Shown here piece after piece: positions 1-64,000 of a stretch of DNA of 64,000 nt. The number at the start of each line of letters is the position of its first letter. The stretch's first letter is position 1. This DNA is from Heliorestis convoluta (GTDB taxonomy: Bacteria > Bacillota > Desulfitobacteriia > Heliobacteriales > Heliobacteriaceae). The translations under genes were made by a program, and so were the position numbers. The stretch is from positions 1,717,501 to 1,781,500 of the forward strand of contig NZ_CP045875.1 of NCBI RefSeq assembly GCF_009649955.1. Reading direction: 5' to 3'. The notes beneath the pieces are model-generated. The model was not told the origin of the DNA and did not search any database. It saw nothing but the letters and a program-made list of their open reading frames with translations.

Positions 1-154
1 CAGCAACAGAGCGGATATGCTTTCGAGGGATGATCAATATATGATCAGGCGCCACTGGATTAATATCTCGGAAAGCAACAACCTCTTCATCTTCATAAAG
101 CAGAGGTGTTCCTATCTCTCGATTAACAATTTTACAGAATATGCAGTCTTCCAC
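1..154 (-). CDS. HIT family protein, 3' part outside window (partial)
   Basis: Reading the minus strand from a GTG at 154 gives a protein that begins VEDCIFCKIVNREIGTPLLY and continues with DINPVAPDHILIIPRKHI. This is the N-terminal half of a histidine-triad (HIT/HinT-like) nucleotide hydrolase, including the CxxC pair seen in many bacterial HinT proteins. The catalytic HxHxH motif would lie beyond the window edge. A strong ribosome site (AAGGGAGGTG) lies at 161-170. The gene follows mtaB by about 20 bases on the same strand, the usual order downstream of dnaJ-prmA-rsmE-mtaB in Firmicutes. It hydrolyses purine nucleoside phosphoramidates in characterised relatives. Confidence 0.88.
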   Translation of the reverse strand, partial: MEDCIFCKIVNREIGTPLLYEDEEVVAFRDINPVAPDHILIIPRKHIRSVA

Positions 155-175
155 GACTCTCACCTCCCTTGCAGG

Positions 176-1495
176 CTATAAGACTGAGAGAACCCCTTCT
201 AAAGAACCATCTTCTCTGACCGTCTTAAGCTCTATTATTTGAAGAGAGCCTCGTAAAGTATGGTCTTCGAGAAAATCTTCTCCTACAGGAACGAATACCT
301 TTAAATAATTATCAGTGTGACCGGTCCAATGTCTGTCCACTTTCTCTTCTAGTAGAACTTCTTTTCGTTGTCCTAGAAATTTCTGGCTATATCGATAGGA
401 AAGATGACGAGATATTTCCTGTATACGTTGAACTCGTTCTTCTTTCTTCTTTCTATCGATCTGTCCAGGAAAAGTTGCTGCTTTGGTGCCTCGACGAGGA
501 GAAAAAGGAAACACATGAACCCCTGCTAACTGTAATGTGCGACATAGTTCTTCTGTCTGCAAAAAATCTGCTTCTGACTCGCCTGGAAAACCAACAATGA
601 TATCAGTAGTAATGGCCCCATCTGGTAGCATTGACATTATCTTCGTGCATATATCAATAAAATCCTGCCTATTATAACGTCTTCCCATACTTTTTAGGAT
701 TTTATCAGATCCTGATTGTAAAGGTATATGAAAATGAGGACAAATTGTTGGTTCTGTTAGGGCTTCTAGCAAAGAGGGCGTAAATTCTTGCGGTTCAATC
801 GAGCCAATACGCAATCGATGTAGCCCTTCTAAGCGACAAAGCTTTTTAACAAGATCACCTAGATCAACATTTAGATCGGTACCGTAGGCACCGAGGTGAA
901 TGCCTGTAATAACAAGTTCTCGAAAGCCTTCTTGAATGAGTCGCTTTGCTTCTTTTATAACACTTTCGGGAGGACGGCTTCGCACGGGACCGCGCGCATA
1001 AGGAATAATACAGTAGGTACAGAAGAGGTTACAGCCATCTTGAATTTTTATAGAAGCACGAGCTTTAGAAATATCGGCATGGGCAGGGAATTCTTCAAAA
1101 AGTGTAACAGAACGAATATCTTCTACGGCATGGATCTGTTCTCCAACCTTTTTGTAATCTTCTACTAGCTCCACGATTTTTTGGCGTTGATCGGTGCCGA
1201 TAATAATGTCTACGCCTTCTATGGCTTGAACTTCTTCTGGCGAGACTTGGGCATAACAACCTGTAACGACAACGACAGCTTCTGGATTTCTACGCTGGGC
1301 TCGTCGAATCATTTGTCTTGATTTACGATCGCTAAGTTGGGTAACTGTACAAGTATTGATGACATAGACATCAGACCGTTCTTCAAAAGAAACGGTCTGA
1401 TACTGTCGAGCTTTAAAAAGGCCTGCTAAAGCGTCTGTTTCACCTTGGTTAACTTTACAACCGAGAGTGTAAAAAGCAACAGTAGAACTTCTCAT
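176..1495 (-). CDS. mtaB: tRNA t6A37 methylthiotransferase MtaB
   Basis: This radical-SAM enzyme inserts a methylthio group into t6A37 of tRNAs that read ANN codons. The N-terminal UPF0004 domain carries cysteines in TLGCKVN, NTCTVT and TGCYAQ. The radical-SAM cluster motif is CNLFCTYC near residue 155, and a C-terminal TRAM-like segment follows. I place the start at ATG 1495, which overlaps the rsmE stop as ATGA and has GGGGG upstream. A TTG at 1501 is an in-frame alternative adding two residues. The length of 439 residues is normal for MtaB. It is the penultimate gene of the dnaK-dnaJ-prmA-rsmE series and is probably translationally coupled to rsmE. Confidence 0.95.
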   Translation of the reverse strand: MRSSTVAFYTLGCKVNQGETDALAGLFKARQYQTVSFEERSDVYVINTCTVTQLSDRKSRQMIRRAQRRNPEAVVVVTGCYAQVSPEEVQAIEGVDIIIGTDQRQKIVELVEDYKKVGEQIHAVEDIRSVTLFEEFPAHADISKARASIKIQDGCNLFCTYCIIPYARGPVRSRPPESVIKEAKRLIQEGFRELVITGIHLGAYGTDLNVDLGDLVKKLCRLEGLHRLRIGSIEPQEFTPSLLEALTEPTICPHFHIPLQSGSDKILKSMGRRYNRQDFIDICTKIMSMLPDGAITTDIIVGFPGESEADFLQTEELCRTLQLAGVHVFPFSPRRGTKAATFPGQIDRKKKEERVQRIQEISRHLSYRYSQKFLGQRKEVLLEEKVDRHWTGHTDNYLKVFVPVGEDFLEDHTLRGSLQIIELKTVREDGSLEGVLSVL

Positions 1496-2235
1496 CCCCA
1501 ATCCCCCAGTTCATACATCAACGCAGCAATCGCAGCAAGGCCTGCTGTTTCTGTACGGAGAATTCTTGGGCCGAGTCGCAGTGAAATGGCACCTTTTTGA
1601 AAAGCAGGTGCCACTTCTGCTTCTGTTAAACCACCTTCTGGTCCAATAAGAAGGGTGACTTTTCGGGGCACTTCCGTCCATGATTGAAGTGTTTTTTTCA
1701 TGCCTTTGCTTTTTTCTTCTTCCCAAGGAATTAACAATGGCTCTGTTGGATTTATATTTTCATACCATTGTTGTAGCTTTTGCGGTACATCTACCTGCGG
1801 TACAAGGGTACGCCAACTTTGCTTGGCTGCTTCACGAGCAATTTTCTGCCATCGTTCTTGTCGCTCTCGACTTCTTTTCTCATCAAGTTGAACTATAGTT
1901 CGCTCTGTGAATAGAGGGGTGATTCGATGTACGCCGAGTTCCGTCGCTTTTTGTACAACCCAGTCCATCTTTTCGCCTTTGGCAATGCCTTGTACTAAAT
2001 GAATGGCCAAGGGTGCTTCTCTTGTGAAGCCTGTTGGGTTTAGTTGCCCTATAGCGACTCGCTTCGAAGATATTTCTACAACAATGGCATGAAACTCCTG
2101 TCCTTGACCATCAAAAGCAATAATTTCATCACCTTCGTTGAGTCGTAAAACTTTCGTCAGGTGACGACTTTCTTCTTCATCAAGCCAGATGGTTTCAGCA
2201 GGCAAGTGCTTAGAGTTAAATAAAAATCGATGCAT
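1492..2235 (-). CDS. rsmE: 16S rRNA m3U1498 methyltransferase RsmE
   Basis: RsmE is a SPOUT-class methyltransferase that methylates N3 of U1498 in 16S rRNA. Visible marks are the N-terminal PUA-like segment (MHRFLF...HLTKVLRL), the KGEKMDWVVQKATELGV motif, and the C-terminal knot LLIGPEGGLTEAE and LGPRILRTETA. The ATG at 2235 lies one base after the prmA stop with GGAGAGA upstream, so I prefer it to a longer in-frame extension reaching back into prmA. At 247 residues it has the usual length. It overlaps mtaB by four bases. Confidence 0.95.
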   Translation of the reverse strand: MHRFLFNSKHLPAETIWLDEEESRHLTKVLRLNEGDEIIAFDGQGQEFHAIVVEISSKRVAIGQLNPTGFTREAPLAIHLVQGIAKGEKMDWVVQKATELGVHRITPLFTERTIVQLDEKRSRERQERWQKIAREAAKQSWRTLVPQVDVPQKLQQWYENINPTEPLLIPWEEEKSKGMKKTLQSWTEVPRKVTLLIGPEGGLTEAEVAPAFQKGAISLRLGPRILRTETAGLAAIAALMYELGDWG

Positions 2236-2236
2236 T

Positions 2237-3178
2237 TTACTCTCTCCGCGAGACAATGGCAGCCCATTCTCCATGACTGATTAATTCTTCTACAGTAAAA
2301 CCATGGGTTGTTATATTTTCTACAACTTCGTCAAGTCGATGTTGGATAATCCCTGATGCAATAAATACTTTCCCGCTTTGCAGTACCTGTGCAGCCTGGG
2401 GAAGCATTCGAATGATTACATCAGCTACTATATTCGCCACCAATAGGTCTGGTTTTTCTTCAATCCCCTGCAGTAGATCATTTTCTTGTACTGTTGCGAT
2501 GTATTCCATGTTGTTTAGCTCTATGTTTTCTCTGGCTACATTGATTGCAATGGGATCATTGTCAAAAGCCTTTACAGAGGATGCGCCTAAGAGGGCGGCT
2601 GCAATAGCCAGTACACCTGAACCGGTCCCTACATCGATAACAGTGTCACCTTCATAGAGGTAATCTTCTAGGGCTCGTATACACATCACTGTGGTGGGAT
2701 GATTGCCAGTACCAAAAGCCATACCGGGATCAATAGATATGACGAGATCATCAGGAAAAGCTTTGTAGTTTTCCCAGGAAGGGCAAATTACTATCCTCTG
2801 GCCGACTTTCTCTGGCTTGAAAAAAGCTTTCCAAGCATTGGCCCAGTCTTCTTCTAGTAAGTCATTGAAAGTAATTCTATGGCCTGCCCATCCTTCTGTG
2901 TTCTCACGAGCAATAAGCTCTTCTTGAAGAAGTGCAAGTCGGTCATCAATCCGAGAATCGACGGGTAGATAGGCTTTTAGTCGAACCATGCCAGGAGGAA
3001 CATCAGGTATTTCAACATCATGATGATCCCAACTGTTATTGGCAATATAATCTGCAATCAGTTGGGGATCTTCGACAACCATGCCAACAGCTCCGACTGT
3101 TTCAAAAATCTCAGCCAATGCGTCCATATTAGCCTGACAAGTAGTGATGGATAGTTCACGCCACTTCAATAAGGCCAC
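2237..3178 (-). CDS. prmA: Ribosomal protein L11 methyltransferase PrmA
   Basis: PrmA is an S-adenosylmethionine methyltransferase that trimethylates ribosomal protein L11. The 313-residue protein has the N-terminal substrate-recognition domain and a Rossmann methyltransferase domain with VIDVGTGSGVLAIAAALLGA (SAM binding) and LLVANIVADVI (the NPP-like catalytic region is NIVA here, as is common in PrmA). Before this lies DPGMAFGTGNHPTT, the PrmA signature. The start is GTG 3178 with GGGGGAAGGGTG upstream. It sits about 30 bases downstream of dnaJ in the same transcription unit. Confidence 0.95.
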   Translation of the reverse strand: MALLKWRELSITTCQANMDALAEIFETVGAVGMVVEDPQLIADYIANNSWDHHDVEIPDVPPGMVRLKAYLPVDSRIDDRLALLQEELIARENTEGWAGHRITFNDLLEEDWANAWKAFFKPEKVGQRIVICPSWENYKAFPDDLVISIDPGMAFGTGNHPTTVMCIRALEDYLYEGDTVIDVGTGSGVLAIAAALLGASSVKAFDNDPIAINVARENIELNNMEYIATVQENDLLQGIEEKPDLLVANIVADVIIRMLPQAAQVLQSGKVFIASGIIQHRLDEVVENITTHGFTVEELISHGEWAAIVSRRE

Positions 3179-3209
3179 ACCCTTCCCCCGTTGTTGACAA
3201 AATACTGGC

Positions 3210-4331
3210 TCACATAAAGGCGTCTTTTACTTTTTCAAAGAAAGACTTTTCCTTATCTGTATTCATATTATCTCTGTTCAAAGTACGCCCAAAGTTCCGC
3301 AACAATTCTTTTTGTTTCTCTGAAAGATTCGTCGGGATCGAGACTTTGATTTGTATTTTTTGATCGCCTCGTCCGGTGCCTCGCAAACGCTTAATACCTT
3401 TGTTACGGATACGAATGATAGCGCCATTTTGTGTGCCTTCAGGAACTTTAACGATAACTTTTCCGTCTAAGGTGGGCACTTCTACTTCATCACCGAGAGC
3501 TGCCTGTACGATGGTAATTGGAACCTGACAAATTACATCGTCTTGCTCACGCTCAAAAAAGGGATGGGGTTCAACTTCAATAAAAACGTAAAGATCTCCA
3601 GGTGGCCCGCCCTGGGTACCTGCTTCTCCTTCGTTCTGAACTCGAATTCGATTGCCCGTATCCACACCACCTGGGACATTTACTTTGATTCGTCTATATT
3701 TTCGAACTTTGCCCTGGCCAGAGCAGTGTTTACAGGGCTTACTGATTACTTTACCTTCGCCACGACAAGTGGAGCAAGTACTGACAGTTTGAACTTGACC
3801 TAAAAAGGTCTTTTTGACGGTAGCGACACGACCTGTGCCTTTACAGGTGGGGCAGGTTGTTGCTGTTGTTCCTGGCTCAGCGCCACTGCCATCACAAATC
3901 TCACAAGATTCCATACGAGCGATTTCAACTTCTTTTTCTAGACCGAAGGCGGCTTCTTCAAAGCTAATTCGCAGATTGAACCGCAAATCAGCGCCTCTTT
4001 GAGGACCTCGACGCTGGTTCCCTCCAAATCCGCCTCCAAAGAACATATCAAAGATATCTCCAAAACCGCTCATATCGGAGCCCATGCCACCGTACTCAAA
4101 GCCACCGCCTGGCCCCATGTGACCAAATTGATCGTATCGAGCTCTCTTGTCTGGATCAGAAAGAACTTCGTAGGCTTCGTTGATTTCTTTAATCTTCACT
4201 TCTGCTTCTTCTTTATTCGGATGTACATCAGGGTGATATTGTTTTAGTAATTTTCGATAAGCTTTTTTGATATCCGATTCTGATGCATCCTTCGATATAC
4301 CAAGGACTTCATAGTAGTCACGCTTGCTCAT
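3210..4331 (-). CDS. dnaJ: Chaperone DnaJ (Hsp40)
   Basis: DnaJ is the co-chaperone that delivers substrates to DnaK and stimulates its ATPase. It has a J domain (residues 1-66, HPD at 33-35), a Gly/Phe-rich linker ([10 protein letters not shown] to FFGGGFGG), and four CxxCxGxG zinc repeats ([32 protein letters not shown]), followed by the two C-terminal beta-sandwich domains. The ATG at 4331 has GGAGGGAGGGG upstream, so the upstream in-frame TTG is not needed. At 373 residues it is a typical class A DnaJ. It is co-oriented with dnaK, 69 bases downstream. Confidence 0.97.
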
Positions 4332-4360
4332 CTTGCCCCTCCCTCCAGTCAAAGCATCGA

Positions 4361-4388
4361 CAGGGGAGGCCCTTGTTGTGCCTCCCCA
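4361..4388 (-). other. Hairpin in dnaK-dnaJ spacer
   Basis: An 8-bp GC-rich inverted repeat (GGGGAGGC / GCCTCCCC) with a 9-base loop fills the short gap between dnaK and dnaJ. No uridine run follows it in the direction of transcription. It is therefore better read as an mRNA-stability or processing hairpin than as a terminator. Function is inference. Confidence 0.4.
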
Positions 4389-4400
4389 GGTCTGTTATCT

Positions 4401-6239
4401 TTACGATTTCTTTTTATCTTCGTCAACAACAGTATACTCTGCATCAACTACATTGGGATCTTTTGGTTCCGCCTCTCCCGCTGTTTCTTGTTGATTTTCT
4501 GCAGGTCCTGCTTGTTGATACATTTTTGTTGTCATTTCGTAGAGAACGACAGTTAAGGCTTCTGTTTTATTCTTGATATCTTCAAAGTCTTCACCGGCTA
4601 AAGCCTGTTTAAGCTCTTCTTTAGCTTGATTCACTTTTTCTACTTCTGCAGCCTCTGCTTTTTCACCCATTTCATTGATTGTTTTTTCTGTCTGGTAAAC
4701 AAGTGAGTCTGCTCGGTTGCGTATTTCTACGTTTTCTTGTAATTTACGGTCTTCTTCAGCATGAAGTTCAGCATCTTTTACCATTTGATCAATTTCGTCT
4801 TTACTGAGGCCAGTAGAAGCTGTAATGGTAATCTTTTGTTCATTGCCTGAAGCGAGGTCTTTGGCGCTTACGTTGACTATACCATTAACGTCGATGTCAA
4901 ATTTCACTTCAACTTGAGGAATGCCTCTTGGTGCTGGTGGAATGCCTGTTAGATGGAAGCGACCTAAGGTTTTGTTCTGTGCTGCAATTTTGCGCTCTCC
5001 TTGGAGAACATGGACTTCTACAGAAGTCTGGTTATCAGCAGCTGTTGTGAAGATTTCGCTCTTAGAAGTAGGAATACGGCTGTTACGTTCAATCAAAATT
5101 GTACAAACGCCACCGAGTGTCTCAATTCCTAAGGACAAAGGTGCAACATCCGCTAAGATAATACCTTTGACTTCACCGCCAATAACTCCACCTTGAATGG
5201 CCGCACCCATAGCAACAACTTCATCAGGATTGATACCTTGGAAAGCGTCTTTGCCAAAGTGTTTGCGAATGGCTTCTTGAACAGCTGGAATTCTAGTAGA
5301 ACCGCCTACGAGAATAATTTTATCAATTTTGCTGGGCTCTAATTTGGCATCAGCAAGCGCCTGGCGAGTTGAGATCATCGTTTTTTCGACTAAATCGGCT
5401 GTCAACTCGTTAAATTTTGCTCTCGATAAAGTCATGTCTAAATGTTCTGCACCATTGGCTGTTGCTGTGATAAAGGGCAGATTAATAGTCGCTGATAGAA
5501 CAGTAGAAAGTTCTTTTTTGGCATTTTCAGCTGCTTCTTTGAGGCGCTGTATAGCCATTTTATCTTTCCGTAGGTCAATGCCTTTTTCTTTTTGGAACTC
5601 ACTAATCATCCAGTCAATAATACGGTCATCGAAGTCGTCTCCACCAAGTTTGTTATTCCCGGAGGTAGACTTAACTTCAAAAACTCCTTCGCCAAGCTCT
5701 AAGATTGAGACGTCAAAGGTACCGCCACCGAGATCATAGACAAGGATGGTTTGATCTTCTTCTTTGTCAATACCATAAGCGAGAGCCGCTGCTGTTGGCT
5801 CGTTAATAATTCGCATCACTTCTAAACCAGCGATAGCGCCTGCATCTTTGGTAGCTTGACGCTGAGAATCAGTAAAATAAGCAGGTACGGTAATAACAGC
5901 TTTTTGTACCTTCTCACCGAGATAGGCTTCTGCATCGGCTTTTAACTTTTGCAGAATCATAGCGGAGATTTCTTGTGGTGTATAGCCTTTTTCTCCAACT
6001 GTAACTTTGTAATCTGTACCCATATGTCTTTTGATCGATGCGATAGTGCCATCAGGATTGGTAATGGCTTGACGCTTTGCCACTTGACCAACGAGACGTT
6101 CACCATTTTTGGCAAACCCTACGACAGATGGTGTAGTACGAGCACCTTCTTTGTTGGCGATAACAACTGGCTCGCCACCTTCCATTACAGATACACAAGA
6201 GTTGGTTGTACCTAAGTCAATACCTATTATCTTACTCAT
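4401..6239 (-). CDS. dnaK: Molecular chaperone DnaK (Hsp70)
   Basis: DnaK is the ATP-driven Hsp70 chaperone. The nucleotide-binding domain opens with [17 protein letters not shown] and contains [34 protein letters not shown] and [11 protein letters not shown]. The substrate-binding domain follows [14 protein letters not shown]. The 612-residue length and the acidic C-terminal tail ending [14 protein letters not shown] are usual for Firmicutes. GGAGG precedes the ATG. It lies between grpE and dnaJ under the CIRCE-bearing hrcA promoter, so its synthesis should be repressed by HrcA. Confidence 0.98.
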
Positions 6240-6280
6240 GATTCTTGAAACCTCCGTAATTTTTAAGCTGAATTATCAAA

Positions 6281-6907
6281 TTATCCTTGTGCTACTTTGA
6301 CCATAGCAGGGCGAATCACTTTTCCTTTAAGTAAGTAGCCCTTCTGAAATTCATCCATCACTGTGCCATCCTGGTATTCTTCTGTAGAAGGGGCATACAT
6401 GGCAGCTTCATGATAGTTCGGATCGAAAGGCTGGCCAATGGCTACCATCGGCTCTACGCCTTCTTTGACCAATTGATCCAGCAGTTGGCGATAAATCATC
6501 TCTATGCCTGATAAAACATTGCTGGCACTGTCCCCATTGATGGCTTGTAAAGCTCGTTGAAAATTATCTAGTACAGGCAATAGCGCTTTTACGAGACCTT
6601 CTGTTGCATAAGTCGCCAGTTCTTCTTTTTCTCGTACTGTTCTGCGTTTGTAGTTGTCAAAGTCTGCTTGTAAACGATTGTATCTGTGTTCCCACTCTTG
6701 CAGCTCTTTTTCAGCTTCTTCTAGCTTGGCTTTGGTTTCGGCTACTTCTTCTAGAAAGGCTGCTAATCGTTTGCTCGCATCTTCTGCTTTTTCTTCAGAA
6801 CTTCCTGTAGCACCATCTGAAACTTCTTGCCCTTCATCTGTAGTTACCTCAAGTTGTTCATGCTCTTGAGAAGCTTCTGTTGTTTCTTTTTTCTCTTCTG
6901 GAATCAC
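6281..6907 (-). CDS. grpE: Nucleotide exchange factor GrpE
   Basis: GrpE releases ADP from DnaK. The protein has a long acidic, Glu/Gln-rich N-terminal arm, a coiled coil (about residues 45-100), and the conserved dimer and beta-wing region including RLQADFDNYKRR and the C-terminal KGYLLKGKVIRPAMVKVAQG. I choose GTG 6907, which overlaps the chaperonin stop as GTGA and sits 7 bases after GGAGG. A TTG three bases earlier is also possible. The overlap implies translational coupling to the chaperonin gene. Confidence 0.96.
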   Translation of the reverse strand: MIPEEKKETTEASQEHEQLEVTTDEGQEVSDGATGSSEEKAEDASKRLAAFLEEVAETKAKLEEAEKELQEWEHRYNRLQADFDNYKRRTVREKEELATYATEGLVKALLPVLDNFQRALQAINGDSASNVLSGIEMIYRQLLDQLVKEGVEPMVAIGQPFDPNYHEAAMYAPSTEEYQDGTVMDEFQKGYLLKGKVIRPAMVKVAQG

Positions 6908-8466
6908 CAATTGCCCTCCCCTGTTTCTCTCTCATGGCGATCTTCTCGCTTTTTGATGATCGTATCAATGCGTAAGATCGCCTCGGCCACTTCACCTGCT
7001 GCTTTTAAGGCATGAACTTTGACCAATACAGGGTCAACAACGCCCATCTCCCACATATCGGCTACTTCACCATTGTCGCAGTTAATAGAAAGACTGTCGC
7101 TATTCTTTTCCATCTGTGCAGCAATGACGTCGCCTAGCTTTTCGAGTGGGTTAAAGCCAGCATTGGTTACAATCTGTGAAAAAGGTCGTTTTAAAGCTGC
7201 GACGACGCAATCGAGTCCATAGGCCGACATCCCTTTCATCTCACGTCGCAGCTCTTCTACTTTTCTTGCTACAGTAAGCTCTACAGCGCCACCACCTGGG
7301 ATAAGACCTGCTTTTACAGCGGCTTGCACAGCAGAGGCTGCATCTTTAGCGATTCTTTCTCTCTCTCCGACTACTTCCTCTGTAGCTGCTCCCACAAGTA
7401 CAGTTGCAACGGGCTTGCTTTTTCCGTCTAAAATATGCAATTGTTCTAATTTTTCATCAACAATTGCTTTTCCACAGAAGCCTACGTAACGTTTTAATTC
7501 AGGTAGATCTTTTTTCAAGCCTGTTCGTTTTATAGCTCTGGCTCCGCTGTGCTCAGCTACTTTTTTCAATTCTTTGCTTGATACTCTTTGAACAACAAGA
7601 ATGCCTGCATCACCGAGCATTTCTTCAGCAATATCTTCTACACCACGATCGACAAGTACAACTTTTACATCTAGTTCGATAATCTTACGGATATTTTCAA
7701 CAAACTCTTGTTGCATTTGGCGATACCAGGCAAAGCCTGCTTCGGTACTTAAGGCTTCTTCACTTAATTGCTCCGGTTCTAAAGCATCGTCGATAATGAG
7801 GATAGAAGCATCATCAAGACGCTTTGGCATATCTTCATTCATCGGCATTTTGTTAACAATAACACCGGAGAATACCTGATTATCAGCATTTTCTTGCGCT
7901 TTTATGGTATCAGAAAGTTTGAAGTTATGTTCTTTTAACTTTTCTTCTCCCACCAATCTAGCTGCTTCAATCACAAGATGAGCAATATCAAGATGCTCTC
8001 GTCCTGCTACAAGGGCAACCTTTTCTAGCATGGGATCTTGCAACGTCTCCACAGGACGAGCACTTTGATAGAACAAGTCAATGGCATTTTTGACGCCGCC
8101 CTTGAGACCTTCAATGACTCTTGACACAGGTACGCCTTTGCTTACTTGATTGACACCTTCTGCAACCAAGCTTCCTGCTAATACGGTGGCCGTGGTGGTG
8201 CCATCGCCAATCTCATCTTGTTGCGCTTTGGCTGTTTTAATTAACATGCGAGCAGCAGGATGGTTGACTTCCATCAACTGTAGAATTGTAACACCATCAT
8301 TGGTAATGATAACGTCACCAAACTTATCAACAAGCATCGTATCGAGGCCTTTAGGGCCTAGTGTCCCTTCCACGGCGGAAGTAATTGCTCGAATGGCATT
8401 CGAATTGGTAATCAAAGCGGCAAGGCGCTCATCTACTTCTGATTGGTTGGCTTGCTTGGCACTCAA
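6904..8466 (-). CDS. Group II-like (bacterial 'group III') chaperonin, TCP-1/thermosome family
   Basis: This 520-residue protein belongs to the Cpn60/TCP-1 superfamily but resembles archaeal thermosome subunits, not GroEL. It has EGTLGPKGLDTMLVDKFGD near residues 33-51, NDGVT at 56-60 and GDGTTTATVLAG at 87-98 (nucleotide binding and hydrolysis). Its C-terminal end is thermosome-like (GVVDPVLVKVHALKAAGEVAEAILRIDTIIKK, quoted here in parts of one segment near 470-505). No GroES partner gene lies beside it, as expected for a built-in-lid chaperonin. The start is TTG 8466 after GGAGGAG. The position between hrcA and grpE matches that described for Carboxydothermus hydrogenoformans. Regulation with dnaK by HrcA is inferred. 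Confidence 0.93.
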   Translation of the reverse strand: MSAKQANQSEVDERLAALITNSNAIRAITSAVEGTLGPKGLDTMLVDKFGDVIITNDGVTILQLMEVNHPAARMLIKTAKAQQDEIGDGTTTATVLAGSLVAEGVNQVSKGVPVSRVIEGLKGGVKNAIDLFYQSARPVETLQDPMLEKVALVAGREHLDIAHLVIEAARLVGEEKLKEHNFKLSDTIKAQENADNQVFSGVIVNKMPMNEDMPKRLDDASILIIDDALEPEQLSEEALSTEAGFAWYRQMQQEFVENIRKIIELDVKVVLVDRGVEDIAEEMLGDAGILVVQRVSSKELKKVAEHSGARAIKRTGLKKDLPELKRYVGFCGKAIVDEKLEQLHILDGKSKPVATVLVGAATEEVVGERERIAKDAASAVQAAVKAGLIPGGGAVELTVARKVEELRREMKGMSAYGLDCVVAALKRPFSQIVTNAGFNPLEKLGDVIAAQMEKNSDSLSINCDNGEVADMWEMGVVDPVLVKVHALKAAGEVAEAILRIDTIIKKREDRHERETGEGNW

Positions 8467-8510
8467 AGATAAACTCCTCCAAGATCGACAAAAATTGATT
8501 GGCAGGCAAA

Positions 8511-8536
8511 TAGGGACTTTTTATTCAAAGCCCCTA
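8511..8536 (-). other. Hairpin between hrcA and chaperonin gene
   Basis: A 10-bp imperfect stem (TAGGGACTTT / AAAGCCCCTA, one internal mismatch, 6-base loop) lies in the 83-base gap between hrcA and the chaperonin gene. On the minus strand it is followed by TTTGCC, a very short uridine run. It may be a weak attenuator or an RNA-processing hairpin setting different levels of repressor and chaperones. That role is inference. Confidence 0.35.
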
Positions 8537-8549
8537 CTTCTCGAAACAA

Positions 8550-9581
8550 TCAGCGCCGAAAATATTTTCTCAATACATGAGACAGTTGATCCGTTAGAGT
8601 CTCTACGGCAGCCATTGCTTTGGAGTACTCCATACGAGTCGGACCAATGAGTCCGATGACCCCCAGTGTCTCACCATCTACTTGATAGGTCGCTGTAATC
8701 ATACTGCAATTACGAAAGCCCTGGTGCACATTCTCTAGACCAATTTTTACATTGAGACCTTTTTTGGAAGTCTCATTCAAAATATGTCGAACCGTATGAT
8801 GCTCTTGTAGTATGCCCAAAAGAGTTTGAATTTTTTCCACGTCTTTAAACTCTGGCTGTTTAAAGATGTTCAGCGTTCCTCCAAGGTATACTCTTTCTTG
8901 TCCTTCCGCTTTCAGTGCTTCATCAATCACTTCAAGAGCTTGACTTAACACCTGCTCTTCTTTTTTTAGAATTTCTGCCAATTCTCTAAAAAGAGCCATA
9001 CGGACTTTGTCAAGAGATAACCCCATCAAACTTTTATTGAGAAAACGAGCTACTTTTTGCAAATCTGCGGTAGACAAAAATTCTGGTATGTCGAGAATCT
9101 TACTTTCTATAATTCCAGCTGACGTAATAACAACAGCCACCGCTTTGTTCGGTTGTAATGGAATCAATTGCAATTGTTGAAAAGTAGTCTTACCTATTTC
9201 GGGGCTCAGTACAACAGCTGTATAATTCGTCAATTGCGATAACAAATCAGTAGCTTGCTGCATGACCATATTCACTTCTAAGTGATCGTGTAAAGTCTCT
9301 CGAACAACGTACAACTGGGACTCATGAAGTTGCTCGCGCTCCATCAGGCAATCGACAAAGTATCGATAGCCACCATCTGATGGAATCCGACCTGCAGACG
9401 TATAAGGCTGTTCAATAAAGCCAAGCTCTTCTAAGTCGGACATTTCATTACGAATGGTCGCAGGACTTACACCTAGATTATACTTACGAGCTATTGTTCG
9501 GGAGCCAACAGGTTCAGCTGTGGACACATAGTCACGGATGATCGCAGACAACACTTTTTGCTTTCTTTGATCCATCTGCAT
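8550..9581 (-). CDS. hrcA: Heat-inducible transcription repressor HrcA
   Basis: HrcA represses class I heat-shock operons by binding CIRCE. The N-terminal winged helix includes [21 protein letters not shown] and [28 protein letters not shown], which are signature segments. The GAF-like dimerisation domain follows, ending in [18 protein letters not shown]. The start is ATG 9581 with GGGAGG at 9591-9596. An ATG at 9575 is also possible. A longer upstream in-frame TTG would place the start inside the CIRCE, so I reject it. At 343 residues it has normal length. It is the first gene of the heat-shock operon and autoregulated. Confidence 0.96.
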
Positions 9582-9600
9582 CTCCGACAACCTCCCGTTG

Positions 9601-9627
9601 TTAGCACTCTTCAACAACGAGTGCTAA
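9601..9627 (-). promoter_or_regulatory. CIRCE operator
   Basis: A perfect CIRCE inverted repeat, TTAGCACTC, nine bases, GAGTGCTAA, lies between the hrcA promoter and its ribosome site. CIRCE is the established HrcA operator, so the hrcA-chaperonin-grpE-dnaK-dnaJ unit should be HrcA-repressed and heat-inducible. Confidence 0.97.
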
Positions 9628-9641
9628 CGTTCTTTAGATAA

Positions 9642-9670
9642 AAAATACCATTGAGAAAAAGTATTGTCAA
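9642..9670 (-). promoter_or_regulatory. Sigma-A-type promoter of the hrcA operon
   Basis: On the minus strand TTGACA (9665-9670) and TATTTT (9642-9647) are separated by 17 bases, just upstream of the CIRCE. The spacing and -35 match the vegetative consensus. CIRCE would then lie near the transcription start, the usual arrangement. Confidence 0.8.
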
Positions 9671-9677
9671 TACCACT

Positions 9678-10832
9678 TTAGACAAGATAGCGTTTCATGA
9701 TCTCATTGGAAAGCAGATAGCTTTTAGGCAATAATGCAATTTTCTCTTGCTCATAAGCTATCCACCCTTGCTGATGAAGCTGAGAAGAAATTTTCTTCCA
9801 TTGCTGTACAACTTCTGTAGACAGATTAAAATCATGCTCTAACAAAGTAAGATCAACACCTTCTCGACGTCGCAAACCTAGAAAGAGTGCTTCTTCTGCC
9901 CCTTCTAAAGCTGTTACAATTTCTTCTTCCATGGGAATGGGTTGGCCTTTTTCTATCGCTTCAACATAGCGCTTGCTATCTTGAAGCCAAGTCCAGCGAC
10001 GCAAGCCTTCCATGGACACAGCGCCGCTTCCAAAGCCTAGATAGTCACCTCGCTGCCAATAGTTCATGTTATGGCGGCACTCGTAACCTGGCAAGGCAAA
10101 GTTAGAAAGCTCATACTGTCGAAAGCCCTTCTTCTCTAGTATGGTTACAGCCTTTTCGTACATAAGAACTTCTATTTCTTCTGAAACCACTTCTAAAAGC
10201 CCTTTCTCTTGCCATCGGGAGAACATCGTACCTTCTTCTATTTTTAAGTTATACAAAGAAAGGTGCTTTGGATGCAACTCTAAAACCTTTTCTAACGTAG
10301 AAAGCCAGTCCTCTGGGTTTTGCCCTGGTATACCGTAAATCAAGTCAAAAGAAAAGTTGTCCAAGCCTTTTTCCCTAGCGCTTTCAACAGCCTTAACAAT
10401 CTCTTCTGAACTATGAGGTCTCCCTAAATATCGAAGCAATCTTGGTTGAAAAGCTTGTAAGCCGAGTGACAAACGATTACAACCTGCTTTCACCCATCCA
10501 TAGAGGCTTTCTTCTGTCAAGGTGCCGGGATTTGCTTCTACTGTCACTTCAAAGTCCAGCGGCAATTGAAAGTAACTTCGAAGCAATTTCATAAGTCTAT
10601 CTAAAAAAGAAGGATCCATAAGAGAAGGGGTCCCCCCACCTAGAAAAAGTGTACTCGGTGAGGGACTCTTCCTCCCATAGGATTGACCAAAGACCCTTTC
10701 TACATGAAGCAAAATTGCTCTTTCATATCTTGCTCGCTCTGCTTCTGTAGAACGATGAGAGTAAAAATCACAGTAATAACATTTGCTCTGGCAGAAAGGA
10801 AGATGAATATAGATACCCCAATTTGGTTTCAT
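9678..10832 (-). CDS. hemW: Radical SAM protein HemW (heme chaperone family)
   Basis: The protein belongs to the HemN-like radical-SAM family but is the shorter HemW type, now regarded as a heme-trafficking protein, not a coproporphyrinogen dehydrogenase. The cluster motif CQSKCYYCDF is near residue 14, followed by LFLGGGTPSLM and VTVEANPGTLT. The C-terminal region has LSNFALPGYECRHNMNYW, typical of HemW. At 384 residues it has the expected length. It lies 12 bases downstream of lepA on the same strand, the common Firmicute lepA-hemW-hrcA order. Confidence 0.93.
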   Translation of the reverse strand: MKPNWGIYIHLPFCQSKCYYCDFYSHRSTEAERARYERAILLHVERVFGQSYGRKSPSPSTLFLGGGTPSLMDPSFLDRLMKLLRSYFQLPLDFEVTVEANPGTLTEESLYGWVKAGCNRLSLGLQAFQPRLLRYLGRPHSSEEIVKAVESAREKGLDNFSFDLIYGIPGQNPEDWLSTLEKVLELHPKHLSLYNLKIEEGTMFSRWQEKGLLEVVSEEIEVLMYEKAVTILEKKGFRQYELSNFALPGYECRHNMNYWQRGDYLGFGSGAVSMEGLRRWTWLQDSKRYVEAIEKGQPIPMEEEIVTALEGAEEALFLGLRRREGVDLTLLEHDFNLSTEVVQQWKKISSQLHQQGWIAYEQEKIALLPKSYLLSNEIMKRYLV

Positions 10833-10844
10833 ATCGTCAGACCT

Positions 10845-12649
10845 TTAATCGTCTACACGCAACACTGCCATAAAGGCTTCTTGAGGAATTTCAACACTAC
10901 CCACTTGTTTCATCCGCTTTTTACCTTCTTTTTGCTTTTCAAGGAGCTTTCGTTTACGACTGATGTCACCGCCATAACACTTCGCTAAAACATTTTTGCG
11001 AATCGCTTTGATTGTCTCACGAGCGATAACTTTATTCCCAATCACAGCTTGCACAGGCACTTCAAACATCTGCCGAGGAATTAGCTCCCGCAGTTTCTCA
11101 GCAAGACCACGACCGCGCCCATAGGCTCGATCACGGTGAACAATGACGGAAAAAGCGTCAACCAACTCATTGTTAAGTAAAATATCAAGCTTGACTAGAT
11201 TGGACTGTTTATTTCCAATCATCTCGTAGTCTAAAGAAGCATAGCCTTTTGTTCTAGACTTTAGTTGATCAAAAAAGTCATAAATAATTTCAGCCAATGG
11301 CAATTCATAAGTCAGCATAACCCGTTTGCTAGACACGTAATCCATGTTAACAAATGTGCCTCGCTTCTCTTGACATAGTTCCATGATGGCACCAACAAAG
11401 TCAGAAGGAACCATAATAGAAGCTTTTACATAGGGTTCTTCGATATATTCAATTTTTTGTACCGTTGGCAGTTTGGTAGGATTATCAACGAGAACCACTT
11501 CTCCATCTGTTTGCATGACTCGATAGATAACGTTGGGCGCCGTTGTAATCAGTTCCAGATCGAACTCTCTTTCTAAGCGTTCCTGAATTATTTCCATGTG
11601 AAGCAAACCCAAAAAGCCACAGCGGAAGCCAAATCCTAAGGCAACAGAAGTCTCGGGTTCATAAACCAAAGCCGCATCATTTAATCGCAGCTTGTCTAAA
11701 GCATCTCGTAAATCTTCATACTGAGCACCTTCTACAGGATAAAGACCACAATAAACCATCGGTGTCACTTTACGATAGCCAGGCAATGGCTCTTTTGCTG
11801 CCTTTTTCGCGTCTGTAATTGTATCGCCAACTTGTGTATCTTTTACATTTTTGATCGAAGCCACAATAAAGCCAACAGAACCGGCTGATAACTCCTCTAC
11901 TTGACGAGGCGCTGGGGTGAAGACACCCACTTCTGTCACTTCAAACTTCTTTCCTGTAGACATCATTTGAATGGTCGTACCTTTGCGAACCCTTCCATGT
12001 ACCACTCTTACATAAGAAATAGCGCCTTTGTAAGCATCATAGAAAGAGTCGAAGATCATACATTGCAGTGGTTCTTCATATCCCCTTGGGGTGCTGGAAT
12101 TTTTGCTACAACAGCTTCAAGCACTTCTTCAATGCCGATCCCTGATTTGGCGGAAGCGAGAACAGCATCAGAAGCATCAAGGCCGATTACTTCTTCAATC
12201 TCTGCTTTTACTCGGTCTGGTTCCGCACTGGGAAGATCGATCTTATTGATAACAGGGATAAGCTCTAGATCGTTTTCCAAGGCTAGATAAACATTGGCTA
12301 ACGTTTGCGCCTCAATTCCCTGGGCTGCATCTACCACTAGCAGAGCGCCTTCACAAGCCGCTAGAGATCTAGATACTTCATAGGTAAAATCAACATGGCC
12401 CGGTGTATCGATCAGGTTAAGGGTATATGTTTCTCCATCTTTCGCTTTATATTGTAAGCGAACTGCTTGTAGCTTAATAGTAATGCCTCGCTCCCGCTCT
12501 AAATCCATAGAGTCAAGAACTTGGGCTTCCATTTCCCTTGCCGATAGGGCACCCGTATATTCCAATATGCGGTCGGCAAGGGTTGACTTCCCGTGATCAA
12601 TATGAGCAATAATACAGAAATTCCGAATTTTATCGAGCTTTTGATTCAT
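10845..12649 (-). pseudogene. lepA: Elongation factor 4 (LepA), interrupted by a one-base deletion
   Basis: LepA is a ribosome-associated GTPase. The N-terminal part (12649 down to about 12080) has the G domain: [35 protein letters not shown]. It then runs out of frame after IPAPQGD and stops at 12056. The C-terminal part resumes in the -1 frame as [18 protein letters not shown] and continues with all later LepA domains to 10845. Adding one base near 12076-12095, in a CCCC..GGGGATAT stretch, restores one 601-residue frame, the usual length. No slippery heptamer is in phase. The lesion is either a real frameshift or a sequencing error. The ATG has GGGAGGAAGC upstream. Confidence 0.93.
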
Positions 12650-12692
12650 TTTTTCGCTTCCTCCCTTGCCTATTCAGAAAGATATCCAAACT

Positions 12693-12698
12693 ATTATA
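12693..12698 (-). promoter_or_regulatory. Possible -10 element upstream of lepA
   Basis: TATAAT on the minus strand lies about 45 bases before the lepA start, with a poor -35 (TTGTTT) 18 bases further upstream. It is a candidate promoter for lepA-hemW only. Confidence 0.35.
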
Positions 12699-12733
12699 AC
12701 CGACCCATCCCCCCATAAACAACAAAGGAAGGA

Positions 12734-14374
12734 TCAAGAACGAGAAAAGAGTCTGCCAAAGCGTCCCATAAAGGTTGTCCAGAGCAGTCGTGCTTCTTCC
12801 ATCTTCATAGCCAGAGCCAGCAGACCATAGACCAAAGCGCCGATTGTTACAGCCACTGCCAAAAATCCGATCTGACCGGTCTTTGTTGACGTGTCGATCC
12901 AGTAGGGTAGATAGAGAAGCAATCCCTTTAAGACAAGAGCCATCACAGCAGAAGCAAAAGCACTTTTTGCAATAGAAAGAAGCAACGCTTTTCCATCAAT
13001 GCTTCCTAAAGCTTTGCGAGTAAGAAGTAAGAATAGAGAAAAAGCAACAAAGGCACTGATGGAAAAAGCTAGCGCTAAACCTTGTGCTCCCATGTAAGGA
13101 ATTAGCAGAAGACTTAAGATCGTATTTACAACAAGTACAACAGCACTAATACGCACAGGGATCTGAGGACGTTGCAAGGCATAAAAAACACGAGGCAAAA
13201 GCTGATTGGCTCCCTGTGCAAAAAGGCCGATTAAGAAAAAGAGCAAAACAGAGGCTGTTGTTAAGGTGGCAAGATGATCGAACTTACCATGCTCAAAAAG
13301 AACTTGTACCACCGGAACGCGTAACACAGCCATGCCAACAGCAGCTGGTAAAGTAATAAAGATAACACTGCGTAATCCTAATGATAGATTCTGACGAAAA
13401 TCAGTCCACTCTTTCCGCGCTGCACAATGGGTCAAAGTTGGGAATATAGCGACCGATATGGCAATGGCAAAAACACCGAGAGGCAATTGCATCAAACGAT
13501 TGGCAAAACGAAGCGCTGTAATCGAGCCAGCCTCTAAAGCGGATGCTAAGTTCTGGGTAATAATTTCCTGAAATTGAACAACGGAAAGGCCAATTATTGC
13601 CGGAATCATCAATTGTCCTATCCGCCTAACGCCAGGATGAGATAGATCTAGCGTAAAAGAATAGCGGAATCCGACTTTACGCAACATGGGTACTTGTACC
13701 AAAAAGTTGGCCAAAGCACCTAAAACGACACCGATGGAGAAAGCGGCAATCCCATAGGCGTCCGCTAATAGGAGGCCACAGAGAATAATAACAACATTGT
13801 AGACGACAGAACCTAAAGCTGGCATCAGAAAGTGACGATGAGAATTGAGAACTCCCATAGCCAGACCAGCTAAGCTTGTAAAAAGCACCGAAGGAAACAT
13901 GATTCGGGTTAAAAAGATAGCTTGTTCTAAAGTCTCCCCTTTGAAGTCATAAGCAACCAAAGGAATCAAGTAGGGTGTAAAAATAATACCTAGAACAACA
14001 CCGACAGAGATTAGCAAAATCATAGCATTGATAAAAGAGGAAGCTACATGCCAGGCCTCTTTATCATTTTTGGTGGCAATATAGGAGGAGAAAACGGGAA
14101 TGAAAGCCGTTGATAAGGCACCGCCTACCAGTAAAAAATATAAAAAATCAGGCAGCGTAAAAGCCGCGATATAAGCATCGGTCACTTCATTCTGACCAAA
14201 TTTGGCTCCTATGGCAGCTTCTCGAACAAAGCCAAGAACTCGTGAAATTAACATGGCTATCATGATTGAAGCGGCCGCCGTTGCTACCTGCTGCCCTCCA
14301 ATGGATGGCGTCTTTTTTTCATCTTTCTCTATTATTTCGGGAGATTGATTCTGATCCTCCGGCCGATCGCTCAC
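12734..14374 (-). CDS. murJ: Lipid II flippase MurJ (MviN family)
   Basis: MurJ moves lipid II across the cytoplasmic membrane for peptidoglycan synthesis. After a hydrophilic N-terminal extension of about 27 residues the protein has about 14 hydrophobic segments. The family segments SRVLGFVREAAIGAKFG and DAYIAAFTLPDFLYFLLVGGALSTAFIPVF are present (given as consecutive pieces). The start is GTG 14374 with AAAGGGG upstream. At 546 residues it is at the upper normal length. It stands alone between spoIIP and lepA. Some sporulating species use related MOP proteins with other roles, but these motifs fit MurJ well. Confidence 0.9.
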   Translation of the reverse strand: MSDRPEDQNQSPEIIEKDEKKTPSIGGQQVATAAASIMIAMLISRVLGFVREAAIGAKFGQNEVTDAYIAAFTLPDFLYFLLVGGALSTAFIPVFSSYIATKNDKEAWHVASSFINAMILLISVGVVLGIIFTPYLIPLVAYDFKGETLEQAIFLTRIMFPSVLFTSLAGLAMGVLNSHRHFLMPALGSVVYNVVIILCGLLLADAYGIAAFSIGVVLGALANFLVQVPMLRKVGFRYSFTLDLSHPGVRRIGQLMIPAIIGLSVVQFQEIITQNLASALEAGSITALRFANRLMQLPLGVFAIAISVAIFPTLTHCAARKEWTDFRQNLSLGLRSVIFITLPAAVGMAVLRVPVVQVLFEHGKFDHLATLTTASVLLFFLIGLFAQGANQLLPRVFYALQRPQIPVRISAVVLVVNTILSLLLIPYMGAQGLALAFSISAFVAFSLFLLLTRKALGSIDGKALLLSIAKSAFASAVMALVLKGLLLYLPYWIDTSTKTGQIGFLAVAVTIGALVYGLLALAMKMEEARLLWTTFMGRFGRLFSRS

Positions 14375-14489
14375 GCATAAGCCCCTTTCATCGATTGTTC
14401 CCTACAATATTGTATTGCCTTTGTCCATAAAGACAAGATAATTTTGCGAAAAAAGATAAAAAAGCTCTCACCGATTGTCGATGAAAGCT

Positions 14490-15635
14490 TCATTCTCCTG
14501 CCATTTCTAATAAGTTTCTCTCTTTTAAGACTTCCACTAGAGCATGGCTTAGCAGTTCAGCAGCAGCCAAAGCTTCCGGAGTTGAATTCAAATGCCCTCC
14601 AATTTCCACCAATAAGGCTCTTGGATGCATTTGCTGATGATATCGCCCCTGCTTGGTCATGACTCCTTTGCTAAGTCCAGGATAAAGCTGATCGAGTTTT
14701 CTTGATATGGCTTCGGCAAAGCGAAGATTGTCTTGCCATCTGGGGTGTGGTGCTCGAGCATTGGTACCGACGACAAAAAGAATTTTTGCGACTGGTTTTC
14801 CATCGATCATAACTGTTTCACGACGAGGAACGGCATCTCGATGGATGTCCAAAAGAGCCAATGGATTGGGATATTGCGTCAGAAGATCAATGACCGTCTT
14901 TTGAGATTCTGTATAAGCAAGGGCATAGGATGGATAGTCATGAATGGTATCGCGATGAATCACTTCCATGTTGTAGGAATTCTCCAGTGTCTCTGCAACT
15001 CTTTTCCCGGCTAGGTAGACACCACCATTATGTCCATCGACGTGAAATTTTCCATCCGTAGCACCGTAAGTTTCTCCATTGTGAGTGTGGTAGATAAGTA
15101 CCGGTCCTTGCGTAGGCTTATCTTCTAAGGTTGCATCATAGAAAGAAGGGGTACTATCACCACGAGGATCTTCACGCAAAATATGCAGTTCCGGAAAGTC
15201 ATCGCCTTCTACGCGCAAAAGCGGCTCTTGTTCTGTGCTATGATTCATGGCAGATACAGCGACAACATCGTCTTGTAGGTTCACATAATATTGCGAGTCA
15301 ATTTGCAAGGCCTTTCCTTCTATCGGTTTTGACTTTTCACTAAGAAAAGGAAGCTGGCTTTCCATCCAGAGCTGAAAAGGTTCTTTTTTTAGGCTTTGTA
15401 ACCACGGTGCGCTCCCAAAAGTCATTGTCACTTCGTCAGATTGTTCCTCTCTTTCAAAAGCAAGAACAGGCATGGCCGTTTTCAAAAGGTCCATAGGTGC
15501 TATCCAAACCCAGAGAGGGCTCGATACTCTTCCCATGCTTCCCCAGATTACAAGGATGACCATCAGAAGTAAAAAAGCCAGCCCTAGCAGACCCGAGCTT
15601 CTTCTGCCCCAATGGTTTGTCCTTTTAAAAAACAA
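14490..15635 (-). CDS. spoIIP: Stage II sporulation protein P (SpoIIP)
   Basis: SpoIIP is an amidase/endopeptidase of the DMP complex that degrades septal peptidoglycan during engulfment. The protein has an N-terminal membrane anchor (GLLGLAFLLLMVILVIWGS) and a C-terminal amidase domain starting at VLIYHTHNGETYG, with LLDIHRDAVPR and a late ALLVEIGGHLNS, which hold the catalytic and zinc-binding His/Glu residues. I prefer the TTG at 15635, 8 bases after GGAAGGGGGG, to the ATG at 15659, which has no ribosome site. gpr, its frequent neighbour, is absent here. Expression would be mother-cell specific. Confidence 0.93.
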   Translation of the reverse strand: MFFKRTNHWGRRSSGLLGLAFLLLMVILVIWGSMGRVSSPLWVWIAPMDLLKTAMPVLAFEREEQSDEVTMTFGSAPWLQSLKKEPFQLWMESQLPFLSEKSKPIEGKALQIDSQYYVNLQDDVVAVSAMNHSTEQEPLLRVEGDDFPELHILREDPRGDSTPSFYDATLEDKPTQGPVLIYHTHNGETYGATDGKFHVDGHNGGVYLAGKRVAETLENSYNMEVIHRDTIHDYPSYALAYTESQKTVIDLLTQYPNPLALLDIHRDAVPRRETVMIDGKPVAKILFVVGTNARAPHPRWQDNLRFAEAISRKLDQLYPGLSKGVMTKQGRYHQQMHPRALLVEIGGHLNSTPEALAAAELLSHALVEVLKERNLLEMAGE

Positions 15636-15641
15636 AAGAAC

Positions 15642-15683
15642 AGCCCCCCTTCCTACCATTACTATGGTTATGACCAGGGGGCT
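15642..15683 (-). terminator. Hairpin at the spoIIP start: terminator of the upstream gene and/or SD-masking structure
   Basis: An inverted repeat AGCCCCC (15642-15648) / GGGGGCT (15677-15683), with a second small stem ACCAT/ATGGT inside, lies between the holin-like gene and spoIIP. On the minus strand it is followed by a T-rich stretch, so it may terminate transcription. The same bases are the GGAAGGGGGG ribosome site of spoIIP, so the stem would also hide it in read-through mRNA. Confidence 0.5.
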
Positions 15684-15715
15684 ATCCCTATGACAATTTC
15701 ATCATAGCGCTTCTA

Positions 15716-16072
15716 TTACTTTTTTCCTTCTTTGAGAGCTCTCGTATTTAGAGGTGTAGGCAAAAAAGCATCGGCTACGCCAATCACGAGAGCCGCAATT
15801 AAGGCACCAAGAAAACTAACTTGAATCGATCCTGGCACAAGAAGTTGGCTTATCCAAATTACAGCCGCTGCTGCAATAAAGCCAACAAGACCTCGTTGTC
15901 CCCCGCTAATTCTTTCACCAAAAATAGCTTCTACAGCGTAACCTAGCAAGGCGATAACCAAAGCGGCCACAATTGCGCCTACAAAACCATTCACAAAAAA
16001 GCCAGGAATAATCCAACTAGCTACCAAAAGGACCACAGCAGAGATTAAAAAACGCAAAAACAGGCCCATCAT
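15716..16072 (-). CDS. Small membrane protein, phage holin-4_2-like (YvlD-type) family
   Basis: The 118-residue protein is almost entirely hydrophobic, with four predicted membrane segments (LFLRFLISAVVLLVASWIIP, GAIVAALVIALLGYAVEAI, LVGFIAAAAVIWISQLLVP, FLGALIAALVIGVADAF) and a short basic tail. This matches the PF04020-type phage holin/YvlD family. No phage genes are nearby. It occupies the place between rpsT and spoIIP where gpr often lies. Its function is unknown; a role in spore or envelope physiology is only guessed from context. Confidence 0.75.
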   Translation of the reverse strand: MMGLFLRFLISAVVLLVASWIIPGFFVNGFVGAIVAALVIALLGYAVEAIFGERISGGQRGLVGFIAAAAVIWISQLLVPGSIQVSFLGALIAALVIGVADAFLPTPLNTRALKEGKK

Positions 16073-16180
16073 ACTATTTACGATTCCCTCCTTGTGGTTT
16101 CACTTCGACAACTAGTATGGTCATAGCCCTAAACAAACATACCTTTTCAATTTAATAAAACATTTTCGGTAAACTCTTCC

Positions 16181-16209
16181 TTGCGCAGTCCACAGTTTCA
16201 TGATAAAAT
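16181..16209 (+). promoter_or_regulatory. Promoter of rpsT
   Basis: TTGCGC (16181-16186) and TAAAAT (16204-16209) are 17 bases apart, about 35 bases before the rpsT start. The -10 is good, the -35 moderate. Confidence 0.55.
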
Positions 16210-16243
16210 GGCTTTTGTGTAATGTGGCAAGGAGGTGAGGATT

Positions 16244-16513
16244 GTGCCAAATATTAAATCTGCTATCAAGCGAGTAAAAATCAGCCGTGAGCGGAACTTA
16301 AAAAATGCTTCTGTTCGTTCTGCTTTACGTACAACTATAAAGCGCTTTGAAGAAGCCATCGCCTCCGCCAACGTTGATAATGCTCGTGTAGCTCTTGCGA
16401 AGGCTGTTCGAGCTCTTGATAAAGCTGCTGCAAAAGGATTGGTTCATAAGAACCAGGCAGCCCGCAAGAAGTCTCGCCTGACTCAAAAGCTTAATAAAGC
16501 TGCTTCCCAGTAA
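16244..16513 (+). CDS. rpsT: 30S ribosomal protein S20
   Basis: S20 binds 16S rRNA early in 30S assembly. The 89-residue basic helical protein starts [21 protein letters not shown] and contains [24 protein letters not shown], the family signature. The start is GTG 16244, 5-7 bases after GGAGGTGAGG; an in-frame GTG 9 bases earlier overlaps that ribosome site and is unlikely. It is monocistronic, divergent from the holin-like gene and convergent with holA, with which it shares a terminator. Confidence 0.96.
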
Positions 16514-16533
16514 GCTTTATTTTTGTCCAAAGT

Positions 16534-16571
16534 AAAAAGCTCTTCTCATTGATCATGAGAAGAGCTTTTTT
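16534..16571. terminator. Bidirectional terminator between rpsT and holA
   Basis: A long near-perfect stem (AAAAGCTCTTCTCAT / ATGAGAAGAGCTTTT) is flanked by A and T runs, so it can act on both strands. The last codons and stop of holA lie within it. Confidence 0.88.
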
Positions 16572-17647
16572 TCTTTGGCCAAAGAAAGAATGGTTCCTTC
16601 TAAGGTTTGCTGTGCTTCTCCCGCTCCTGTTTTAATCTTCACATCAGCCTGACACAAGCTACTATAAAAGCGCCGCAATTCTTCCATGCTGAACTGTCGA
16701 GCCTGCCGTTCTAGTTTGCCAATGACTGTCACAGGCACTTTCAGCTCTTTCGCACAATCGCTAGCTTTCAAATTTTTGGCTTTCATGTCTTTAAGCCAGA
16801 GCAGTTGACGCACATGACGAACGAGTAAGAACAATAGTTTAACAGGTGCTTGGCCTTGTCGGATCAGATCGCGAAGAATCAGCAGCGTCTTATCAAATTG
16901 TTTGGCACTAATGCTATCGGCCATCGCAAAGACATTATCTTCTGCAGTTGCCGGTACAAGGCGACGAACTCGTTCAAAGGTAACGCGTCGCCGCGAGGAA
17001 GGTTGCCCAAGAAAGGTGTATAACTTCTCTAATTCCAAAGCGACTCGGCCAATCTCTCCATCAGTCCGTTCTAGCAACAAATTCAAAGCATCTGGATCAA
17101 AGGGCAGTCCCATCTTTTTGGCTCTTTCTAGAGTCCAGGCTTGTACACCGGCTAGAGTCGGTTTTTTTACGTCGACAACATAGCCACGCTTCTCCAGTAC
17201 TTTGTAGAGCTTTTTTCGTTTGTCAATTCCAAAAGGCGAATAAAATATCAAAGTACTCGTTGGTGAAGGATCATCTAGATAGGCTAACAGTGCATCTTCA
17301 GAAGAGACGGATCCTTTCCGGCTTTTTTCTGTCTTTGTAGCAGTACTTTTATCCTCTTCTTTTTCTTCAAGATTTTTTTTGGGCGCTCGTACGTATTGAG
17401 AGTCTCTTATGAGAATCAATTTTTTCTCGGCAAAAAATGGTGGCATCTGGGCAATTTCTACGATTCTTTCAGCAGAGCTTTCTCCATCGAGTCGTTCAAT
17501 CCCGAAGTCACCACCTGACATTTCTGTAAAGGTGTTACTTAATTCCTCTACCAGTTCTTGCATCATATGTGGTTCATTGCCTGTAATCAAATAGACAGGT
17601 GCAAAAAGACGGCGTCTAATCGTGGCTTGCATGGCTGAATAATCCAT
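16553..17647 (-). CDS. holA: DNA polymerase III subunit delta (HolA)
   Basis: The delta subunit opens the sliding clamp during loading. The protein shows the YqeN/HolA pattern: VYLITGNEPHMMQELVEEL at the start, FFAEKKLILIRDSQY, LIFYSPFGIDKRKKLYKVLEK, and a C-terminal helical domain with LLFLLVRHVRQLLWLKDMKAK. A Lys/Glu-rich insertion (about residues 96-112) is variable in the family. At 364 residues the length is slightly above normal. Its place next to rpsT is conserved in Firmicutes. Confidence 0.92.
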   Translation of the reverse strand: MDYSAMQATIRRRLFAPVYLITGNEPHMMQELVEELSNTFTEMSGGDFGIERLDGESSAERIVEIAQMPPFFAEKKLILIRDSQYVRAPKKNLEEKEEDKSTATKTEKSRKGSVSSEDALLAYLDDPSPTSTLIFYSPFGIDKRKKLYKVLEKRGYVVDVKKPTLAGVQAWTLERAKKMGLPFDPDALNLLLERTDGEIGRVALELEKLYTFLGQPSSRRRVTFERVRRLVPATAEDNVFAMADSISAKQFDKTLLILRDLIRQGQAPVKLLFLLVRHVRQLLWLKDMKAKNLKASDCAKELKVPVTVIGKLERQARQFSMEELRRFYSSLCQADVKIKTGAGEAQQTLEGTILSLAKEKKLFS

Positions 17648-17743
17648 AATACCCGCCTTCCCCTAGAAACGACATCGACAGCTTTCTCATATTGTATAGC
17701 ATCGGGAAAACACTCTCAAGTCCAAACCTGCAGGTGATCAAAT

Positions 17744-18901
17744 TTGAATTATGTAGCAGAAGAAGTGGTCACTTTGCTTAAAAAAAAGTATAAAGTTACC
17801 GTTTCAGCAATTCAACAGCTTTCCGTAGTCTGGCGACTGGAAAGCAACCTCGGTCCCCTCTGTCTCAAAAAAGTAACCTACGAAGAAGAAAAACTTCAGT
17901 TTATCTGCCAGGCTATGGCTCATCTCAATCAACAACACTTTTCCCTTTCACCGCAATTAATTCCTACTTATGAAGGCGATTCTTATACACCCTTTCAAGA
18001 AGGCTTTGCTTTTTTAACAGACTGGGTTGCCGATAGACCTTGTGACTTCCAACGAGAAAGCCATATTCTAGCAGCGACAAAAACAGTAGCACAGTTTCAT
18101 CAACAAGCCAAGGGCTTACAAGTTCCAGCGCAAAGCCGTCGCGCTTACTGGGACCGCTGGCCCAAGGTACTACAGCGTCGCACCAAAGATTTACATAACT
18201 ATCGCTCTTACGTAGCTTCTAAAAAACTTGCATTATCAATACCCTTGGAAAAATCTCTCTTGTCCTGGCTCGATCAAGCCATCACGCAGGCAGAAGCTTC
18301 CTTGTTTATCTTGGAAAAATCTCAATATGATCAGGTTTGCCTCCAGGGAAGATTGGAAAAAACATTTGTCCATCGTGATATTGCCGCTCGAAATTTTGTG
18401 CTCGATCATTACAATCAAGCAAGACTGATCGACTTTGACTATTGTCGCTTCGATATATATGTCTGCGATCTAGCTCGGCTGCTCGATCGAACTCTACGTT
18501 ACTGGCGCTGGTCTTTTCAACGAGGACAACAAATCTTGCAAACCTATGATGAAATACGACCACTTACAGCTGCTGAGTATCCCGTTTTATTGGCTTTATT
18601 GACTTTTCCACAAAAGTTTTGGCGACTTTGTCATCGCTTTTTTCGCGAAGAATCTGCCATGAGTCATCGAGAATTTTTTCATCGATTGGCCCACATAGAT
18701 AGTGATTTTTCCTCTAAAAACCGCTTTCTCCAACGTTATGCCCGGGAATACTGCTTTGGTTTCTTATGTCGTCAACAAAGTACAATAGCTTCTCTTTTCC
18801 AAAGTGACAGTACAGACGAGTGTATAAATTGGCTAGAGCAATCTTCGATTGGTTTACCTTATCAGTTAGATTTGTACAAAAAAATATACAAATCTTCCTA
18901 G
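17744..18901 (+). CDS. CotS-family spore coat kinase-like protein
   Basis: The protein is an aminoglycoside-phosphotransferase-fold protein of the CotS/YsxE/YutH spore coat group. It has a kinase-like catalytic loop FVHRDIAARNFVLD near residue 208 and a metal-binding IDFDYCRFD. An N-lobe lysine is visible in CLKKVTYEEE. A C-terminal FPQKFWRLCHRFF segment is typical of CotS proteins. The 385-residue start is TTG 17744 with GCAGGTGAT upstream. The substrate is unknown, though related proteins include polysaccharide kinases. It is 65 bases upstream of comEC, but a separate comEC ribosome site exists. Confidence 0.85.
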   Translation: MNYVAEEVVTLLKKKYKVTVSAIQQLSVVWRLESNLGPLCLKKVTYEEEKLQFICQAMAHLNQQHFSLSPQLIPTYEGDSYTPFQEGFAFLTDWVADRPCDFQRESHILAATKTVAQFHQQAKGLQVPAQSRRAYWDRWPKVLQRRTKDLHNYRSYVASKKLALSIPLEKSLLSWLDQAITQAEASLFILEKSQYDQVCLQGRLEKTFVHRDIAARNFVLDHYNQARLIDFDYCRFDIYVCDLARLLDRTLRYWRWSFQRGQQILQTYDEIRPLTAAEYPVLLALLTFPQKFWRLCHRFFREESAMSHREFFHRLAHIDSDFSSKNRFLQRYAREYCFGFLCRQQSTIASLFQSDSTDECINWLEQSSIGLPYQLDLYKKIYKSS

Positions 18902-18965
18902 TAATTATTTTTTCAACAAAGGTATTTTGCTATATTTGTAGAAAGTTACCACAGGAGGTGGAAAT

Positions 18966-21455
18966 ATGCAGAGACCTCTTGTGGTTTTTGTTTTATATAT
19001 GGCAATGGGTGTCGCTTTTGGCATTGCCCATGGAGAGTACTATCGCTATCCTCTTTCTCAAGATGTAATCGGCTTATGGCTTTCTTTGACCATCATTGCA
19101 GCATTGCTCTTCTATGTTGGTGATGCCTATCTTTTTCCAAAGCAAGGCCACTTCTTGAGGCCTCATAAAGCAATGCCAGCCCGATGGCTTCTTTATCTGC
19201 TAATCTTTACAATGGCTTGGTTTTATAGTTATCAACAAGCTCTTATTCCGTCTGATTTAGCAGAAGAAGAAAATAAGGCTATCTACGGAAAAGTTGTTTC
19301 CGTACAAGAAAGACCCACTCAACTTCTCTTTGATCTACGACGTCCCGATGGAGAAAAGATTCGAGTCAAGTACACAGGGCCACCATTGCCTCAAGAAGTT
19401 GTCATCGGACAAGCTCTTTCTCTCTCAGGAACTATCTATGTGCCCAGTCAACGAAGAAATCCCGGTGCTTTTGATTATCAAGCTTATCTGTGGCGTCAAG
19501 GGATTGCTCGAGAGATGACTCTTCGCTCTCCCGAATCTATCCGTTTTCTAGATTCTGAAGATAGAAACAGCCTCGTTATGGCCCTTGGAGCGAAAGCCTC
19601 TTCTCTACGCAATCAAATGATTTCTTTTATTCAAAATCACGGACCGCCTTCGGCAAGTGGCGTCATTGGTGGCATTATCTTTGGTGGCCAAGAAGGGCTC
19701 ACGGAAGAAGATCGGGAAGTTTTTCGAATTACAGGTGTAGCTCATGCGTTTGCTGTATCGGGTACAGCTGTAGGCGTCCTTGCAGGAACCGTTATGGTCC
19801 TTTTACGCAGTGGGCGACAGTGGCGCCTTCCTATCTGGCCAAGTATCTTAATTACAACAACCATTCTTTTCTTTTATGGTTTTATGACAGCTTTTCCGCC
19901 ATCTGTACAACGTGCTGTTTTAATGGCTTTAGGAGGACTCCTAGCCTACGGCTTTCAGAAAAAAGCCGACCCACCTACCATGATGGCAGCAGCAGCAATG
20001 GCGATTTTGCTCTACAATCCTTTAATGCTGGGGGATATCGGCTTTCAGATGTCTTTTGCTGCGACCTGGGGTATTTTATATTTTCTCCCTCTTTTTCAAC
20101 AGTGGCTAGGGGGACGCAATCTTCCTTTTTATCTAAAAGGACCTATTGCCATTTTGGCCTTATCCTTAGCGGCCCAGTTGGCAGTAGCACCTCTAACAAT
20201 CTATTACTTTAACTTGCTCTCCCTGTCTGGCTTTGTGGCCAATCTCGTAGCCGGCCTTTTTATTGCTACCGTCATTACCTTCGGCTTTGCCATTTTTCTT
20301 CTTCTCTTTCTTTGGGAGACAGGCGCATCCTATCTTCTCACTTCTCTCGCCCTAATCGTAGAAATAACAACCTACCTTTTGCGCAAGCTCTCTACAATAC
20401 CTGGCGCAGCTCTCACGGTCGCTACCCCTCATCCCCTACTTATGGTCGCCTATTATCTGGCTCTTATTGTAAGTCGCGAAGTCTACCTCAATAACATAAG
20501 CCCTAAAGTGCTGGCTTCTTTTCAAAGGGCTTTACTACCTGCCAGCGCGATCATCCTTCTGCTTTTCCTAGTACCATCCTTATTTACTCCCGCTACTGTA
20601 AAAGTAACCTTTATTGACGTGGGACAAGGTGACGCCATTTTTATTGAAACGCCAGAAGGAAAACGCATCCTCATCGATACACCAGGACCTGTAGGGTATC
20701 AGAGAGCACTGGGACAAGAAACTAGCAAAGAGAACCAACTTTTGACAGCACTTGCGAACAGAAGGCCCTACGATCCTGGTGAAAAAGTTGTGGCCGCTTT
20801 TTTTAATCATAAAGGAATTGGTCATATCGATCTGATAATCAATACGCATGCCGATCAAGATCATATTGGCGGTTTACTGTATCTAGTTCAAAATTTTTCA
20901 GTCGGACAGCTAATCCTTTCTCCGCCTCCGAAAGAAGTATTTACATATGAAGAATTAAAAAGCATTGCTCTTGATAAGAAGGTTCCTATCTGGGAAAGTC
21001 CCGCCCCGCTGAGCGATATTAGCCCTGACAAGAGGGTGGCTTTAACAGTACTCTATCCAGGAGAAAGAAGTCCTCAAGCCAATATAAATGACAGTTCCAT
21101 CGTCTTACTGTTACAACACCAAAATGTGCATATGCTTTTTACAGGCGATCTGGAAATCGAAGGACAAAGGGAACTAGCTTCCCTCGCAAAACAAGGAAAA
21201 GTAGATTTGCGAGCAGAGGTCGTCAAAATACCTCATCACGGTAGTAAATTTTTTGATGAACTTTTTGTGAAAGAGACAGAAGCCCAAATCGCTGTTATTA
21301 CGGTAGGTCGCAACTATTTCGGACATCCTTCTTCCGAAGCTTTAGAAGCTTGGGACTCTATAGGCTCTACCTTATTACGTACCGATCTTCATGGCGCTGT
21401 AACCATAGAAAGCAATGGACGTAGAATCTGGTACGAGACAGTGCGTTTTTTTTGA
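18966..21455 (+). CDS. comEC: DNA internalization competence protein ComEC/Rec2
   Basis: ComEC forms the channel for single-stranded DNA uptake in transformation. The N-terminal region has membrane segments and an OB-like domain (KVVSVQERPTQLLFDLRR). The central competence domain includes GVAHAFAVSGTAVGVLAG and FMTAFPPSVQRAVLMA. The C-terminal metallo-beta-lactamase-like domain carries FIDVGQGDAIFIETP, NTHADQDHIGG and KIPHHGSKF. At 829 residues it is full length. AGGAGGTGG precedes the ATG. comEA is not adjacent here; it lies at 30.3 kb on the other strand. comEB is not seen. Confidence 0.95.
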   Translation: MQRPLVVFVLYMAMGVAFGIAHGEYYRYPLSQDVIGLWLSLTIIAALLFYVGDAYLFPKQGHFLRPHKAMPARWLLYLLIFTMAWFYSYQQALIPSDLAEEENKAIYGKVVSVQERPTQLLFDLRRPDGEKIRVKYTGPPLPQEVVIGQALSLSGTIYVPSQRRNPGAFDYQAYLWRQGIAREMTLRSPESIRFLDSEDRNSLVMALGAKASSLRNQMISFIQNHGPPSASGVIGGIIFGGQEGLTEEDREVFRITGVAHAFAVSGTAVGVLAGTVMVLLRSGRQWRLPIWPSILITTTILFFYGFMTAFPPSVQRAVLMALGGLLAYGFQKKADPPTMMAAAAMAILLYNPLMLGDIGFQMSFAATWGILYFLPLFQQWLGGRNLPFYLKGPIAILALSLAAQLAVAPLTIYYFNLLSLSGFVANLVAGLFIATVITFGFAIFLLLFLWETGASYLLTSLALIVEITTYLLRKLSTIPGAALTVATPHPLLMVAYYLALIVSREVYLNNISPKVLASFQRALLPASAIILLLFLVPSLFTPATVKVTFIDVGQGDAIFIETPEGKRILIDTPGPVGYQRALGQETSKENQLLTALANRRPYDPGEKVVAAFFNHKGIGHIDLIINTHADQDHIGGLLYLVQNFSVGQLILSPPPKEVFTYEELKSIALDKKVPIWESPAPLSDISPDKRVALTVLYPGERSPQANINDSSIVLLLQHQNVHMLFTGDLEIEGQRELASLAKQGKVDLRAEVVKIPHHGSKFFDELFVKETEAQIAVITVGRNYFGHPSSEALEAWDSIGSTLLRTDLHGAVTIESNGRRIWYETVRFF

Positions 21456-21543
21456 GAAAATTTAACAGTCCATCAACCAGTATCTTTTCTTGTTTTGGAG
21501 AGATATTAACACGTGGAAAAATGGTTATGGAGGTTGAGTTAAA

Positions 21544-22344
21544 ATGGATAATCAAAGGTATAGAACACAACAAGCTCAGACAGGTTCAGGCATGAACGAG
21601 GGGACAACCTTCGGTGCTGGTATGTCCATTCCCTTTGGCTCAACTGTAGGTACAGGGGCGACCATGGGCGGTACAGGCATCAGTACAGGCATCGGTACAG
21701 GTATCGGTACAAGCATGCTGGGCTCACAATCCCTGTATGGTGGAACGACACAGCAGAATATGATAGTATCGCAGCAAAAAATCGGTGCTCATGAGTTAAT
21801 CATGACACATGAAATCCTTACAGGCACCATCGACTGCATTAATACCTTTGAACTATATCGTCCTCACATTAAAGACCAAAGGCTTTCTCAAATCGTTGAT
21901 CATCAGTTGCAACACATGCAATCAAACTATCAAAGTCTTGTATCTTTCCTGCAAAACCGTCAGGGGCAACCTACCTCTTCCTACCGTACACCGATTCAAA
22001 GCAGCCCAGCGTACGGATTGCGCAACCCAGCACCACAACAGCCTAATAGCAATATCAACCAAGTGGATGATCGCGATGTGGCTTCTGGTCTGTTAAGTTG
22101 CACCAAATCTTTGGCTATGAAAAGTACGATTGCAGCTCTAGAGTGTGCCGATCCAACACTTCGTCAAATTATAAGCAATTGCGTTCAATCTTGCATTAAT
22201 CAAGCTTACGAAACTTTCCAATATATGAACCAAAAAGGCATGTACCAAGTTCCTACTTTGGCTGCCAATACGACACAAACAATGATGAACACCTATCAAC
22301 CAACTGGATCCTTTGCAATGCAGGGGACTACGCAGTTGCAGTAG
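21544..22344 (+). CDS. CotF-family spore coat protein with Gly/Thr-rich N terminus
   Basis: The N-terminal 70 residues are Gly/Thr/Ser-rich and contain GTGIST/GIGTGIG repeats encoded by a 12-bp tandem repeat. Two four-helix-like segments follow: KIGAHELIMTHEILTGTIDC with HIKDQRLSQIVDHQLQHM, and DVASGLLSCTKSLAMKSTIA with CADPTLRQIISNCVQSCINQ. These resemble the Coat_F (PF07875) ferritin-like fold, with the C-terminal half being the recognisable domain. It ends YETFQYMNQKGMYQVPTL. It probably is a mother-cell coat component. It stands alone downstream of comEC. Confidence 0.82.
   Translation: MDNQRYRTQQAQTGSGMNEGTTFGAGMSIPFGSTVGTGATMGGTGISTGIGTGIGTSMLGSQSLYGGTTQQNMIVSQQKIGAHELIMTHEILTGTIDCINTFELYRPHIKDQRLSQIVDHQLQHMQSNYQSLVSFLQNRQGQPTSSYRTPIQSSPAYGLRNPAPQQPNSNINQVDDRDVASGLLSCTKSLAMKSTIAALECADPTLRQIISNCVQSCINQAYETFQYMNQKGMYQVPTLAANTTQTMMNTYQPTGSFAMQGTTQLQ
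21670..21717 (+). repeat. Four 12-bp tandem repeats in coat gene
   Basis: Units of the type GGTACAGGCATC repeat four times with single-base differences and encode Gly-Thr-Gly-Ile/Ser-Thr-Gly-Ile. Copy number may vary between strains. Confidence 0.85.
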
Positions 22345-22405
22345 CGGCTCGAAGCACCGTAGTAACACCGAGGTACGGTTCTGCGTTATTTATTAAACCT
22401 TGTGC

Positions 22406-22529
22406 TGGGGCAGGCGTTATTCATTCCTTCCGAAGAGACTCATGCCACGCCATAAGCGGCAGCAAAAGCTGCCTGAAAGGCTGAGGTCTGAGGTCCTCTC
22501 CCTCTAGGAGTGAATCAAAGGCCTGCCCT
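22406..22529. repeat. Solo, divergent copy of structured repeat module A
   Basis: This hairpin lies in the 390-base gene-free stretch between the coat gene and rarA. It has an outer stem GGGCAGGC / GCCTGCCC continuing as ATTCATTCC / GGAGTGAAT, the conserved internal loop (CATGCCAC on the 5' side, TGAGGTCTGA on the 3' side), and an apical GGCAGC-AAAA-GCTGCC hairpin. It shares the core with module A at 24450, 30498 and 57659, but its outer stem has different, still paired bases. Module B and terminal repeats are not found beside it. The rest of the gap holds the inverted repeat at 22655. Confidence 0.8.
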
Positions 22530-22654
22530 AGCTTTCGTCTTGCTTCTTATGACAAGTGTGAAGTGAATAAAGACATTGTACTGGTAACAAAAGAAACAGA
22601 GACAGCAATCGTTATATCACTATCTTCATCAGGTTCTTCCTCGTGAGAGTAGAC

Positions 22655-22683
22655 TTACCATAAAAAGGGCGCTTCTATGGTAA
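22655..22683 (+). promoter_or_regulatory. Inverted repeat overlapping a -10-like element before rarA
   Basis: An 8-bp perfect inverted repeat, TTACCATA / TATGGTAA, with a 13-base centre lies about 50 bases before rarA. Its right arm runs into TAAAAT, a possible -10. It could be an operator or a small mRNA hairpin. No clear -35 is seen. Confidence 0.35.
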
Positions 22684-22734
22684 AATAGGTAAAAAAGAAG
22701 ATCTCACTAGGATAAGAGAAAGGAAAAGCGAAAA

Positions 22735-24057
22735 ATGGATCTCTTTTCGTATCAACGAGAACAGAAAAAAGGAACAGAAGGTCCACTGGCTTATCGAATG
22801 CGCCCTCAGAATCTCGATGAAGTGGTTGGGCAGTCCCACTTAATAGGACCCGGCACCGCCTTACGACGAATGATTGAAGAAGATAACTTACATTCTCTCA
22901 TCCTTTATGGCCCCCCAGGAACGGGAAAAACGACTTTGGCCCAATTAATTGCCCGCAAAACGGAAAGTTATTTTGTAACCCTTTCTGCCGTTAGCAGCAA
23001 TTCAGCAGAAATCAAAAAAGCCATTCATAGCGCAGCAGAGCGTCTAGGCTATTACCAACAACGCACTATCTTGTTTATTGACGAAATCCATCGCTTTAAC
23101 AAGGCCCAGCAAGATTTGCTCCTCCCAGCCATAGAAGACGGTACAATCTTGTTAATTGGAGCCACTACAGAAAATCCACTATATGAAGTAAACGCTGCTT
23201 TAATCTCACGGTTGCGCGTCTATATGCTTTATCCTTTACAAGAAAATGAAGTACGATCTTTGCTGGAGAGAAGCCTCACCGATCCAGAACGAGGCTTAGG
23301 CCTTTCTGTGGCAACATTAACGGAAGAAGCTTTTGATCTCATTATCAGAGCTTCTAAAGGCGACGGCAGAGCGGCCTTGACTCTATTAGACATGATCATA
23401 ACAGTTCACGATCCTTCTGAAAAAGTAACAGCCCAGCAAGTCATGGAAGTAACGGGCCAGATGGCTACTTATTATGACAAAAAAGGCAGTGGCCACTATG
23501 ATACGATTTCTGCTTTCATTAAAAGCATACGCGGTTCAGACCCTGATGCCGCTTTGTTCTGGCTTGCTGTTATGCTAGAAGCGGGCGAAGATCCACTTTA
23601 TATCGCTCGCAGACTTATCATTCACGCTGCAGAAGACATTGGGCTTGCTGACCCAATGGCTCTTGTATTAGCCCAGTCGACAGCCGAAGCCGTCAAAATG
23701 GTAGGCTTGCCAGAAGGACAAATTCCACTGTCACAAGCAACCATTTATTTAGCGACAGCTCCCAAAAGCAATAGCGCCAAAAATGCAATCTATCAGGCCA
23801 GAGCCGCTGTACGAGAAAGCAAAGGCTTTCAAGTGCCTCCACACTTGGCTGACAGCTCTCATTCTCTTGCATCAAAAGTACTTCAAAAAGGGGAAGGCTA
23901 TCAGTACCCCCACGATTTTGGCGGCTATGTAAAACAAAGCTACCTGCCTCCCGAAATGGAAGGCAAATGCTTTTATCAGCCTACAGAACAAGGACAAGAA
24001 CATAGGATTAAAGAGTGGTTGCAAAAGCTGCAAAGCTATTTGCAACCGAATAGGTAG
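22735..24057 (+). CDS. rarA: Replication-associated recombination protein A (RarA/MgsA)
   Basis: RarA is an AAA+ ATPase related to clamp-loader subunits that acts at stalled replication forks. It has Walker [18 protein letters not shown] near residue 58, Walker [17 protein letters not shown], sensor segments [18 protein letters not shown], and the C-terminal tetramerisation domain with [25 protein letters not shown] and [18 protein letters not shown]. At 440 residues the length is normal. The ATG at 22735 follows a GAGAAAGGAAAAG stretch. It stands alone between two repeat copies. Confidence 0.95.
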
Positions 24058-24156
24058 CCTCTAGCATATATGTTCACAGGCTGTTACAGCATTGACCTAA
24101 AGCTACCTACCTGCTACCTGCTAAACATAAACAGTCATGCTCGACGAGCAGAACCA

Positions 24157-24602
24157 TTTGATGAAAAGCAACTTTTTCTGATTGCCGCCGTTGGGGTTAC
24201 TGCTTGCAGGGGCCTGGGCATCACGCTTTCCTCCGCTCTGGACTGGTCCCACGCTGTTACCGCCAGCAAGCTGGCGACAGCTGAGGTCCCAAGTCCCGCT
24301 CCGGAAAGCGTGATGCCCAGGCCCAGAAAGTTTTTGCTGATTGTTACTCCCATTGGCATTGCTTTGCGTAACTTTTTGCTATGTATACGCAACTGTCTAT
24401 TGCATTTGCAATAGGCCAAAACTCAGTCACAACCAGCAAAATGTACCTGGGGCAGGCGTTATGACTTCCTGGAGAGAGAGGACTTCAGACCTCAGCCTTT
24501 CACGCAGCTTGCTGCCGCTTATGGCGTGGGTAGGACCTTCGGAAGGAAATCATAACGCCTGACCCACCACAAAACTTTGCCAACCACTATGCGATTTTCC
24601 TT
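24157..24602 (+). mobile_element. Composite structured element, copy 1 (MITE/BIME-like)
   Basis: This element fills most of the 609-base gap between rarA and the BCCT gene. From left to right it has a terminal segment beginning TTTGATGAAAAGC, the tag GTTGGGGTTACT, module B (24211-24323, with a perfect 21-bp outer stem starting GGCCTGGGCATC), a linker with the palindrome CTATTGCATTTGCAATAG, module A (24450-24565), and a tail ending near GCGATTTTCC. The two modules carry the same core in opposite orientation. Edges are set by alignment to copies 2 and 3. The short ORF within it is not considered real. No transposase is present. The stretch 24058-24156 holds only a small TGCTCG/CGAGCA hairpin. 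Confidence 0.78.
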
Positions 24603-24666
24603 CTAATCATAAGTGGCTTTTTCGTATATCCTTAGCTCTTCGGCTCCTACCTAAAGCCATCTTGAT

Positions 24667-26196
24667 TTATTTTTCTTGTTGCCGAAAAAGCACTTCTAAC
24701 TGCTTGTTGCGCATACGATCTGAGCGAAAGCGTTCTTTATCTTCTTCTTCTAAAGACTTAATAATAGACATACACATAAAGACCATAATTACAGCAAAAG
24801 GCAAAGCGGCTACAATTGATGCGGTCTGTAAGCCCTGTAACCCTCCACTTAACAAAAGCACAGCCGCACTGGCTGATTGTAAAAAGCCCCAAGCTAACTT
24901 TACTCGTACGGATGGATTGAGCCTTCCTTCCGAAGAAAGCATCCCTAAGACAAAAGTAGCCGAATCAGCAGAAGTAATAAAAAAAGTGGTAATCAACAAA
25001 GTTGCTAGTATGGATAATAACAAACCAACAGGAAATTGCTCTAGCGTAATAAAAAGCGCTGACGATACATCGGCTTGTACAGCTTCTGCAATTCCACGAC
25101 CTTCAAACATCTCGAAGTGCAAAGCACTACCACCAAAGACAGAGAACCAGACAAAGCTAAAAAGACTTGGCACAAGCAAAACACCAAGAACGAATTCTCG
25201 AATTGTTCTTCCCTTAGAAACACGAGCAATAAAAGAACCGACAAAAGGTGCCCAAGCAATCCACCAAGCCCAGTAGAAAAGAGTCCAGTTGGCAATCCAT
25301 TCTCCTTTCGTAAAAGGAGTAAGGCGTAAGCTCATCTGAATAAAGTTTTGTAGATAGCCTCCCAAAGTTAAGGTGAAAAGATCGAAGATAAAAGAAGTAG
25401 GACCACTAAAAAGGGCAAAAAAGAGCAGACCCAGAGCAAGCTTTAGATTGATATTGCTTAAAGTCTTAATCCCCCGATTCAGGCCTGTACTCGCTGAAAT
25501 CATATAAAGCACCGTAACAACAGCAATAATGATCAATTGCGTTGTAATCACGTTCGGTATGCCCGTAAGATAGGACAGGCCGCCGTTGATTTGCAAGGCG
25601 CCCAATCCCAAAGAAGTAGCCACTCCAAAAACAGTTGCAATAATTGCCAAAGTATCGATGGCTTTACCAATAGGACCGTTCACTCTTTCTCCCAAAAGAG
25701 GATAAAAAGTATGGCTGATCAAGCCTTGATATCCTTTGCGAAAGTTAAAATAAGCCAAAGCCAGCGCAATTACTGTATAAATACCCCAGGGGTGAAGCCC
25801 CCAATGAAAGAAAGAATAACGCATGGCCATACGAGCAGCTTCTACACTTTCTTCAGCAACATCAAAAGGAGGCGCTGCATAGTGAAACATCGGTTCCGCC
25901 ACGCCCCAAAAAACGAGGCCAATGCCCATACCAGCACTAAAAAGCATGGCATACCAAGTAGGCTTTCCGTACTCAGGCTCATCATCGTCAGAGCCTAGCT
26001 TAATAGAACCATGCTTGCTAAAGGCCAGATAAAGAGAAAAAAGGAGAAAGCCAAAAGTGGCCAATAGATAAAACCAACCAAATTTCTCAATTGTAAAACC
26101 GAGCAGTCCTTCGGCCGTTGCCGTTAGCCCAGCAGGATGAATGGCACCCCAGAGTACAAAAAGAAAAATACAGGCCATGGAGATATAACGAACCAT
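24667..26196 (-). CDS. BCCT family transporter (betaine/carnitine/choline type)
   Basis: The protein has about 12 membrane segments and the BCCT pattern: SAGMGIGLVFWGVAEPMFHY, YSFFHWGLHPWGIYTVIALA, and YWAWWIAWAPFVGSFIARVSKGRTIREF, with FFITSADSATFVLGML later. These match Na+- or H+-coupled carriers of glycine betaine, choline or carnitine. The substrate cannot be fixed from the sequence, but osmoprotectant uptake is most likely. At 509 residues the length is normal, with a short N terminus that lacks the long acidic tail of some BetP proteins. ATG 26196 has GGAGGG at 26203-26208. It is a single gene. Confidence 0.92.
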   Translation of the reverse strand: MVRYISMACIFLFVLWGAIHPAGLTATAEGLLGFTIEKFGWFYLLATFGFLLFSLYLAFSKHGSIKLGSDDDEPEYGKPTWYAMLFSAGMGIGLVFWGVAEPMFHYAAPPFDVAEESVEAARMAMRYSFFHWGLHPWGIYTVIALALAYFNFRKGYQGLISHTFYPLLGERVNGPIGKAIDTLAIIATVFGVATSLGLGALQINGGLSYLTGIPNVITTQLIIIAVVTVLYMISASTGLNRGIKTLSNINLKLALGLLFFALFSGPTSFIFDLFTLTLGGYLQNFIQMSLRLTPFTKGEWIANWTLFYWAWWIAWAPFVGSFIARVSKGRTIREFVLGVLLVPSLFSFVWFSVFGGSALHFEMFEGRGIAEAVQADVSSALFITLEQFPVGLLLSILATLLITTFFITSADSATFVLGMLSSEGRLNPSVRVKLAWGFLQSASAAVLLLSGGLQGLQTASIVAALPFAVIMVFMCMSIIKSLEEEDKERFRSDRMRNKQLEVLFRQQEK

Positions 26197-26331
26197 GCAT
26201 ACCCTCCGTCGCCAAATCCTTACTAGACAAGCTAGACAGGATTTCCTTTTAATTCTTTCATCATTTTCTTACTCTAGTAATCCCGAACTGATTTTTTCTA
26301 TACAATTTAAAAATTTCTTCAATTTACCATC

Positions 26332-26360
26332 ATGACAAAAGATGGTGCACAGCATATAAT
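26332..26360 (+). promoter_or_regulatory. Promoter of the yolD-polymerase pair, with a LexA-like half-match
   Basis: ATGACA (26332-26337) and TATAAT (26355-26360) are 17 bases apart. Directly downstream lies GAAC, four bases, ATTC (26362-26373), one base away from the GAAC-N4-GTTC core of the Firmicute SOS box. The promoter is well supported; the operator is speculative. Confidence 0.6.
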
Positions 26361-26406
26361 AGAACTAAAATTCCTAGAAATTATATTCTCGGTAAGGAGG
26401 TTCTAT

Positions 26407-26760
26407 ATGCGTCAGCGTAGCCATACCTTTTTTGGTGAGAACCGACTCTGGCAAGGGTCACGAATGATCTTGCCAGAACACCGAGCTGGTTCCATCGAAA
26501 AAGTCTGTGAAGAAAGTCTCGCCGATAGCGCCATACCCTGCCCTACGCAAGACTATTTAGAAGAGTTACAAGGGCTCATTGAAACAGCAATCGCCCAAGG
26601 TACACATCTTACTTTGCTGGTCAAAGAAAAAAACTATGTCAAAGCAGTCCAAGGCAGGCCCCTTCGTCTCGGTCAACCGCCCGGTTTTTTACGTCTTGAA
26701 AAAGAAGGGACTTCCTTCTCCATTCCCATCACAGCCATTGTAGGTGTTGAAGAAGTATGA
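26407..26760 (+). CDS. YolD-like protein
   Basis: This 117-residue protein resembles the YolD family (PF08863), small proteins encoded next to Y-family DNA polymerases in Firmicutes and thought to play an UmuD-like accessory part. Its C-terminal half (HLTLLVKEKNYVKAVQGRPL then FLRLEKEGTSFSIPITAIVGV) fits the family's beta-rich region. I choose ATG 26407 because AAGGAGG lies 7 bases upstream; the longer in-frame extension lacks one. Its stop overlaps the polymerase start as ATGA, so the two are translationally coupled. Confidence 0.75.
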   Translation: MRQRSHTFFGENRLWQGSRMILPEHRAGSIEKVCEESLADSAIPCPTQDYLEELQGLIETAIAQGTHLTLLVKEKNYVKAVQGRPLRLGQPPGFLRLEKEGTSFSIPITAIVGVEEV

Positions 26761-27995
26761 GCCTTCAGAAAGAAGAAGCTACCATTTTACTGGCTGACAT
26801 GAACTCTTTCTACGCTAGCGTAGAGAGGGCTCACAATCCAGCGCTACAGGGCAAACCTGTCCTCGTCTGTGGCGATCCAGAGCGACGTCACGGCATTATC
26901 TTAGCGGCTTCACAAGAAGCGAAAGCCTATGGCATTAAGACAGCAATGACTGTCGGAGAAGCGCTGGCTCTCTGTCCAGAAGCGCAGTGCGTCTTACCTC
27001 GCATGGCTCTTTATCTTGAAATATCTTGGAAAATACAGCAAATCGCTCGCACTTTTTCACCGCTCGTAGAACCCTATAGCGTCGATGAGCTTTTTATAGA
27101 CACAGCCGGTACAGAGAAGATGGGTACGTCCGCTGAAGAAGTAGCCCATCGCTTTCGCCAACGCCTCCGCGAAGAGCTTAACATTCCCTGTTCGATTGGA
27201 ATGAGCCATAACAAATTCCTAGCCAAAATGGCTTGCGACATTGAAGCCAAGAAAAGCTCTCAAGGCATCGCCTTTTGGCGAAAAGAAGATATAGAAAAAA
27301 AGCTCCATCCTCTTCCCATCAGAAAAATGTTTATGATTGGTTCCCGCATGGAGCGCCATTTTCGTAACATGGGTCTTTTGACCATTGGAGACGTAGCACA
27401 CTATCCTGTCTATTATCTCACGAAGCGTTTCGGGCTCCGAGGTGAAATCTATCACCACCTGGCCTGGGGACGAGACGCCTCACCAGTCTTGCCACAATCG
27501 CTAGAAAATCCAAAAGGCATTGGCCATTCTATCACCTTGCCTCGAGACTACCACCAACTGGAAGACATTGAAACCGTTCTCTTAGAGCTTACTGATCAAG
27601 TCTGTAGTCGCGCTCGACGCCTGCAAAAAGCAGGTCGAACCCTCTCGCTTTCCCTTCGCTCCTACGATCTTACCAGAGGCTTTCATCGCCAATTCAGCCT
27701 TCCTGCGCCAACCAATCTTTCAGAGCAAGCCTTTCGTGCTGTCAAAATGCTCTTGCATCGTCACTGGAATGGCTTGCCCGTTCGTTCTGTTTCCGTAGGT
27801 CTTGATAACCTAGTAGACGATGAGATATTGCAACAAGAACTTTTTGTAGATCGGGCCCAACAAGATCGCCTGCATCGTGTTATAGACAGTGTTAGAGAAC
27901 GCTTCGGTACGACAGCCATTTTACGGGGCTGCTCCTTAACAACAGCAGGTGTTGCCAAAGATAGAGCCCGAAAAATCGGAGGGCACGAAGCCTAA
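26757..27995 (+). CDS. Y-family translesion DNA polymerase (UvrX/YqjW or DinB type)
   Basis: The protein has Y-family marks: LLADMNSFYASVERAHNPAL with the metal-binding aspartate, VCGDPERRHGIILAASQEAKAYGIKTAM (fingers, in adjoining pieces), the palm motif YSVDELFIDTAG with the DE pair, and SIGMSHNKFLAKMACDIEAK. The little-finger region follows GIGHSITLPRDYH. At 412 residues it is close to YqjW/UvrX and DinB length. The upstream YolD partner favours the UvrX/YqjW group. It carries out error-prone lesion bypass, and an SOS role is inferred. Confidence 0.92.
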   Translation: MSLQKEEATILLADMNSFYASVERAHNPALQGKPVLVCGDPERRHGIILAASQEAKAYGIKTAMTVGEALALCPEAQCVLPRMALYLEISWKIQQIARTFSPLVEPYSVDELFIDTAGTEKMGTSAEEVAHRFRQRLREELNIPCSIGMSHNKFLAKMACDIEAKKSSQGIAFWRKEDIEKKLHPLPIRKMFMIGSRMERHFRNMGLLTIGDVAHYPVYYLTKRFGLRGEIYHHLAWGRDASPVLPQSLENPKGIGHSITLPRDYHQLEDIETVLLELTDQVCSRARRLQKAGRTLSLSLRSYDLTRGFHRQFSLPAPTNLSEQAFRAVKMLLHRHWNGLPVRSVSVGLDNLVDDEILQQELFVDRAQQDRLHRVIDSVRERFGTTAILRGCSLTTAGVAKDRARKIGGHEA

Positions 27996-28004
27996 GATCG
28001 CAAT

Positions 28005-28049
28005 AAAAAACCCCCTGAAGCTCCAAAAAAGAACTTCAGGGGGTTTTTG
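28005..28049. terminator. Bidirectional terminator after the polymerase gene
   Basis: AAAAACCCCCTGAAG and CTTCAGGGGGTTTTT form a strong stem with A and T flanks, placed between two convergent genes. Confidence 0.92.
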
Positions 28050-28087
28050 ACTTTCAATAACTTTGGGCAAAGCAATTCATCAAAAGC

Positions 28088-29398
28088 TTACTGACGCTTC
28101 ATACCAGCATGGTCAAAGAACATTTCCACAGCTTTGATTTGATACTGCACTCTTGTGTTAATCGGATCTTTAGTGCAAGTCTCAAAAATAGCTGCTTCAG
28201 ACCCATGAAGACCAGCAGCACGAGCCAGACTGCCACCTACAGGGTTGCGAAGAACATTAAAGCGCTTTGTAGACGGCAAGTTTTTGTTCAATTCAGCTGT
28301 CAGTTTGTTGGCAAAGCTTTGCATCTGACCAGAAGGATGATAGATAATCGTCTGTCCTACAGAGTTTCGGTTCTGCACATTATAATCGTATCCTTCATGC
28401 AGGTCTAGAACATATTGAGGCTTGTAAGCCTGATACTCACTCCAGATTGCTCTGGATAGAGCATCGCTAGCCGTAGCACCATTGCTTTGTGGGAAGGCTC
28501 TGTTCAAGTCACCAAAAGAAGAATTCCGGCGATTGTTACTAATACCGACTTTGTTAGCATCAGGAATAACAATCAAAGTACCATTTTCAATCTTCCAGTC
28601 TTTGATTTGACGAGCGGCACGAAAACCAGCAGGCTCATTACCATGAACACCGCCTACGATCATCACGGTAGGACCTTCCTTGGCACCTTTAATCACATAC
28701 ATTTCTGTTGCCCAGGAAGTACCCTGACCCAGTGTTTTGGTCGTCACAGAAGCTTGTCCCGCTGGCGCCGTGTCATTGCTTCCTGTTACAGGGGCTGCAC
28801 TATTGTTATTGGCTGGTGCTGCTACAGGCGCTGCTACAGGTGCTGCAGCCTGACCATTTCCAGCTAGAAGTTCATTGAGCTTTCTTGTCGTCTGCGGGCC
28901 TACTACACCATCAACAATTAGATTGTGCTCTCTTTGGAAGTTCTCTACCGCTCGATGGGTCATAGGACCGAAGTCACCATCGACACGACCCGTATAAAAG
29001 CCAAGATTGGTCAGTCGCATTTGCACTTCTACAACATCGTTACCACGATCGCCTCTTTTTAGAGAACGCTCCAATTGAAGCGTAGCATTCACATTGCTAG
29101 GAATGGCTTTCACATAAGTCGGATTGGTGGTAATATAGCCAATTCGACCATTTTGGGTCTGTACTTTCTGCCAGTACTGATTCGCTTGTTCTAAGACAAC
29201 AAGTGTCTCTCCCTTGGGAACAAGCTGAATTCGAGTTGCATTTAGTTTCGGTTCTGTCCGTAAATAGGCGCCTCTTTCTACAACAGCCAGACCTGTCATT
29301 TCTTCCGTCGTAGCAAAAACCATAGAAATGGTCATGGCCAACAATAAGAAGACAGAAAGAGCTGCAATTGTCAGTTTACGTTTCAAAAGCTTATCCAC
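28088..29398 (-). CDS. Secreted SH3b / peptidoglycan-binding / M14-type deacylase-carboxypeptidase
   Basis: The 436-residue protein starts with a signal sequence (KLTIAALSVFLLLAMTISMVFA). An SH3b domain follows (about residues 36-95, GAYLRTEPKLNATRIQLVPKG), then a peptidoglycan-binding repeat (about 113-175, GDFGPMTHRAVENFQREHNL). A low-complexity Ala/Pro/Asn linker leads to a zinc-dependent M14/AstE-like domain with VGGVHGNEPAG (HxxE) and YVLDLHEGYDY (second His). A late glutamate is in AAIFET. This combination suggests a wall-acting carboxypeptidase or amide hydrolase. The exact substrate is unknown. Start is GTG 29398 after AGGAAAG. It is a single gene. Confidence 0.82.
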   Translation of the reverse strand: MDKLLKRKLTIAALSVFLLLAMTISMVFATTEEMTGLAVVERGAYLRTEPKLNATRIQLVPKGETLVVLEQANQYWQKVQTQNGRIGYITTNPTYVKAIPSNVNATLQLERSLKRGDRGNDVVEVQMRLTNLGFYTGRVDGDFGPMTHRAVENFQREHNLIVDGVVGPQTTRKLNELLAGNGQAAAPVAAPVAAPANNNSAAPVTGSNDTAPAGQASVTTKTLGQGTSWATEMYVIKGAKEGPTVMIVGGVHGNEPAGFRAARQIKDWKIENGTLIVIPDANKVGISNNRRNSSFGDLNRAFPQSNGATASDALSRAIWSEYQAYKPQYVLDLHEGYDYNVQNRNSVGQTIIYHPSGQMQSFANKLTAELNKNLPSTKRFNVLRNPVGGSLARAAGLHGSEAAIFETCTKDPINTRVQYQIKAVEMFFDHAGMKRQ

Positions 29399-29670
29399 CT
29401 TTCCTGTAATAATAAAAAAACCTTTATCCTCTGCAACAATGAATTTGCAACATTGCTACATGACAAATGGTACATGCATAATCCTAATACATATCAGGGG
29501 GTCAGATCCATACAAAATTAATTGAAACAGAGGGCATTAGTTGTTAATTATTAATAAAATGGCAGCTCTAAGCTTTAAAAACAAAAAAAGACCCAGTGTT
29601 ATTTATTCACTCGATCTTTATGGAAAGCAGACGAAATAAGAAAAAGCGTAGGCAAACTCTTTCGCTAAAT

Positions 29671-30318
29671 TTAATCTACAACAGCAATCTTGTCGCGAAG
29701 ATCAGCATATTTCTTCGCCCCAATTCCAGCAACATTCTGCAAGTCTTCTACTTTACGAAAAGGCCCCTGGGTCGTACGATGATCAATAATTTTTTGCGCT
29801 AACGCTGGGCCAATGCCTGGCAATTGCTCTAAATCCCTGCTTTCTGCTCGATTGATATTAACCAACCCACTGGCGGTAATGGCACTTCCCTGACTGTTGT
29901 TATTATTGTGACTGGCCAATACTAGATGCGCTTCTACCGCGCTATCTTGACGCAAAGGTACAATTACCTTTTGTCCATCAATGAGTAAAGAAGCTCGGTT
30001 TAAAACTTCAATGTCCGCTTCTTCCATTGGATAAGCAAGTTGGAGAGCATCTTCCATACGACTCCCCTCTTGCAGACGATAGACACCAGGATTTTGTACA
30101 GCACCTGTAATATGTATAAAGATAGAAGGCCCTTCTTCTTCTACCTCATCATAAGCATTATCTTTGCTTCTATCACTTTGATTTTGTGCATGGGCTTCAT
30201 TGGGCAAGTTAATGACTCTTTCATTAGAATAAAAACGACTTCCTTGCAAAAGCATGCCGACCACAAGGGCGATTACAATTGCACCAGCAATGTAATAGAT
30301 CCTTTTTTTGTTTTCCAC
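29671..30318 (-). CDS. comEA: Competence protein ComEA (SLBB plus helix-hairpin-helix)
   Basis: ComEA is the membrane-anchored DNA receptor for transformation. It has an N-terminal membrane anchor (IYYIAGAIVIALVVGMLLQG), a SLBB domain (IFIHITGAVQNPGVYRLQEGS) and two C-terminal HhH motifs (VNINRAESRDLEQLPGIGPALAQKI and VEDLQNVAGIGAKKYADL, given as family landmarks). GTG 30318 is 8 bases after GGAGG; a TTG three bases earlier is possible. At 215 residues it is typical. It is detached from comEC by 8 kb. Confidence 0.92.
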   Translation of the reverse strand: MENKKRIYYIAGAIVIALVVGMLLQGSRFYSNERVINLPNEAHAQNQSDRSKDNAYDEVEEEGPSIFIHITGAVQNPGVYRLQEGSRMEDALQLAYPMEEADIEVLNRASLLIDGQKVIVPLRQDSAVEAHLVLASHNNNNSQGSAITASGLVNINRAESRDLEQLPGIGPALAQKIIDHRTTQGPFRKVEDLQNVAGIGAKKYADLRDKIAVVD

Positions 30319-30467
30319 CAAAAATTCCTCCTGCGACCATTGTTTTCCTTAATTTCAATTCTTTCGACATATCTCTATTTATTCCTTCTTCTGTGATTCG
30401 GAATTTGTTAGGAAAAATCATTTTTCTTGTACAGTTTGAAAGCACTGAAAAAGTCTCTACTTTAGTT

Positions 30468-30901
30468 AACACGAAAGAAAATAGCTACTTTGTGGTGGGG
30501 TCAGGCGTTATGATTTCCTTCCGAACGGACTCATCCCACGCCATGAGCGGCAGCAAGCTGCCGATGGCTGAGGTCTGAAGTCCTCTCTCCAGGAAGTCAT
30601 AACGCCTGACCCAGGTACATTTTGCTGGTTGTGACTGCGTTTTGGCCTATTGCAAATGCAATAGACAGTTGTGTAAACATAGCAGGAAGTTACGCCAAGC
30701 AGTGTCAACGGGAGTAACAATTAATAAAAAGCTCTCTGGGACTGGGCATCACGCTTTCCGCAGCGGGACTTGGGACCTCAGCGCATCAGTAGCTTGCTGG
30801 CGGTAACAGCGTGGGACCAGTCCAGAGCGGAGGAAAGCGTGATGACCAGTCCCATGCAAGAAGTAACACCAACATAATCAAGTAAAGTTGATTTTCATCT
30901 T
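30468..30901 (-). mobile_element. Composite structured element, copy 2 (inverted relative to copies 1 and 3)
   Basis: This copy fills most of the 689-base gap between comEA and ylmC. In plus-strand order it shows an end with GAAAGAAAATAGCTAC, module A (30498-30612), the linker with CTATTGCAAATGCAATAG, module B (about 30736-30853), the tag AGTAACACCAAC (complement of the GTTGGGGTTACT tag), and an end with GATTTTCATC. The module B outer stem has GGACTGG/CCAGTCC where copy 1 has GGCCTGG/CCAGGCC, a compensated change. Its module B apical hairpin is damaged (GCAAGCTACTG). The rest of the gap shows no gene. Confidence 0.78.
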
Positions 30902-31007
30902 TACTTGCTGTAGTAAATGAATTTACTCTAGGCTTCTGACAAGTTCAAGTTTGGGTCCTTAGATTGTCTGATTCATTATGCGTTCATAAGAAGGAGGTGT
31001 CCTGCCT

Positions 31008-31277
31008 TTGATTAAGATCTCAGATCTGCGAACTCGTGATATTGTAAATGTGACAGATGGTCGGCGGTTGGGCGTTATTAAAGATATTGATATTGATCCA
31101 GAAATGGGCAAGGTAAAAGCACTGATATTGCCTGCCCAGGGACGTATTATGGGTCTTTTTGGTAAGGGTGGCGATGATTTAATTGTACCTTGGGATAAAA
31201 TCAAAAAAATTGGTATTGATGTGATTCTTGTAGAATTAAATCATCTTGGTGAGCCTTTTCATCAAGATATTGGCTAA
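31008..31277 (+). CDS. YlmC/YmxH family sporulation-associated PRC-barrel protein
   Basis: The 89-residue protein has a PRC-barrel fold: MIKISDLRTRDIVNVTDGRR, GVIKDIDIDPEMGKVKALIL and LIVPWDKIKKIGIDVILVEL. This pattern is the YlmC/YmxH family, conserved in endospore formers. Function is unclear. TTG 31008 follows AAGGAGGTGT at the right distance. It precedes nrdR with a terminator-like hairpin in between, so it is probably its own unit. Confidence 0.85.
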   Translation: MIKISDLRTRDIVNVTDGRRLGVIKDIDIDPEMGKVKALILPAQGRIMGLFGKGGDDLIVPWDKIKKIGIDVILVELNHLGEPFHQDIG

Positions 31278-31282
31278 AAGAA

Positions 31283-31323
31283 AGCCTTTAATCGAAGGAA
31301 AGAGATGACTTCGATTAAAGGCT
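31283..31323 (+). terminator. Hairpin after ylmC
   Basis: A perfect 15-bp stem, AGCCTTTAATCGAAG / CTTCGATTAAAGGCT, with an 11-base loop is followed by CTTATT, a weak uridine run. Probably a terminator. Confidence 0.65.
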
Positions 31324-31354
31324 CTTATTATGCGAAAGTATGGCAAATTGTGCC

Positions 31355-31384
31355 TTGACGCATCAATATGTAGAAAGATATAAT
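31355..31384 (+). promoter_or_regulatory. Promoter of nrdR
   Basis: TTGACG (31355-31360) and TATAAT (31379-31384) lie 18 bases apart, about 40 bases before nrdR. Confidence 0.75.
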
Positions 31385-31427
31385 TACTCGTGCACTAGAT
31401 CTAGTAAAAAGAAGCGGGGTTTATCCA

Positions 31428-31886
31428 ATGTATTGTCTATACTGTGGTCATTCTGAGACCAAGGTCATAGATACCCGTTCTGCTGAAGACGGAAGAGCGA
31501 TTCGACGGCGCAGAGAATGTTCTGACTGTAATAGACGCTTTACAACTCTAGAGAAAGCAGAAGAGATGCCTCTATTGGTCCGTAAAAAAGATGGTTCCTT
31601 AGAGCTTTTTGATCGAGACAAGCTTGCGAAGGGACTGCTAAGGGCGTGTGAAAAGCGGCCTGTTGCGACGGATCAAATTGAGGCGCTTGTTTTTTCTGTG
31701 GAAAGAGATCTACGCAACCAATGTAGTCGAGAAGTGACGGCGCAACAGATTGGGGAGCTTGTTATGGAAAAGTTGCGTGATCTAGATGAAGTTGCTTATG
31801 TGCGATTTGCTTCTGTCTATCGTCAATTTAAAGACTTGAATCGGTTTTTAGAAGAAGTAGAGAGACTTTTACTGAAGAATAAGTAG
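31428..31886 (+). CDS. nrdR: Transcriptional repressor NrdR
   Basis: NrdR represses ribonucleotide reductase genes in response to ATP/dATP. It has an N-terminal zinc ribbon (MYCLYCGHSETKVIDTR then RRRRECSDCNRRFTTLE) and an ATP-cone domain (LLVRKKDGSLELFDRDKLAKG). At 152 residues it is full length. It lies 112 bases upstream of nrdD, its expected target. I did not find a convincing NrdR box between them. Confidence 0.96.
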   Translation: MYCLYCGHSETKVIDTRSAEDGRAIRRRRECSDCNRRFTTLEKAEEMPLLVRKKDGSLELFDRDKLAKGLLRACEKRPVATDQIEALVFSVERDLRNQCSREVTAQQIGELVMEKLRDLDEVAYVRFASVYRQFKDLNRFLEEVERLLLKNK

Positions 31887-31998
31887 GTTGTTTTTACGCG
31901 AGGCACCGATTTCTTAGGGCTATTAGAGATAGCAATTAACAATGTAACCACAGTGTCAATTATATAAATAAGGATACCTGCTTAAGGAGGAATGATGG

Positions 31999-34137
31999 TT
32001 GTTCAACCAGATTCGCAAAAGAGATGGACGGGTCGTTGATTTTAATGAATCAAAGATTACCGATGCCATTTTCAAAGCAGCGAAAGCAGTCGGTGGGGAA
32101 GACCGCCATATGGCGATGGAATTGACGCTACAAGTGATACGTGCTTTGAAAGCAAAATACAATGGACATATTTTTTCGGTTGAAGATGTGCAAGACATGG
32201 TAGAAAAGGTTTTGATTGAAGAAGGCCATGCTCGAACTGCAAAAGCATACATAATCTATCGCAGCCAGCGTACAAGAATTCGTGATGCTCGTTCTGACTT
32301 GATGGATGCTGTACAAGAGATTCTGAGAGAAACGAGTCGTGAAAATGCCAACGTGTCGAACAGCCCTTCCGCCAAGGTTCTTCAGATTTCTGAAGTAGCT
32401 TCGGTGAACTACTACTTAAACCGCGTTATTCCTGAAGAAGAATCGGCAGCTCATCGCAATGGTGATATTTATATTCATGATCTGGCTTGGTACGGCAAAA
32501 CGATGACTTGTTTGCAAATCCCATTAAGTAGATTGTTAGCCAAAGGTTTTGATAATGGTCACGGCTATATTCGTCCTCCCAAAAGTATTAAGACAGCAGC
32601 AGCGTTAGCAGCGATTATTTTGCAGTCGAATCAGAATGACATGCATGGCGGTCAGTCTTATGCATCTTTCGATTCCGATCTAGCTCCTTATGTGAAGTCT
32701 GAGTATGAACGCCAAAAAGAAGAGCTTCTAAAGGATTTTCAGTCTTTGGATCTTGAGGTTTCTCCGGAAAAGGCCGATCAATTGGTTCGACGCCGTGTAG
32801 AAGCGGAGACTTATCAAGCTATGGAAGGCTTTATCTATAACCTCAACACGATGCACAGCCGTGCAGGGGCCCAGGTGCCTTTTTCATCGATTAATTTTGG
32901 TACCGATACTTCTTGGGAAGGTCGGCTTATTACAGGCACTTTTCTCAAAGCATATGCACGAGGCTTAGGCAAGGGAGAAGCGCCTATATTCCCCAATGTT
33001 TGTTTTAAAATCAAAAAAGGCGTTAACTATAATCCCGAAGATAAGAACTATGATCTGTTTCAATTATCGATGAAGGTAGCATGCAAACGTCTCTTCCCAA
33101 ACTTTGCTTTTCAAGACGCATCTTTCAACAAGCCTTACAGTGAGCAAGGTGAAGAAGTGGCTTATATGGGTTGCCGTACCCGAGTCATTGGCAATGTAGT
33201 AGGGCCTGAAGTTACAGAAGGTCGTGGGAATCTCTCTTTTACAAGCATTAACTTACCTCGGCTAGGCCTTCGTGCAGAAGGCAATCTAGAGCGCTTCTGG
33301 TCTCTCCTTGATGAAACGATTGAACTGGTCGTTCAACAGTTGCTAACTCGTTATACCGTTCAGAGCAACTTAAAAGTCCGAGATTTTCCTTTTCTCATGG
33401 GGCAACGCCTTTATCTAGATAGTGAACAATTAGGGCCTCATGATACGATAGAATCGTCGATTCAACATGGCACTTTGTCTATGGGTTTCATTGGCTTGGC
33501 CGAATGCCTTATCGCCTTGGTGGGGAGTCACCATGGGGAATCAGCAAAAGCGCAAGATCTAGGTCTTAAAATTGTGGCTCATATGCGAGCGCGCCTTGAT
33601 CAAGAGACCCAAAAGAGGAAACTTAATTTCTCTTTGCTAGCTACGCCCGCTGAAGGATTGTCTGGGAAGTTTACAGCGAAAGACAGAGGTCTTTTCGGGA
33701 TTGTAGAAGGTATCACCGATCGAGAGTGGTACACCAACTCTTTTCATGTTCCAGTCGATTATAAGATTGGTGCGTTCGAAAAAATCGCCATTGAAGGACC
33801 TTATCATAAATATTGCAATGCAGGCCATATCTCTTATGTGGAACTGCCTTCAGCACCGGAGCATAACTTACAAGCTTTTGAAAGCTTAATTAAAGCCATG
33901 TATGACGCCGACATGGGTTATGGAGCTATTAATTTTCCCGTTGATATCTGTAAATCTTGTGGTTACTACGGTGTTATTCCCGAAGATTCTTGTTGCAAAT
34001 GTGGTGAAGGCGCCATTACACGAGTTCGACGCATTACAGGCTATCTTTCTACACTGGATCATTTTAACGATGCCAAGAAAAAGGAAGAAGCGAGCCGGAG
34101 AGTCCATTACAATCCCAAATCGGATTGCTGTCATTGA
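31999..34137 (+). CDS. nrdD: Anaerobic ribonucleoside-triphosphate reductase NrdD
   Basis: NrdD is the glycyl-radical class III enzyme that makes dNTPs without oxygen. The N-terminal ATP cone (IRKRDGRVVDFNESKITDAIFKAA) is followed by the barrel with MHGGQSYASFDSDLAPYV and the C-terminal zinc site (CKSCGYYG and CCKCG). The glycyl-radical loop is near the end (RVRRITGYLSTLDHFN, radical glycine in TGYLS). At 712 residues it is normal. Start is TTG 31999, 8 bases after AAGGAGG; nearby ATGs are in other frames. It needs NrdG, encoded 215 bases downstream. Confidence 0.96.
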   Translation: MFNQIRKRDGRVVDFNESKITDAIFKAAKAVGGEDRHMAMELTLQVIRALKAKYNGHIFSVEDVQDMVEKVLIEEGHARTAKAYIIYRSQRTRIRDARSDLMDAVQEILRETSRENANVSNSPSAKVLQISEVASVNYYLNRVIPEEESAAHRNGDIYIHDLAWYGKTMTCLQIPLSRLLAKGFDNGHGYIRPPKSIKTAAALAAIILQSNQNDMHGGQSYASFDSDLAPYVKSEYERQKEELLKDFQSLDLEVSPEKADQLVRRRVEAETYQAMEGFIYNLNTMHSRAGAQVPFSSINFGTDTSWEGRLITGTFLKAYARGLGKGEAPIFPNVCFKIKKGVNYNPEDKNYDLFQLSMKVACKRLFPNFAFQDASFNKPYSEQGEEVAYMGCRTRVIGNVVGPEVTEGRGNLSFTSINLPRLGLRAEGNLERFWSLLDETIELVVQQLLTRYTVQSNLKVRDFPFLMGQRLYLDSEQLGPHDTIESSIQHGTLSMGFIGLAECLIALVGSHHGESAKAQDLGLKIVAHMRARLDQETQKRKLNFSLLATPAEGLSGKFTAKDRGLFGIVEGITDREWYTNSFHVPVDYKIGAFEKIAIEGPYHKYCNAGHISYVELPSAPEHNLQAFESLIKAMYDADMGYGAINFPVDICKSCGYYGVIPEDSCCKCGEGAITRVRRITGYLSTLDHFNDAKKKEEASRRVHYNPKSDCCH

Positions 34138-34144
34138 TCGAAAA

Positions 34145-34183
34145 AGCGGCCCAATACTCATAGGAGTATCGGGTCGCTTTCAT
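34145..34183 (+). terminator. Hairpin after nrdD
   Basis: AAGCGGCCCAATACTC and GGAGTATCGGGTCGCTTT form a long stem with two mismatches just after the nrdD stop. The uridine run is short. nrdG has its own promoter downstream, which supports a terminator role. Confidence 0.6.
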
Positions 34184-34251
34184 CGCTTTCGTACAGATTC
34201 TCTACGTAGCTTGTCCAATCCCTTGGTTGATTCGCCGAATCGGGCAGGGCT

Positions 34252-34280
34252 TTTCACTTTATGAATTTTTCCTATATAAT
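34252..34280 (+). promoter_or_regulatory. Promoter of nrdG
   Basis: TTTCAC (34252-34257) and TATAAT (34275-34280) are 17 bases apart, about 70 bases before nrdG. Confidence 0.55.
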
Positions 34281-34352
34281 GATGGAGAGGAAACATAGAG
34301 ATGACGCACGAAGGAAGAAAAGGAAAATGATCGAAAGTAATAGGAGTTCGAA

Positions 34353-34859
34353 ATGATTACACTACGATTGGCAGGCATCGTAAAAGATAGCATTGTTGAT
34401 GGGCCTGGAATTCGAGCTACTCTTTTTGCACAAGGTTGTCTTCATCATTGTCCTGGTTGCCACAACCCGCAAACGCATGATTTGACGAAAGGGCAAGAGA
34501 TGTCCATCGATGAAATTGTAACGATTCTTGAAAAAACAACATATCTAGATGGAGTAACTTTTTCTGGCGGTGAACCTTTTTTGCAAGCCCAGGCCTTTGC
34601 GTTACTAGGGCAAAAGATTCGTGCTCGGGGAATGCATCTCATCATTTATACAGGTTATACTTTCGAACAAATTATAGCGCTGGCGGAGCATGAGAGAAGC
34701 TACCTTGATTTGTTAGAGCAAGCGAACTGGTTAATCGATGGTCTCTTTAGAGAAGAAGAAAAAGATTTGTCTCTGCCTTTTCGAGGCTCAAGAAATCAAC
34801 GAATTATTGACGTGAAAGAATCAATTCGGACAGGTAACGTGATTCCAGTGATGGATTGA
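34353..34859 (+). CDS. nrdG: Anaerobic ribonucleotide reductase activating protein NrdG
   Basis: NrdG is the small radical-SAM activase that installs the glycyl radical in NrdD. It has the CxxxCxxC cluster in GCLHHCPGCHNP near residue 29, DGPGIRATLFAQGC before it, and the GVTFSGGEPFLQ motif. At 168 residues the length is typical. ATG 34353 follows AGGAG. It is separated from nrdD by a hairpin and its own promoter. Confidence 0.95.
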   Translation: MITLRLAGIVKDSIVDGPGIRATLFAQGCLHHCPGCHNPQTHDLTKGQEMSIDEIVTILEKTTYLDGVTFSGGEPFLQAQAFALLGQKIRARGMHLIIYTGYTFEQIIALAEHERSYLDLLEQANWLIDGLFREEEKDLSLPFRGSRNQRIIDVKESIRTGNVIPVMD

Positions 34860-34880
34860 TGAAAAGAAAGGGGAAGTATT

Positions 34881-35705
34881 TTGCCAGAGAAGAAGTGGTC
34901 ACAGCAGCGTGAAGGCGATTTTGTCTTTTTCCATCCCCATTGGCCATCTGGTGCGATTGGTGCCGTTAGTACAAGATATGGGGGCGTTAGCTCTAGACCT
35001 TATGATAGTCTGAACCTAGCCTTTCATGTTCAAGATGAAGAAGCTAGGGTTTGGGAAAATCGAGAGCGGCTTACCCAGACCCTGGGCTTATCTTCATCGC
35101 AATGGGCTACTGTGAATCAAGTACATGGTACGAAAGTACACTGGATTGAAAAAGAAGAGTGCCATGATTTTGCAAGACGAGAAGGCATAGAGCTTCTCGA
35201 TGGAGATGGCATTGCGACGGAGGTTCCTTCCTTGCCTTTGGCTGTTTTTGGCGCTGACTGTGCTTTACTGCTCTACTATGATCCAATAGATAGAAGAATT
35301 GGTGCAGTTCATGCTGGTTGGAGAGGCACTGTTGCTGGTTTACCAGCTCTCATGGTTCAAGAATTCAAGCAACGAGGTAGCCTTATTGACAATATACATG
35401 TAGCCATAGGCCCTGCCATTGGTCCTTGTTGCTATCCTGTTGGCCCAGAGGTGGTGGCAGCTTTTAAGGAAAAATGGTCTTTTGCGGATCAGCTTTTTTC
35501 TCCTGAAGATAAAGATGGAACAGTGCGACTTCATCTTTTAAAGGCCATTGAACTTCAACTTGAAGAGGTCGGACTTTTAGGAGAGCAAGTTTCATCGCTT
35601 GATTTATGTACATCTTGCCATGATGATATTTTTTATTCTTATCGTCGTGCTCATGGTCAGACAGGCCGTCATGGTGCCTTGATTATGTTAACAGAAGAAA
35701 GGTAG
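34881..35705 (+). CDS. pgeF: PgeF/YfiH family (multicopper-like 'laccase domain') protein
   Basis: The protein is of the YlmD/YfiH/PgeF family. Characterised members act on purine nucleosides or edit peptidoglycan precursors, and older annotations call them polyphenol oxidases. Landmarks are GAVSTRYGGVSSRPYDSLNLAFHV, NQVHGTKV, FGADCALLLYYDP, AVHAGWRGTVAGL and AIGPAIGPCCYPVGPEV, which hold the Cys and His metal ligands. Start is TTG 34881 with AAAGGGGAAG upstream. At 274 residues it is normal. In other Firmicutes it begins the ylm cluster; here it precedes phoP by 12 bases. Confidence 0.9.
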   Translation: MPEKKWSQQREGDFVFFHPHWPSGAIGAVSTRYGGVSSRPYDSLNLAFHVQDEEARVWENRERLTQTLGLSSSQWATVNQVHGTKVHWIEKEECHDFARREGIELLDGDGIATEVPSLPLAVFGADCALLLYYDPIDRRIGAVHAGWRGTVAGLPALMVQEFKQRGSLIDNIHVAIGPAIGPCCYPVGPEVVAAFKEKWSFADQLFSPEDKDGTVRLHLLKAIELQLEEVGLLGEQVSSLDLCTSCHDDIFYSYRRAHGQTGRHGALIMLTEER

Positions 35706-35717
35706 AGGAGAGACTTT

Positions 35718-36422
35718 ATGGCTAAGATTTTAGTTGTTGAAGATGACAGCAATATTTTAGAACTTGTTAAGTTTAACCTAGAAAAAGAAGGCCATCAGGT
35801 AGAAGAAGCTCTTGATGGCGAAAGCGCTATTATAAAGTTACAAGAAGAATTGCCCGATTTGGTAATATTAGATCTGATGCTTCCTCGCCTTGATGGTCTT
35901 GAAGTATGTCGGAGAATTCGTTCACGGTCTCGTTCCTCGAACTTGCCTGTTATGATGCTTACAGCAAAGGGTGAGGAAGTAGATAAAGTATTAGGATTAG
36001 AGATGGGTGCCGACGACTACATGACCAAGCCTTTTAGTCCTCGCGAACTGGTGGCAAGAGTCAAGGCTCTATTAAGAAGAAGCCACCGCGGTGAAGCTTC
36101 TGCTAGCGGACCTATTCATGTTGCTGAATTGTCCATTGATGTAGAAAGGTATGAAGTCTGGATTAACGGACGCAAGCAAGATCTAACACCGAAAGAATTT
36201 GAATTATTGCGATGGTTGGCTTCTAATCCTGGTAAAGTATTTAACCGTGAGTTTTTGTTGGAACGTGTCTGGGGTTATGACTATTACGGCGATAGTAGAA
36301 CAGTAGATGTACATATTCGCCATATTAGACAGAAAATCGAGAAGGACCCAAGCAATCCTAGATATATCGAAACTGTACGAGGCGTGGGATATAAATTCCG
36401 CGATCCAGCGGAAATGGGATGA
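35718..36422 (+). CDS. phoP: Response regulator PhoP (OmpR family)
   Basis: The receiver domain shows EDD, the phospho-acceptor aspartate in LVILDLMLPRLDG near residue 53, and MLTAKGEE and TKPFSPREL. The winged-helix C-terminal domain has LTPKEFELLRWLASNPGKVFNREFLLERVWGYDY and RTVDVHIRHIRQKIE (in adjoining pieces). At 234 residues it is typical. The assignment to PhoP rests on the adjacent phoR-like kinase and on the pst-phoU genes downstream with Pho-box-like repeats. It lies 12 bases after pgeF and 7 bases before phoR. Confidence 0.93.
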   Translation: MAKILVVEDDSNILELVKFNLEKEGHQVEEALDGESAIIKLQEELPDLVILDLMLPRLDGLEVCRRIRSRSRSSNLPVMMLTAKGEEVDKVLGLEMGADDYMTKPFSPRELVARVKALLRRSHRGEASASGPIHVAELSIDVERYEVWINGRKQDLTPKEFELLRWLASNPGKVFNREFLLERVWGYDYYGDSRTVDVHIRHIRQKIEKDPSNPRYIETVRGVGYKFRDPAEMG

Positions 36423-36429
36423 AAATATT

Positions 36430-37818
36430 TTGAGAAAACCTTATAGCATCAAAATAATTATTGTTTACACCTATCTTTTTCTTTTGTTAATACCAGCGAT
36501 TGGTTTATTTATTTTCGGACCTGCTATGGAAGATAGGTTGCAGACGGCTTGGTGGTTCCTGGGCTACCTTGTGCTCTCAACGGGGCTTGTCTATGTCTGG
36601 GCTGGAAAAATAAGTCGCACCCTTGATGATGTAAGACGAGCTGTAGAGGATATGAAAGATGGCGCCATGCCTAGACTTTATGGCATTCAAAGAGAAGGAG
36701 AGTTAGGTCAACTAGCCTCAGCCATTCGAACTACGGCAGAAAGCTTACAAAAGGAAATACGAGACTTAAATCAAGAAAAGGATAAGTTTGAAACAGTACT
36801 CGGTTCTATGGTAGAAGGCGTTGTCGGCTTTGATCGACATGGTCGTATCCTATTAGTCAATGAAGCAGCCGAAAAAATGTTATTGATTGATGCAGATAAG
36901 GCCAAGGGGAAGCTCCTTGTAGAAGTAATCCGGAATAGAGAACTAGAAACAGTATTTTCTCATACTTTACAAAGCGGTGAGGCAGGGCGACAAGAAATTC
37001 AACTTTGGCCCAATCGATGGTTGATCTATCGAGTGCAGGTCATTCCTTTCTGGTCAGAAAAGCGCCTTCGCGGTGCTGTTATGGTTCTTCAGGATATTAC
37101 AGAAGTAAGACGCTTAGAGCAGATGCGAACAGAGTTTGTAGCGAATGTCTCCCATGAATTGCGAACCCCTCTGACTTCGATCAAAGGATTTGTAGAAACG
37201 TTACTCGATGGTGCTCTTGAAGATAAAAAAGTATCTCAACGATTTTTATCTATCATTGATGCTGAAACGGATCGCTTACAGCGTCTTATCGAAGACTTGC
37301 TAAAACTATCTCATATAGAAAGCCACCGCGAAGCGATCTTTCAAGGTGAAACAGATGCTGTACCAGAGATCTATCGAATTAGAAGTTTATTAACGCCGAT
37401 GGCGCAGGAGAAGGATGTAATACTACACTTTGAAGTAGAAAGGTCTTTGGTGTTGGTGCCTCTTACGTCCGATCATCTGCAACAAGTTCTCGTCAACCTC
37501 GTTGAAAATGCCATTAAATACAATAAAAAAGGTGGTGTCGTTCACCTTCGGGCCTTTCAGAAAGAGGGACTGGTACAAATCACGATAAAAGATACGGGAA
37601 TTGGTATTCCTGAAGAAAGCTTACCAAGAATCTTTGAGCGCTTTTATCGAGTTGATAAAGCTCGTTCCAGAGATATTGGAGGTACCGGGCTAGGTCTAGC
37701 CATTGTAAAGCATATTGTGGAAGGCAGTGGTGGAACCATCGCCGTAACTTCTCGTGTAGGCCAAGGAACGACTTTTTCGATTTCTTTTTCAAGCGTTAAC
37801 AATTTAACGAGAACTTAA
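36430..37818 (+). CDS. phoR: Phosphate-regulon sensor histidine kinase PhoR
   Basis: The 462-residue kinase has two close membrane segments (about residues 7-31 and 42-60) with an external loop of only about ten residues. A HAMP-like segment (RTLDDVRRAVEDMKDGAMPRL) follows, then a PAS domain (VLGSMVEGVVGFDRHGRIL), the HisKA box FVANVSHELRTPLTSIKG, and an ATPase domain (VNLVENAIKYNKKGG, DTGIGIPEESLPRIFERF, GGTGLGLAIVKHI). Start is taken as TTG 36430, just after the phoP stop. The weak ribosome site GGAAATGGGAT suggests coupling. The longer in-frame extension overlaps phoP and is rejected. Confidence 0.92.
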   Translation: MRKPYSIKIIIVYTYLFLLLIPAIGLFIFGPAMEDRLQTAWWFLGYLVLSTGLVYVWAGKISRTLDDVRRAVEDMKDGAMPRLYGIQREGELGQLASAIRTTAESLQKEIRDLNQEKDKFETVLGSMVEGVVGFDRHGRILLVNEAAEKMLLIDADKAKGKLLVEVIRNRELETVFSHTLQSGEAGRQEIQLWPNRWLIYRVQVIPFWSEKRLRGAVMVLQDITEVRRLEQMRTEFVANVSHELRTPLTSIKGFVETLLDGALEDKKVSQRFLSIIDAETDRLQRLIEDLLKLSHIESHREAIFQGETDAVPEIYRIRSLLTPMAQEKDVILHFEVERSLVLVPLTSDHLQQVLVNLVENAIKYNKKGGVVHLRAFQKEGLVQITIKDTGIGIPEESLPRIFERFYRVDKARSRDIGGTGLGLAIVKHIVEGSGGTIAVTSRVGQGTTFSISFSSVNNLTRT

Positions 37819-37841
37819 TCTGATTTTTATGGCTCTATAAT
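37804..37841 (+). promoter_or_regulatory. Possible Pho box and -10 before the CBS-MCP gene
   Basis: TTAACG, TTAATC and TTTATG recur with an exact 11-base period at 37804, 37815 and 37826, followed by TATAAT at 37836-37841. The arrangement resembles PhoP boxes, but the third repeat is weak and the first overlaps the phoR 3' end. Confidence 0.4.
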
Positions 37842-37933
37842 GGACAAAGTCTACTATTACCTTATAAGAACGAGGGTGAGTAGACTTTTTTTATTGCCTT
37901 TTCTTATCATCTACAAAGGAGGAATCAACAATA

Positions 37934-39148
37934 GTGTTACAAAATCGCAAAGCAACAAATGTGCTGGCCAAAGAAATAGATGATATGATGATTGCTCATT
38001 CCATTGCTACAAAGCCCATTGGTCAATTTACAGAACCTGTTCAGATGATGGATGGAAATATGAAAACACGTTATATTGCTGATTTTTTTGAGCGGGCACC
38101 TCATTCACAAAGTATCGTGGTTACTGATAAAGGGCTGCCAATTGGTTTGGTGATGAAAGATAAATTCTTTGCCCACCTTGGAAAGCGCTATGGTGTTTCG
38201 ATCTACTACGAGAGGCCTGTCCACTTAATAATGGATCCAAATTTTACTCGTGTTGATAGCGAGGCAACGGTGGAAGACGTTTCGAAGATAGCGACACAAC
38301 GAGAAAGCAATGTACTATACGATAGCATTGTTGTAACAGATCATGGTCGCTGTGTCGGCATTATTACAATTAAAGCTTTGTTAGATCTTATTACAGGAAA
38401 TCAAGTTGCTTTGGCCAGGAGTCAAACAAACAGTTTAAGAAAAACAGCTGATATGGTAGCTAATATTGCTGAATTAGCGCAGAAAATTGAAGCCTATAGT
38501 GCCCAGACCAAAGAAAAGTCTCAGAACATGCACAATTCAACAGTAGGAGGTCGGAAAGCAGTAATAGAAACACTCAAAGTAATCGAGCAAATTGGTCAAG
38601 CCATAAAAAAAGAAGCAGAGATCATTCATGAACTCGAAAAATATTCCAATAAAATCAAACCCATATCGTTGGTGATTGGCAAATTAGCTGGGCAGATTGA
38701 CATGCTTGCTTTGAATGCTTCTATTGAAGCAGCGCGAGCCGGTCAACATGGTCGAGGCTTTGCTGTCGTTGCAGCTGAAATCAAAAAACTTGCTGATGAG
38801 ACCAATGAATCAGCTAAAAATATAACAACACTCATTCAACTAATCATTCAACAAATTAGTGAAGCCGTAAAGACAGCAAAAAATTCACAAAAGCAAGTTC
38901 ACGCAGGTGAAATGATATCAGGAAAAATAGAAACATCCTTAGAAGAGATCTTCCATTCTATTGAAGAAACGAATCATCATGTAGAAGAAATTTTTGATCT
39001 AGCGAGTGAGATATCTTCTAGCTCCACCAATTTACTAGATGTAATCCAGTTTATGGCCCTACAAGCAGAGAAAGCGGCAGGTCTATCTGCCTCAAATACC
39101 CCTAGAGGGATGACGATAGAGAAAAAACCAATTAAGCAAATAAATTAA
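37934..39148 (+). CDS. Cytoplasmic CBS-domain methyl-accepting-type signalling protein
   Basis: The 404-residue protein has no membrane segment. Residues about 20-150 look like a CBS pair ([20 protein letters not shown] and [22 protein letters not shown]). Residues about 165-385 are coiled-coil with the MCP signalling hairpin, [31 protein letters not shown], given here as the MCP landmark in two adjoining halves. It could be a soluble chemotaxis receptor or regulator reading a cytoplasmic ligand. GTG 37934 follows AAAGGAGGAATC. Its place between phoR and pstS suggests a link to phosphate signalling, which is inference. No cheA or cheW is in the window. Confidence 0.85.
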
Positions 39149-39198
39149 CACTTTATTAAAATAATGCTAATCAAGTCATAACAACTTTTCTATATTAT
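39145..39198 (+). promoter_or_regulatory. Pho box and -10 before pstS1
   Basis: TTAACA (39145), TTAAAA (39156), CTAATC (39167) and ATAACA (39178) occur with an exact 11-base period. TATTAT lies at 39193-39198. Four TTAACA-like hexamers spaced by five bases are the known PhoP-binding pattern of Bacillus subtilis. Confidence 0.8.
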
Positions 39199-39251
39199 GA
39201 TAGTCGTAGCAGGACAAAAGGTCCTGAAAAAAGAGGAGGGTAATATTTTTT

Positions 39252-40139
39252 ATGAATCTAAAAAAAATCACAAAGGTTCTTAGTTTATCAGTTGTAACAG
39301 CTCTTCTAGGTGCAGTTGCTGTAGGTTGTACAGGAGATGACGGACAAAGCAATACGGGAGAGGGTGGACTTTCTGGAACCGTTCAAGTAAGAGGTTCTGA
39401 TACATTAGTGAACATGAGCCAGGCGCTTGCTGAAGAATTTATGGATAAACATCCTAATGTCAGTGTTGCTGTAACAGGTGGTGGTTCCGGAACAGGTATC
39501 TCTGCACTGATTAACGGGACTGCTGACATGTCCAATTCTTCTCGTGATATTAAAGAAAGTGAAATCGCTGATATCAAAGAAAAAACAGGAAAAGATGTTG
39601 CGGAATATACGATTGCCCTTGATGGCCTTGGTTTCATTGTACATAAAGACAGTCCCATTGATGCATTAACCATGGAACAGTTAAAAGGTATTTACACAGG
39701 AAAAATTACGAACTGGAGCGAAGTAGGTGGCCCCGATCAAAGAATAACGGCTCTAGCTCGAGAGACTTCTTCAGGAACACACGTTTTTGTTAAAGAATTT
39801 ATTTTGGACAATGAAGAATATCGTCCCGATGCCCTTCTTCAAACTTCTAGTGCAACGATAGCGAAAGAAGTAGAAACAAACCAGGCAGCAATCGGTTATG
39901 TTGGTATGGGCTATCTCACCGATAAAGTGAAAACGCTGTCTGTAAAGAAAACGGAAGAAAGCGCTCCTGTGTTCCCTACCAATGAGGCCGTAAAAGATGG
40001 TTCTTATCCTGTTTCTCGTCCCCTTCATGTCTATGCTGCAGGTGAACTAGAAGGCGCTGCCAAAGCATTCATGGACTTTATGCTCAGTACAGAAGGACAG
40101 AAAATTATCGGTGAAATGGAGTTTGTTCCTATAAAATAG
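39252..40139 (+). CDS. pstS: Phosphate ABC transporter substrate-binding lipoprotein PstS (copy 1)
   Basis: PstS captures phosphate outside the membrane. It has a lipoprotein signal (SLSVVTALLGAVAVGCTGDD, lipobox VAVGC) and the PstS pattern VQVRGSDTLVNMSQALAEEF, VAVTGGGSGTGISALINGTADMSNSSRDIK, and ARETSSGTHVFVKEF (in pieces). At 295 residues it is full length. GAGGAGGG precedes the ATG. It is followed by a terminator, so it can be expressed separately at high level. It has about 70-75% visible identity to copy 2 over the aligned core by eye. Confidence 0.95.
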   Translation: MNLKKITKVLSLSVVTALLGAVAVGCTGDDGQSNTGEGGLSGTVQVRGSDTLVNMSQALAEEFMDKHPNVSVAVTGGGSGTGISALINGTADMSNSSRDIKESEIADIKEKTGKDVAEYTIALDGLGFIVHKDSPIDALTMEQLKGIYTGKITNWSEVGGPDQRITALARETSSGTHVFVKEFILDNEEYRPDALLQTSSATIAKEVETNQAAIGYVGMGYLTDKVKTLSVKKTEESAPVFPTNEAVKDGSYPVSRPLHVYAAGELEGAAKAFMDFMLSTEGQKIIGEMEFVPIK

Positions 40140-40204
40140 CAAGGGCAAAACGTAAAATAACTGCTTATGCATAGGTAGTACAAGAAAAGCTGCAGAATAG
40201 ATTA

Positions 40205-40247
40205 AAAAAGCCTGCTCCATTGCCTCGAAAGGATGGGCAGGCTTTTT
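40205..40247 (+). terminator. Terminator after pstS1
   Basis: AAAAAGCCTGCTCCAT and ATGGGCAGGCTTTTT form a stable stem ending in a T run. Confidence 0.9.
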
Positions 40248-40346
40248 CATAAAATAGGACACTATACCAAGAATATTTTATCATAAATTACACATAACCC
40301 CCTTCTCTGTGCGTTTTCCTCGTAATTTGTCGAAATAACTATGAAC

Positions 40347-40397
40347 TTAACATTTTCTTAATATAACCGTAACAGAAGTCTAATAAAGTCATAGTAT
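40347..40397 (+). promoter_or_regulatory. Pho box and -10 before pstS2
   Basis: TTAACA (40347), TTAATA (40358), GTAACA (40369) and CTAATA (40380) recur every 11 bases, and TAGTAT at 40392-40397 is a candidate -10. The pattern matches that before pstS1. Confidence 0.8.
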
Positions 40398-40468
40398 CGT
40401 TTACGAGAGAGAGCAGGGTCTTTTTTGTGAAAAGGATCCTGGACATAACGAGGAGGGACATCTATTTC

Positions 40469-41325
40469 ATGACCTATTTTAAAAAGGTTCGGAAATTTCT
40501 GGCAATTTCTGTTATAACAGCCATGGCTGGCCTTGTTGCAACAGGATGTACAGGCGAACCGATGGAGTCCATTAAAGTAAAAGGCTCTGATACAATAGTG
40601 AATATGACACAAGTCCTAGCAGAAGAGTTTATGATTCAAAATGATGTTAGTATTGCTGTAACCGGTGGCGGTTCTGGTACAGGCATTGCTGCTTTGCTTA
40701 ATGGAACAGCTGATATAGCAATTACTTCTCGTGATATTAAAGAAAGTGAAATAGAAACCATTAAAGAGAAAACAGGAAAAGAAGTTGTAGAGTATACAGT
40801 TGCTCTTGACGGCTTAGCCTTTGTTGTTCATCCCGAAAACCCCATTGAAGAGTTAACGATGGATCAACTGAAAGATATCTATACCGGAAAGGTAACCAAC
40901 TGGCTTGAACTCGGTGGACATGATCAAAATATTGTCGTTCTTGCCCGAGAAACATCTTCTGGCACCCACGTTTTTGTTAAAGAATTTGTTATGGCCAATC
41001 AAGAATATCGCCTGATGCCCTATTATTAACGTCTAGTGGCACCATTTCCAAAGAGATTGAAACAAATCGATCGGCCATTGGCTATATCGGTGTGGGTTAT
41101 CTTACCGATACGGTTAACGCCATTTCTGTTAAGAAAAATGACGAAACTGATGCTATCTACCCTACAGAAGAAGTGATTAAAAATGGATCTTATCCTATTT
41201 CGCGTCCTCTTCACTTCTATACAGCCGGTATGGCAGAAGGTCTAGCCAAAGATTTCATTGACTACGTCTTAAGTGAAGAAGGACAACAAATCGTTGACGA
41301 GATGGAGTTTGTCTCCATTAAGTAA
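40469..41325 (+). pseudogene. pstS: PstS copy 2, interrupted by a one-base deletion
   Basis: This is a second phosphate-binding lipoprotein (VITAMAGLVATGCTGEP). It aligns with copy 1 to residue 181 (FVKEFVMANQEYR), then reads LMPYY and stops at 41029. The reading frame that continues the protein (PDALLLTSSGTISKEIETN, IGYIGVGYLTDTV to the normal C-terminus) is one base off. One extra C in CGCCTGATG (41009-41014) restores a single 285-residue frame and matches YRPDALL of copy 1. Start is ATG 40469 with AGGAGGG. It is a young pseudogene or an assembly error. It leads pstC-pstA-pstB-phoU. Confidence 0.93.
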
Positions 41326-41359
41326 ATATATCGTTACGATGATGAAAAGTTTTCATTCG

Positions 41360-41390
41360 GGTAGAGTCCGACTGCTCTGCCTTTTTTTTT
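41360..41390 (+). terminator. Terminator/attenuator between pstS2 and pstC
   Basis: GGTAGAG and CTCTGCC (one G-U pair) form a 7-bp stem with an 8-base loop followed by nine T. Partial termination here would give more PstS than membrane components, as known in other pst operons. Confidence 0.75.
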
Positions 41391-41427
41391 CTGATAGCAG
41401 TTCCCCTTAATAGAGGAGGTAAAAGCA

Positions 41428-42387
41428 TTGAATTCAAAGGAAGGCAACGTCGTTGAAGATGAATCGTTAAACAATAAGAAAAAACTTTCCAAATCCTCTT
41501 CCACGCGCCGGCGTCTGTGGGATATCTTTGAAAAATTTTCCGAAGGCCTTCTATTTGTGAGCGCTTTTATAGGCGTTATTACTGTTATTATGATTTTTTT
41601 ATTCCTCTTCAAAGAGGCCGTTCCTCTGTTTCTCGATCCCCTTTCAGCACCTACGTTAGTTGAGAAAAACTGGTACCCCATTTCAAACCCTCATGTTTTT
41701 GGTCTCTGGCCATTAATTGCCGGTTCATTGCTTGTCACTTTTGGAGCCATTGTAATCAGCGTTCCACTGGGTGTGGGAGCGGCCATTTATCTTTCTATGG
41801 TAGCAAGTCCTAAGATGCGAGAGTTTTTGAAACCAACGATTGAAGTTCTGGCAGGGATTCCTTCCGTTGTATTAGGCTTTTTTGGCCTTGTTGTATTGGC
41901 GCCATGGATTCGAGACTTTTTTGGCCTTTCTACAGGACTAACAGCTTTAACAGGCTCGATTACGCTAGCGTTGATGGCTTTGCCAACAATTACGTCTATC
42001 TCAGAAGATGCTATTTCATCAGTGCCTCGCAAATACATGGAAGCTTCTTTAAGTATGGGAGCCACTCGTTGGCAGGCGATTGTTACAGTTGTAGTGCCTG
42101 CCGCCCTATCCGGGATTACGGCTGCTGTTATGTTAGGCATTGGACGAGCCATTGGAGAAACAATGACTGTTCTTATGGTAACGGGTAATGCTGCTATCAT
42201 TCCTGGCTCGTTGTTAGAACCGGTTCGAACGATGACGGCTACCATTGCTGCTGAAATGGGTGAAGTCGCTCGAGGCAGTGAACATTACCATGCGCTCTTC
42301 GTCGTTGGTGTTGTTCTCTTTATGATTACCTTTGCTGTAAACTATATAGCAGATCTGGTCAGTAGGCGCATGAAGGAGGTTGAATAG
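41428..42387 (+). CDS. pstC: Phosphate ABC transporter permease PstC
   Basis: PstC is one of the two phosphate permease subunits. The 319-residue protein has a charged N-terminal stretch of about 30 residues, six membrane segments, and the EAA-type loop EDAISSVPRKYMEASLSMGATRWQAI that docks on PstB. The C-terminal membrane segment starts ALFVVGVVLFMITFAVNYIAD. Start is TTG 41428 with GAGGAGGT upstream. It is followed two bases later by pstA. Confidence 0.95.
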   Translation: MNSKEGNVVEDESLNNKKKLSKSSSTRRRLWDIFEKFSEGLLFVSAFIGVITVIMIFLFLFKEAVPLFLDPLSAPTLVEKNWYPISNPHVFGLWPLIAGSLLVTFGAIVISVPLGVGAAIYLSMVASPKMREFLKPTIEVLAGIPSVVLGFFGLVVLAPWIRDFFGLSTGLTALTGSITLALMALPTITSISEDAISSVPRKYMEASLSMGATRWQAIVTVVVPAALSGITAAVMLGIGRAIGETMTVLMVTGNAAIIPGSLLEPVRTMTATIAAEMGEVARGSEHYHALFVVGVVLFMITFAVNYIADLVSRRMKEVE

Positions 42388-42389
42388 CG

Positions 42390-43235
42390 ATGTCACCGAA
42401 ATTGCAAGAAAAAATTGCATTCAGTATTTTGCGGGCCATTGCTTTCTTCATTGTGCTCTGCCTAGCTGTTGTGCTTTGGGATATTTTCTCTAAAGGTCTT
42501 CCTGCTCTAACGTGGGAGTTTATCACAGAGAATCCTCGTCGTGGTATGACCGAGGGTGGTATCTTTCCAGCCATTGTAGGTACTTTCTATCTCGTTATGG
42601 GAACGATTCTTTTTGCATTGCCTATCGGTGTTATGACAGCTATCTACCTTGTTGAGTATGCAAGAGAGTCTTGGGCAACTCGTATGATCCGATTGGCTGT
42701 TGTTAACTTAGCAGGTGTGCCTTCTGTCGTTTTTGGTCTCTTTGGTTTAGGTTTTTTTGTACTCTTTTTAGGCTTTGGTGTCTCCATCTTGGCTGGTTCG
42801 CTCACGCTGGCCTTAATGATTTTGCCAGTTATTATTACAACTTCGGAAGAAGCATTGCGAACGGTTCCGCGAGGTTATAGAGAAGCGAGTCTGGCTTTAG
42901 GTGCAACAAAGCTACAGACAATCCTCTTTATTGTTCTACCCAATGCCATGCCGGGAATTCTGACAGGTTCAATTCTTGGTGTAGCTCGAGCCGCTGGTGA
43001 AACAGCCCCTATTTTGTTAACTGTTGCAGCCTTTTTCCTACCTAGATTGCCGAGCAGCATCTTTGATCAGGCCATGGCTTTGCCATACCACCTTTATGTG
43101 TTGGCGACACAAGTACCGCACGCCGATCAATCCATCCCCTACGGAACAGCGGCTGTTTTAATGATCCTCGTGTTAGGGTTAAATTTGGTTGCCATATTAT
43201 TCCGATCTTATTTCCGTCGTATGCATAAAGTGTAG
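42390..43235 (+). CDS. pstA: Phosphate ABC transporter permease PstA
   Basis: PstA is the second permease subunit, 281 residues with six membrane segments. The cytoplasmic loop TTSEEALRTVPRGYREASLALGATKLQTI matches the PstA/PstC docking motif (quoted as the loop around residues 150-178). GPPF-type residues of other families are absent. ATG 42390 follows GAAGGAGGTTG across the pstC end, so translation is probably coupled. Confidence 0.95.
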   Translation: MSPKLQEKIAFSILRAIAFFIVLCLAVVLWDIFSKGLPALTWEFITENPRRGMTEGGIFPAIVGTFYLVMGTILFALPIGVMTAIYLVEYARESWATRMIRLAVVNLAGVPSVVFGLFGLGFFVLFLGFGVSILAGSLTLALMILPVIITTSEEALRTVPRGYREASLALGATKLQTILFIVLPNAMPGILTGSILGVARAAGETAPILLTVAAFFLPRLPSSIFDQAMALPYHLYVLATQVPHADQSIPYGTAAVLMILVLGLNLVAILFRSYFRRMHKV

Positions 43236-43258
43236 TGCGTAGACTGTAGGAGGATATA

Positions 43259-44017
43259 ATGAGTAAAGTAAAAATTATGGCTGAAGACCTAAGTCTTTTT
43301 TATGGTGACTTTCAAGCACTTAAAAAAATTAGTTTAACGATGAAAGAAAAAGAAGTAACGGCTTTAATCGGACCTTCGGGGTGTGGAAAATCTACTTTTC
43401 TACGTTGTTTAAATCGTATGAATGATATAATTCCTACTTGTCATGTAGAAGGAAAACTAACCTTTGAAGGGGAAGATATATATCACCCGGACTGTGATGT
43501 TGTAGCCTTGAGAAAAAGAGTGGGGATGGTCTTTCAGGCGCCCAACCCTTTTCCAAAAAGTATCTACGAGAATGTGGCCTATGCCCCCAAATTACATGGT
43601 ACAAAAGATCGAGCCCTTTTAGATGAAATTGTAGAAACATCGCTCAAACAAGCAGCTTTATGGGATGAAGTCAAAGATCGATTGAATAAGCCAGCCTTAG
43701 GCTTATCAGGTGGTCAACAACAGCGACTCTGTATAGCTCGTGCTCTCGCTATCAAGCCAGAAGTATTATTAATGGATGAACCTACTTCAGCGCTTGATCC
43801 AATTTCAACGTTGAAGATTGAAGAGTTGATTCGTGAATTAAAGCAACATTATACGATTATTATTGTTACACACAATATGCAGCAAGCGGCCAGGGTATCC
43901 GATAGAACGGCCTTTTTCCTTGTTGGTGATCTAGTGGAAGTTGATGATACGGAAGTTATCTTCACCAATCCAAAGGATCAAAGAACGGAAGACTATATTA
44001 CAGGACGATTTGGTTAA
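43259..44017 (+). CDS. pstB: Phosphate ABC transporter ATP-binding protein PstB
   Basis: PstB powers phosphate import. It has Walker [20 protein letters not shown] near residue 38, signature [16 protein letters not shown], Walker [14 protein letters not shown] and the switch histidine in [11 protein letters not shown]. At 252 residues it is normal. GTAGGAGGATATA precedes the ATG. It sits between pstA and phoU. Confidence 0.97.
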
Positions 44018-44039
44018 ATCAAAAGAAAGGGCGGAGCAT

Positions 44040-44699
44040 ATGGCAATTAGAACAGAGTTTGACCAGTCTTTACGAGATCTACAAGCCAAACTATTGAGAA
44101 TGGGGACGCTGGTAGAAGAAGCGATTCATAAGAGTACAGAAGCTTTGATCAAACAAGATAATGCCCTGGCAGATGCAGTCATTGATGGTGACGATGTTTT
44201 AGATCGTCTTCATATGGAGATTGAAGATAGCTGTATGAAGTTGATTGCGATGCAACAACCCATGGCAAAAGATCTGCGTAAGATTAGCGCCGCTTGGAGA
44301 ATCTCTGTTGAATTAGAGCGCATGGCCGACAACGCTGTGGATATTGCCAAATCATATCGACGCATTGCAGGTCAACTCTACATTAAGCCCTTGATTGATA
44401 TTCCAATGATGTCTGAAATTTGTCAGCAGATGGTAAAAGGTGGTCTTGACGCCTACATCAAAGACGATAAAGAAATGGCCATTAAGATGAGTGAGCTTGA
44501 CCATAAAGTAGATGCCCTTTATAAGCAGGTATTTCGTGAACTTCTTGCGATTATGCTAGAAGATCCGAAAACAATTGCTCAAGCGACTCATCTCCTCTTT
44601 ATAGCCCGTCATTTGGAGCGTTTTGGCGATCATGCAACGAACATTGCTGAGTCTGTTGTCTATCTCGCAACAGGTGAACGAGCTTATCTAAACGAATAG
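44040..44699 (+). CDS. phoU: Phosphate transport accessory/regulatory protein PhoU
   Basis: PhoU links Pst transport state to PhoR. The 219-residue helical protein has two repeats of the three-helix bundle with the metal-binding E/DxxxD pattern (IAMQQPMAKDLRKISAAWRI with ELERMADNAVDIAK, and FIARHLERFGDHATNIAES). Start is ATG 44040 after GGGCGGAG; the longer in-frame extension overlaps pstB and is rejected. It is last in the pst operon. Confidence 0.95.
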   Translation: MAIRTEFDQSLRDLQAKLLRMGTLVEEAIHKSTEALIKQDNALADAVIDGDDVLDRLHMEIEDSCMKLIAMQQPMAKDLRKISAAWRISVELERMADNAVDIAKSYRRIAGQLYIKPLIDIPMMSEICQQMVKGGLDAYIKDDKEMAIKMSELDHKVDALYKQVFRELLAIMLEDPKTIAQATHLLFIARHLERFGDHATNIAESVVYLATGERAYLNE

Positions 44700-44709
44700 C
44701 ACAAAACTA

Positions 44710-44750
44710 TAAAAAGCCGCCCTTTGAAAGAAAAGGGTGGCTTTTTTGTT
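44710..44750 (+). terminator. Terminator after phoU
   Basis: AAAAAGCCGCCCTTT and AAAGGGTGGCTTTTTT form a strong stem with a T run, ending the pst-phoU operon. Confidence 0.92.
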
Positions 44751-44857
44751 TTTTTACATGTCGACAAAACCTGCAAGATCAGGCAATGGTGAATGATTTT
44801 TGAAGCTTTCGCACATAGATAAGCTGTAATGCCACTATTTCTGAGGAGAGAAGTAGG

Positions 44858-46117
44858 TTGAAAAAGCGAGAAATTGGCGTACTAGAACGGCCACCTTTAA
44901 TAATTTCCTTGCCTTTAAGTTTACAGCATCTTTTTGCTATGTTCGGAGCTACTGTCTTGGTGCCTATGTTTTTTCAAGTGAATCCGGCTACCATATTACT
45001 CTTTAATGGAATTGGTACGCTCCTCTACTTGATTCTTTGCAAAGGTCAGATTCCTGCTTATCTAGGCTCTAGCTTTGCATTTATCTCTCCAGTACTACTC
45101 GTATTGCCTCAATATGGTTATGAAGCAGCCTTAGGAGCTTTTATTGTTGTAGGCATTATCTTCTCAATCGTTGCTATGATTATTGCTGTATCTGGAACAA
45201 AATGGATTGAAATTGTTTTTCCGCCTGCCGCTATGGGTGCTATCGTAACTGTCATTGGGTTGGAATTGGCGCCTGTGGCAGCTGATATGGCCGGCCTAAC
45301 AGCAGAAGTGCTGGATCCTCAAGTCATAACAGTTTCCTTGTTTACCTTGGCTGTAACTGTAGTCGGCTCTTTGGTCTTTCGAGGCTTTCTTGCTGTAATT
45401 CCAATTCTGATTGGCGTTCTTGCAGGCTACTTTCTTGCCTTATTCTGGGGCATGGTTGATCTTCGATTGATTCAAGAGGCTCCTTGGTTGGCCATGCCAA
45501 CGCTTTATAGACCTTCTTTTGAATGGGAAGCGATTGCGATTATTGCACCGGCTGCCCTCGTTGTAATTGCGGAACACATCGGTCATCTCGTCGTTACGGG
45601 TAATATCGTTGGAAAGGATCTATCGAAGGAACCGGGACTGCATCGCTCTTTACTTGGTAACGGCCTTTCGACGACACTTTCTGGTTTTTTTGGCTCTACA
45701 CCGAATACAACCTATGGTGAAAACATTGGTGTAATGGCTATTACTAGAGTCTATTCAGTATGGGTTCTTGGTGGCGCAGCGATTATTGCCATTGTTTTAT
45801 CTTTCGTGGGAAAACTAGCGGCTGCTATACAAACCATTCCTACAGCTGTAATGGGTGGTGTATCTTTGCTTCTCTTTGGCGTCATTGCAGCTTCCGGTGT
45901 GCGCATGCTAGTAGAGACAAATGTTAACTACTCAAAAGCAAGCAACTTAATTCTAACGTCTGTTGTTCTTGTCATCGGTGTGAGTGGCGCCAGACTTTCA
46001 TGGGGTGCCTTTACTTTAAAAGGAATGGCTCTGGCTACGGTGGTGGCCATTTTACTAAGCTTACTTTTTCGTTTCTTAGAGATTAAAAAACTTACAAATG
46101 ATAGTGTAGAGGAATAA
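44858..46117 (+). CDS. uraA: NCS2-family nucleobase permease, uracil permease type
   Basis: This is a nucleobase:cation symporter-2 protein of 419 residues with about 12-14 membrane segments. Near the N terminus LSLQHLFAMFGATVLVPMFF and later PAYLGSSFAFISP are signatures of the uracil permease branch (UraA/PyrP). The substrate-binding glutamates are in IAEHIGHLVVTGNIVGKDL and FGSTPNTTYGENIGVMAITR. Start is TTG 44858 with GGAGAGAAG upstream. It is not in the pyr operon, and I see no PyrR site before it. Confidence 0.9.
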   Translation: MKKREIGVLERPPLIISLPLSLQHLFAMFGATVLVPMFFQVNPATILLFNGIGTLLYLILCKGQIPAYLGSSFAFISPVLLVLPQYGYEAALGAFIVVGIIFSIVAMIIAVSGTKWIEIVFPPAAMGAIVTVIGLELAPVAADMAGLTAEVLDPQVITVSLFTLAVTVVGSLVFRGFLAVIPILIGVLAGYFLALFWGMVDLRLIQEAPWLAMPTLYRPSFEWEAIAIIAPAALVVIAEHIGHLVVTGNIVGKDLSKEPGLHRSLLGNGLSTTLSGFFGSTPNTTYGENIGVMAITRVYSVWVLGGAAIIAIVLSFVGKLAAAIQTIPTAVMGGVSLLLFGVIAASGVRMLVETNVNYSKASNLILTSVVLVIGVSGARLSWGAFTLKGMALATVVAILLSLLFRFLEIKKLTNDSVEE

Positions 46118-46137
46118 ATCATTGTATTTCTGCATAG

Positions 46138-46170
46138 AGCCCGGATTGACAATCGTCGGTCCGGGCTTTA
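46138..46170 (+). terminator. Terminator after uraA
   Basis: AGCCCGGA and TCCGGGCT form an 8-bp stem followed by a short T-rich run. Confidence 0.75.
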
Positions 46171-46220
46171 ACATTACTAAGGAAGCGCTGGGAAAAGAAT
46201 AATAACTAGGGGGTCAATTC

Positions 46221-47210
46221 ATGTCCCGGCTAACAATGGTTCCTCTTGGCAAAGAAGCAATGGTTCGTCGAAGACGAACAAACATATTAAAGATATCAAC
46301 CTTTGTGGCACTCCTCTTTATCACGTTAAGCGCCGCCTGGTTGTTAAAAGGTGTTGTTACTTCTTGGTTTGTCAAAACAATTGTTGATACAGAGCCTGCT
46401 AGAATAGGTCAACTGGCTGATACTCGTGAACTGCCTGGATGGTTGATTCGAGATGAAGTGATTGTTAACGCACCTGTGACAGGAAGAATAGAGCCGCTTG
46501 TCGAGGATTATGAGCGTGTCAGATTGGGAACGACTGTAGCAAGAGTAAGAACTATCAATCCTTCAGGTATGGATATGGGAGAATGGGTTGAAATTACCTC
46601 ACCCAGATCGGGTCTTGTGGTCTATGCAGTTGATGGGTTAGAAGATATTATGTCTGTTAGAATATTAGAAGAAAGAGAAGCCCATCAAATCTCTTCACTT
46701 CGAGAAAAAGAAAGAAGAATTGAAGCAAATCAGCTTATACAACAAGGACAACCTCTTTTTAAGATTATTAACAACCTCGATAAAGCCCACTTCTTAGCTC
46801 ACTATAAAATACAAGAACTAGGAAGAGCATTGGTGCCAGGCGCTCGTGTTACTTTGGCCTTAAGCCCAGAAGGACCTACTTTCTCAGCTCGTGTCATTAA
46901 TGTACGGGGTGGAGACGAAGCTTGGGTGCTTTTACAGCTTTCCAATCCTTCAGTCGATATCATGAAAGAGCGGAAAGTAAACTTCCAACTTGTCGATAAA
47001 ATTCATCGTGGCATTGTTTTGCCAACGTCAGCTCTTGTTGAGAAAGACGGTCAAAGTGGAGTTCTGTTGAGCATCAAAAAACGTGCCCAGTGGAGACCTG
47101 TCGAAGTCATTGCTGTCATTGACAAGCAGATGGTTGTGCAAGGGATTGATGAAGGTCAACTTGTTGTCTTAAATCCTCAATATATTCAAGAAGGACAAGA
47201 AATCAAATAA
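46221..47210 (+). CDS. HlyD/YknX-type membrane-fusion-like protein
   Basis: The 329-residue protein has a basic N terminus, a membrane anchor (ISTFVALLFITLSAAWLLKG), and an external part with two half-motifs of a lipoyl-like domain (VIVNAPVTGRIEPLVEDYERVRLGTTVARV and EITSPRSGLVVYAVDGLE, in pieces), ending with HlyD-like beta segments (VLPTSALVEKDGQSGVLL). No ABC or other export partner is encoded beside it. Its place upstream of yggS-sepF is seen in other Clostridia, so it may have a cell-envelope or division-linked role. That role is inference. Confidence 0.75.
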   Translation: MSRLTMVPLGKEAMVRRRRTNILKISTFVALLFITLSAAWLLKGVVTSWFVKTIVDTEPARIGQLADTRELPGWLIRDEVIVNAPVTGRIEPLVEDYERVRLGTTVARVRTINPSGMDMGEWVEITSPRSGLVVYAVDGLEDIMSVRILEEREAHQISSLREKERRIEANQLIQQGQPLFKIINNLDKAHFLAHYKIQELGRALVPGARVTLALSPEGPTFSARVINVRGGDEAWVLLQLSNPSVDIMKERKVNFQLVDKIHRGIVLPTSALVEKDGQSGVLLSIKKRAQWRPVEVIAVIDKQMVVQGIDEGQLVVLNPQYIQEGQEIK

Positions 47211-47335
47211 GGGTTGATCCATAAAAAGTCAGAAAATAAAAATATAATAGAGACATATTTTTAAAAGAAATGTAGCAGGATTTTCCTTTTTCTGTGGCGA
47301 AATACGAAACAGGCTGAAGGGATTGAGCATAAATA

Positions 47336-48022
47336 ATGGGTCATATTGAGAAGAATCTGGACCGTCTTCAACAAGAAATTCATGCAGCAGCTCATAGATC
47401 AGGGCGGAAGCCAGAAGAGGTTCGGCTCATTGCAGTGACAAAAAATGTTTCGATCGCAAGCATAGAGGAAGCGATTGCTGCCGGCGTTACAACGGTGGGA
47501 GAAAATCGTGTGCAAGAATTGAAGAATAAGATTCATCAAATACACACTCCCGTTCAATGGCATATGATTGGCACATTGCAATCTAACAAAGTAAAGTATA
47601 TCTATGATAAAGTCGATCTTATCCATTCGCTGGATAGAATATCATTGGCCATGGCCATTCAAAAGTATGCTAGGTTACTCGGGAGGCCAATCTCTTGCTT
47701 GGTTGAAGTCAATGTGGCACAAGAAGATAGCAAGGAAGGTTTGAAGGTAGAAGAAGTTCCTGCTTTTCTACGTCAAGTCTCTCAGCTAGAAGGAATAGCT
47801 GTACAAGGTCTCATGACCATGGCTCCTTACACAGAGAAACCTGAAGAAGTTCGTTGGGTTTTTCAAAGGCTGCGAGAGTTGTCCCATGAAGTAACAGAAA
47901 GTAATTTTAATGGTGTTACAATGAAAGAGTTATCCATGGGTATGTCCAACGATTTTAAAATTGCTGTAGAGGAAGGCTCCACCATGGTTCGTGTAGGAAC
48001 TGCAATTTTTGGTGAGCCTTAG
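47336..48022 (+). CDS. YggS family pyridoxal-phosphate homeostasis protein
   Basis: The protein is of the YggS/PROSC family, which binds PLP and keeps its level in balance but has no known catalytic activity. The PLP lysine is in RLIAVTKNVS near residue 37. VGENRVQEL, WHMIGTLQSNKVKYI, LVEVNVAQEDSKEG and LSMGMSNDF are family landmarks. At 228 residues it is normal. It precedes sepF by 22 bases in the conserved division-gene cluster (ylmE position). Confidence 0.94.
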   Translation: MGHIEKNLDRLQQEIHAAAHRSGRKPEEVRLIAVTKNVSIASIEEAIAAGVTTVGENRVQELKNKIHQIHTPVQWHMIGTLQSNKVKYIYDKVDLIHSLDRISLAMAIQKYARLLGRPISCLVEVNVAQEDSKEGLKVEEVPAFLRQVSQLEGIAVQGLMTMAPYTEKPEEVRWVFQRLRELSHEVTESNFNGVTMKELSMGMSNDFKIAVEEGSTMVRVGTAIFGEP

Positions 48023-48044
48023 TTAGAGAGGAGGAGCTTACACA

Positions 48045-48515
48045 GTGGCGAAGATCTTAGACAAGTTTTACAATATCATGGGCTTAGGTGATGAGTATGA
48101 AGAAGTGGAAGAGAGAGTGGTAAAAGAGCCAGAGAAAAATAATTTTTCCGCTAAAAATACGCAGGAGCGACCAGAGAGACAAATTGGTGCACCTGTTTTA
48201 AGTCTAGCATCGGAAAGACAGAAAAAAGATCACAAAGTGGTTGTTGTCGATCCGAAAAGTTTTGAAGAAGCCCAGAGCATTGCCGATCACCTTAAAAGTA
48301 AAAGGCAAGTTATATTAAATCTAGAAAAATCGGATCGTGAAATGGCACAGCGTATCATTGATTTTGTCAGTGGCACCACCTATGCTCTTAACGGTTCGAT
48401 GCAAAAAGTAGGTGCTCATATCTTTGTTTTTGCACCGAGCCATGTCGATATATCGGGAGATATACTTGCTGAGAGTACACTGATACGTCCTCGTGTTTGG
48501 GCGAGTAAAGGCTAG
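48045..48515 (+). CDS. sepF: Cell division protein SepF
   Basis: SepF binds membranes and FtsZ and helps form the septum. The N-terminal amphipathic helix (AKILDKFYNIMGLG) is followed by a charged linker and the C-terminal DUF552 domain (VVVVDPKSFEEAQSIADHLK, RQVILNLEKSDREMAQRIIDFVSGTTYALNGS in parts, and KVGAHIFVFAPSHVDIS). At 156 residues it is typical. GTG 48045 follows GAGGAG. Confidence 0.95.
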   Translation: MAKILDKFYNIMGLGDEYEEVEERVVKEPEKNNFSAKNTQERPERQIGAPVLSLASERQKKDHKVVVVDPKSFEEAQSIADHLKSKRQVILNLEKSDREMAQRIIDFVSGTTYALNGSMQKVGAHIFVFAPSHVDISGDILAESTLIRPRVWASKG

Positions 48516-48526
48516 GAGTGAATCAT

Positions 48527-49351
48527 TTGGGTCAACAGTTTCTCCAAAATCGAAAGATTGGGTTTATCGGTGGCGGAGCTATGGCTGAAGCGTTGCTACG
48601 AGGTCTAAGCAATCTATTTACACCTGACCGCCTAGCCGTCTCAGACTTATCAGAACAGCGATTAAAGTACCTAAAAGAGGAATTATCGGTAAATATATAT
48701 ATAGATAATAATTTACTTTGCAGAGACTGTACCATTCTTCTGTTGGCCATAAAGCCACAAGTGTTACCACAAGTGCTCACTTCCCTGAAAGGCAAGATAG
48801 GGAGAGACCACCTTGTCATATCTGTAGCAGCTGGGATTTCATTACAGAAACTTGAATCGCTCTTGCCAGAGGGTGTTCCTGCTATCCGAGTAATGCCCAA
48901 TACGCCTTCTTTGATCGGGAAGGGTGTCTCGGCGCTATCCAGAGGAACTCACGTTTCAGATGAACAAATTGAAGCAGCTATGACTTTGATGGGTGCAGTT
49001 GGTACTGTAGAACTTGTCCCAGAAGCTTATATGGATGCTGTAACGGGAGTCAGTGGTAGTGGGCCTGCCTATGTATATTTATTCATCGAAGCTTTCATTG
49101 ATGCAGCTGTACGAGAAGGATTACCACGTGATTTAGCGCGCAATCTTGCCTTGCATACTGTAATAGGTGCTGCTGAAATGGTCCTACAGTCGGGCAACCA
49201 TCCTGCTGTAGAAAAAGATAAAGTAACCTCACCGGGCGGCACAACGATAGCAGCGCTAGAAGCGCTAGAAGAAAAAGGGCTGCGGTCAGCTCTATTCGCT
49301 GCTGTTAATGCAGCAGCGCAACGCGCTCGTCAGCTTGCAACATCCGAATAA
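48527..49351 (+). CDS. proC: Pyrroline-5-carboxylate reductase ProC
   Basis: ProC makes proline from pyrroline-5-carboxylate with NAD(P)H. It has the dinucleotide-binding motif KIGFIGGGAMAEALLRGL, LAIKPQVL, and the C-terminal signature around VTSPGGTTIAALEALEEKGL, with VTGVSGSGPAYVYLFIEAF in between. I choose TTG 48527, 7 bases after AGGAG, over the GTG at 48518 that abuts that site. At 274 residues it is normal. It lies between sepF and yggT, as in some Firmicutes. Confidence 0.95.
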   Translation: MGQQFLQNRKIGFIGGGAMAEALLRGLSNLFTPDRLAVSDLSEQRLKYLKEELSVNIYIDNNLLCRDCTILLLAIKPQVLPQVLTSLKGKIGRDHLVISVAAGISLQKLESLLPEGVPAIRVMPNTPSLIGKGVSALSRGTHVSDEQIEAAMTLMGAVGTVELVPEAYMDAVTGVSGSGPAYVYLFIEAFIDAAVREGLPRDLARNLALHTVIGAAEMVLQSGNHPAVEKDKVTSPGGTTIAALEALEEKGLRSALFAAVNAAAQRARQLATSE

Positions 49352-49402
49352 AGCTTTATATGGTCTTTCGCTAGATTTTTTTATCAGAATGGAGGTTGAC
49401 CT

Positions 49403-49660
49403 TTGGGGCTTGGCCAGATTATCTCTACGGCTTTCTGGGTGATGAAAGTCCTTATCTTAATCCGCGTTGTTGTCTCTTACTTTCCTCATAATCCTAACAA
49501 TGCAGTTTTTAAGTTTATTTATGAAGTTACCGAGCCAATACTGGCACCTTTACGTAAAGTTGTACCGATTCCAAAATCATTGCCTATTGACTTTACCCCG
49601 CTCGTAGCATTTATTCTATTAAGCATTTTAGAGCAAATTGTTTGGAGCATTTTTCGTTAA
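49403..49660 (+). CDS. YggT family membrane protein
   Basis: The 85-residue protein has two membrane segments (TAFWVMKVLILIRVVVSYF and FTPLVAFILLSILEQIVW) and the family segment TEPILAPLRKVVPIP. It corresponds to ylmG in the division cluster. Its role is unclear, though it is linked to septum or nucleoid organisation in other bacteria. TTG 49403 follows GGAGGTTG. Confidence 0.92.
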   Translation: MGLGQIISTAFWVMKVLILIRVVVSYFPHNPNNAVFKFIYEVTEPILAPLRKVVPIPKSLPIDFTPLVAFILLSILEQIVWSIFR

Positions 49661-49765
49661 TTAAATTTAACAAGCAGGGTATAACTACAACAGAGACCTT
49701 GTTACACAGAAAAACAACTGTTTTTTGTAAGAAGCACCTGTTGAACCATGGGCGAGGAGGTCTCA

Positions 49766-50395
49766 ATGTTAACGCCTTTGGAGATCCACCAAAAAGAGTT
49801 CAAAAAAAGCGCCTGGGGTTATAAAGCAGAAGAAGTCGATTTTTTCTTGGATAGAATTGCACGAGCTCATGAAGCTTTATATAAAGAGAATATGATTCTC
49901 AAAGAAAAAATAGCCCAGGTAGAAGATAACTTGTGTCGATACAAAAAACTAGAAGAAACTTTAAGCACAACGCTGCTTTTAGCCCAAAAGACGGCTGACG
50001 AAGTGAAATCATCAGCCCAACGAGAATCGGAATTGATGCTTAAAGAAGCAAAACATCAAGCAGAAATTATCATAACGAATGCCAAAGATAAACAAAAAGA
50101 GCTAGAGCAAAATTTTGAACACCTTAAGAATCAATCTCGACAGTTTCGTCTTCAATTTAAAGCGATGCTACTGTCACAACTAGAAGCTCTGAACGAAGAT
50201 GAAGTTGCCAAAAAAGAGATTGACGAGAAGAATCAGAAAAAAGTAGAATGTAAAAAAGAGTCTGCCCATACCTATAATGATCAAGATGAGATGTTTTCAC
50301 CGGCTCTACAGGTAGCAATCGCGAAAGCCGATTTTGCTGCCCCTGTAGAAGGGTTTACGGAGTTAGGTGGATCAAAAATCAATAAAGCCATATAA
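49766..50395 (+). CDS. divIVA: DivIVA domain protein
   Basis: DivIVA marks curved membrane at septa and poles. The N-terminal domain LTPLEIHQKEFKKSAWGYKAEEVDFFLDRI is the classical membrane-binding motif (spanning about residues 2-31). A long coiled coil follows to about residue 150, and a charged variable tail. ATG 49766 has GAGGAGG at 49754-49760; a longer extension is not needed. ylmH, which often sits before it, is missing here. Confidence 0.93.
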   Translation: MLTPLEIHQKEFKKSAWGYKAEEVDFFLDRIARAHEALYKENMILKEKIAQVEDNLCRYKKLEETLSTTLLLAQKTADEVKSSAQRESELMLKEAKHQAEIIITNAKDKQKELEQNFEHLKNQSRQFRLQFKAMLLSQLEALNEDEVAKKEIDEKNQKKVECKKESAHTYNDQDEMFSPALQVAIAKADFAAPVEGFTELGGSKINKAI

Positions 50396-50424
50396 TAAAG
50401 CTTATAATCTACTATTCTAAAAGC

Positions 50425-50677
50425 AAAGAATGGGACAGATAGCATGGAATTGTCTTGACAGCGAACCTGGATTTGGTGGAAGCCAGGACTTGACGACCAT
50501 GGCTATATCCCCCAGGAGCTGCGTCAGTGAAGCAGAGTAATTGACGACGGAAGTGGCCGTTATCCGCGCTTAAGAGGCTGTGAGCTACCTGTGTTAAAGG
50601 TGGATTACAGTGAATTAGGGTGGTACCGCGAGCTATTTCGCCCCTTGCATATGTAAGGGGCTTTTTATTTTATATTG
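50425..50677 (+). promoter_or_regulatory. T-box leader for ileS
   Basis: A tRNA-sensing T-box riboswitch precedes ileS. The T-box sequence AGGGTGGTACCGCG is at 50617-50630. The terminator stem GCCCCTT / AAGGGGC (50640-50661) is followed by CTTTTTATTT. A long stem I region lies at about 50440-50520, and an ATC isoleucine triplet occurs at 50517-50519, a possible specifier. Uncharged tRNA-Ile should favour antitermination. Confidence 0.93.
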
Positions 50678-50690
50678 AGGTGTGAATAGG

Positions 50691-53483
50691 TTGAACGAGA
50701 AAGATACTTTAGATTACAGCAAAACATTGAACTTGCCAAAAACAGATTTTCCAATGCGAGCAAACTTACCCAAACGAGAACCGGATATTCAGAAGTACTG
50801 GGATGAAATTAACCTTTATCAGGAAGTAGCTCAATCCAATCAAGGGAAAAAGAAGTTTATCCTTCATGATGGCCCACCTTATGCCAACGGCGACATTCAC
50901 TTAGGTCACACATTGAACAAAGTGCTGAAAGACTTTATTGTCAAGTACCACTCCATGGCGGGATACGATGCGCCATATGTACCGGGTTGGGACACCCATG
51001 GTTTACCCATTGAGCAGCGAGCCATAAAAGCTTTAGGTTTAAATCGTCATGCTGTTTCACCTCTTGAGTTTCGTCAGCGGTGCCAGGAATACGCATTAAA
51101 ATATGTAAACATTCAGCGAGATCAGTTTAAGCGTTTGGGTGTTCGAGGCGACTGGGAAAACCCCTATCTAACGTTGCACAAAGATTTTGAAGCGGCTCAA
51201 ATCGGCATATTCGGTGAAATGGCGAAAAAAGGCTACATCTACAAAGGCATGAAGCCTGTCTATTGGTGTGCTTCCTGTGAGACTGCTCTGGCAGAAGCAG
51301 AAGTTGAATATGGTGATAAAGAGTCTAATTCTATTTATGTAAAATTTTCTGTTGAAGATAGCAAAGGTCTCTTTGCCGCAGAAGATGCTTCAATTGTAAT
51401 CTGGACAACAACGCCATGGACTTTACCAGCCAACGTAGCCATCACGGTTCATCCAGAATATCGCTATGTTCTTGTAGCTTACGGCGAAGAAAAATTAATT
51501 CTAGCGAAAGAATTGCTTTCTGCATTCGAAGAAATTACAGGGCTAGGTACTGGTAAAATCATAGGAGAATGGTCAGGGAAAGAACTAGAATACGTAACTT
51601 GTCAACATCCCTTCATGGATCGCCAGTCTATTGTTATTGTGGGAGACCATGTAACACTAGAACAAGGTACAGGCTGCGTTCATACGGCACCTGGACATGG
51701 GGAAGAAGACTTTATGGTTGCTAAGACCTATAAGCTTCCTGTCATCTCTCCACTCGATAACCAGGGGCGCTTTACAGCCGAAGGAGGTCTTGTAGCAGGC
51801 CTCAAAACGACAGATGCAAACGCTGTCGTAATTGAAGAATTGTCCAAGAGAAATCAACTTGTTCTTTCAGCGAAGGTACGACATCAATATCCTCACTGTT
51901 GGCGCTGTAAAGAGCCCATTCTTTTCCGTGCTACAGAGCAATGGTTTGCGTCTATTGATGGTTTCCGCCAAGAAGCACTTACTGCGATTGAACAAGTCCA
52001 ATGGATTCCAAACTGGGGTAAAGACCGAATTCATAATATGGTGGCCGATCGAGGCGACTGGTGTATATCCCGACAACGGATCTGGGGCGTACCGATTCCC
52101 ATCTTTTATTGTAGCGATTGCGGCGAAGCGATTATTAATGACGAAACAATTACCCATATTCAAAAGCTTTTCCGCGACCATGGTTCTGATATTTGGTTTG
52201 CGAAAGAGGCTGATGAGCTCATCCCTCCAGGTTTGGCTTGTGGTAAATGCGGTCATGGCTCTTTCCGCAAAGAAACAGACATTATGGATGTTTGGTTTGA
52301 CTCAGGATCTTCCCACGCTGCTGTGCTGGAGGGGCGGGAAGGCCTAAGTTGGCCTGCTGATCTGTACTTAGAAGGTTCGGATCAGCATCGCGGCTGGTTC
52401 AACTCATCGCTATCAACGGCTGTCGCTACAAAAGGAACAGCGCCCTATCGCGCTGTCTTAACCCATGGTTTTCTTGTTGATGAGCAAGGACGCAAGATGT
52501 CTAAGTCCTTAGGGAATGGCGTTGATCCCCTCGATGTTATCAAAGAGATGGGGGCTGACATTTTACGTCTCTGGGTAACGTCAGCCGATTATCGATCGGA
52601 CGTGGCTGTATCTCCCAATATTCTTCGCCAGATCGCCGACAGCTATCGAAAGGTAAGAAATACATTCCGCTTTTTCTTGGGCAATTTATACGATTTTGAC
52701 CCTGCGAAAGACATGGTAGCAGATCAGGATTTATTAGAACTGGATCGCTGGGCTCTTATGAACTTGAATCGACTTATTCAGCGCGTAACCACAGCTTGCC
52801 AGAATTATGAATTTCACGTCATATACCATGCTGTTCACAACTTCTGTGCCGTTGAAATGAGTGCACTATACCTAGATATCATCAAAGATAGACTCTATGC
52901 GTCACCGGCTGAATCTCTAGAGAGAAGGTCAGCGCAAACAGTTCTTTATAAAAGCGCCCATGCCCTAGTACGATTGCTGGCACCATTTATTTCCTTCACC
53001 GCCGAAGAAATCTGGCGCCATATACCGGGAGCAGAGGCTGAATCGAAAACTGTACAGACCATGCCTTGGCCTGAGTACAATGACTCTTACAACGACCTGC
53101 TCTTGAAGAGTAAGATGGAAAAGCTCTTAGAAGTCCGTGCTCGCGTCTCTAAAGCCCTGGAATTGGCTCGTCAGAATAAAGTGATTGGTCACTCCTTAGA
53201 AAGCAAAGTAGAACTATATGTCGAAAAAGACTTGCAAGATTTCCTGAAAGATGAAAACCTTGCACCTTTCTTCATTGTATCAACGGCCAGAATTGCTGGA
53301 CTAGGTCAAGAAGCGCCGGCTCATGCCTATCGGGATCAAGAATTCCCTCAGCTAGCTGTTGTTGTAAGCAAAGCAGAAGGAAGCAAATGTGAGCGTTGCT
53401 GGATTTATAGCACTGATATTAGCCAAGATGAGGATTATCAAAAACTATGCCCTCGTTGCGTAGAAGTAATCCAAGGAAAGTAA
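50691..53483 (+). CDS. ileS: Isoleucyl-tRNA synthetase
   Basis: IleS is a class I synthetase that also edits valine. It has the HIGH-type motif PPYANGDIHLGHTLNK near residue 58, the CP1 editing domain (TTPWTLPANVAITVHPEY, GTGCVHTAPGHGEEDF), the KMSKS motif GRKMSKSLGNGVDPLDV, and a C-terminal zinc site (CERCWIYS and CPRCVEVI). Start is TTG 50691 after GAGGTGTG; a GTG nine bases earlier is possible. At 930 residues it is full length. Confidence 0.97.
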   Translation: MNEKDTLDYSKTLNLPKTDFPMRANLPKREPDIQKYWDEINLYQEVAQSNQGKKKFILHDGPPYANGDIHLGHTLNKVLKDFIVKYHSMAGYDAPYVPGWDTHGLPIEQRAIKALGLNRHAVSPLEFRQRCQEYALKYVNIQRDQFKRLGVRGDWENPYLTLHKDFEAAQIGIFGEMAKKGYIYKGMKPVYWCASCETALAEAEVEYGDKESNSIYVKFSVEDSKGLFAAEDASIVIWTTTPWTLPANVAITVHPEYRYVLVAYGEEKLILAKELLSAFEEITGLGTGKIIGEWSGKELEYVTCQHPFMDRQSIVIVGDHVTLEQGTGCVHTAPGHGEEDFMVAKTYKLPVISPLDNQGRFTAEGGLVAGLKTTDANAVVIEELSKRNQLVLSAKVRHQYPHCWRCKEPILFRATEQWFASIDGFRQEALTAIEQVQWIPNWGKDRIHNMVADRGDWCISRQRIWGVPIPIFYCSDCGEAIINDETITHIQKLFRDHGSDIWFAKEADELIPPGLACGKCGHGSFRKETDIMDVWFDSGSSHAAVLEGREGLSWPADLYLEGSDQHRGWFNSSLSTAVATKGTAPYRAVLTHGFLVDEQGRKMSKSLGNGVDPLDVIKEMGADILRLWVTSADYRSDVAVSPNILRQIADSYRKVRNTFRFFLGNLYDFDPAKDMVADQDLLELDRWALMNLNRLIQRVTTACQNYEFHVIYHAVHNFCAVEMSALYLDIIKDRLYASPAESLERRSAQTVLYKSAHALVRLLAPFISFTAEEIWRHIPGAEAESKTVQTMPWPEYNDSYNDLLLKSKMEKLLEVRARVSKALELARQNKVIGHSLESKVELYVEKDLQDFLKDENLAPFFIVSTARIAGLGQEAPAHAYRDQEFPQLAVVVSKAEGSKCERCWIYSTDISQDEDYQKLCPRCVEVIQGK

Positions 53484-53509
53484 ATCAAAATTGTAAAATA
53501 AAAGTTCCT

Positions 53510-53538
53510 AAAGCCACCGTATGGATACGGTGGCTTTA
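53510..53538 (+). terminator. Terminator after ileS
   Basis: AAAGCCACCGTAT and ATACGGTGGCTTT form a perfect 13-bp stem followed by a weak T run. Confidence 0.8.
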
Positions 53539-53610
53539 CTTCTCTCTGATAGTTTCTATTCACGGGGTAACGATACAGATAGTGCTTAAAAGCGAGGGAG
53601 GCGAAAGAAG

Positions 53611-54248
53611 ATGGCTCTATCGGCAACGAAGGCTACCAAAAAGATGATTGCCATCGGTGTATCGAACCGCCACATTCACCTGGCTGCACAAGATATGGAG
53701 ATTCTTTTTGGGCCAGACCATGAGCCCCAAGAATTTAAGAAGCTATCTCAACCTGGTCAATATGCCTCACAAGACGTCGTTACCTTACTAGGACCGAAAG
53801 GTACCATTGAAAAAGTACGAATCTTAATGCCTTTTCGATCGAAAACGCAAATCGAAGTTTCCTTGACAGACTGCTTTAAGCTCGGGATTCCTCCTGTTAT
53901 TCGAGATTCAGGTGATACACAAGGCTCGCCGGGTGTTACTATGATCGGACCGAAAGGGCAAGTTACTCTTCAAGAAGGCGTGATTGTAGCAGCACGTCAT
54001 ATTCATCTAAAACCTGAAGAAGCAGAATTATTAGAGGTAAAAGATGGGCAACGAATCTCAGTGGAAGTACAAGGAGAACGAGGGCTTCGCTTTGATGAAG
54101 TTTAATTCGTGTTCACCCATCTTTTGCAGCAGAAATGCATATCGATACCGATGAAGCCAATGCTGCTGCCATAAAAAATGGTGAACTTGTCACCCTTTTA
54201 TTACCAAAGGAAGCGGCAAAAGCAACAACACCTTACGCACTTGTGTGA
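53611..54248 (+). pseudogene. pduL: PduL-type phosphate acyltransferase, interrupted by a one-base deletion
   Basis: PduL transfers acyl groups between CoA and phosphate (acetyl- or propanoyl-P). The first frame has both metal-binding His motifs (VSNRHIHLAAQDM and AARHIHLKPEEA) and ends RGLRFDEV at 54105. The rest continues in another frame: IRVHPSFAAEMHIDTDEANA and NGELVTLLLP to a stop at 54248. One missing T in GTTTAATT (near 54097-54107) explains the break, and a single 212-residue protein of normal length results. ATG 53611 has GGGAGGCG upstream. It is either a young pseudogene or a sequencing error. No bacterial microcompartment genes are nearby. Confidence 0.92.
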
Positions 54249-54389
54249 ACAATCATAAAAATATTTGCAACTTCGACAATTTTTGATATCAGGGCAGGAG
54301 TTGCAAGAGCAGGCACGAAATAAGTAAGAATACCTTGTAGACAAGGTAATCTTATAGGCTTGTGCCTTTTTTTTGAGGAGTGGAACTTT

Positions 54390-54680
54390 ATGACAGCGAA
54401 AAAAGACAATCGCGTTATTGTTACTGTAATCGGACAAGATAAAGTGGGAATTATTGCTGCTGTAGCTACTATTTTAGCAGAAGCCCATGCCAATATCTTG
54501 GATATTAGTCAAACGATTATGCAAGAAGAGTTTTTTGCCATGATCATGGTTGTTGATCTCGAAGAGGCCCGAGTTTCCTATGATCAACTTAAAAGTACCT
54601 TGGATGAAAAAGGAAAGAGTCTGGGCGTTCAAATCATGGCCCAACATGAAGATGTCTTTAAATTCATGCATCGTATTTAA
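54390..54680 (+). CDS. ACT-domain protein (UPF0237)
   Basis: The 96-residue protein is a single ACT fold, [23 protein letters not shown] followed by [23 protein letters not shown]. Family members pair with UPF0210/DUF711 proteins in Firmicutes and may sense an amino acid. ATG 54390 has GAGGAG at 54375-54380. It is 23 bases upstream of the DUF711 gene, an established pairing. Confidence 0.92.
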
Positions 54681-54703
54681 TTATTACAGGAGGCCATGAT
54701 ACT

Positions 54704-56071
54704 ATGCCGATGACTATCGCCAATGATGAAATTTTGGAAACCATTCGAATGGTACAGATGGAAAACCTTGATATCCGAACAATTACCATGGGAATTTCTT
54801 TGAGGGACTGCACTCGTATCAGTGCTGATACTACAGCCCAGGCTATCTATGATAAGATTACGAAAAAAGCCGAAAATCTTGTTCAAGCAGGAGAAGAAAT
54901 CGAAAAAGAATACGGTATTCCTATTATAAACAAAAGAATTTCTGTAACTCCTATCGCCATTGTTGCAGAAAGTTGTAGCGAAGGAGATTATCTAAAAATT
55001 GTTAAGGCTCTTGACCGAGCTGCGATTGAAGTCGGCGTCAACTTTATTGGTGGATATTCTGCCTTGGTTCACAAAGGAAAGACCGTCGGCGATGAAAAGC
55101 TCATTCAATCGTTACCAGAAGCTTTAAGTATTACAGAGCGGGTATGTGCTTCTATCAATATTGCCACGACCAAAGCAGGCATCAATATGGATGCAGTGGC
55201 TCAAATGGGAAGAATTATTAAAGAAACGGCAGAAGCAACAGCGCAACGTGACGGAATTGGATGCGCCAAGCTTGTTGTTTTTTGTAATGTTCCAGAAGAC
55301 AATCCCTTTATGGCCGGTGCTTTCCATGGGATTGGAGAGCCTGAGTCTGTCATTAACGTAGGTGTAAGCGGTCCCGGTGTGGTATTAAATGCTGTTCGGA
55401 AAAAGCCGGGCTGTGATTTTGGAGCGCTGGCTACAACGATCAAACATACAGCATTTAAGATTACTCGTATGGGAGAGTTAGTTGGACGTGCTGCCTCTGC
55501 AAAGTTAGGTGTGCCTTTTGGGATTATTGATCTTTCTTTAGCTCCAACACCAGCCATTGGTGATAGTGTGGCAGATATTCTGGAAGCCATGGGATTGGAA
55601 CGTTGCGGTACCCATGGAACAACAGCAGCCCTAGCACTCCTGAATGACGCCGTAAAAAAAGGCGGCGCTATGGCATCTTCCCATGTTGGTGGTCTATCGG
55701 GCGCATTTATTCCTGTTAGTGAAGACGCTGGCATGATTGCAGCTGTAGAAGTCGGTGCATTGAGCATCGACAAGCTAGAAGCGATGACCTGTGTGTGCTC
55801 TGTCGGTTTAGATATGATTGCAGTACCTGGTGATACAGCACCTGAAACCATCAGTGCAATTATTGCGGATGAAGCAGCCATTGGCATGATTAATCGCAAG
55901 ACCACTGCCGTTCGTATCATTCCCGTTCCTGGCAAAAAAGTAGGGGACCATGTAGAGTTTGGTGGATTGCTCGGACATGCGCCTGTAATGGAAGTACATC
56001 CTTTTAGTGCTGCTTCTTTCATTGGTCGTGGAGGTCGAATTCCGGCTCCCCTACAGGCTTTAAATAACTAA
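54704..56071 (+). CDS. DUF711 / UPF0210 family protein
   Basis: The 455-residue protein is of the UPF0210/PFL_4669 (DUF711) family, distantly related in fold to glycyl-radical proteins but with no visible glycyl-radical loop. Landmarks are [56 protein letters not shown] (in pieces) and [10 protein letters not shown]-like [16 protein letters not shown]. Function is unknown. It is translated with the ACT protein upstream. Confidence 0.9.
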
Positions 56072-56088
56072 AAAAAGAAAACAATGCA

Positions 56089-56126
56089 AAGCCACCTTCA
56101 GTTTTTTAGGAGGTGGTTTTTTTTGC
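56089..56126 (+). terminator. Terminator after the DUF711 gene
   Basis: AAAGCCACCTTC and AGGAGGTGGTTTTTTTT form a stem with a T-rich loop and tail. Confidence 0.8.
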
Positions 56127-56189
56127 AAGAATAAAGGAGTTAAAAACTCAGAAATAGAAGATATTTACATATAGTAAGGTGTTGAGAGG

Positions 56190-56516
56190 ATGGGCAAAAT
56201 GAAAGAGGAGAAAAAGAAGCCAGAAAATCCGCAGCTGCTGGAAAAAGTATCTCAAAAGATCGATGACATGGCTGTGGACTTGGAAAAATTAAAAGTGGCT
56301 GAATATATAGAAATGCTGAATAATCCCAGACGGCTGCTTTTTCTTAACTTTTTAGCAGGTATTGCTAGAGGCCTTGGGATGGCTATCGGCTTTACCATCT
56401 TAGGTGCTATTGTCTTGATCATTTTGAGAGAACTGGTTGTCCTGAATCTTCCTCTAGTAGGTGGTTTTATCGCTGAAGTGGTGCGAATGGTGCAGACGCA
56501 AATGGGCATGCAATAA
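56190..56516 (+). CDS. DUF5665-type small membrane protein
   Basis: The 108-residue protein has a charged N-terminal half with a short helix (VSQKIDDMAVDLEKLKVAEYIEMLNNPRRLL in parts) and a long hydrophobic C-terminal region (ARGLGMAIGFTILGAIVLIILREL, NLPLVGGFIAEVV). This matches the DUF5665 family of endospore formers. Function is unknown. The second ATG at 56199 has GAGAGG nine bases upstream and could be the true start. Confidence 0.75.
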   Translation: MGKMKEEKKKPENPQLLEKVSQKIDDMAVDLEKLKVAEYIEMLNNPRRLLFLNFLAGIARGLGMAIGFTILGAIVLIILRELVVLNLPLVGGFIAEVVRMVQTQMGMQ

Positions 56517-56541
56517 AATTATAAAGGGGCTGTGAAGACCC

Positions 56542-57270
56542 ATGCATTCTCAACCATCGATTGATCATGAAGCGCAATGGGACAGACTAGAAGAGATGGA
56601 GAAAGAGAACGAGCGGATGCTTCACCATCTAACAGAAGATGCGCTGGGCGAATCACTTGGTGAATCGATACAAGAACTGAGCACCTATGACAATCATCCG
56701 GCCGATATTGCTACGGAACTCTATGAGCGTGAAAAAGATCTAGGAACACGAGATCGACTCAGTCGAGAACTTGATGAAATCGTTGAGGCGAAGAAGAGAA
56801 TAACGGAAGGTATTTACGGAATTTGTGAAGATTGTGGAGAGACCATTAACACAGAAAGAATGGAAGCCATGCCTACGGCTACCCTATGTATTCGTTGTCA
56901 AAGAGAAGAAGAGTCCCTTCACCCAGACCGCCATCCAAGACCGATTGAAGAAGATGCACCGCCTTACCCCTGGGGAGGCCAGTCTGATCACCTCTATTCC
57001 ATTGGTGAACATGGTGCGGATCACGATGGAAAGGATCCAGTTATGTACGATGGCGAAGATACCTGGCAAGAGGTGGCTGCCTACGGTTCTTCAGACTCTC
57101 CCAGTGATATCGAATTTACACCGGAATACCCCAACATCTATCCAGATCATGGTGAAAGAATCGGTGGCTCTGAAGCCATCGAGATGATTCCTGTAGAAAA
57201 AGACAAAGATGGCACCTTCTATCAAGACATGGATGGTTTCGATGATGAAATCGGGCCAAGACCTCTATAA
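56542..57270 (+). CDS. YteA-family TraR/DksA zinc-finger protein
   Basis: The 242-residue protein has a helical N-terminal half and a C4 zinc finger GICEDCGETINTERMEAMPTATLCIRCQ near residues 92-120 (CxxC, 17 residues, CxxC). The acidic C-terminal half is rich in Asp, Pro and Tyr. This is the YteA type found in sporulating Firmicutes, related in fold to DksA. Whether it binds RNA polymerase is unknown. It follows the DUF5665 gene by 26 bases and is probably co-transcribed with it. Confidence 0.85.
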   Translation: MHSQPSIDHEAQWDRLEEMEKENERMLHHLTEDALGESLGESIQELSTYDNHPADIATELYEREKDLGTRDRLSRELDEIVEAKKRITEGIYGICEDCGETINTERMEAMPTATLCIRCQREEESLHPDRHPRPIEEDAPPYPWGGQSDHLYSIGEHGADHDGKDPVMYDGEDTWQEVAAYGSSDSPSDIEFTPEYPNIYPDHGERIGGSEAIEMIPVEKDKDGTFYQDMDGFDDEIGPRPL

Positions 57271-57303
57271 AAAAAGGCACCCTTTCTAGGGGCCTTTTTT
57301 TCG
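57270..57303 (+). terminator. Terminator after the YteA gene
   Basis: AAAAAAGGCACCC and GGGGCCTTTTTTT form a stem with A and T flanks. Confidence 0.88.
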
Positions 57304-57337
57304 AGTTAAACCGCCCCCATGCTTGGTTGGCACAACC

Positions 57338-57802
57338 CTTTGATGAAAATAGCTACCAAAAGGAATGTCCCTGTGCCATCCCTGCTATGTCCGATTACGT
57401 TGGGGTTACTTCATAGAGGGGCCAGGTCATCACGCTTTCCTCCGCTCTGGACTGGTCCCACGCTGTTACCGCCAGCAAGCTGGCGACAGCTGAGGTCCCA
57501 AGTCCCGCTGCGGAAAGCGTGATGCCCAGGCCCAGAAGGTTTTTGCTGATTGTTACTTCCGTTGGAATAGCTTGGCGAAAATTTCTTCTATCCGCAACTA
57601 CCTATTGTATTTGCAATGCAATAGGCCAAAACTCAGTCACAACCAGCAAGATGTATCTGGGTCAGGCGTTATGACTTCCTGGAGAGAGGACTTCAGACCT
57701 CAGCCATCGGCAGCTTGCTGCCGCTCATGGCGTGGGATGAGTCCGTTCGGAAGGAAGTCATAACGCCTGACCCCACCACAGAGTAGCTATTTTCGTTGAA
57801 AG
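57338..57802 (+). mobile_element. Composite structured element, copy 3, with best-preserved terminal inverted repeats
   Basis: This copy occupies most of the 689-base gap between the YteA and SASP genes. Its ends are CTTTGATGAAAATAGCTAC (57338-57356) and the inverted GTAGCTATTTTCGTTGAAAG (57783-57802). Inside are the tag GTTGGGGTTACT, module B (57417-57533), the linker with a CTATTG..CAATAG palindrome, and module A (57659-57774; outer stem starting GGGTCAGGCGTTATGACTTC pairs with its complement). No target-site duplication is obvious and no transposase is present. The remaining gap carries only the SASP promoter region. Confidence 0.82.
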
Positions 57803-57893
57803 CGTACTTTGCTTTATCTCAAGAAGGACAAATAAACCATCCCTGTCATGGCATGGACATTACCCCAAAGGCTAATTGTTTTAACAATAGGTT

Positions 57894-57900
57894 CATGCTA
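57894..57900 (+). promoter_or_regulatory. Possible forespore (sigma-G-like) -10 before SASP gene
   Basis: CATGCTA fits the CATnnTA -10 pattern of sigma G and lies about 60 bases before the SASP start. The region about 18 bases upstream (GCTAA) is a poor -35. Low confidence. Confidence 0.3.
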
Positions 57901-57959
57901 TGAAGCGCTCCATTGTGAGGCATTCTATGACCAGACAAGGAGGGAGGTGAAAAAGTAAA

Positions 57960-58241
57960 ATGCCTAATCGTAACAAAGCCGTTTTCCCTGGAGCCCAATC
58001 TGCTTTGGATCGCTTCAAGTACGAAGTTGCTTCTGAAATCGGCTTGTCTAACAAGATCCAAACCCAGGGCTGGGAAAACATGACTACCCGCGAAGTTGGC
58101 GCCATCGGTGGTTTTATGACCAAGAAGATGGTTCAACTGGCAGAACAACAATTGGCTCAAAACAACGGTGTATCGAGTCAACTCGCTCGTTCTGCTGGTG
58201 CCGATGCTAGCCAGGGAGCAGCACAAGAATCAGGCCGATAA
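57960..58241 (+). CDS. Alpha/beta-type small acid-soluble spore protein
   Basis: The 93-residue protein coats and protects spore DNA. Signature segments are ALDRFKYEVASEIGL, which contains the GPR protease-cleavage region (KYEVASEIG), and MTTREVGAIGGFMTKKMVQ. AGGAGGGAGGTG precedes the ATG. It stands alone and should be expressed in the forespore. Its length is slightly above many SASPs because of an Ala/Gln/Ser-rich tail. Confidence 0.95.
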   Translation: MPNRNKAVFPGAQSALDRFKYEVASEIGLSNKIQTQGWENMTTREVGAIGGFMTKKMVQLAEQQLAQNNGVSSQLARSAGADASQGAAQESGR

Positions 58242-58249
58242 GGATGTCA

Positions 58250-58286
58250 TAGAAAGGTCAGCCCTAGGGCTGGCCTTTTATTGATA
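58250..58286 (+). terminator. Terminator after SASP gene
   Basis: AAAGGTCAGCCC and GGGCTGGCCTTTT form a strong stem followed by a T run. Confidence 0.88.
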
Positions 58287-58363
58287 AAACAGGCTAGTTG
58301 CATCTCCCATGATGTCTATGCTAGAATGAGGCAGATTCTCCGCTGGAAGGAGTGTTCTTTTTT

Positions 58364-58849
58364 TTGAAAAAAGTGCTTCCCCAAAAGATATCGAATCGAA
58401 GCTTCTGGAGCATTGTTTTTGTTATCGTCTTTATCGATCAGCTCACAAAGTGGCTGGTACATCAACAGATGACGCTTTATCAGTCGATACCCTTAATCCC
58501 CAACATATTCCATCTTACCTATATCCGCAATCCTGGTGCAGCTTTTGGGATGTTAGCTTATCAGAAAAGCTTTTTCATTGTTATAACAATTCTTATTCTA
58601 TTGGTTATTTTTTATTTCTATCGAAAAATACCACCAGAGCAACCTATTTTTCGACTTGGATTGGCTTTGCAAGGTGCTGGCGCCATCGGTAATTTTATTG
58701 ACCGATTGAAAGACGGTTATGTAATCGATTTTTTTGACTTTCGACTTTGGCCTGTCTTTAATATTGCCGATATAGCCATTTCGGTAGGCGTTCTCTTGCT
58801 TATCTATAGCATTCTTACAATGCCAGACGATGAAAAGCAAAAAACATAA
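58364..58849 (+). CDS. lspA: Lipoprotein signal peptidase (signal peptidase II)
   Basis: LspA cleaves prolipoproteins such as PstS. It has four membrane segments and the catalytic aspartates in GNFIDRLKDGYVIDFF and FNIADIAISVG, with the family segment YIRNPGAAFGML. I place the start at TTG 58364, 11 bases after AAGGAG; GTG 58352 is in frame but abuts that site. At 161 residues it is normal. It is six bases upstream of the pseudouridine synthase gene. Confidence 0.94.
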   Translation: MKKVLPQKISNRSFWSIVFVIVFIDQLTKWLVHQQMTLYQSIPLIPNIFHLTYIRNPGAAFGMLAYQKSFFIVITILILLVIFYFYRKIPPEQPIFRLGLALQGAGAIGNFIDRLKDGYVIDFFDFRLWPVFNIADIAISVGVLLLIYSILTMPDDEKQKT

Positions 58850-58855
58850 GAAGCG

Positions 58856-59827
58856 GTGACAATCGTGATAGATGAAAACAACTGGTTACCTGATGAAATA
58901 GAAGGCGAAGTCCTTCAAATAGAAGTCACGCCAGAGGAAGCAGGAAGCCGTCTCGATCTCTGGCTTTTTCAAAAAGGCATTGCGCCTTCACGTTCTCATG
59001 GACAGATTTGGATACGAGATGAAAGAGTTACTCTCCATGGCAAAGCGCTAAAGGCCAACTATAAAGTGAGATCAGGCGATCAAATTCAAGTTAGCAAATC
59101 TTTTCCACAACCCGTTGCCATTGGTCCGGAAGATATTCCAATTTCAATCGTCCATGAAGACGAAGATGTTGTTGTAATCAACAAACCAGCCGGTCTCGTT
59201 GTTCATCCTGCAGAAGGTCATCATAGTGGAACACTGGTCAATGCTTTGCTTTACCACATCAAAGACTTATCAGGCATTAATGGCGAGATTCGACCCGGCA
59301 TCGTTCATCGCATAGACAAAGATACGTCGGGATTGTTGGTGGTTGCTAAAAATGATAAGGCCCATATCGATCTGGCCAACCAGGTCAAAGAACATCGTGT
59401 TCAAAGAGATTATCTAGCTTTAGTCCATGGAATCGTACCTGCTGAGACGGGTCGTATTGACGCCCCCATTGGTCGTGATCCCCAAGATCGACAAAAGATG
59501 GCAGTGATATCAACGGGGAAAGCAGCGGTGACACACTTTGTTGTCAAAGAGCGATTTCCTGTAGATGCTGGCTTTAGTCTCCTACAGTGTTCTTTAGAAA
59601 CAGGCCGAACACATCAGATTCGTGTTCACCTCGCCTACATGGGTCACCCTGTTGCAGGTGATCCCAAATACGGCCCCCGCAAAAGCGCTTTTAACTTAAA
59701 GGGGCAAGCCTTACATGCTTGGCGACTTCAATTTCAACATCCGCGCAGTCAAGAAATGATGACTTTTGAAGCGGAAGCACCAGAAGTACTTCTAAAACTT
59801 TTGGGCAAACTAAGACAAAAGGATTGA
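58856..59827 (+). CDS. RluA-family pseudouridine synthase (RluD-like)
   Basis: The 323-residue enzyme has an N-terminal S4 domain (about residues 24-85, SRLDLWLFQKGIAPSRSHGQ) and a catalytic domain with VINKPAGLVVHPAEGH and the HRIDKDTSGLLVVAK motif that holds the catalytic aspartate, then GRTHQIRVHLAYMGHPVAGD. It most resembles RluD (23S rRNA), but the exact target cannot be read. The start is GTG 58856, with GTG 58865 as an alternative. Its stop codon overlaps the -35 of the pyr promoter. Confidence 0.92.
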   Translation: MTIVIDENNWLPDEIEGEVLQIEVTPEEAGSRLDLWLFQKGIAPSRSHGQIWIRDERVTLHGKALKANYKVRSGDQIQVSKSFPQPVAIGPEDIPISIVHEDEDVVVINKPAGLVVHPAEGHHSGTLVNALLYHIKDLSGINGEIRPGIVHRIDKDTSGLLVVAKNDKAHIDLANQVKEHRVQRDYLALVHGIVPAETGRIDAPIGRDPQDRQKMAVISTGKAAVTHFVVKERFPVDAGFSLLQCSLETGRTHQIRVHLAYMGHPVAGDPKYGPRKSAFNLKGQALHAWRLQFQHPRSQEMMTFEAEAPEVLLKLLGKLRQKD

Positions 59828-59852
59828 CAAGATTCGACATGAGACTTACAAT
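59824..59852 (+). promoter_or_regulatory. Promoter of the pyr operon
   Basis: TTGACA (59824-59829) and TACAAT (59847-59852) are exactly 17 bases apart, a near-consensus vegetative promoter. The -35 overlaps the stop codon of the gene before. Confidence 0.88.
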
Positions 59853-59871
59853 AGTTTTAATAACTAGACCA

Positions 59872-60666
<795 letters not shown>

Positions 60667-60673
60667 TGGAAAA

Positions 60674-60707
60674 AAGAACCTCCCGGCCTGCCAGGAGGTC
60701 TTTTTAT
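60674..60707 (+). terminator. Terminator-like hairpin between pyrR and pyrB
   Basis: ACCTCC and GGAGGT (with a GG/CC inner pair) form a stem flanked by an A run and followed by CTTTTT. No PyrR-binding core lies in front of it, so it may simply lower pyrB expression. Confidence 0.6.
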
Positions 60708-60746
60708 GACATTTCTGCCTAGGAGTTATAGGAGGCGAAGCATTCA

Positions 60747-61688
60747 ATGAGCTTGCAACGGAAAGATCTACTCGGCTTACGAGGCATGAGTGCCCAAGAA
60801 ATCACCCATATTTTAGACACAGCACTACCAATGAGAGATGTAATTCAAAGAGATATTAAAAAAGTACCGACCTTACGGGGTAAAACGGTCGTCTGTTTGT
60901 TCTATGAAGCTTCGACACGTACGCGCACGTCCTTTGAGCTAGCAGGCAAATACATGAGTGCAGACACAATCAACATTTCTGCCTCAACTTCCTCTGTCGT
61001 CAAAGGAGAGTCTTTGATTGACACAGGAAAAACCATCGATGCCATGGGCGCGGACATTATTGTGATCCGCCATGGTGCTTCTGGGGCACCGGCTATGCTA
61101 GGAAAGCATGTAAAAGCACGTATTATTAACGCTGGAGATGGTGCTCATGAACATCCCACGCAAGGGCTTCTAGATATGTTAACGATACGAGAAAGAAAAG
61201 GAAAGCTAGAAGGGCTTACCGTTACGATTCTCGGCGATATTTTACACTCACGAGTGGCACGCTCTAATATCTGGGGTTTAACAACAATGGGTGCGAAAGT
61301 TCGTGTCTGTGGACCTGCCACACTATTGCCACCGGAAATCGAGTCACTCGGCGTAAAAGCCTATACATCGGTAGAAGAAGCCTTAGAAGGTGCCGACGTA
61401 GTCAACGTGTTGCGGATGCAATTGGAGAGACAGCAAAAAGGCCTCTTCCCGACGATCCGAGAATATGCTCGACTTTATGCTTTGAATCAAGAACGACTTA
61501 AGCGCTGCAAATCCGATGTACTCGTACTGCATCCTGGACCGATGAACCGAGGCATTGAAATTGCCAACGATGTAGCGGACGCTGACTTTGCAGCCATTGA
61601 AGAACAAGTCACCAACGGAGTGGCTGTACGGATGGCCATTTTGTACTTGATGATGGGAGGAGGCGCTGCCCATGGCTCTGTACATTAA
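60747..61688 (+). CDS. pyrB: Aspartate carbamoyltransferase catalytic subunit
   Basis: PyrB joins carbamoyl phosphate and aspartate in pyrimidine synthesis. It has [19 protein letters not shown] (STRTR carbamoyl-phosphate motif), [16 protein letters not shown] (HPTQ) and [13 protein letters not shown]. At 313 residues it is normal. ATG 60747 has ATAGGAGGCG upstream. It overlaps pyrC by 17 bases, so the two are translationally linked. Confidence 0.97.
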
Positions 61689-62976
61689 AAAAGGTCGAGT
61701 GATTGACCCCGCCAATGATGTAGATAGAATCAGCGATCTAAAAATTGAAAATGGACAGATTGTAGGTCATGCTCTTGCTTTAGCAGAAGAGGCAACGAAA
61801 GACGATGTAGTCATCGATGCAGAAGGAAAGCTTGTTATTCCTGGATTAATCGATCTCCACTGTCATCTACGCGAACCGGGTGGTGAAGCGAAAGAAACGA
61901 TTGCTACGGGAACTCGTGCAGCAGCGCGAGGCGGCTTTACCGCTGTTGCCGCCATGGCCAATACTACGCCTGTCTGTGATAGTCAAAGCGGAGTAGAATT
62001 TTTATTAAAACGCTCGAAAGAAACAGGCCTTGTCCGAGTTTATCCGATTGGTGCGATTACCAAGGGATTACAAGGACAAGAGTTGGCAGAAATGGCTGAC
62101 ATGGCCTCTTGCGGTGCTATCGCTTTTTCCGATGATGGCAAGACCGTTGCTCGCAGCGATATTATGCGCCGAGCTCTTCAGTATTCCCAGATGTGTGAGC
62201 GGTTGATCATTTGCCATTGTGAAGATGACGATCTCGTCCACGAAGGGGTAATGAATGAAGGCTACTGGTCTACCTTGCTAGGGCTTAAAGGCATACCTAC
62301 TGTCGCCGAAGATATCATCGTGGCCCGCGATATTATGTTAGCAGAAGCTACCGGTGCATCGATTCATATTGCCCATGTGTCAACAGCCGGTGCTGTAGAA
62401 ATCATCAAGCAGGCTAGAGCAAGAGGCGTTGATGTGACAGGTGAAGTTTGCCCTCATCATCTTGCCCTTACCGATGCAGCGGTGGAAGGATTCAACAGTG
62501 CTACGAAAGTTAATCCACCCTTGCGGACGGAAAAAGATCGTCAGGCCTTGAAAAAAGGATTGCGTGATGGAACCTTGACGATTTTAGCAACCGATCATGC
62601 CCCACATACTACGGAAGAAAAAGCACGTGAATATGCCTACACGCCTTTTGGTATCTCTGGCTTAGAAACAGCCTGGCCCATATACTGGCGTGAGTTAATA
62701 GAAGATAAAGTTCTAACGGTAAACGAAATGGTAGCCGCATTAACAGTTCATCCAGCAGCGCGGTGCAACCTTCCGGGTGGCACTTTAGCAGTCGGCGCAC
62801 CTGCCGATATAACAATCATTGATCCCCAGAGAGAAGAAACTGTCACCCTTGACGGTTGGGCTTCCCAAGGAAAAAACACACCTTTTCTTGGGTGGAAGCT
62901 TCGCTCTTGGCCCATCTACACTCTTGTTGGTGGGCGCATTGTGATGAAGAATCGAGAAATTGTTGACGAATTGTAG
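61672..62976 (+). CDS. pyrC: Dihydroorotase
   Basis: This is a class I dihydroorotase: the zinc-binding [12 protein letters not shown] near residue 61, [41 protein letters not shown], and the catalytic [12 protein letters not shown]. At 434 residues the length is normal for this class. The start is ATG 61672, within the end of pyrB, after GGGAGGAGGCG. Confidence 0.96.
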
Positions 62977-62995
62977 ACTAATGGAGGGCATGGAC

Positions 62996-64000
62996 TTGAA
63001 AGGATACTTACTATTAGAAGATGGTTCTATCTGGGAAGGGAAAGCATTCGGAGCAACAGGACAGCAAACCGGTGAAGTCGTCTTCAATACTTCGATGACA
63101 GGATACCAGGAAGTGCTCACCGATCCTTCCTACTGTGGTCAAATTGTCGTGATGACTTATCCTTTGATTGGAAACTACGGTGTTAACAAAGATGACTTTC
63201 AGTCAAAGAAGCCTTCCTTACGTGGCTTCATCGTAAAAGAGTGGGCCCAAGAACCTTCTAACTGGAGATGTGAACAGCCTATCGATAGCTACTTGCGTCA
63301 GGAAGGGATTGTTGCTCTTGCTGAGATTGACACAAGAGCCTTAACTCGTAAAATTCGCAGTCATGGTGCACTGAAAGGTATCATTGTAAGCGGCCAAGAA
63401 GAGCTTAACATTCCTGCTCTTTTAGAACAAATAAAAGGTTCCCCCGCTATTTCTGAACAATCACTCGTTGAAGAAGTGACGACAAAAGAAGTCTATACCT
63501 TAAAGGGTGATGGCCCTCGTGTCCTAGTTATGGATTTTGGTGCCAAGCAAAGTATCATTTCTTCTCTTTACGAGCGCGGTTGTGAAGTTGTTGTAGTGCC
63601 AGCTACCACGTCAGTTGAAGACATAAAAGCATTGGACCCCGATGCAATTATGCTTTCCAACGGGCCGGGAGACCCTATGGCTGTTCCCTATGCCATTGAA
63701 ACAGTTCGTCAGCTCATTGGATACAAACCCATCTTTGCCATCTGCTTAGGACACCAGATCTTAGCTCTTTCATCGGGTGCCAAAAGCTACAAGTTACCTT
63801 TTGGCCATCGTGGTGGTAACCAGCCCGTTAAAGATTTATCAACAGGCCGCATCTATATTACAAGTCAAAACCACGGCTATGTGATTGATCAAGATACACT
63901 GCCTGAATACGTAGAAGTGACTCATATTAACATGAATGATAAATCCGTAGAAGGAATTCGCTTTAAGAATGCACCTGCTTTTTCAGTTCAATATCACCCT
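62996..64000 (+). CDS. carA: Carbamoyl-phosphate synthase small subunit (partial)
   Basis: CarA supplies ammonia from glutamine to carbamoyl-phosphate synthase. From TTG 62996 the frame stays open for 335 codons to the window end. It starts MKGYLLLEDGSIWEGKAFGA, contains FNTSMTGYQEVLTDPSY, and has the glutamine amidotransferase triad region FAICLGHQILA with the nucleophile Cys, and VQYHP near the edge. TTG is preferred to ATG 62990 because GGAGGG (62983-62988) lies 7 bases before TTG but only one before ATG. The 3' end lies outside the window. Confidence 0.95.
   Translation, partial: MKGYLLLEDGSIWEGKAFGATGQQTGEVVFNTSMTGYQEVLTDPSYCGQIVVMTYPLIGNYGVNKDDFQSKKPSLRGFIVKEWAQEPSNWRCEQPIDSYLRQEGIVALAEIDTRALTRKIRSHGALKGIIVSGQEELNIPALLEQIKGSPAISEQSLVEEVTTKEVYTLKGDGPRVLVMDFGAKQSIISSLYERGCEVVVVPATTSVEDIKALDPDAIMLSNGPGDPMAVPYAIETVRQLIGYKPIFAICLGHQILALSSGAKSYKLPFGHRGGNQPVKDLSTGRIYITSQNHGYVIDQDTLPEYVEVTHINMNDKSVEGIRFKNAPAFSVQYHP

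Follow-up and report, generated by a model that had tools for sequence, protein, structure and literature searches.

A lineage-restricted family of mobile hairpin repeats with a conserved bulged core in heliobacteria

Heliobacteria harbour a new, lineage-restricted family of hairpin repeats that is unusual in the conservation of a bulged core. The hairpin is mobile, its family is confined to part of the Heliobacteriaceae, and covariation above the phylogenetic background supports selection on a folded nucleic acid. The best explanation, and probably the right one, is a non-autonomous mobile hairpin of about 115 nt, the bulged core of which would be recognised in folded form (as RNA or as ssDNA) by a putative factor. 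The family was studied starting from a window (the whole stretch of 64,000 nucleotides that was analysed) of Heliorestis convoluta HH, the genome of which is a single contig of 3,218,981 bp.

The repeat unit that was examined most closely (Table 1) is flanked by mgsA (22735-24057, with an MgsA_C domain) and the convergent gene of a BCCT transporter (24667-26196). The longest alignments with other copies start at 24128 or 24136 and end at 24573 or 24599, and conservation drops beyond these limits. The 22-nt arms of module A are 100% complementary, and the module folds with a minimum free energy of -82 kcal/mol (z = -9.5), which none of 200 shuffled sequences equalled. Module B is its inverted homologue and folds on the minus strand with z = -4.8; its outer arms (24448-24470 and 24544-24566) are 91% complementary.

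Table 1. Hairpin modules and related features of the window (positions are those of the window)
Feature	Position	Strand	Remarks
Composite dispersed repeat unit (module A, spacer, inverted module B)	24128..24600	+	boundaries approximate
Hairpin module A, intact	24210..24324	+	outer arms 24210-24231 / 24303-24324
Conserved core of module A	24240..24296	+	57 nt
Core of A, internal loop	24247-24252; 24282-24288	+	TCCCAC; TGAGGTC
Core of A, inner stem	24253-24257/24277-24281	+	GCTGT/ACAGC
Core of A, further stems	24292-24296 (AGTCC)	+	GGACT/AGTCC; CGCCAG/CTGGCG
Inter-module spacer	24331..24439	+	per-column conservation below that of the hairpins
Hairpin module B, degenerate copy	24448..24566	-	core damaged, outer arms largely intact
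Module B, intact, second A/B unit (opposite orientation)	30490..30621	+	GCCAT/ATGGC, CGGCAG/CTGCCG
Module A of second unit, A' variant	30732..30858	-	broken apical stem (AAGCTACTGATGCGCTGAGG)
Module A, intact, third unit	57417..57537	+	
Module B, intact, third unit	57651..57780	-	carries GCCAT/ATGGC and CGGCAGC/GCTGCCG pairs
Solitary diverged B-like hairpin between Coat_F gene and mgsA	22400..22531	+	81% identity to B; fold

An earlier note on this DNA had described both modules as hairpins of one shared fold with compensated stem changes. For module A the description fits exactly, as GGACT/AGTCC, TCCCAC/TGAGGTC, GCTGT/ACAGC and CGCCAGC/GCTGGCG are all present. Both modules indeed fold and are homologous, but the neighbouring B copy, which reads GGTCCTACCCACGCCATAAGCGGCAGCAAGCTGCGTGAAAGGCTGAGGTCTGAAGTCC, has GGTCC in place of GGACT, ACCCAC in place of TCCCAC and AAAGGC in place of ATGGC. 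The pairs GCCAT/ATGGC and CGGCAGC/GCTGCCG that had been quoted are therefore missing in this copy, but they are real in the intact B modules of the second and third units and in the family consensus. Conservation of the loop holds for the internal loop, but the apical loop varies, and AGCAAGCT is partly stem. The two modules by themselves are insufficient to show selection on the fold; the wider family suffices.

In the genome of H. convoluta, the strict core motif GGACTNNTCCCACGC...GCTGAGGTCNNAAGTCC has 136 matches (68 per strand), whereas a reversed control has none; this census is a strict pattern count over the genome, in which at least 100 individual places were listed. At least about 40 near-identical copies of module A are among the matches listed, and its 57-nt core is identical in 38 of the fetched copies. 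A and B are usually paired as an inverted unit with an alignable length of about 440 bp, and their distance is nearly constant at about 240 bp among the matches listed. An autonomous version with a transposase between A and B was considered and rejected, as no longer A-B interval was noticed among those matches. When units were found via one module, per-column conservation was highest in the other module, lower in the spacer and lowest in the flanks. All 30 units examined are intergenic (11 between convergent, 15 between co-directional and 4 between divergent gene pairs). Many units are flanked on both sides by a further short repeat (AACCAGTCATGCCCGGTCGGGCACAACCAAAGATGAAAAT), which contains a small hairpin and possibly forms a separate repeat family (examples are the flanks of L011, L020 and L029).

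The copies are not uniform. The distal outer arms of A carry mismatches in many copies, so that pairing at the far ends can be dispensed with, and A' variants with a disrupted apical stem exist in several copies; as this subfamily is multi-copy despite its broken stem, and as the distal arms tolerate mismatches, not all of the structure is needed. One chimaeric copy (L096) has its outer part from B and its inner part from A, with both sides of one stem segment exchanged together.

Selection on a folded nucleic acid, which the earlier note had suspected, is supported by covariation across the wider family. In an alignment of 20 distinct cores from four species, 92.5% of the cells are paired, 9 of the 20 pairs show double-sided changes, and one stem pair shows all four Watson-Crick types. 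The covariation score of 0.332 exceeds those of all shuffles and of every slid register (at most 0.096), and RNAalifold independently arrived at a nearly identical fold with ten compensated pairs. The covariation test with R-scape that had been proposed was run as an R-scape-style null, in which parsimony-inferred substitutions are redistributed over the tree and the phylogeny is thereby preserved. Six stem pairs (15-42, 16-41, 24-36, 26-34, 27-33 and 28-32) reached E < 0.05 for the tested set, and the top five scores among all 1711 column pairs are every one structural. Also the outer arms covary, within the rRNA-trailer copies of Heliobacterium. The fold itself thus probably matters.

Paired changes can arise also if a template switch inside the hairpin rewrites one arm from the other, in which case no selection for the fold would be needed, and the earlier note had named such self-correction of palindromes as what could refute its claim. 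Arms of quite different sequence are each near-perfectly complementary, and the joint swap of both sides of one stem segment in the chimaera L096 would fit as well. Self-correction should, however, erase mismatches, but the internal loop UCCCAC/UGAGGUC is mismatched in 20 of the 20 cores, none having become complementary, and some mismatches of the outer arms persist across many copies. The mean entropy is 0.10 bits at the internal-loop columns versus 0.51 at the paired columns, a conservation that is partly ascertained since the copies were collected by the core motif or the covariance model. As no part of the core varies less than the mismatched loop, pure self-correction is not the explanation, and a decisive role of it appears rather improbable; it may still add to how fast the stems turn over.

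A covariance model built from the core was used to search members of the family Heliobacteriaceae and the remainder of the class. In H. acidaminivorans it yielded 13 convincing copies (besides one weak reverse-strand match to a palindromic copy), in Heliobacterium chlorum and in H. mobile 5 each, and in the five further members of the family that were searched and the rest of the class none. When 84,980 species were scanned with a strict pattern, by design without the own genome, matches likewise came from these three species and from no other. Phages, plasmids and viral contigs gave zero matches to the hairpin, and a viral, phage or plasmid origin was rejected for this reason.

The 13 hairpins of H. 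acidaminivorans are single and intergenic, 10 of them between co-directional genes. Their outer stems are unlike those of A and B, yet self-complementary in intact copies, and several copies are degraded on one side. One copy is adjoined by an OLE RNA gene (L088:1820-2434). In the two Heliobacterium species, 9 of the 10 copies lie directly 3' of the 23S rRNA end in constant orientation, and the tenth has kept the downstream trailer and has a different upstream sequence. In H. chlorum (L079:1000-1700, reverse strand), a CDS lies directly upstream of a hairpin at the expected position of the 23S end, and its product appears by eye to resemble an IS21 IstB-type ATPase. Since the Heliobacterium copies follow 23S, a divergent 5S rRNA was considered for them and rejected, the hairpin being unbranched and canonical 5S genes being found elsewhere in these genomes. 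The remaining rRNA operons of the Heliobacterium genomes, which are the majority, have short trailers without the hairpin. A different insertion, bearing a GGGGGTCAGACCCC hairpin, is present in 5 of the 9 23S trailers of H. acidaminivorans (L194 and L197-L200), so that rRNA trailers appear to be favoured places for hairpin insertions in this family.

That the hairpin is mobile follows from occupied and empty sites. In a syntenic block of 20 kb shared by the two Heliorestis species, 3 of the 4 H. acidaminivorans hairpins are missing in H. convoluta, the glyA-upp spacer, for instance, measuring 62 bp at the empty and 279 bp at the occupied site, and an A/B unit at 900 kb in H. convoluta is without counterpart in H. 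acidaminivorans. Insertion and loss thus occur on the time scale that separates these species. The one site of the four that is occupied in both could be an old conserved copy. Similarly, paralogous rRNA trailers exist with and without the hairpin (e.g. L171 versus L174). In H. acidaminivorans, mgsA is followed by the next gene with no A/B unit and no BCCT gene in between; the transporter gene may have come in with a rearrangement mediated by the repeat.

At the insertion sites, where the flanks of empty and filled sites are too far diverged, no clear target-site duplication could be defined, nor could a constant terminus; a possible short duplication (TTTCC) was seen at one rRNA trailer. Constant terminal inverted repeats were not found, the outer arms varying between species and also among the copies of H. 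acidaminivorans. Neither a mobilising gene nor a parent element was detected in a search for Y1 transposases as the parent. H. chlorum and H. mobile lack the Y1 (IS200/IS605-type) transposase PF01797, and none of the Y1 loci found in the family adjoins a hairpin, which is why a Y1 transposase was rejected as the mobiliser.

As copies lie between genes or in rRNA trailers and hence are often transcribed, the hairpin might alternatively serve its host as a cis-acting RNA that directs processing or stabilises nearby RNA, be it in the maturation of the 23S trailer in Heliobacterium or at mRNA ends in Heliorestis. Judging from their position, the rRNA-trailer copies must be transcribed, and in 8 of 10 the transcribed strand forms a more stable fold than the antisense strand. 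On the transcribed strand their stems have 12 distinct G-U versus 6 distinct A-C pairs, numbers that are small and come from pairs picked with RNA energies; in H. acidaminivorans G-U does not clearly exceed A-C. In the Heliobacterium species, however, most rRNA operons do without the hairpin, and none of the 23S trailers read in H. convoluta has one. The hairpin is found in both orientations relative to flanking genes, the core is present in both orientations within every A/B unit, and positions are mostly unshared between species. A function of this kind is therefore unlikely to account for the family.

Even less can be said for bidirectional intrinsic transcription terminators that were amplified between genes. 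The stems are rich in G+C and very stable, in several copies a run of T lies a few bases at most from one end, and 11 of 30 units are between convergent genes. The rRNA-trailer copies, however, lack an adjacent T run, some of them lie upstream of co-directional tRNA genes, and the flanking genes are co-directional at the 15 units and 10 congener copies mentioned above, in either orientation. A terminator scan finds nothing at module A and just a short 5-bp stem at the end of B, and termination has no need of an invariant internal loop. On the grounds of orientation and missing T runs, a terminator role was rejected as very improbable.

The modules have no match at the gathering score in Rfam 15, and a relaxed threshold gave weak matches far below gathering scores, so that a described Rfam RNA family was ruled out at both thresholds. 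The sole gathering-level match within the window is a T-box leader at 50417-50648 (+). In the paper on the H. convoluta genome (PMC7143216), a term search revealed no mention of repeats of this kind.

The closest comparisons are Correia/NEMIS, ERIC, YPAL and other MITE-like stem-loop repeats, the transcripts of some of which are cut by RNase III (reviewed in PMC2229807, PMC10969869). Like these, the heliobacterial repeats are 100-200 bp long, non-coding, intergenic, multi-copy and lineage-restricted, with long stem-loop transcripts. Unlike in those families, the terminal arms are variable and the inner bulged core is fixed, TA ends and target duplication are not established, and in two species there are insertions in 23S rRNA trailers. 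As is expected of bacterial MITEs, the elements are short, non-coding, multi-copy and mainly intergenic, and have both empty and filled sites, but since their terminal inverted repeats are not constant and a parent transposase was not found, they are not filed as MITEs in the strict sense. The stem-loop sequence families from the survey of 40 genomes by Cozzuto et al. 2008 (PMC2267715) are likewise repeated intergenic sequences with a common predicted fold; the heliobacterial case differs in that a phylogenetic null served to test the covariation and that the copies were followed through more than one genus. REP/REPIN elements, which have RAYT (Y1) transposases (PMC3116915), are also palindromic, intergenic and non-autonomous, with modules in inverted pairs, but the heliobacterial modules measure about 115 nt versus about 20 nt and the Y1 transposase is missing in 2 of the 4 hosts, by which test a REPIN/RAYT system was ruled out.

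Single-stranded DNA hairpins with extrahelical bases are formed by the ends of IS200/IS605 elements and by the attC sites of integrons. The likeness lies in a hairpin with conserved unpaired bases and a stem that is otherwise free in sequence but complementary, whereas no conserved cleavage motif or recombinase was found for the heliobacterial hairpin, and its constant part is near the apex and not at the ends.

The preferred reading, a mobile hairpin recognised by its bulged core, can be put together as follows. In H. convoluta, two diverged members of the family, A and B, were brought together as an inverted pair at a distance of about 240 bp and co-amplified to dozens of intergenic copies; H. 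acidaminivorans and the rRNA trailers of the two Heliobacterium species have single hairpins. It is the folded form that is kept, with compensated substitutions in the stems and a fixed bulged loop UCCCAC/UGAGGUC. The copies, their species range, the insertion polymorphism and the covariation are shown by the analysis; beyond these, the loop would be where a trans-acting factor binds in order to copy or move the hairpin. Where it is transcribed between genes or within pre-rRNA, the hairpin would be a tolerated passenger, to be cut out like other dsRNA-like stems by an enzyme of the RNase III class. A more far-reaching version, in which the element is replicated through recognition of the folded hairpin, possibly as RNA and thus as a bacterial counterpart of SINEs, with a bulged core as the ligand, free complementary arms and a niche in rRNA trailers, is speculative and has little probability on present grounds.

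Descriptions of palindromic repeats in bacteria usually start from the ends, but here the ends vary and the constant part is an internal loop within covarying stems. With more than 130 copies in one genome and relatives in three species, the family is a natural data set that lets the recognised structure be deduced, and a specific hairpin-binding partner is predicted to exist in heliobacteria. As the rRNA operons of a single cell differ in whether they have the hairpin, an effect on pre-rRNA can moreover be tested in a clean internal comparison.

Some minor observations concern the rRNA genes of H. convoluta. There are just two canonical 5S rRNA genes, in tandem at 781576-782074 and about 3 kb upstream (5') of one 23S 3' end, whereas the 23S 3' end is matched at 11 places, and a relative (G005) likewise has fewer 5S than 23S matches. 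A 5' fragment of 16S rRNA abuts a truncated A/B unit (L141:8085-8245), and one partial 16S gene is reported in the genome paper (PMC7143216).
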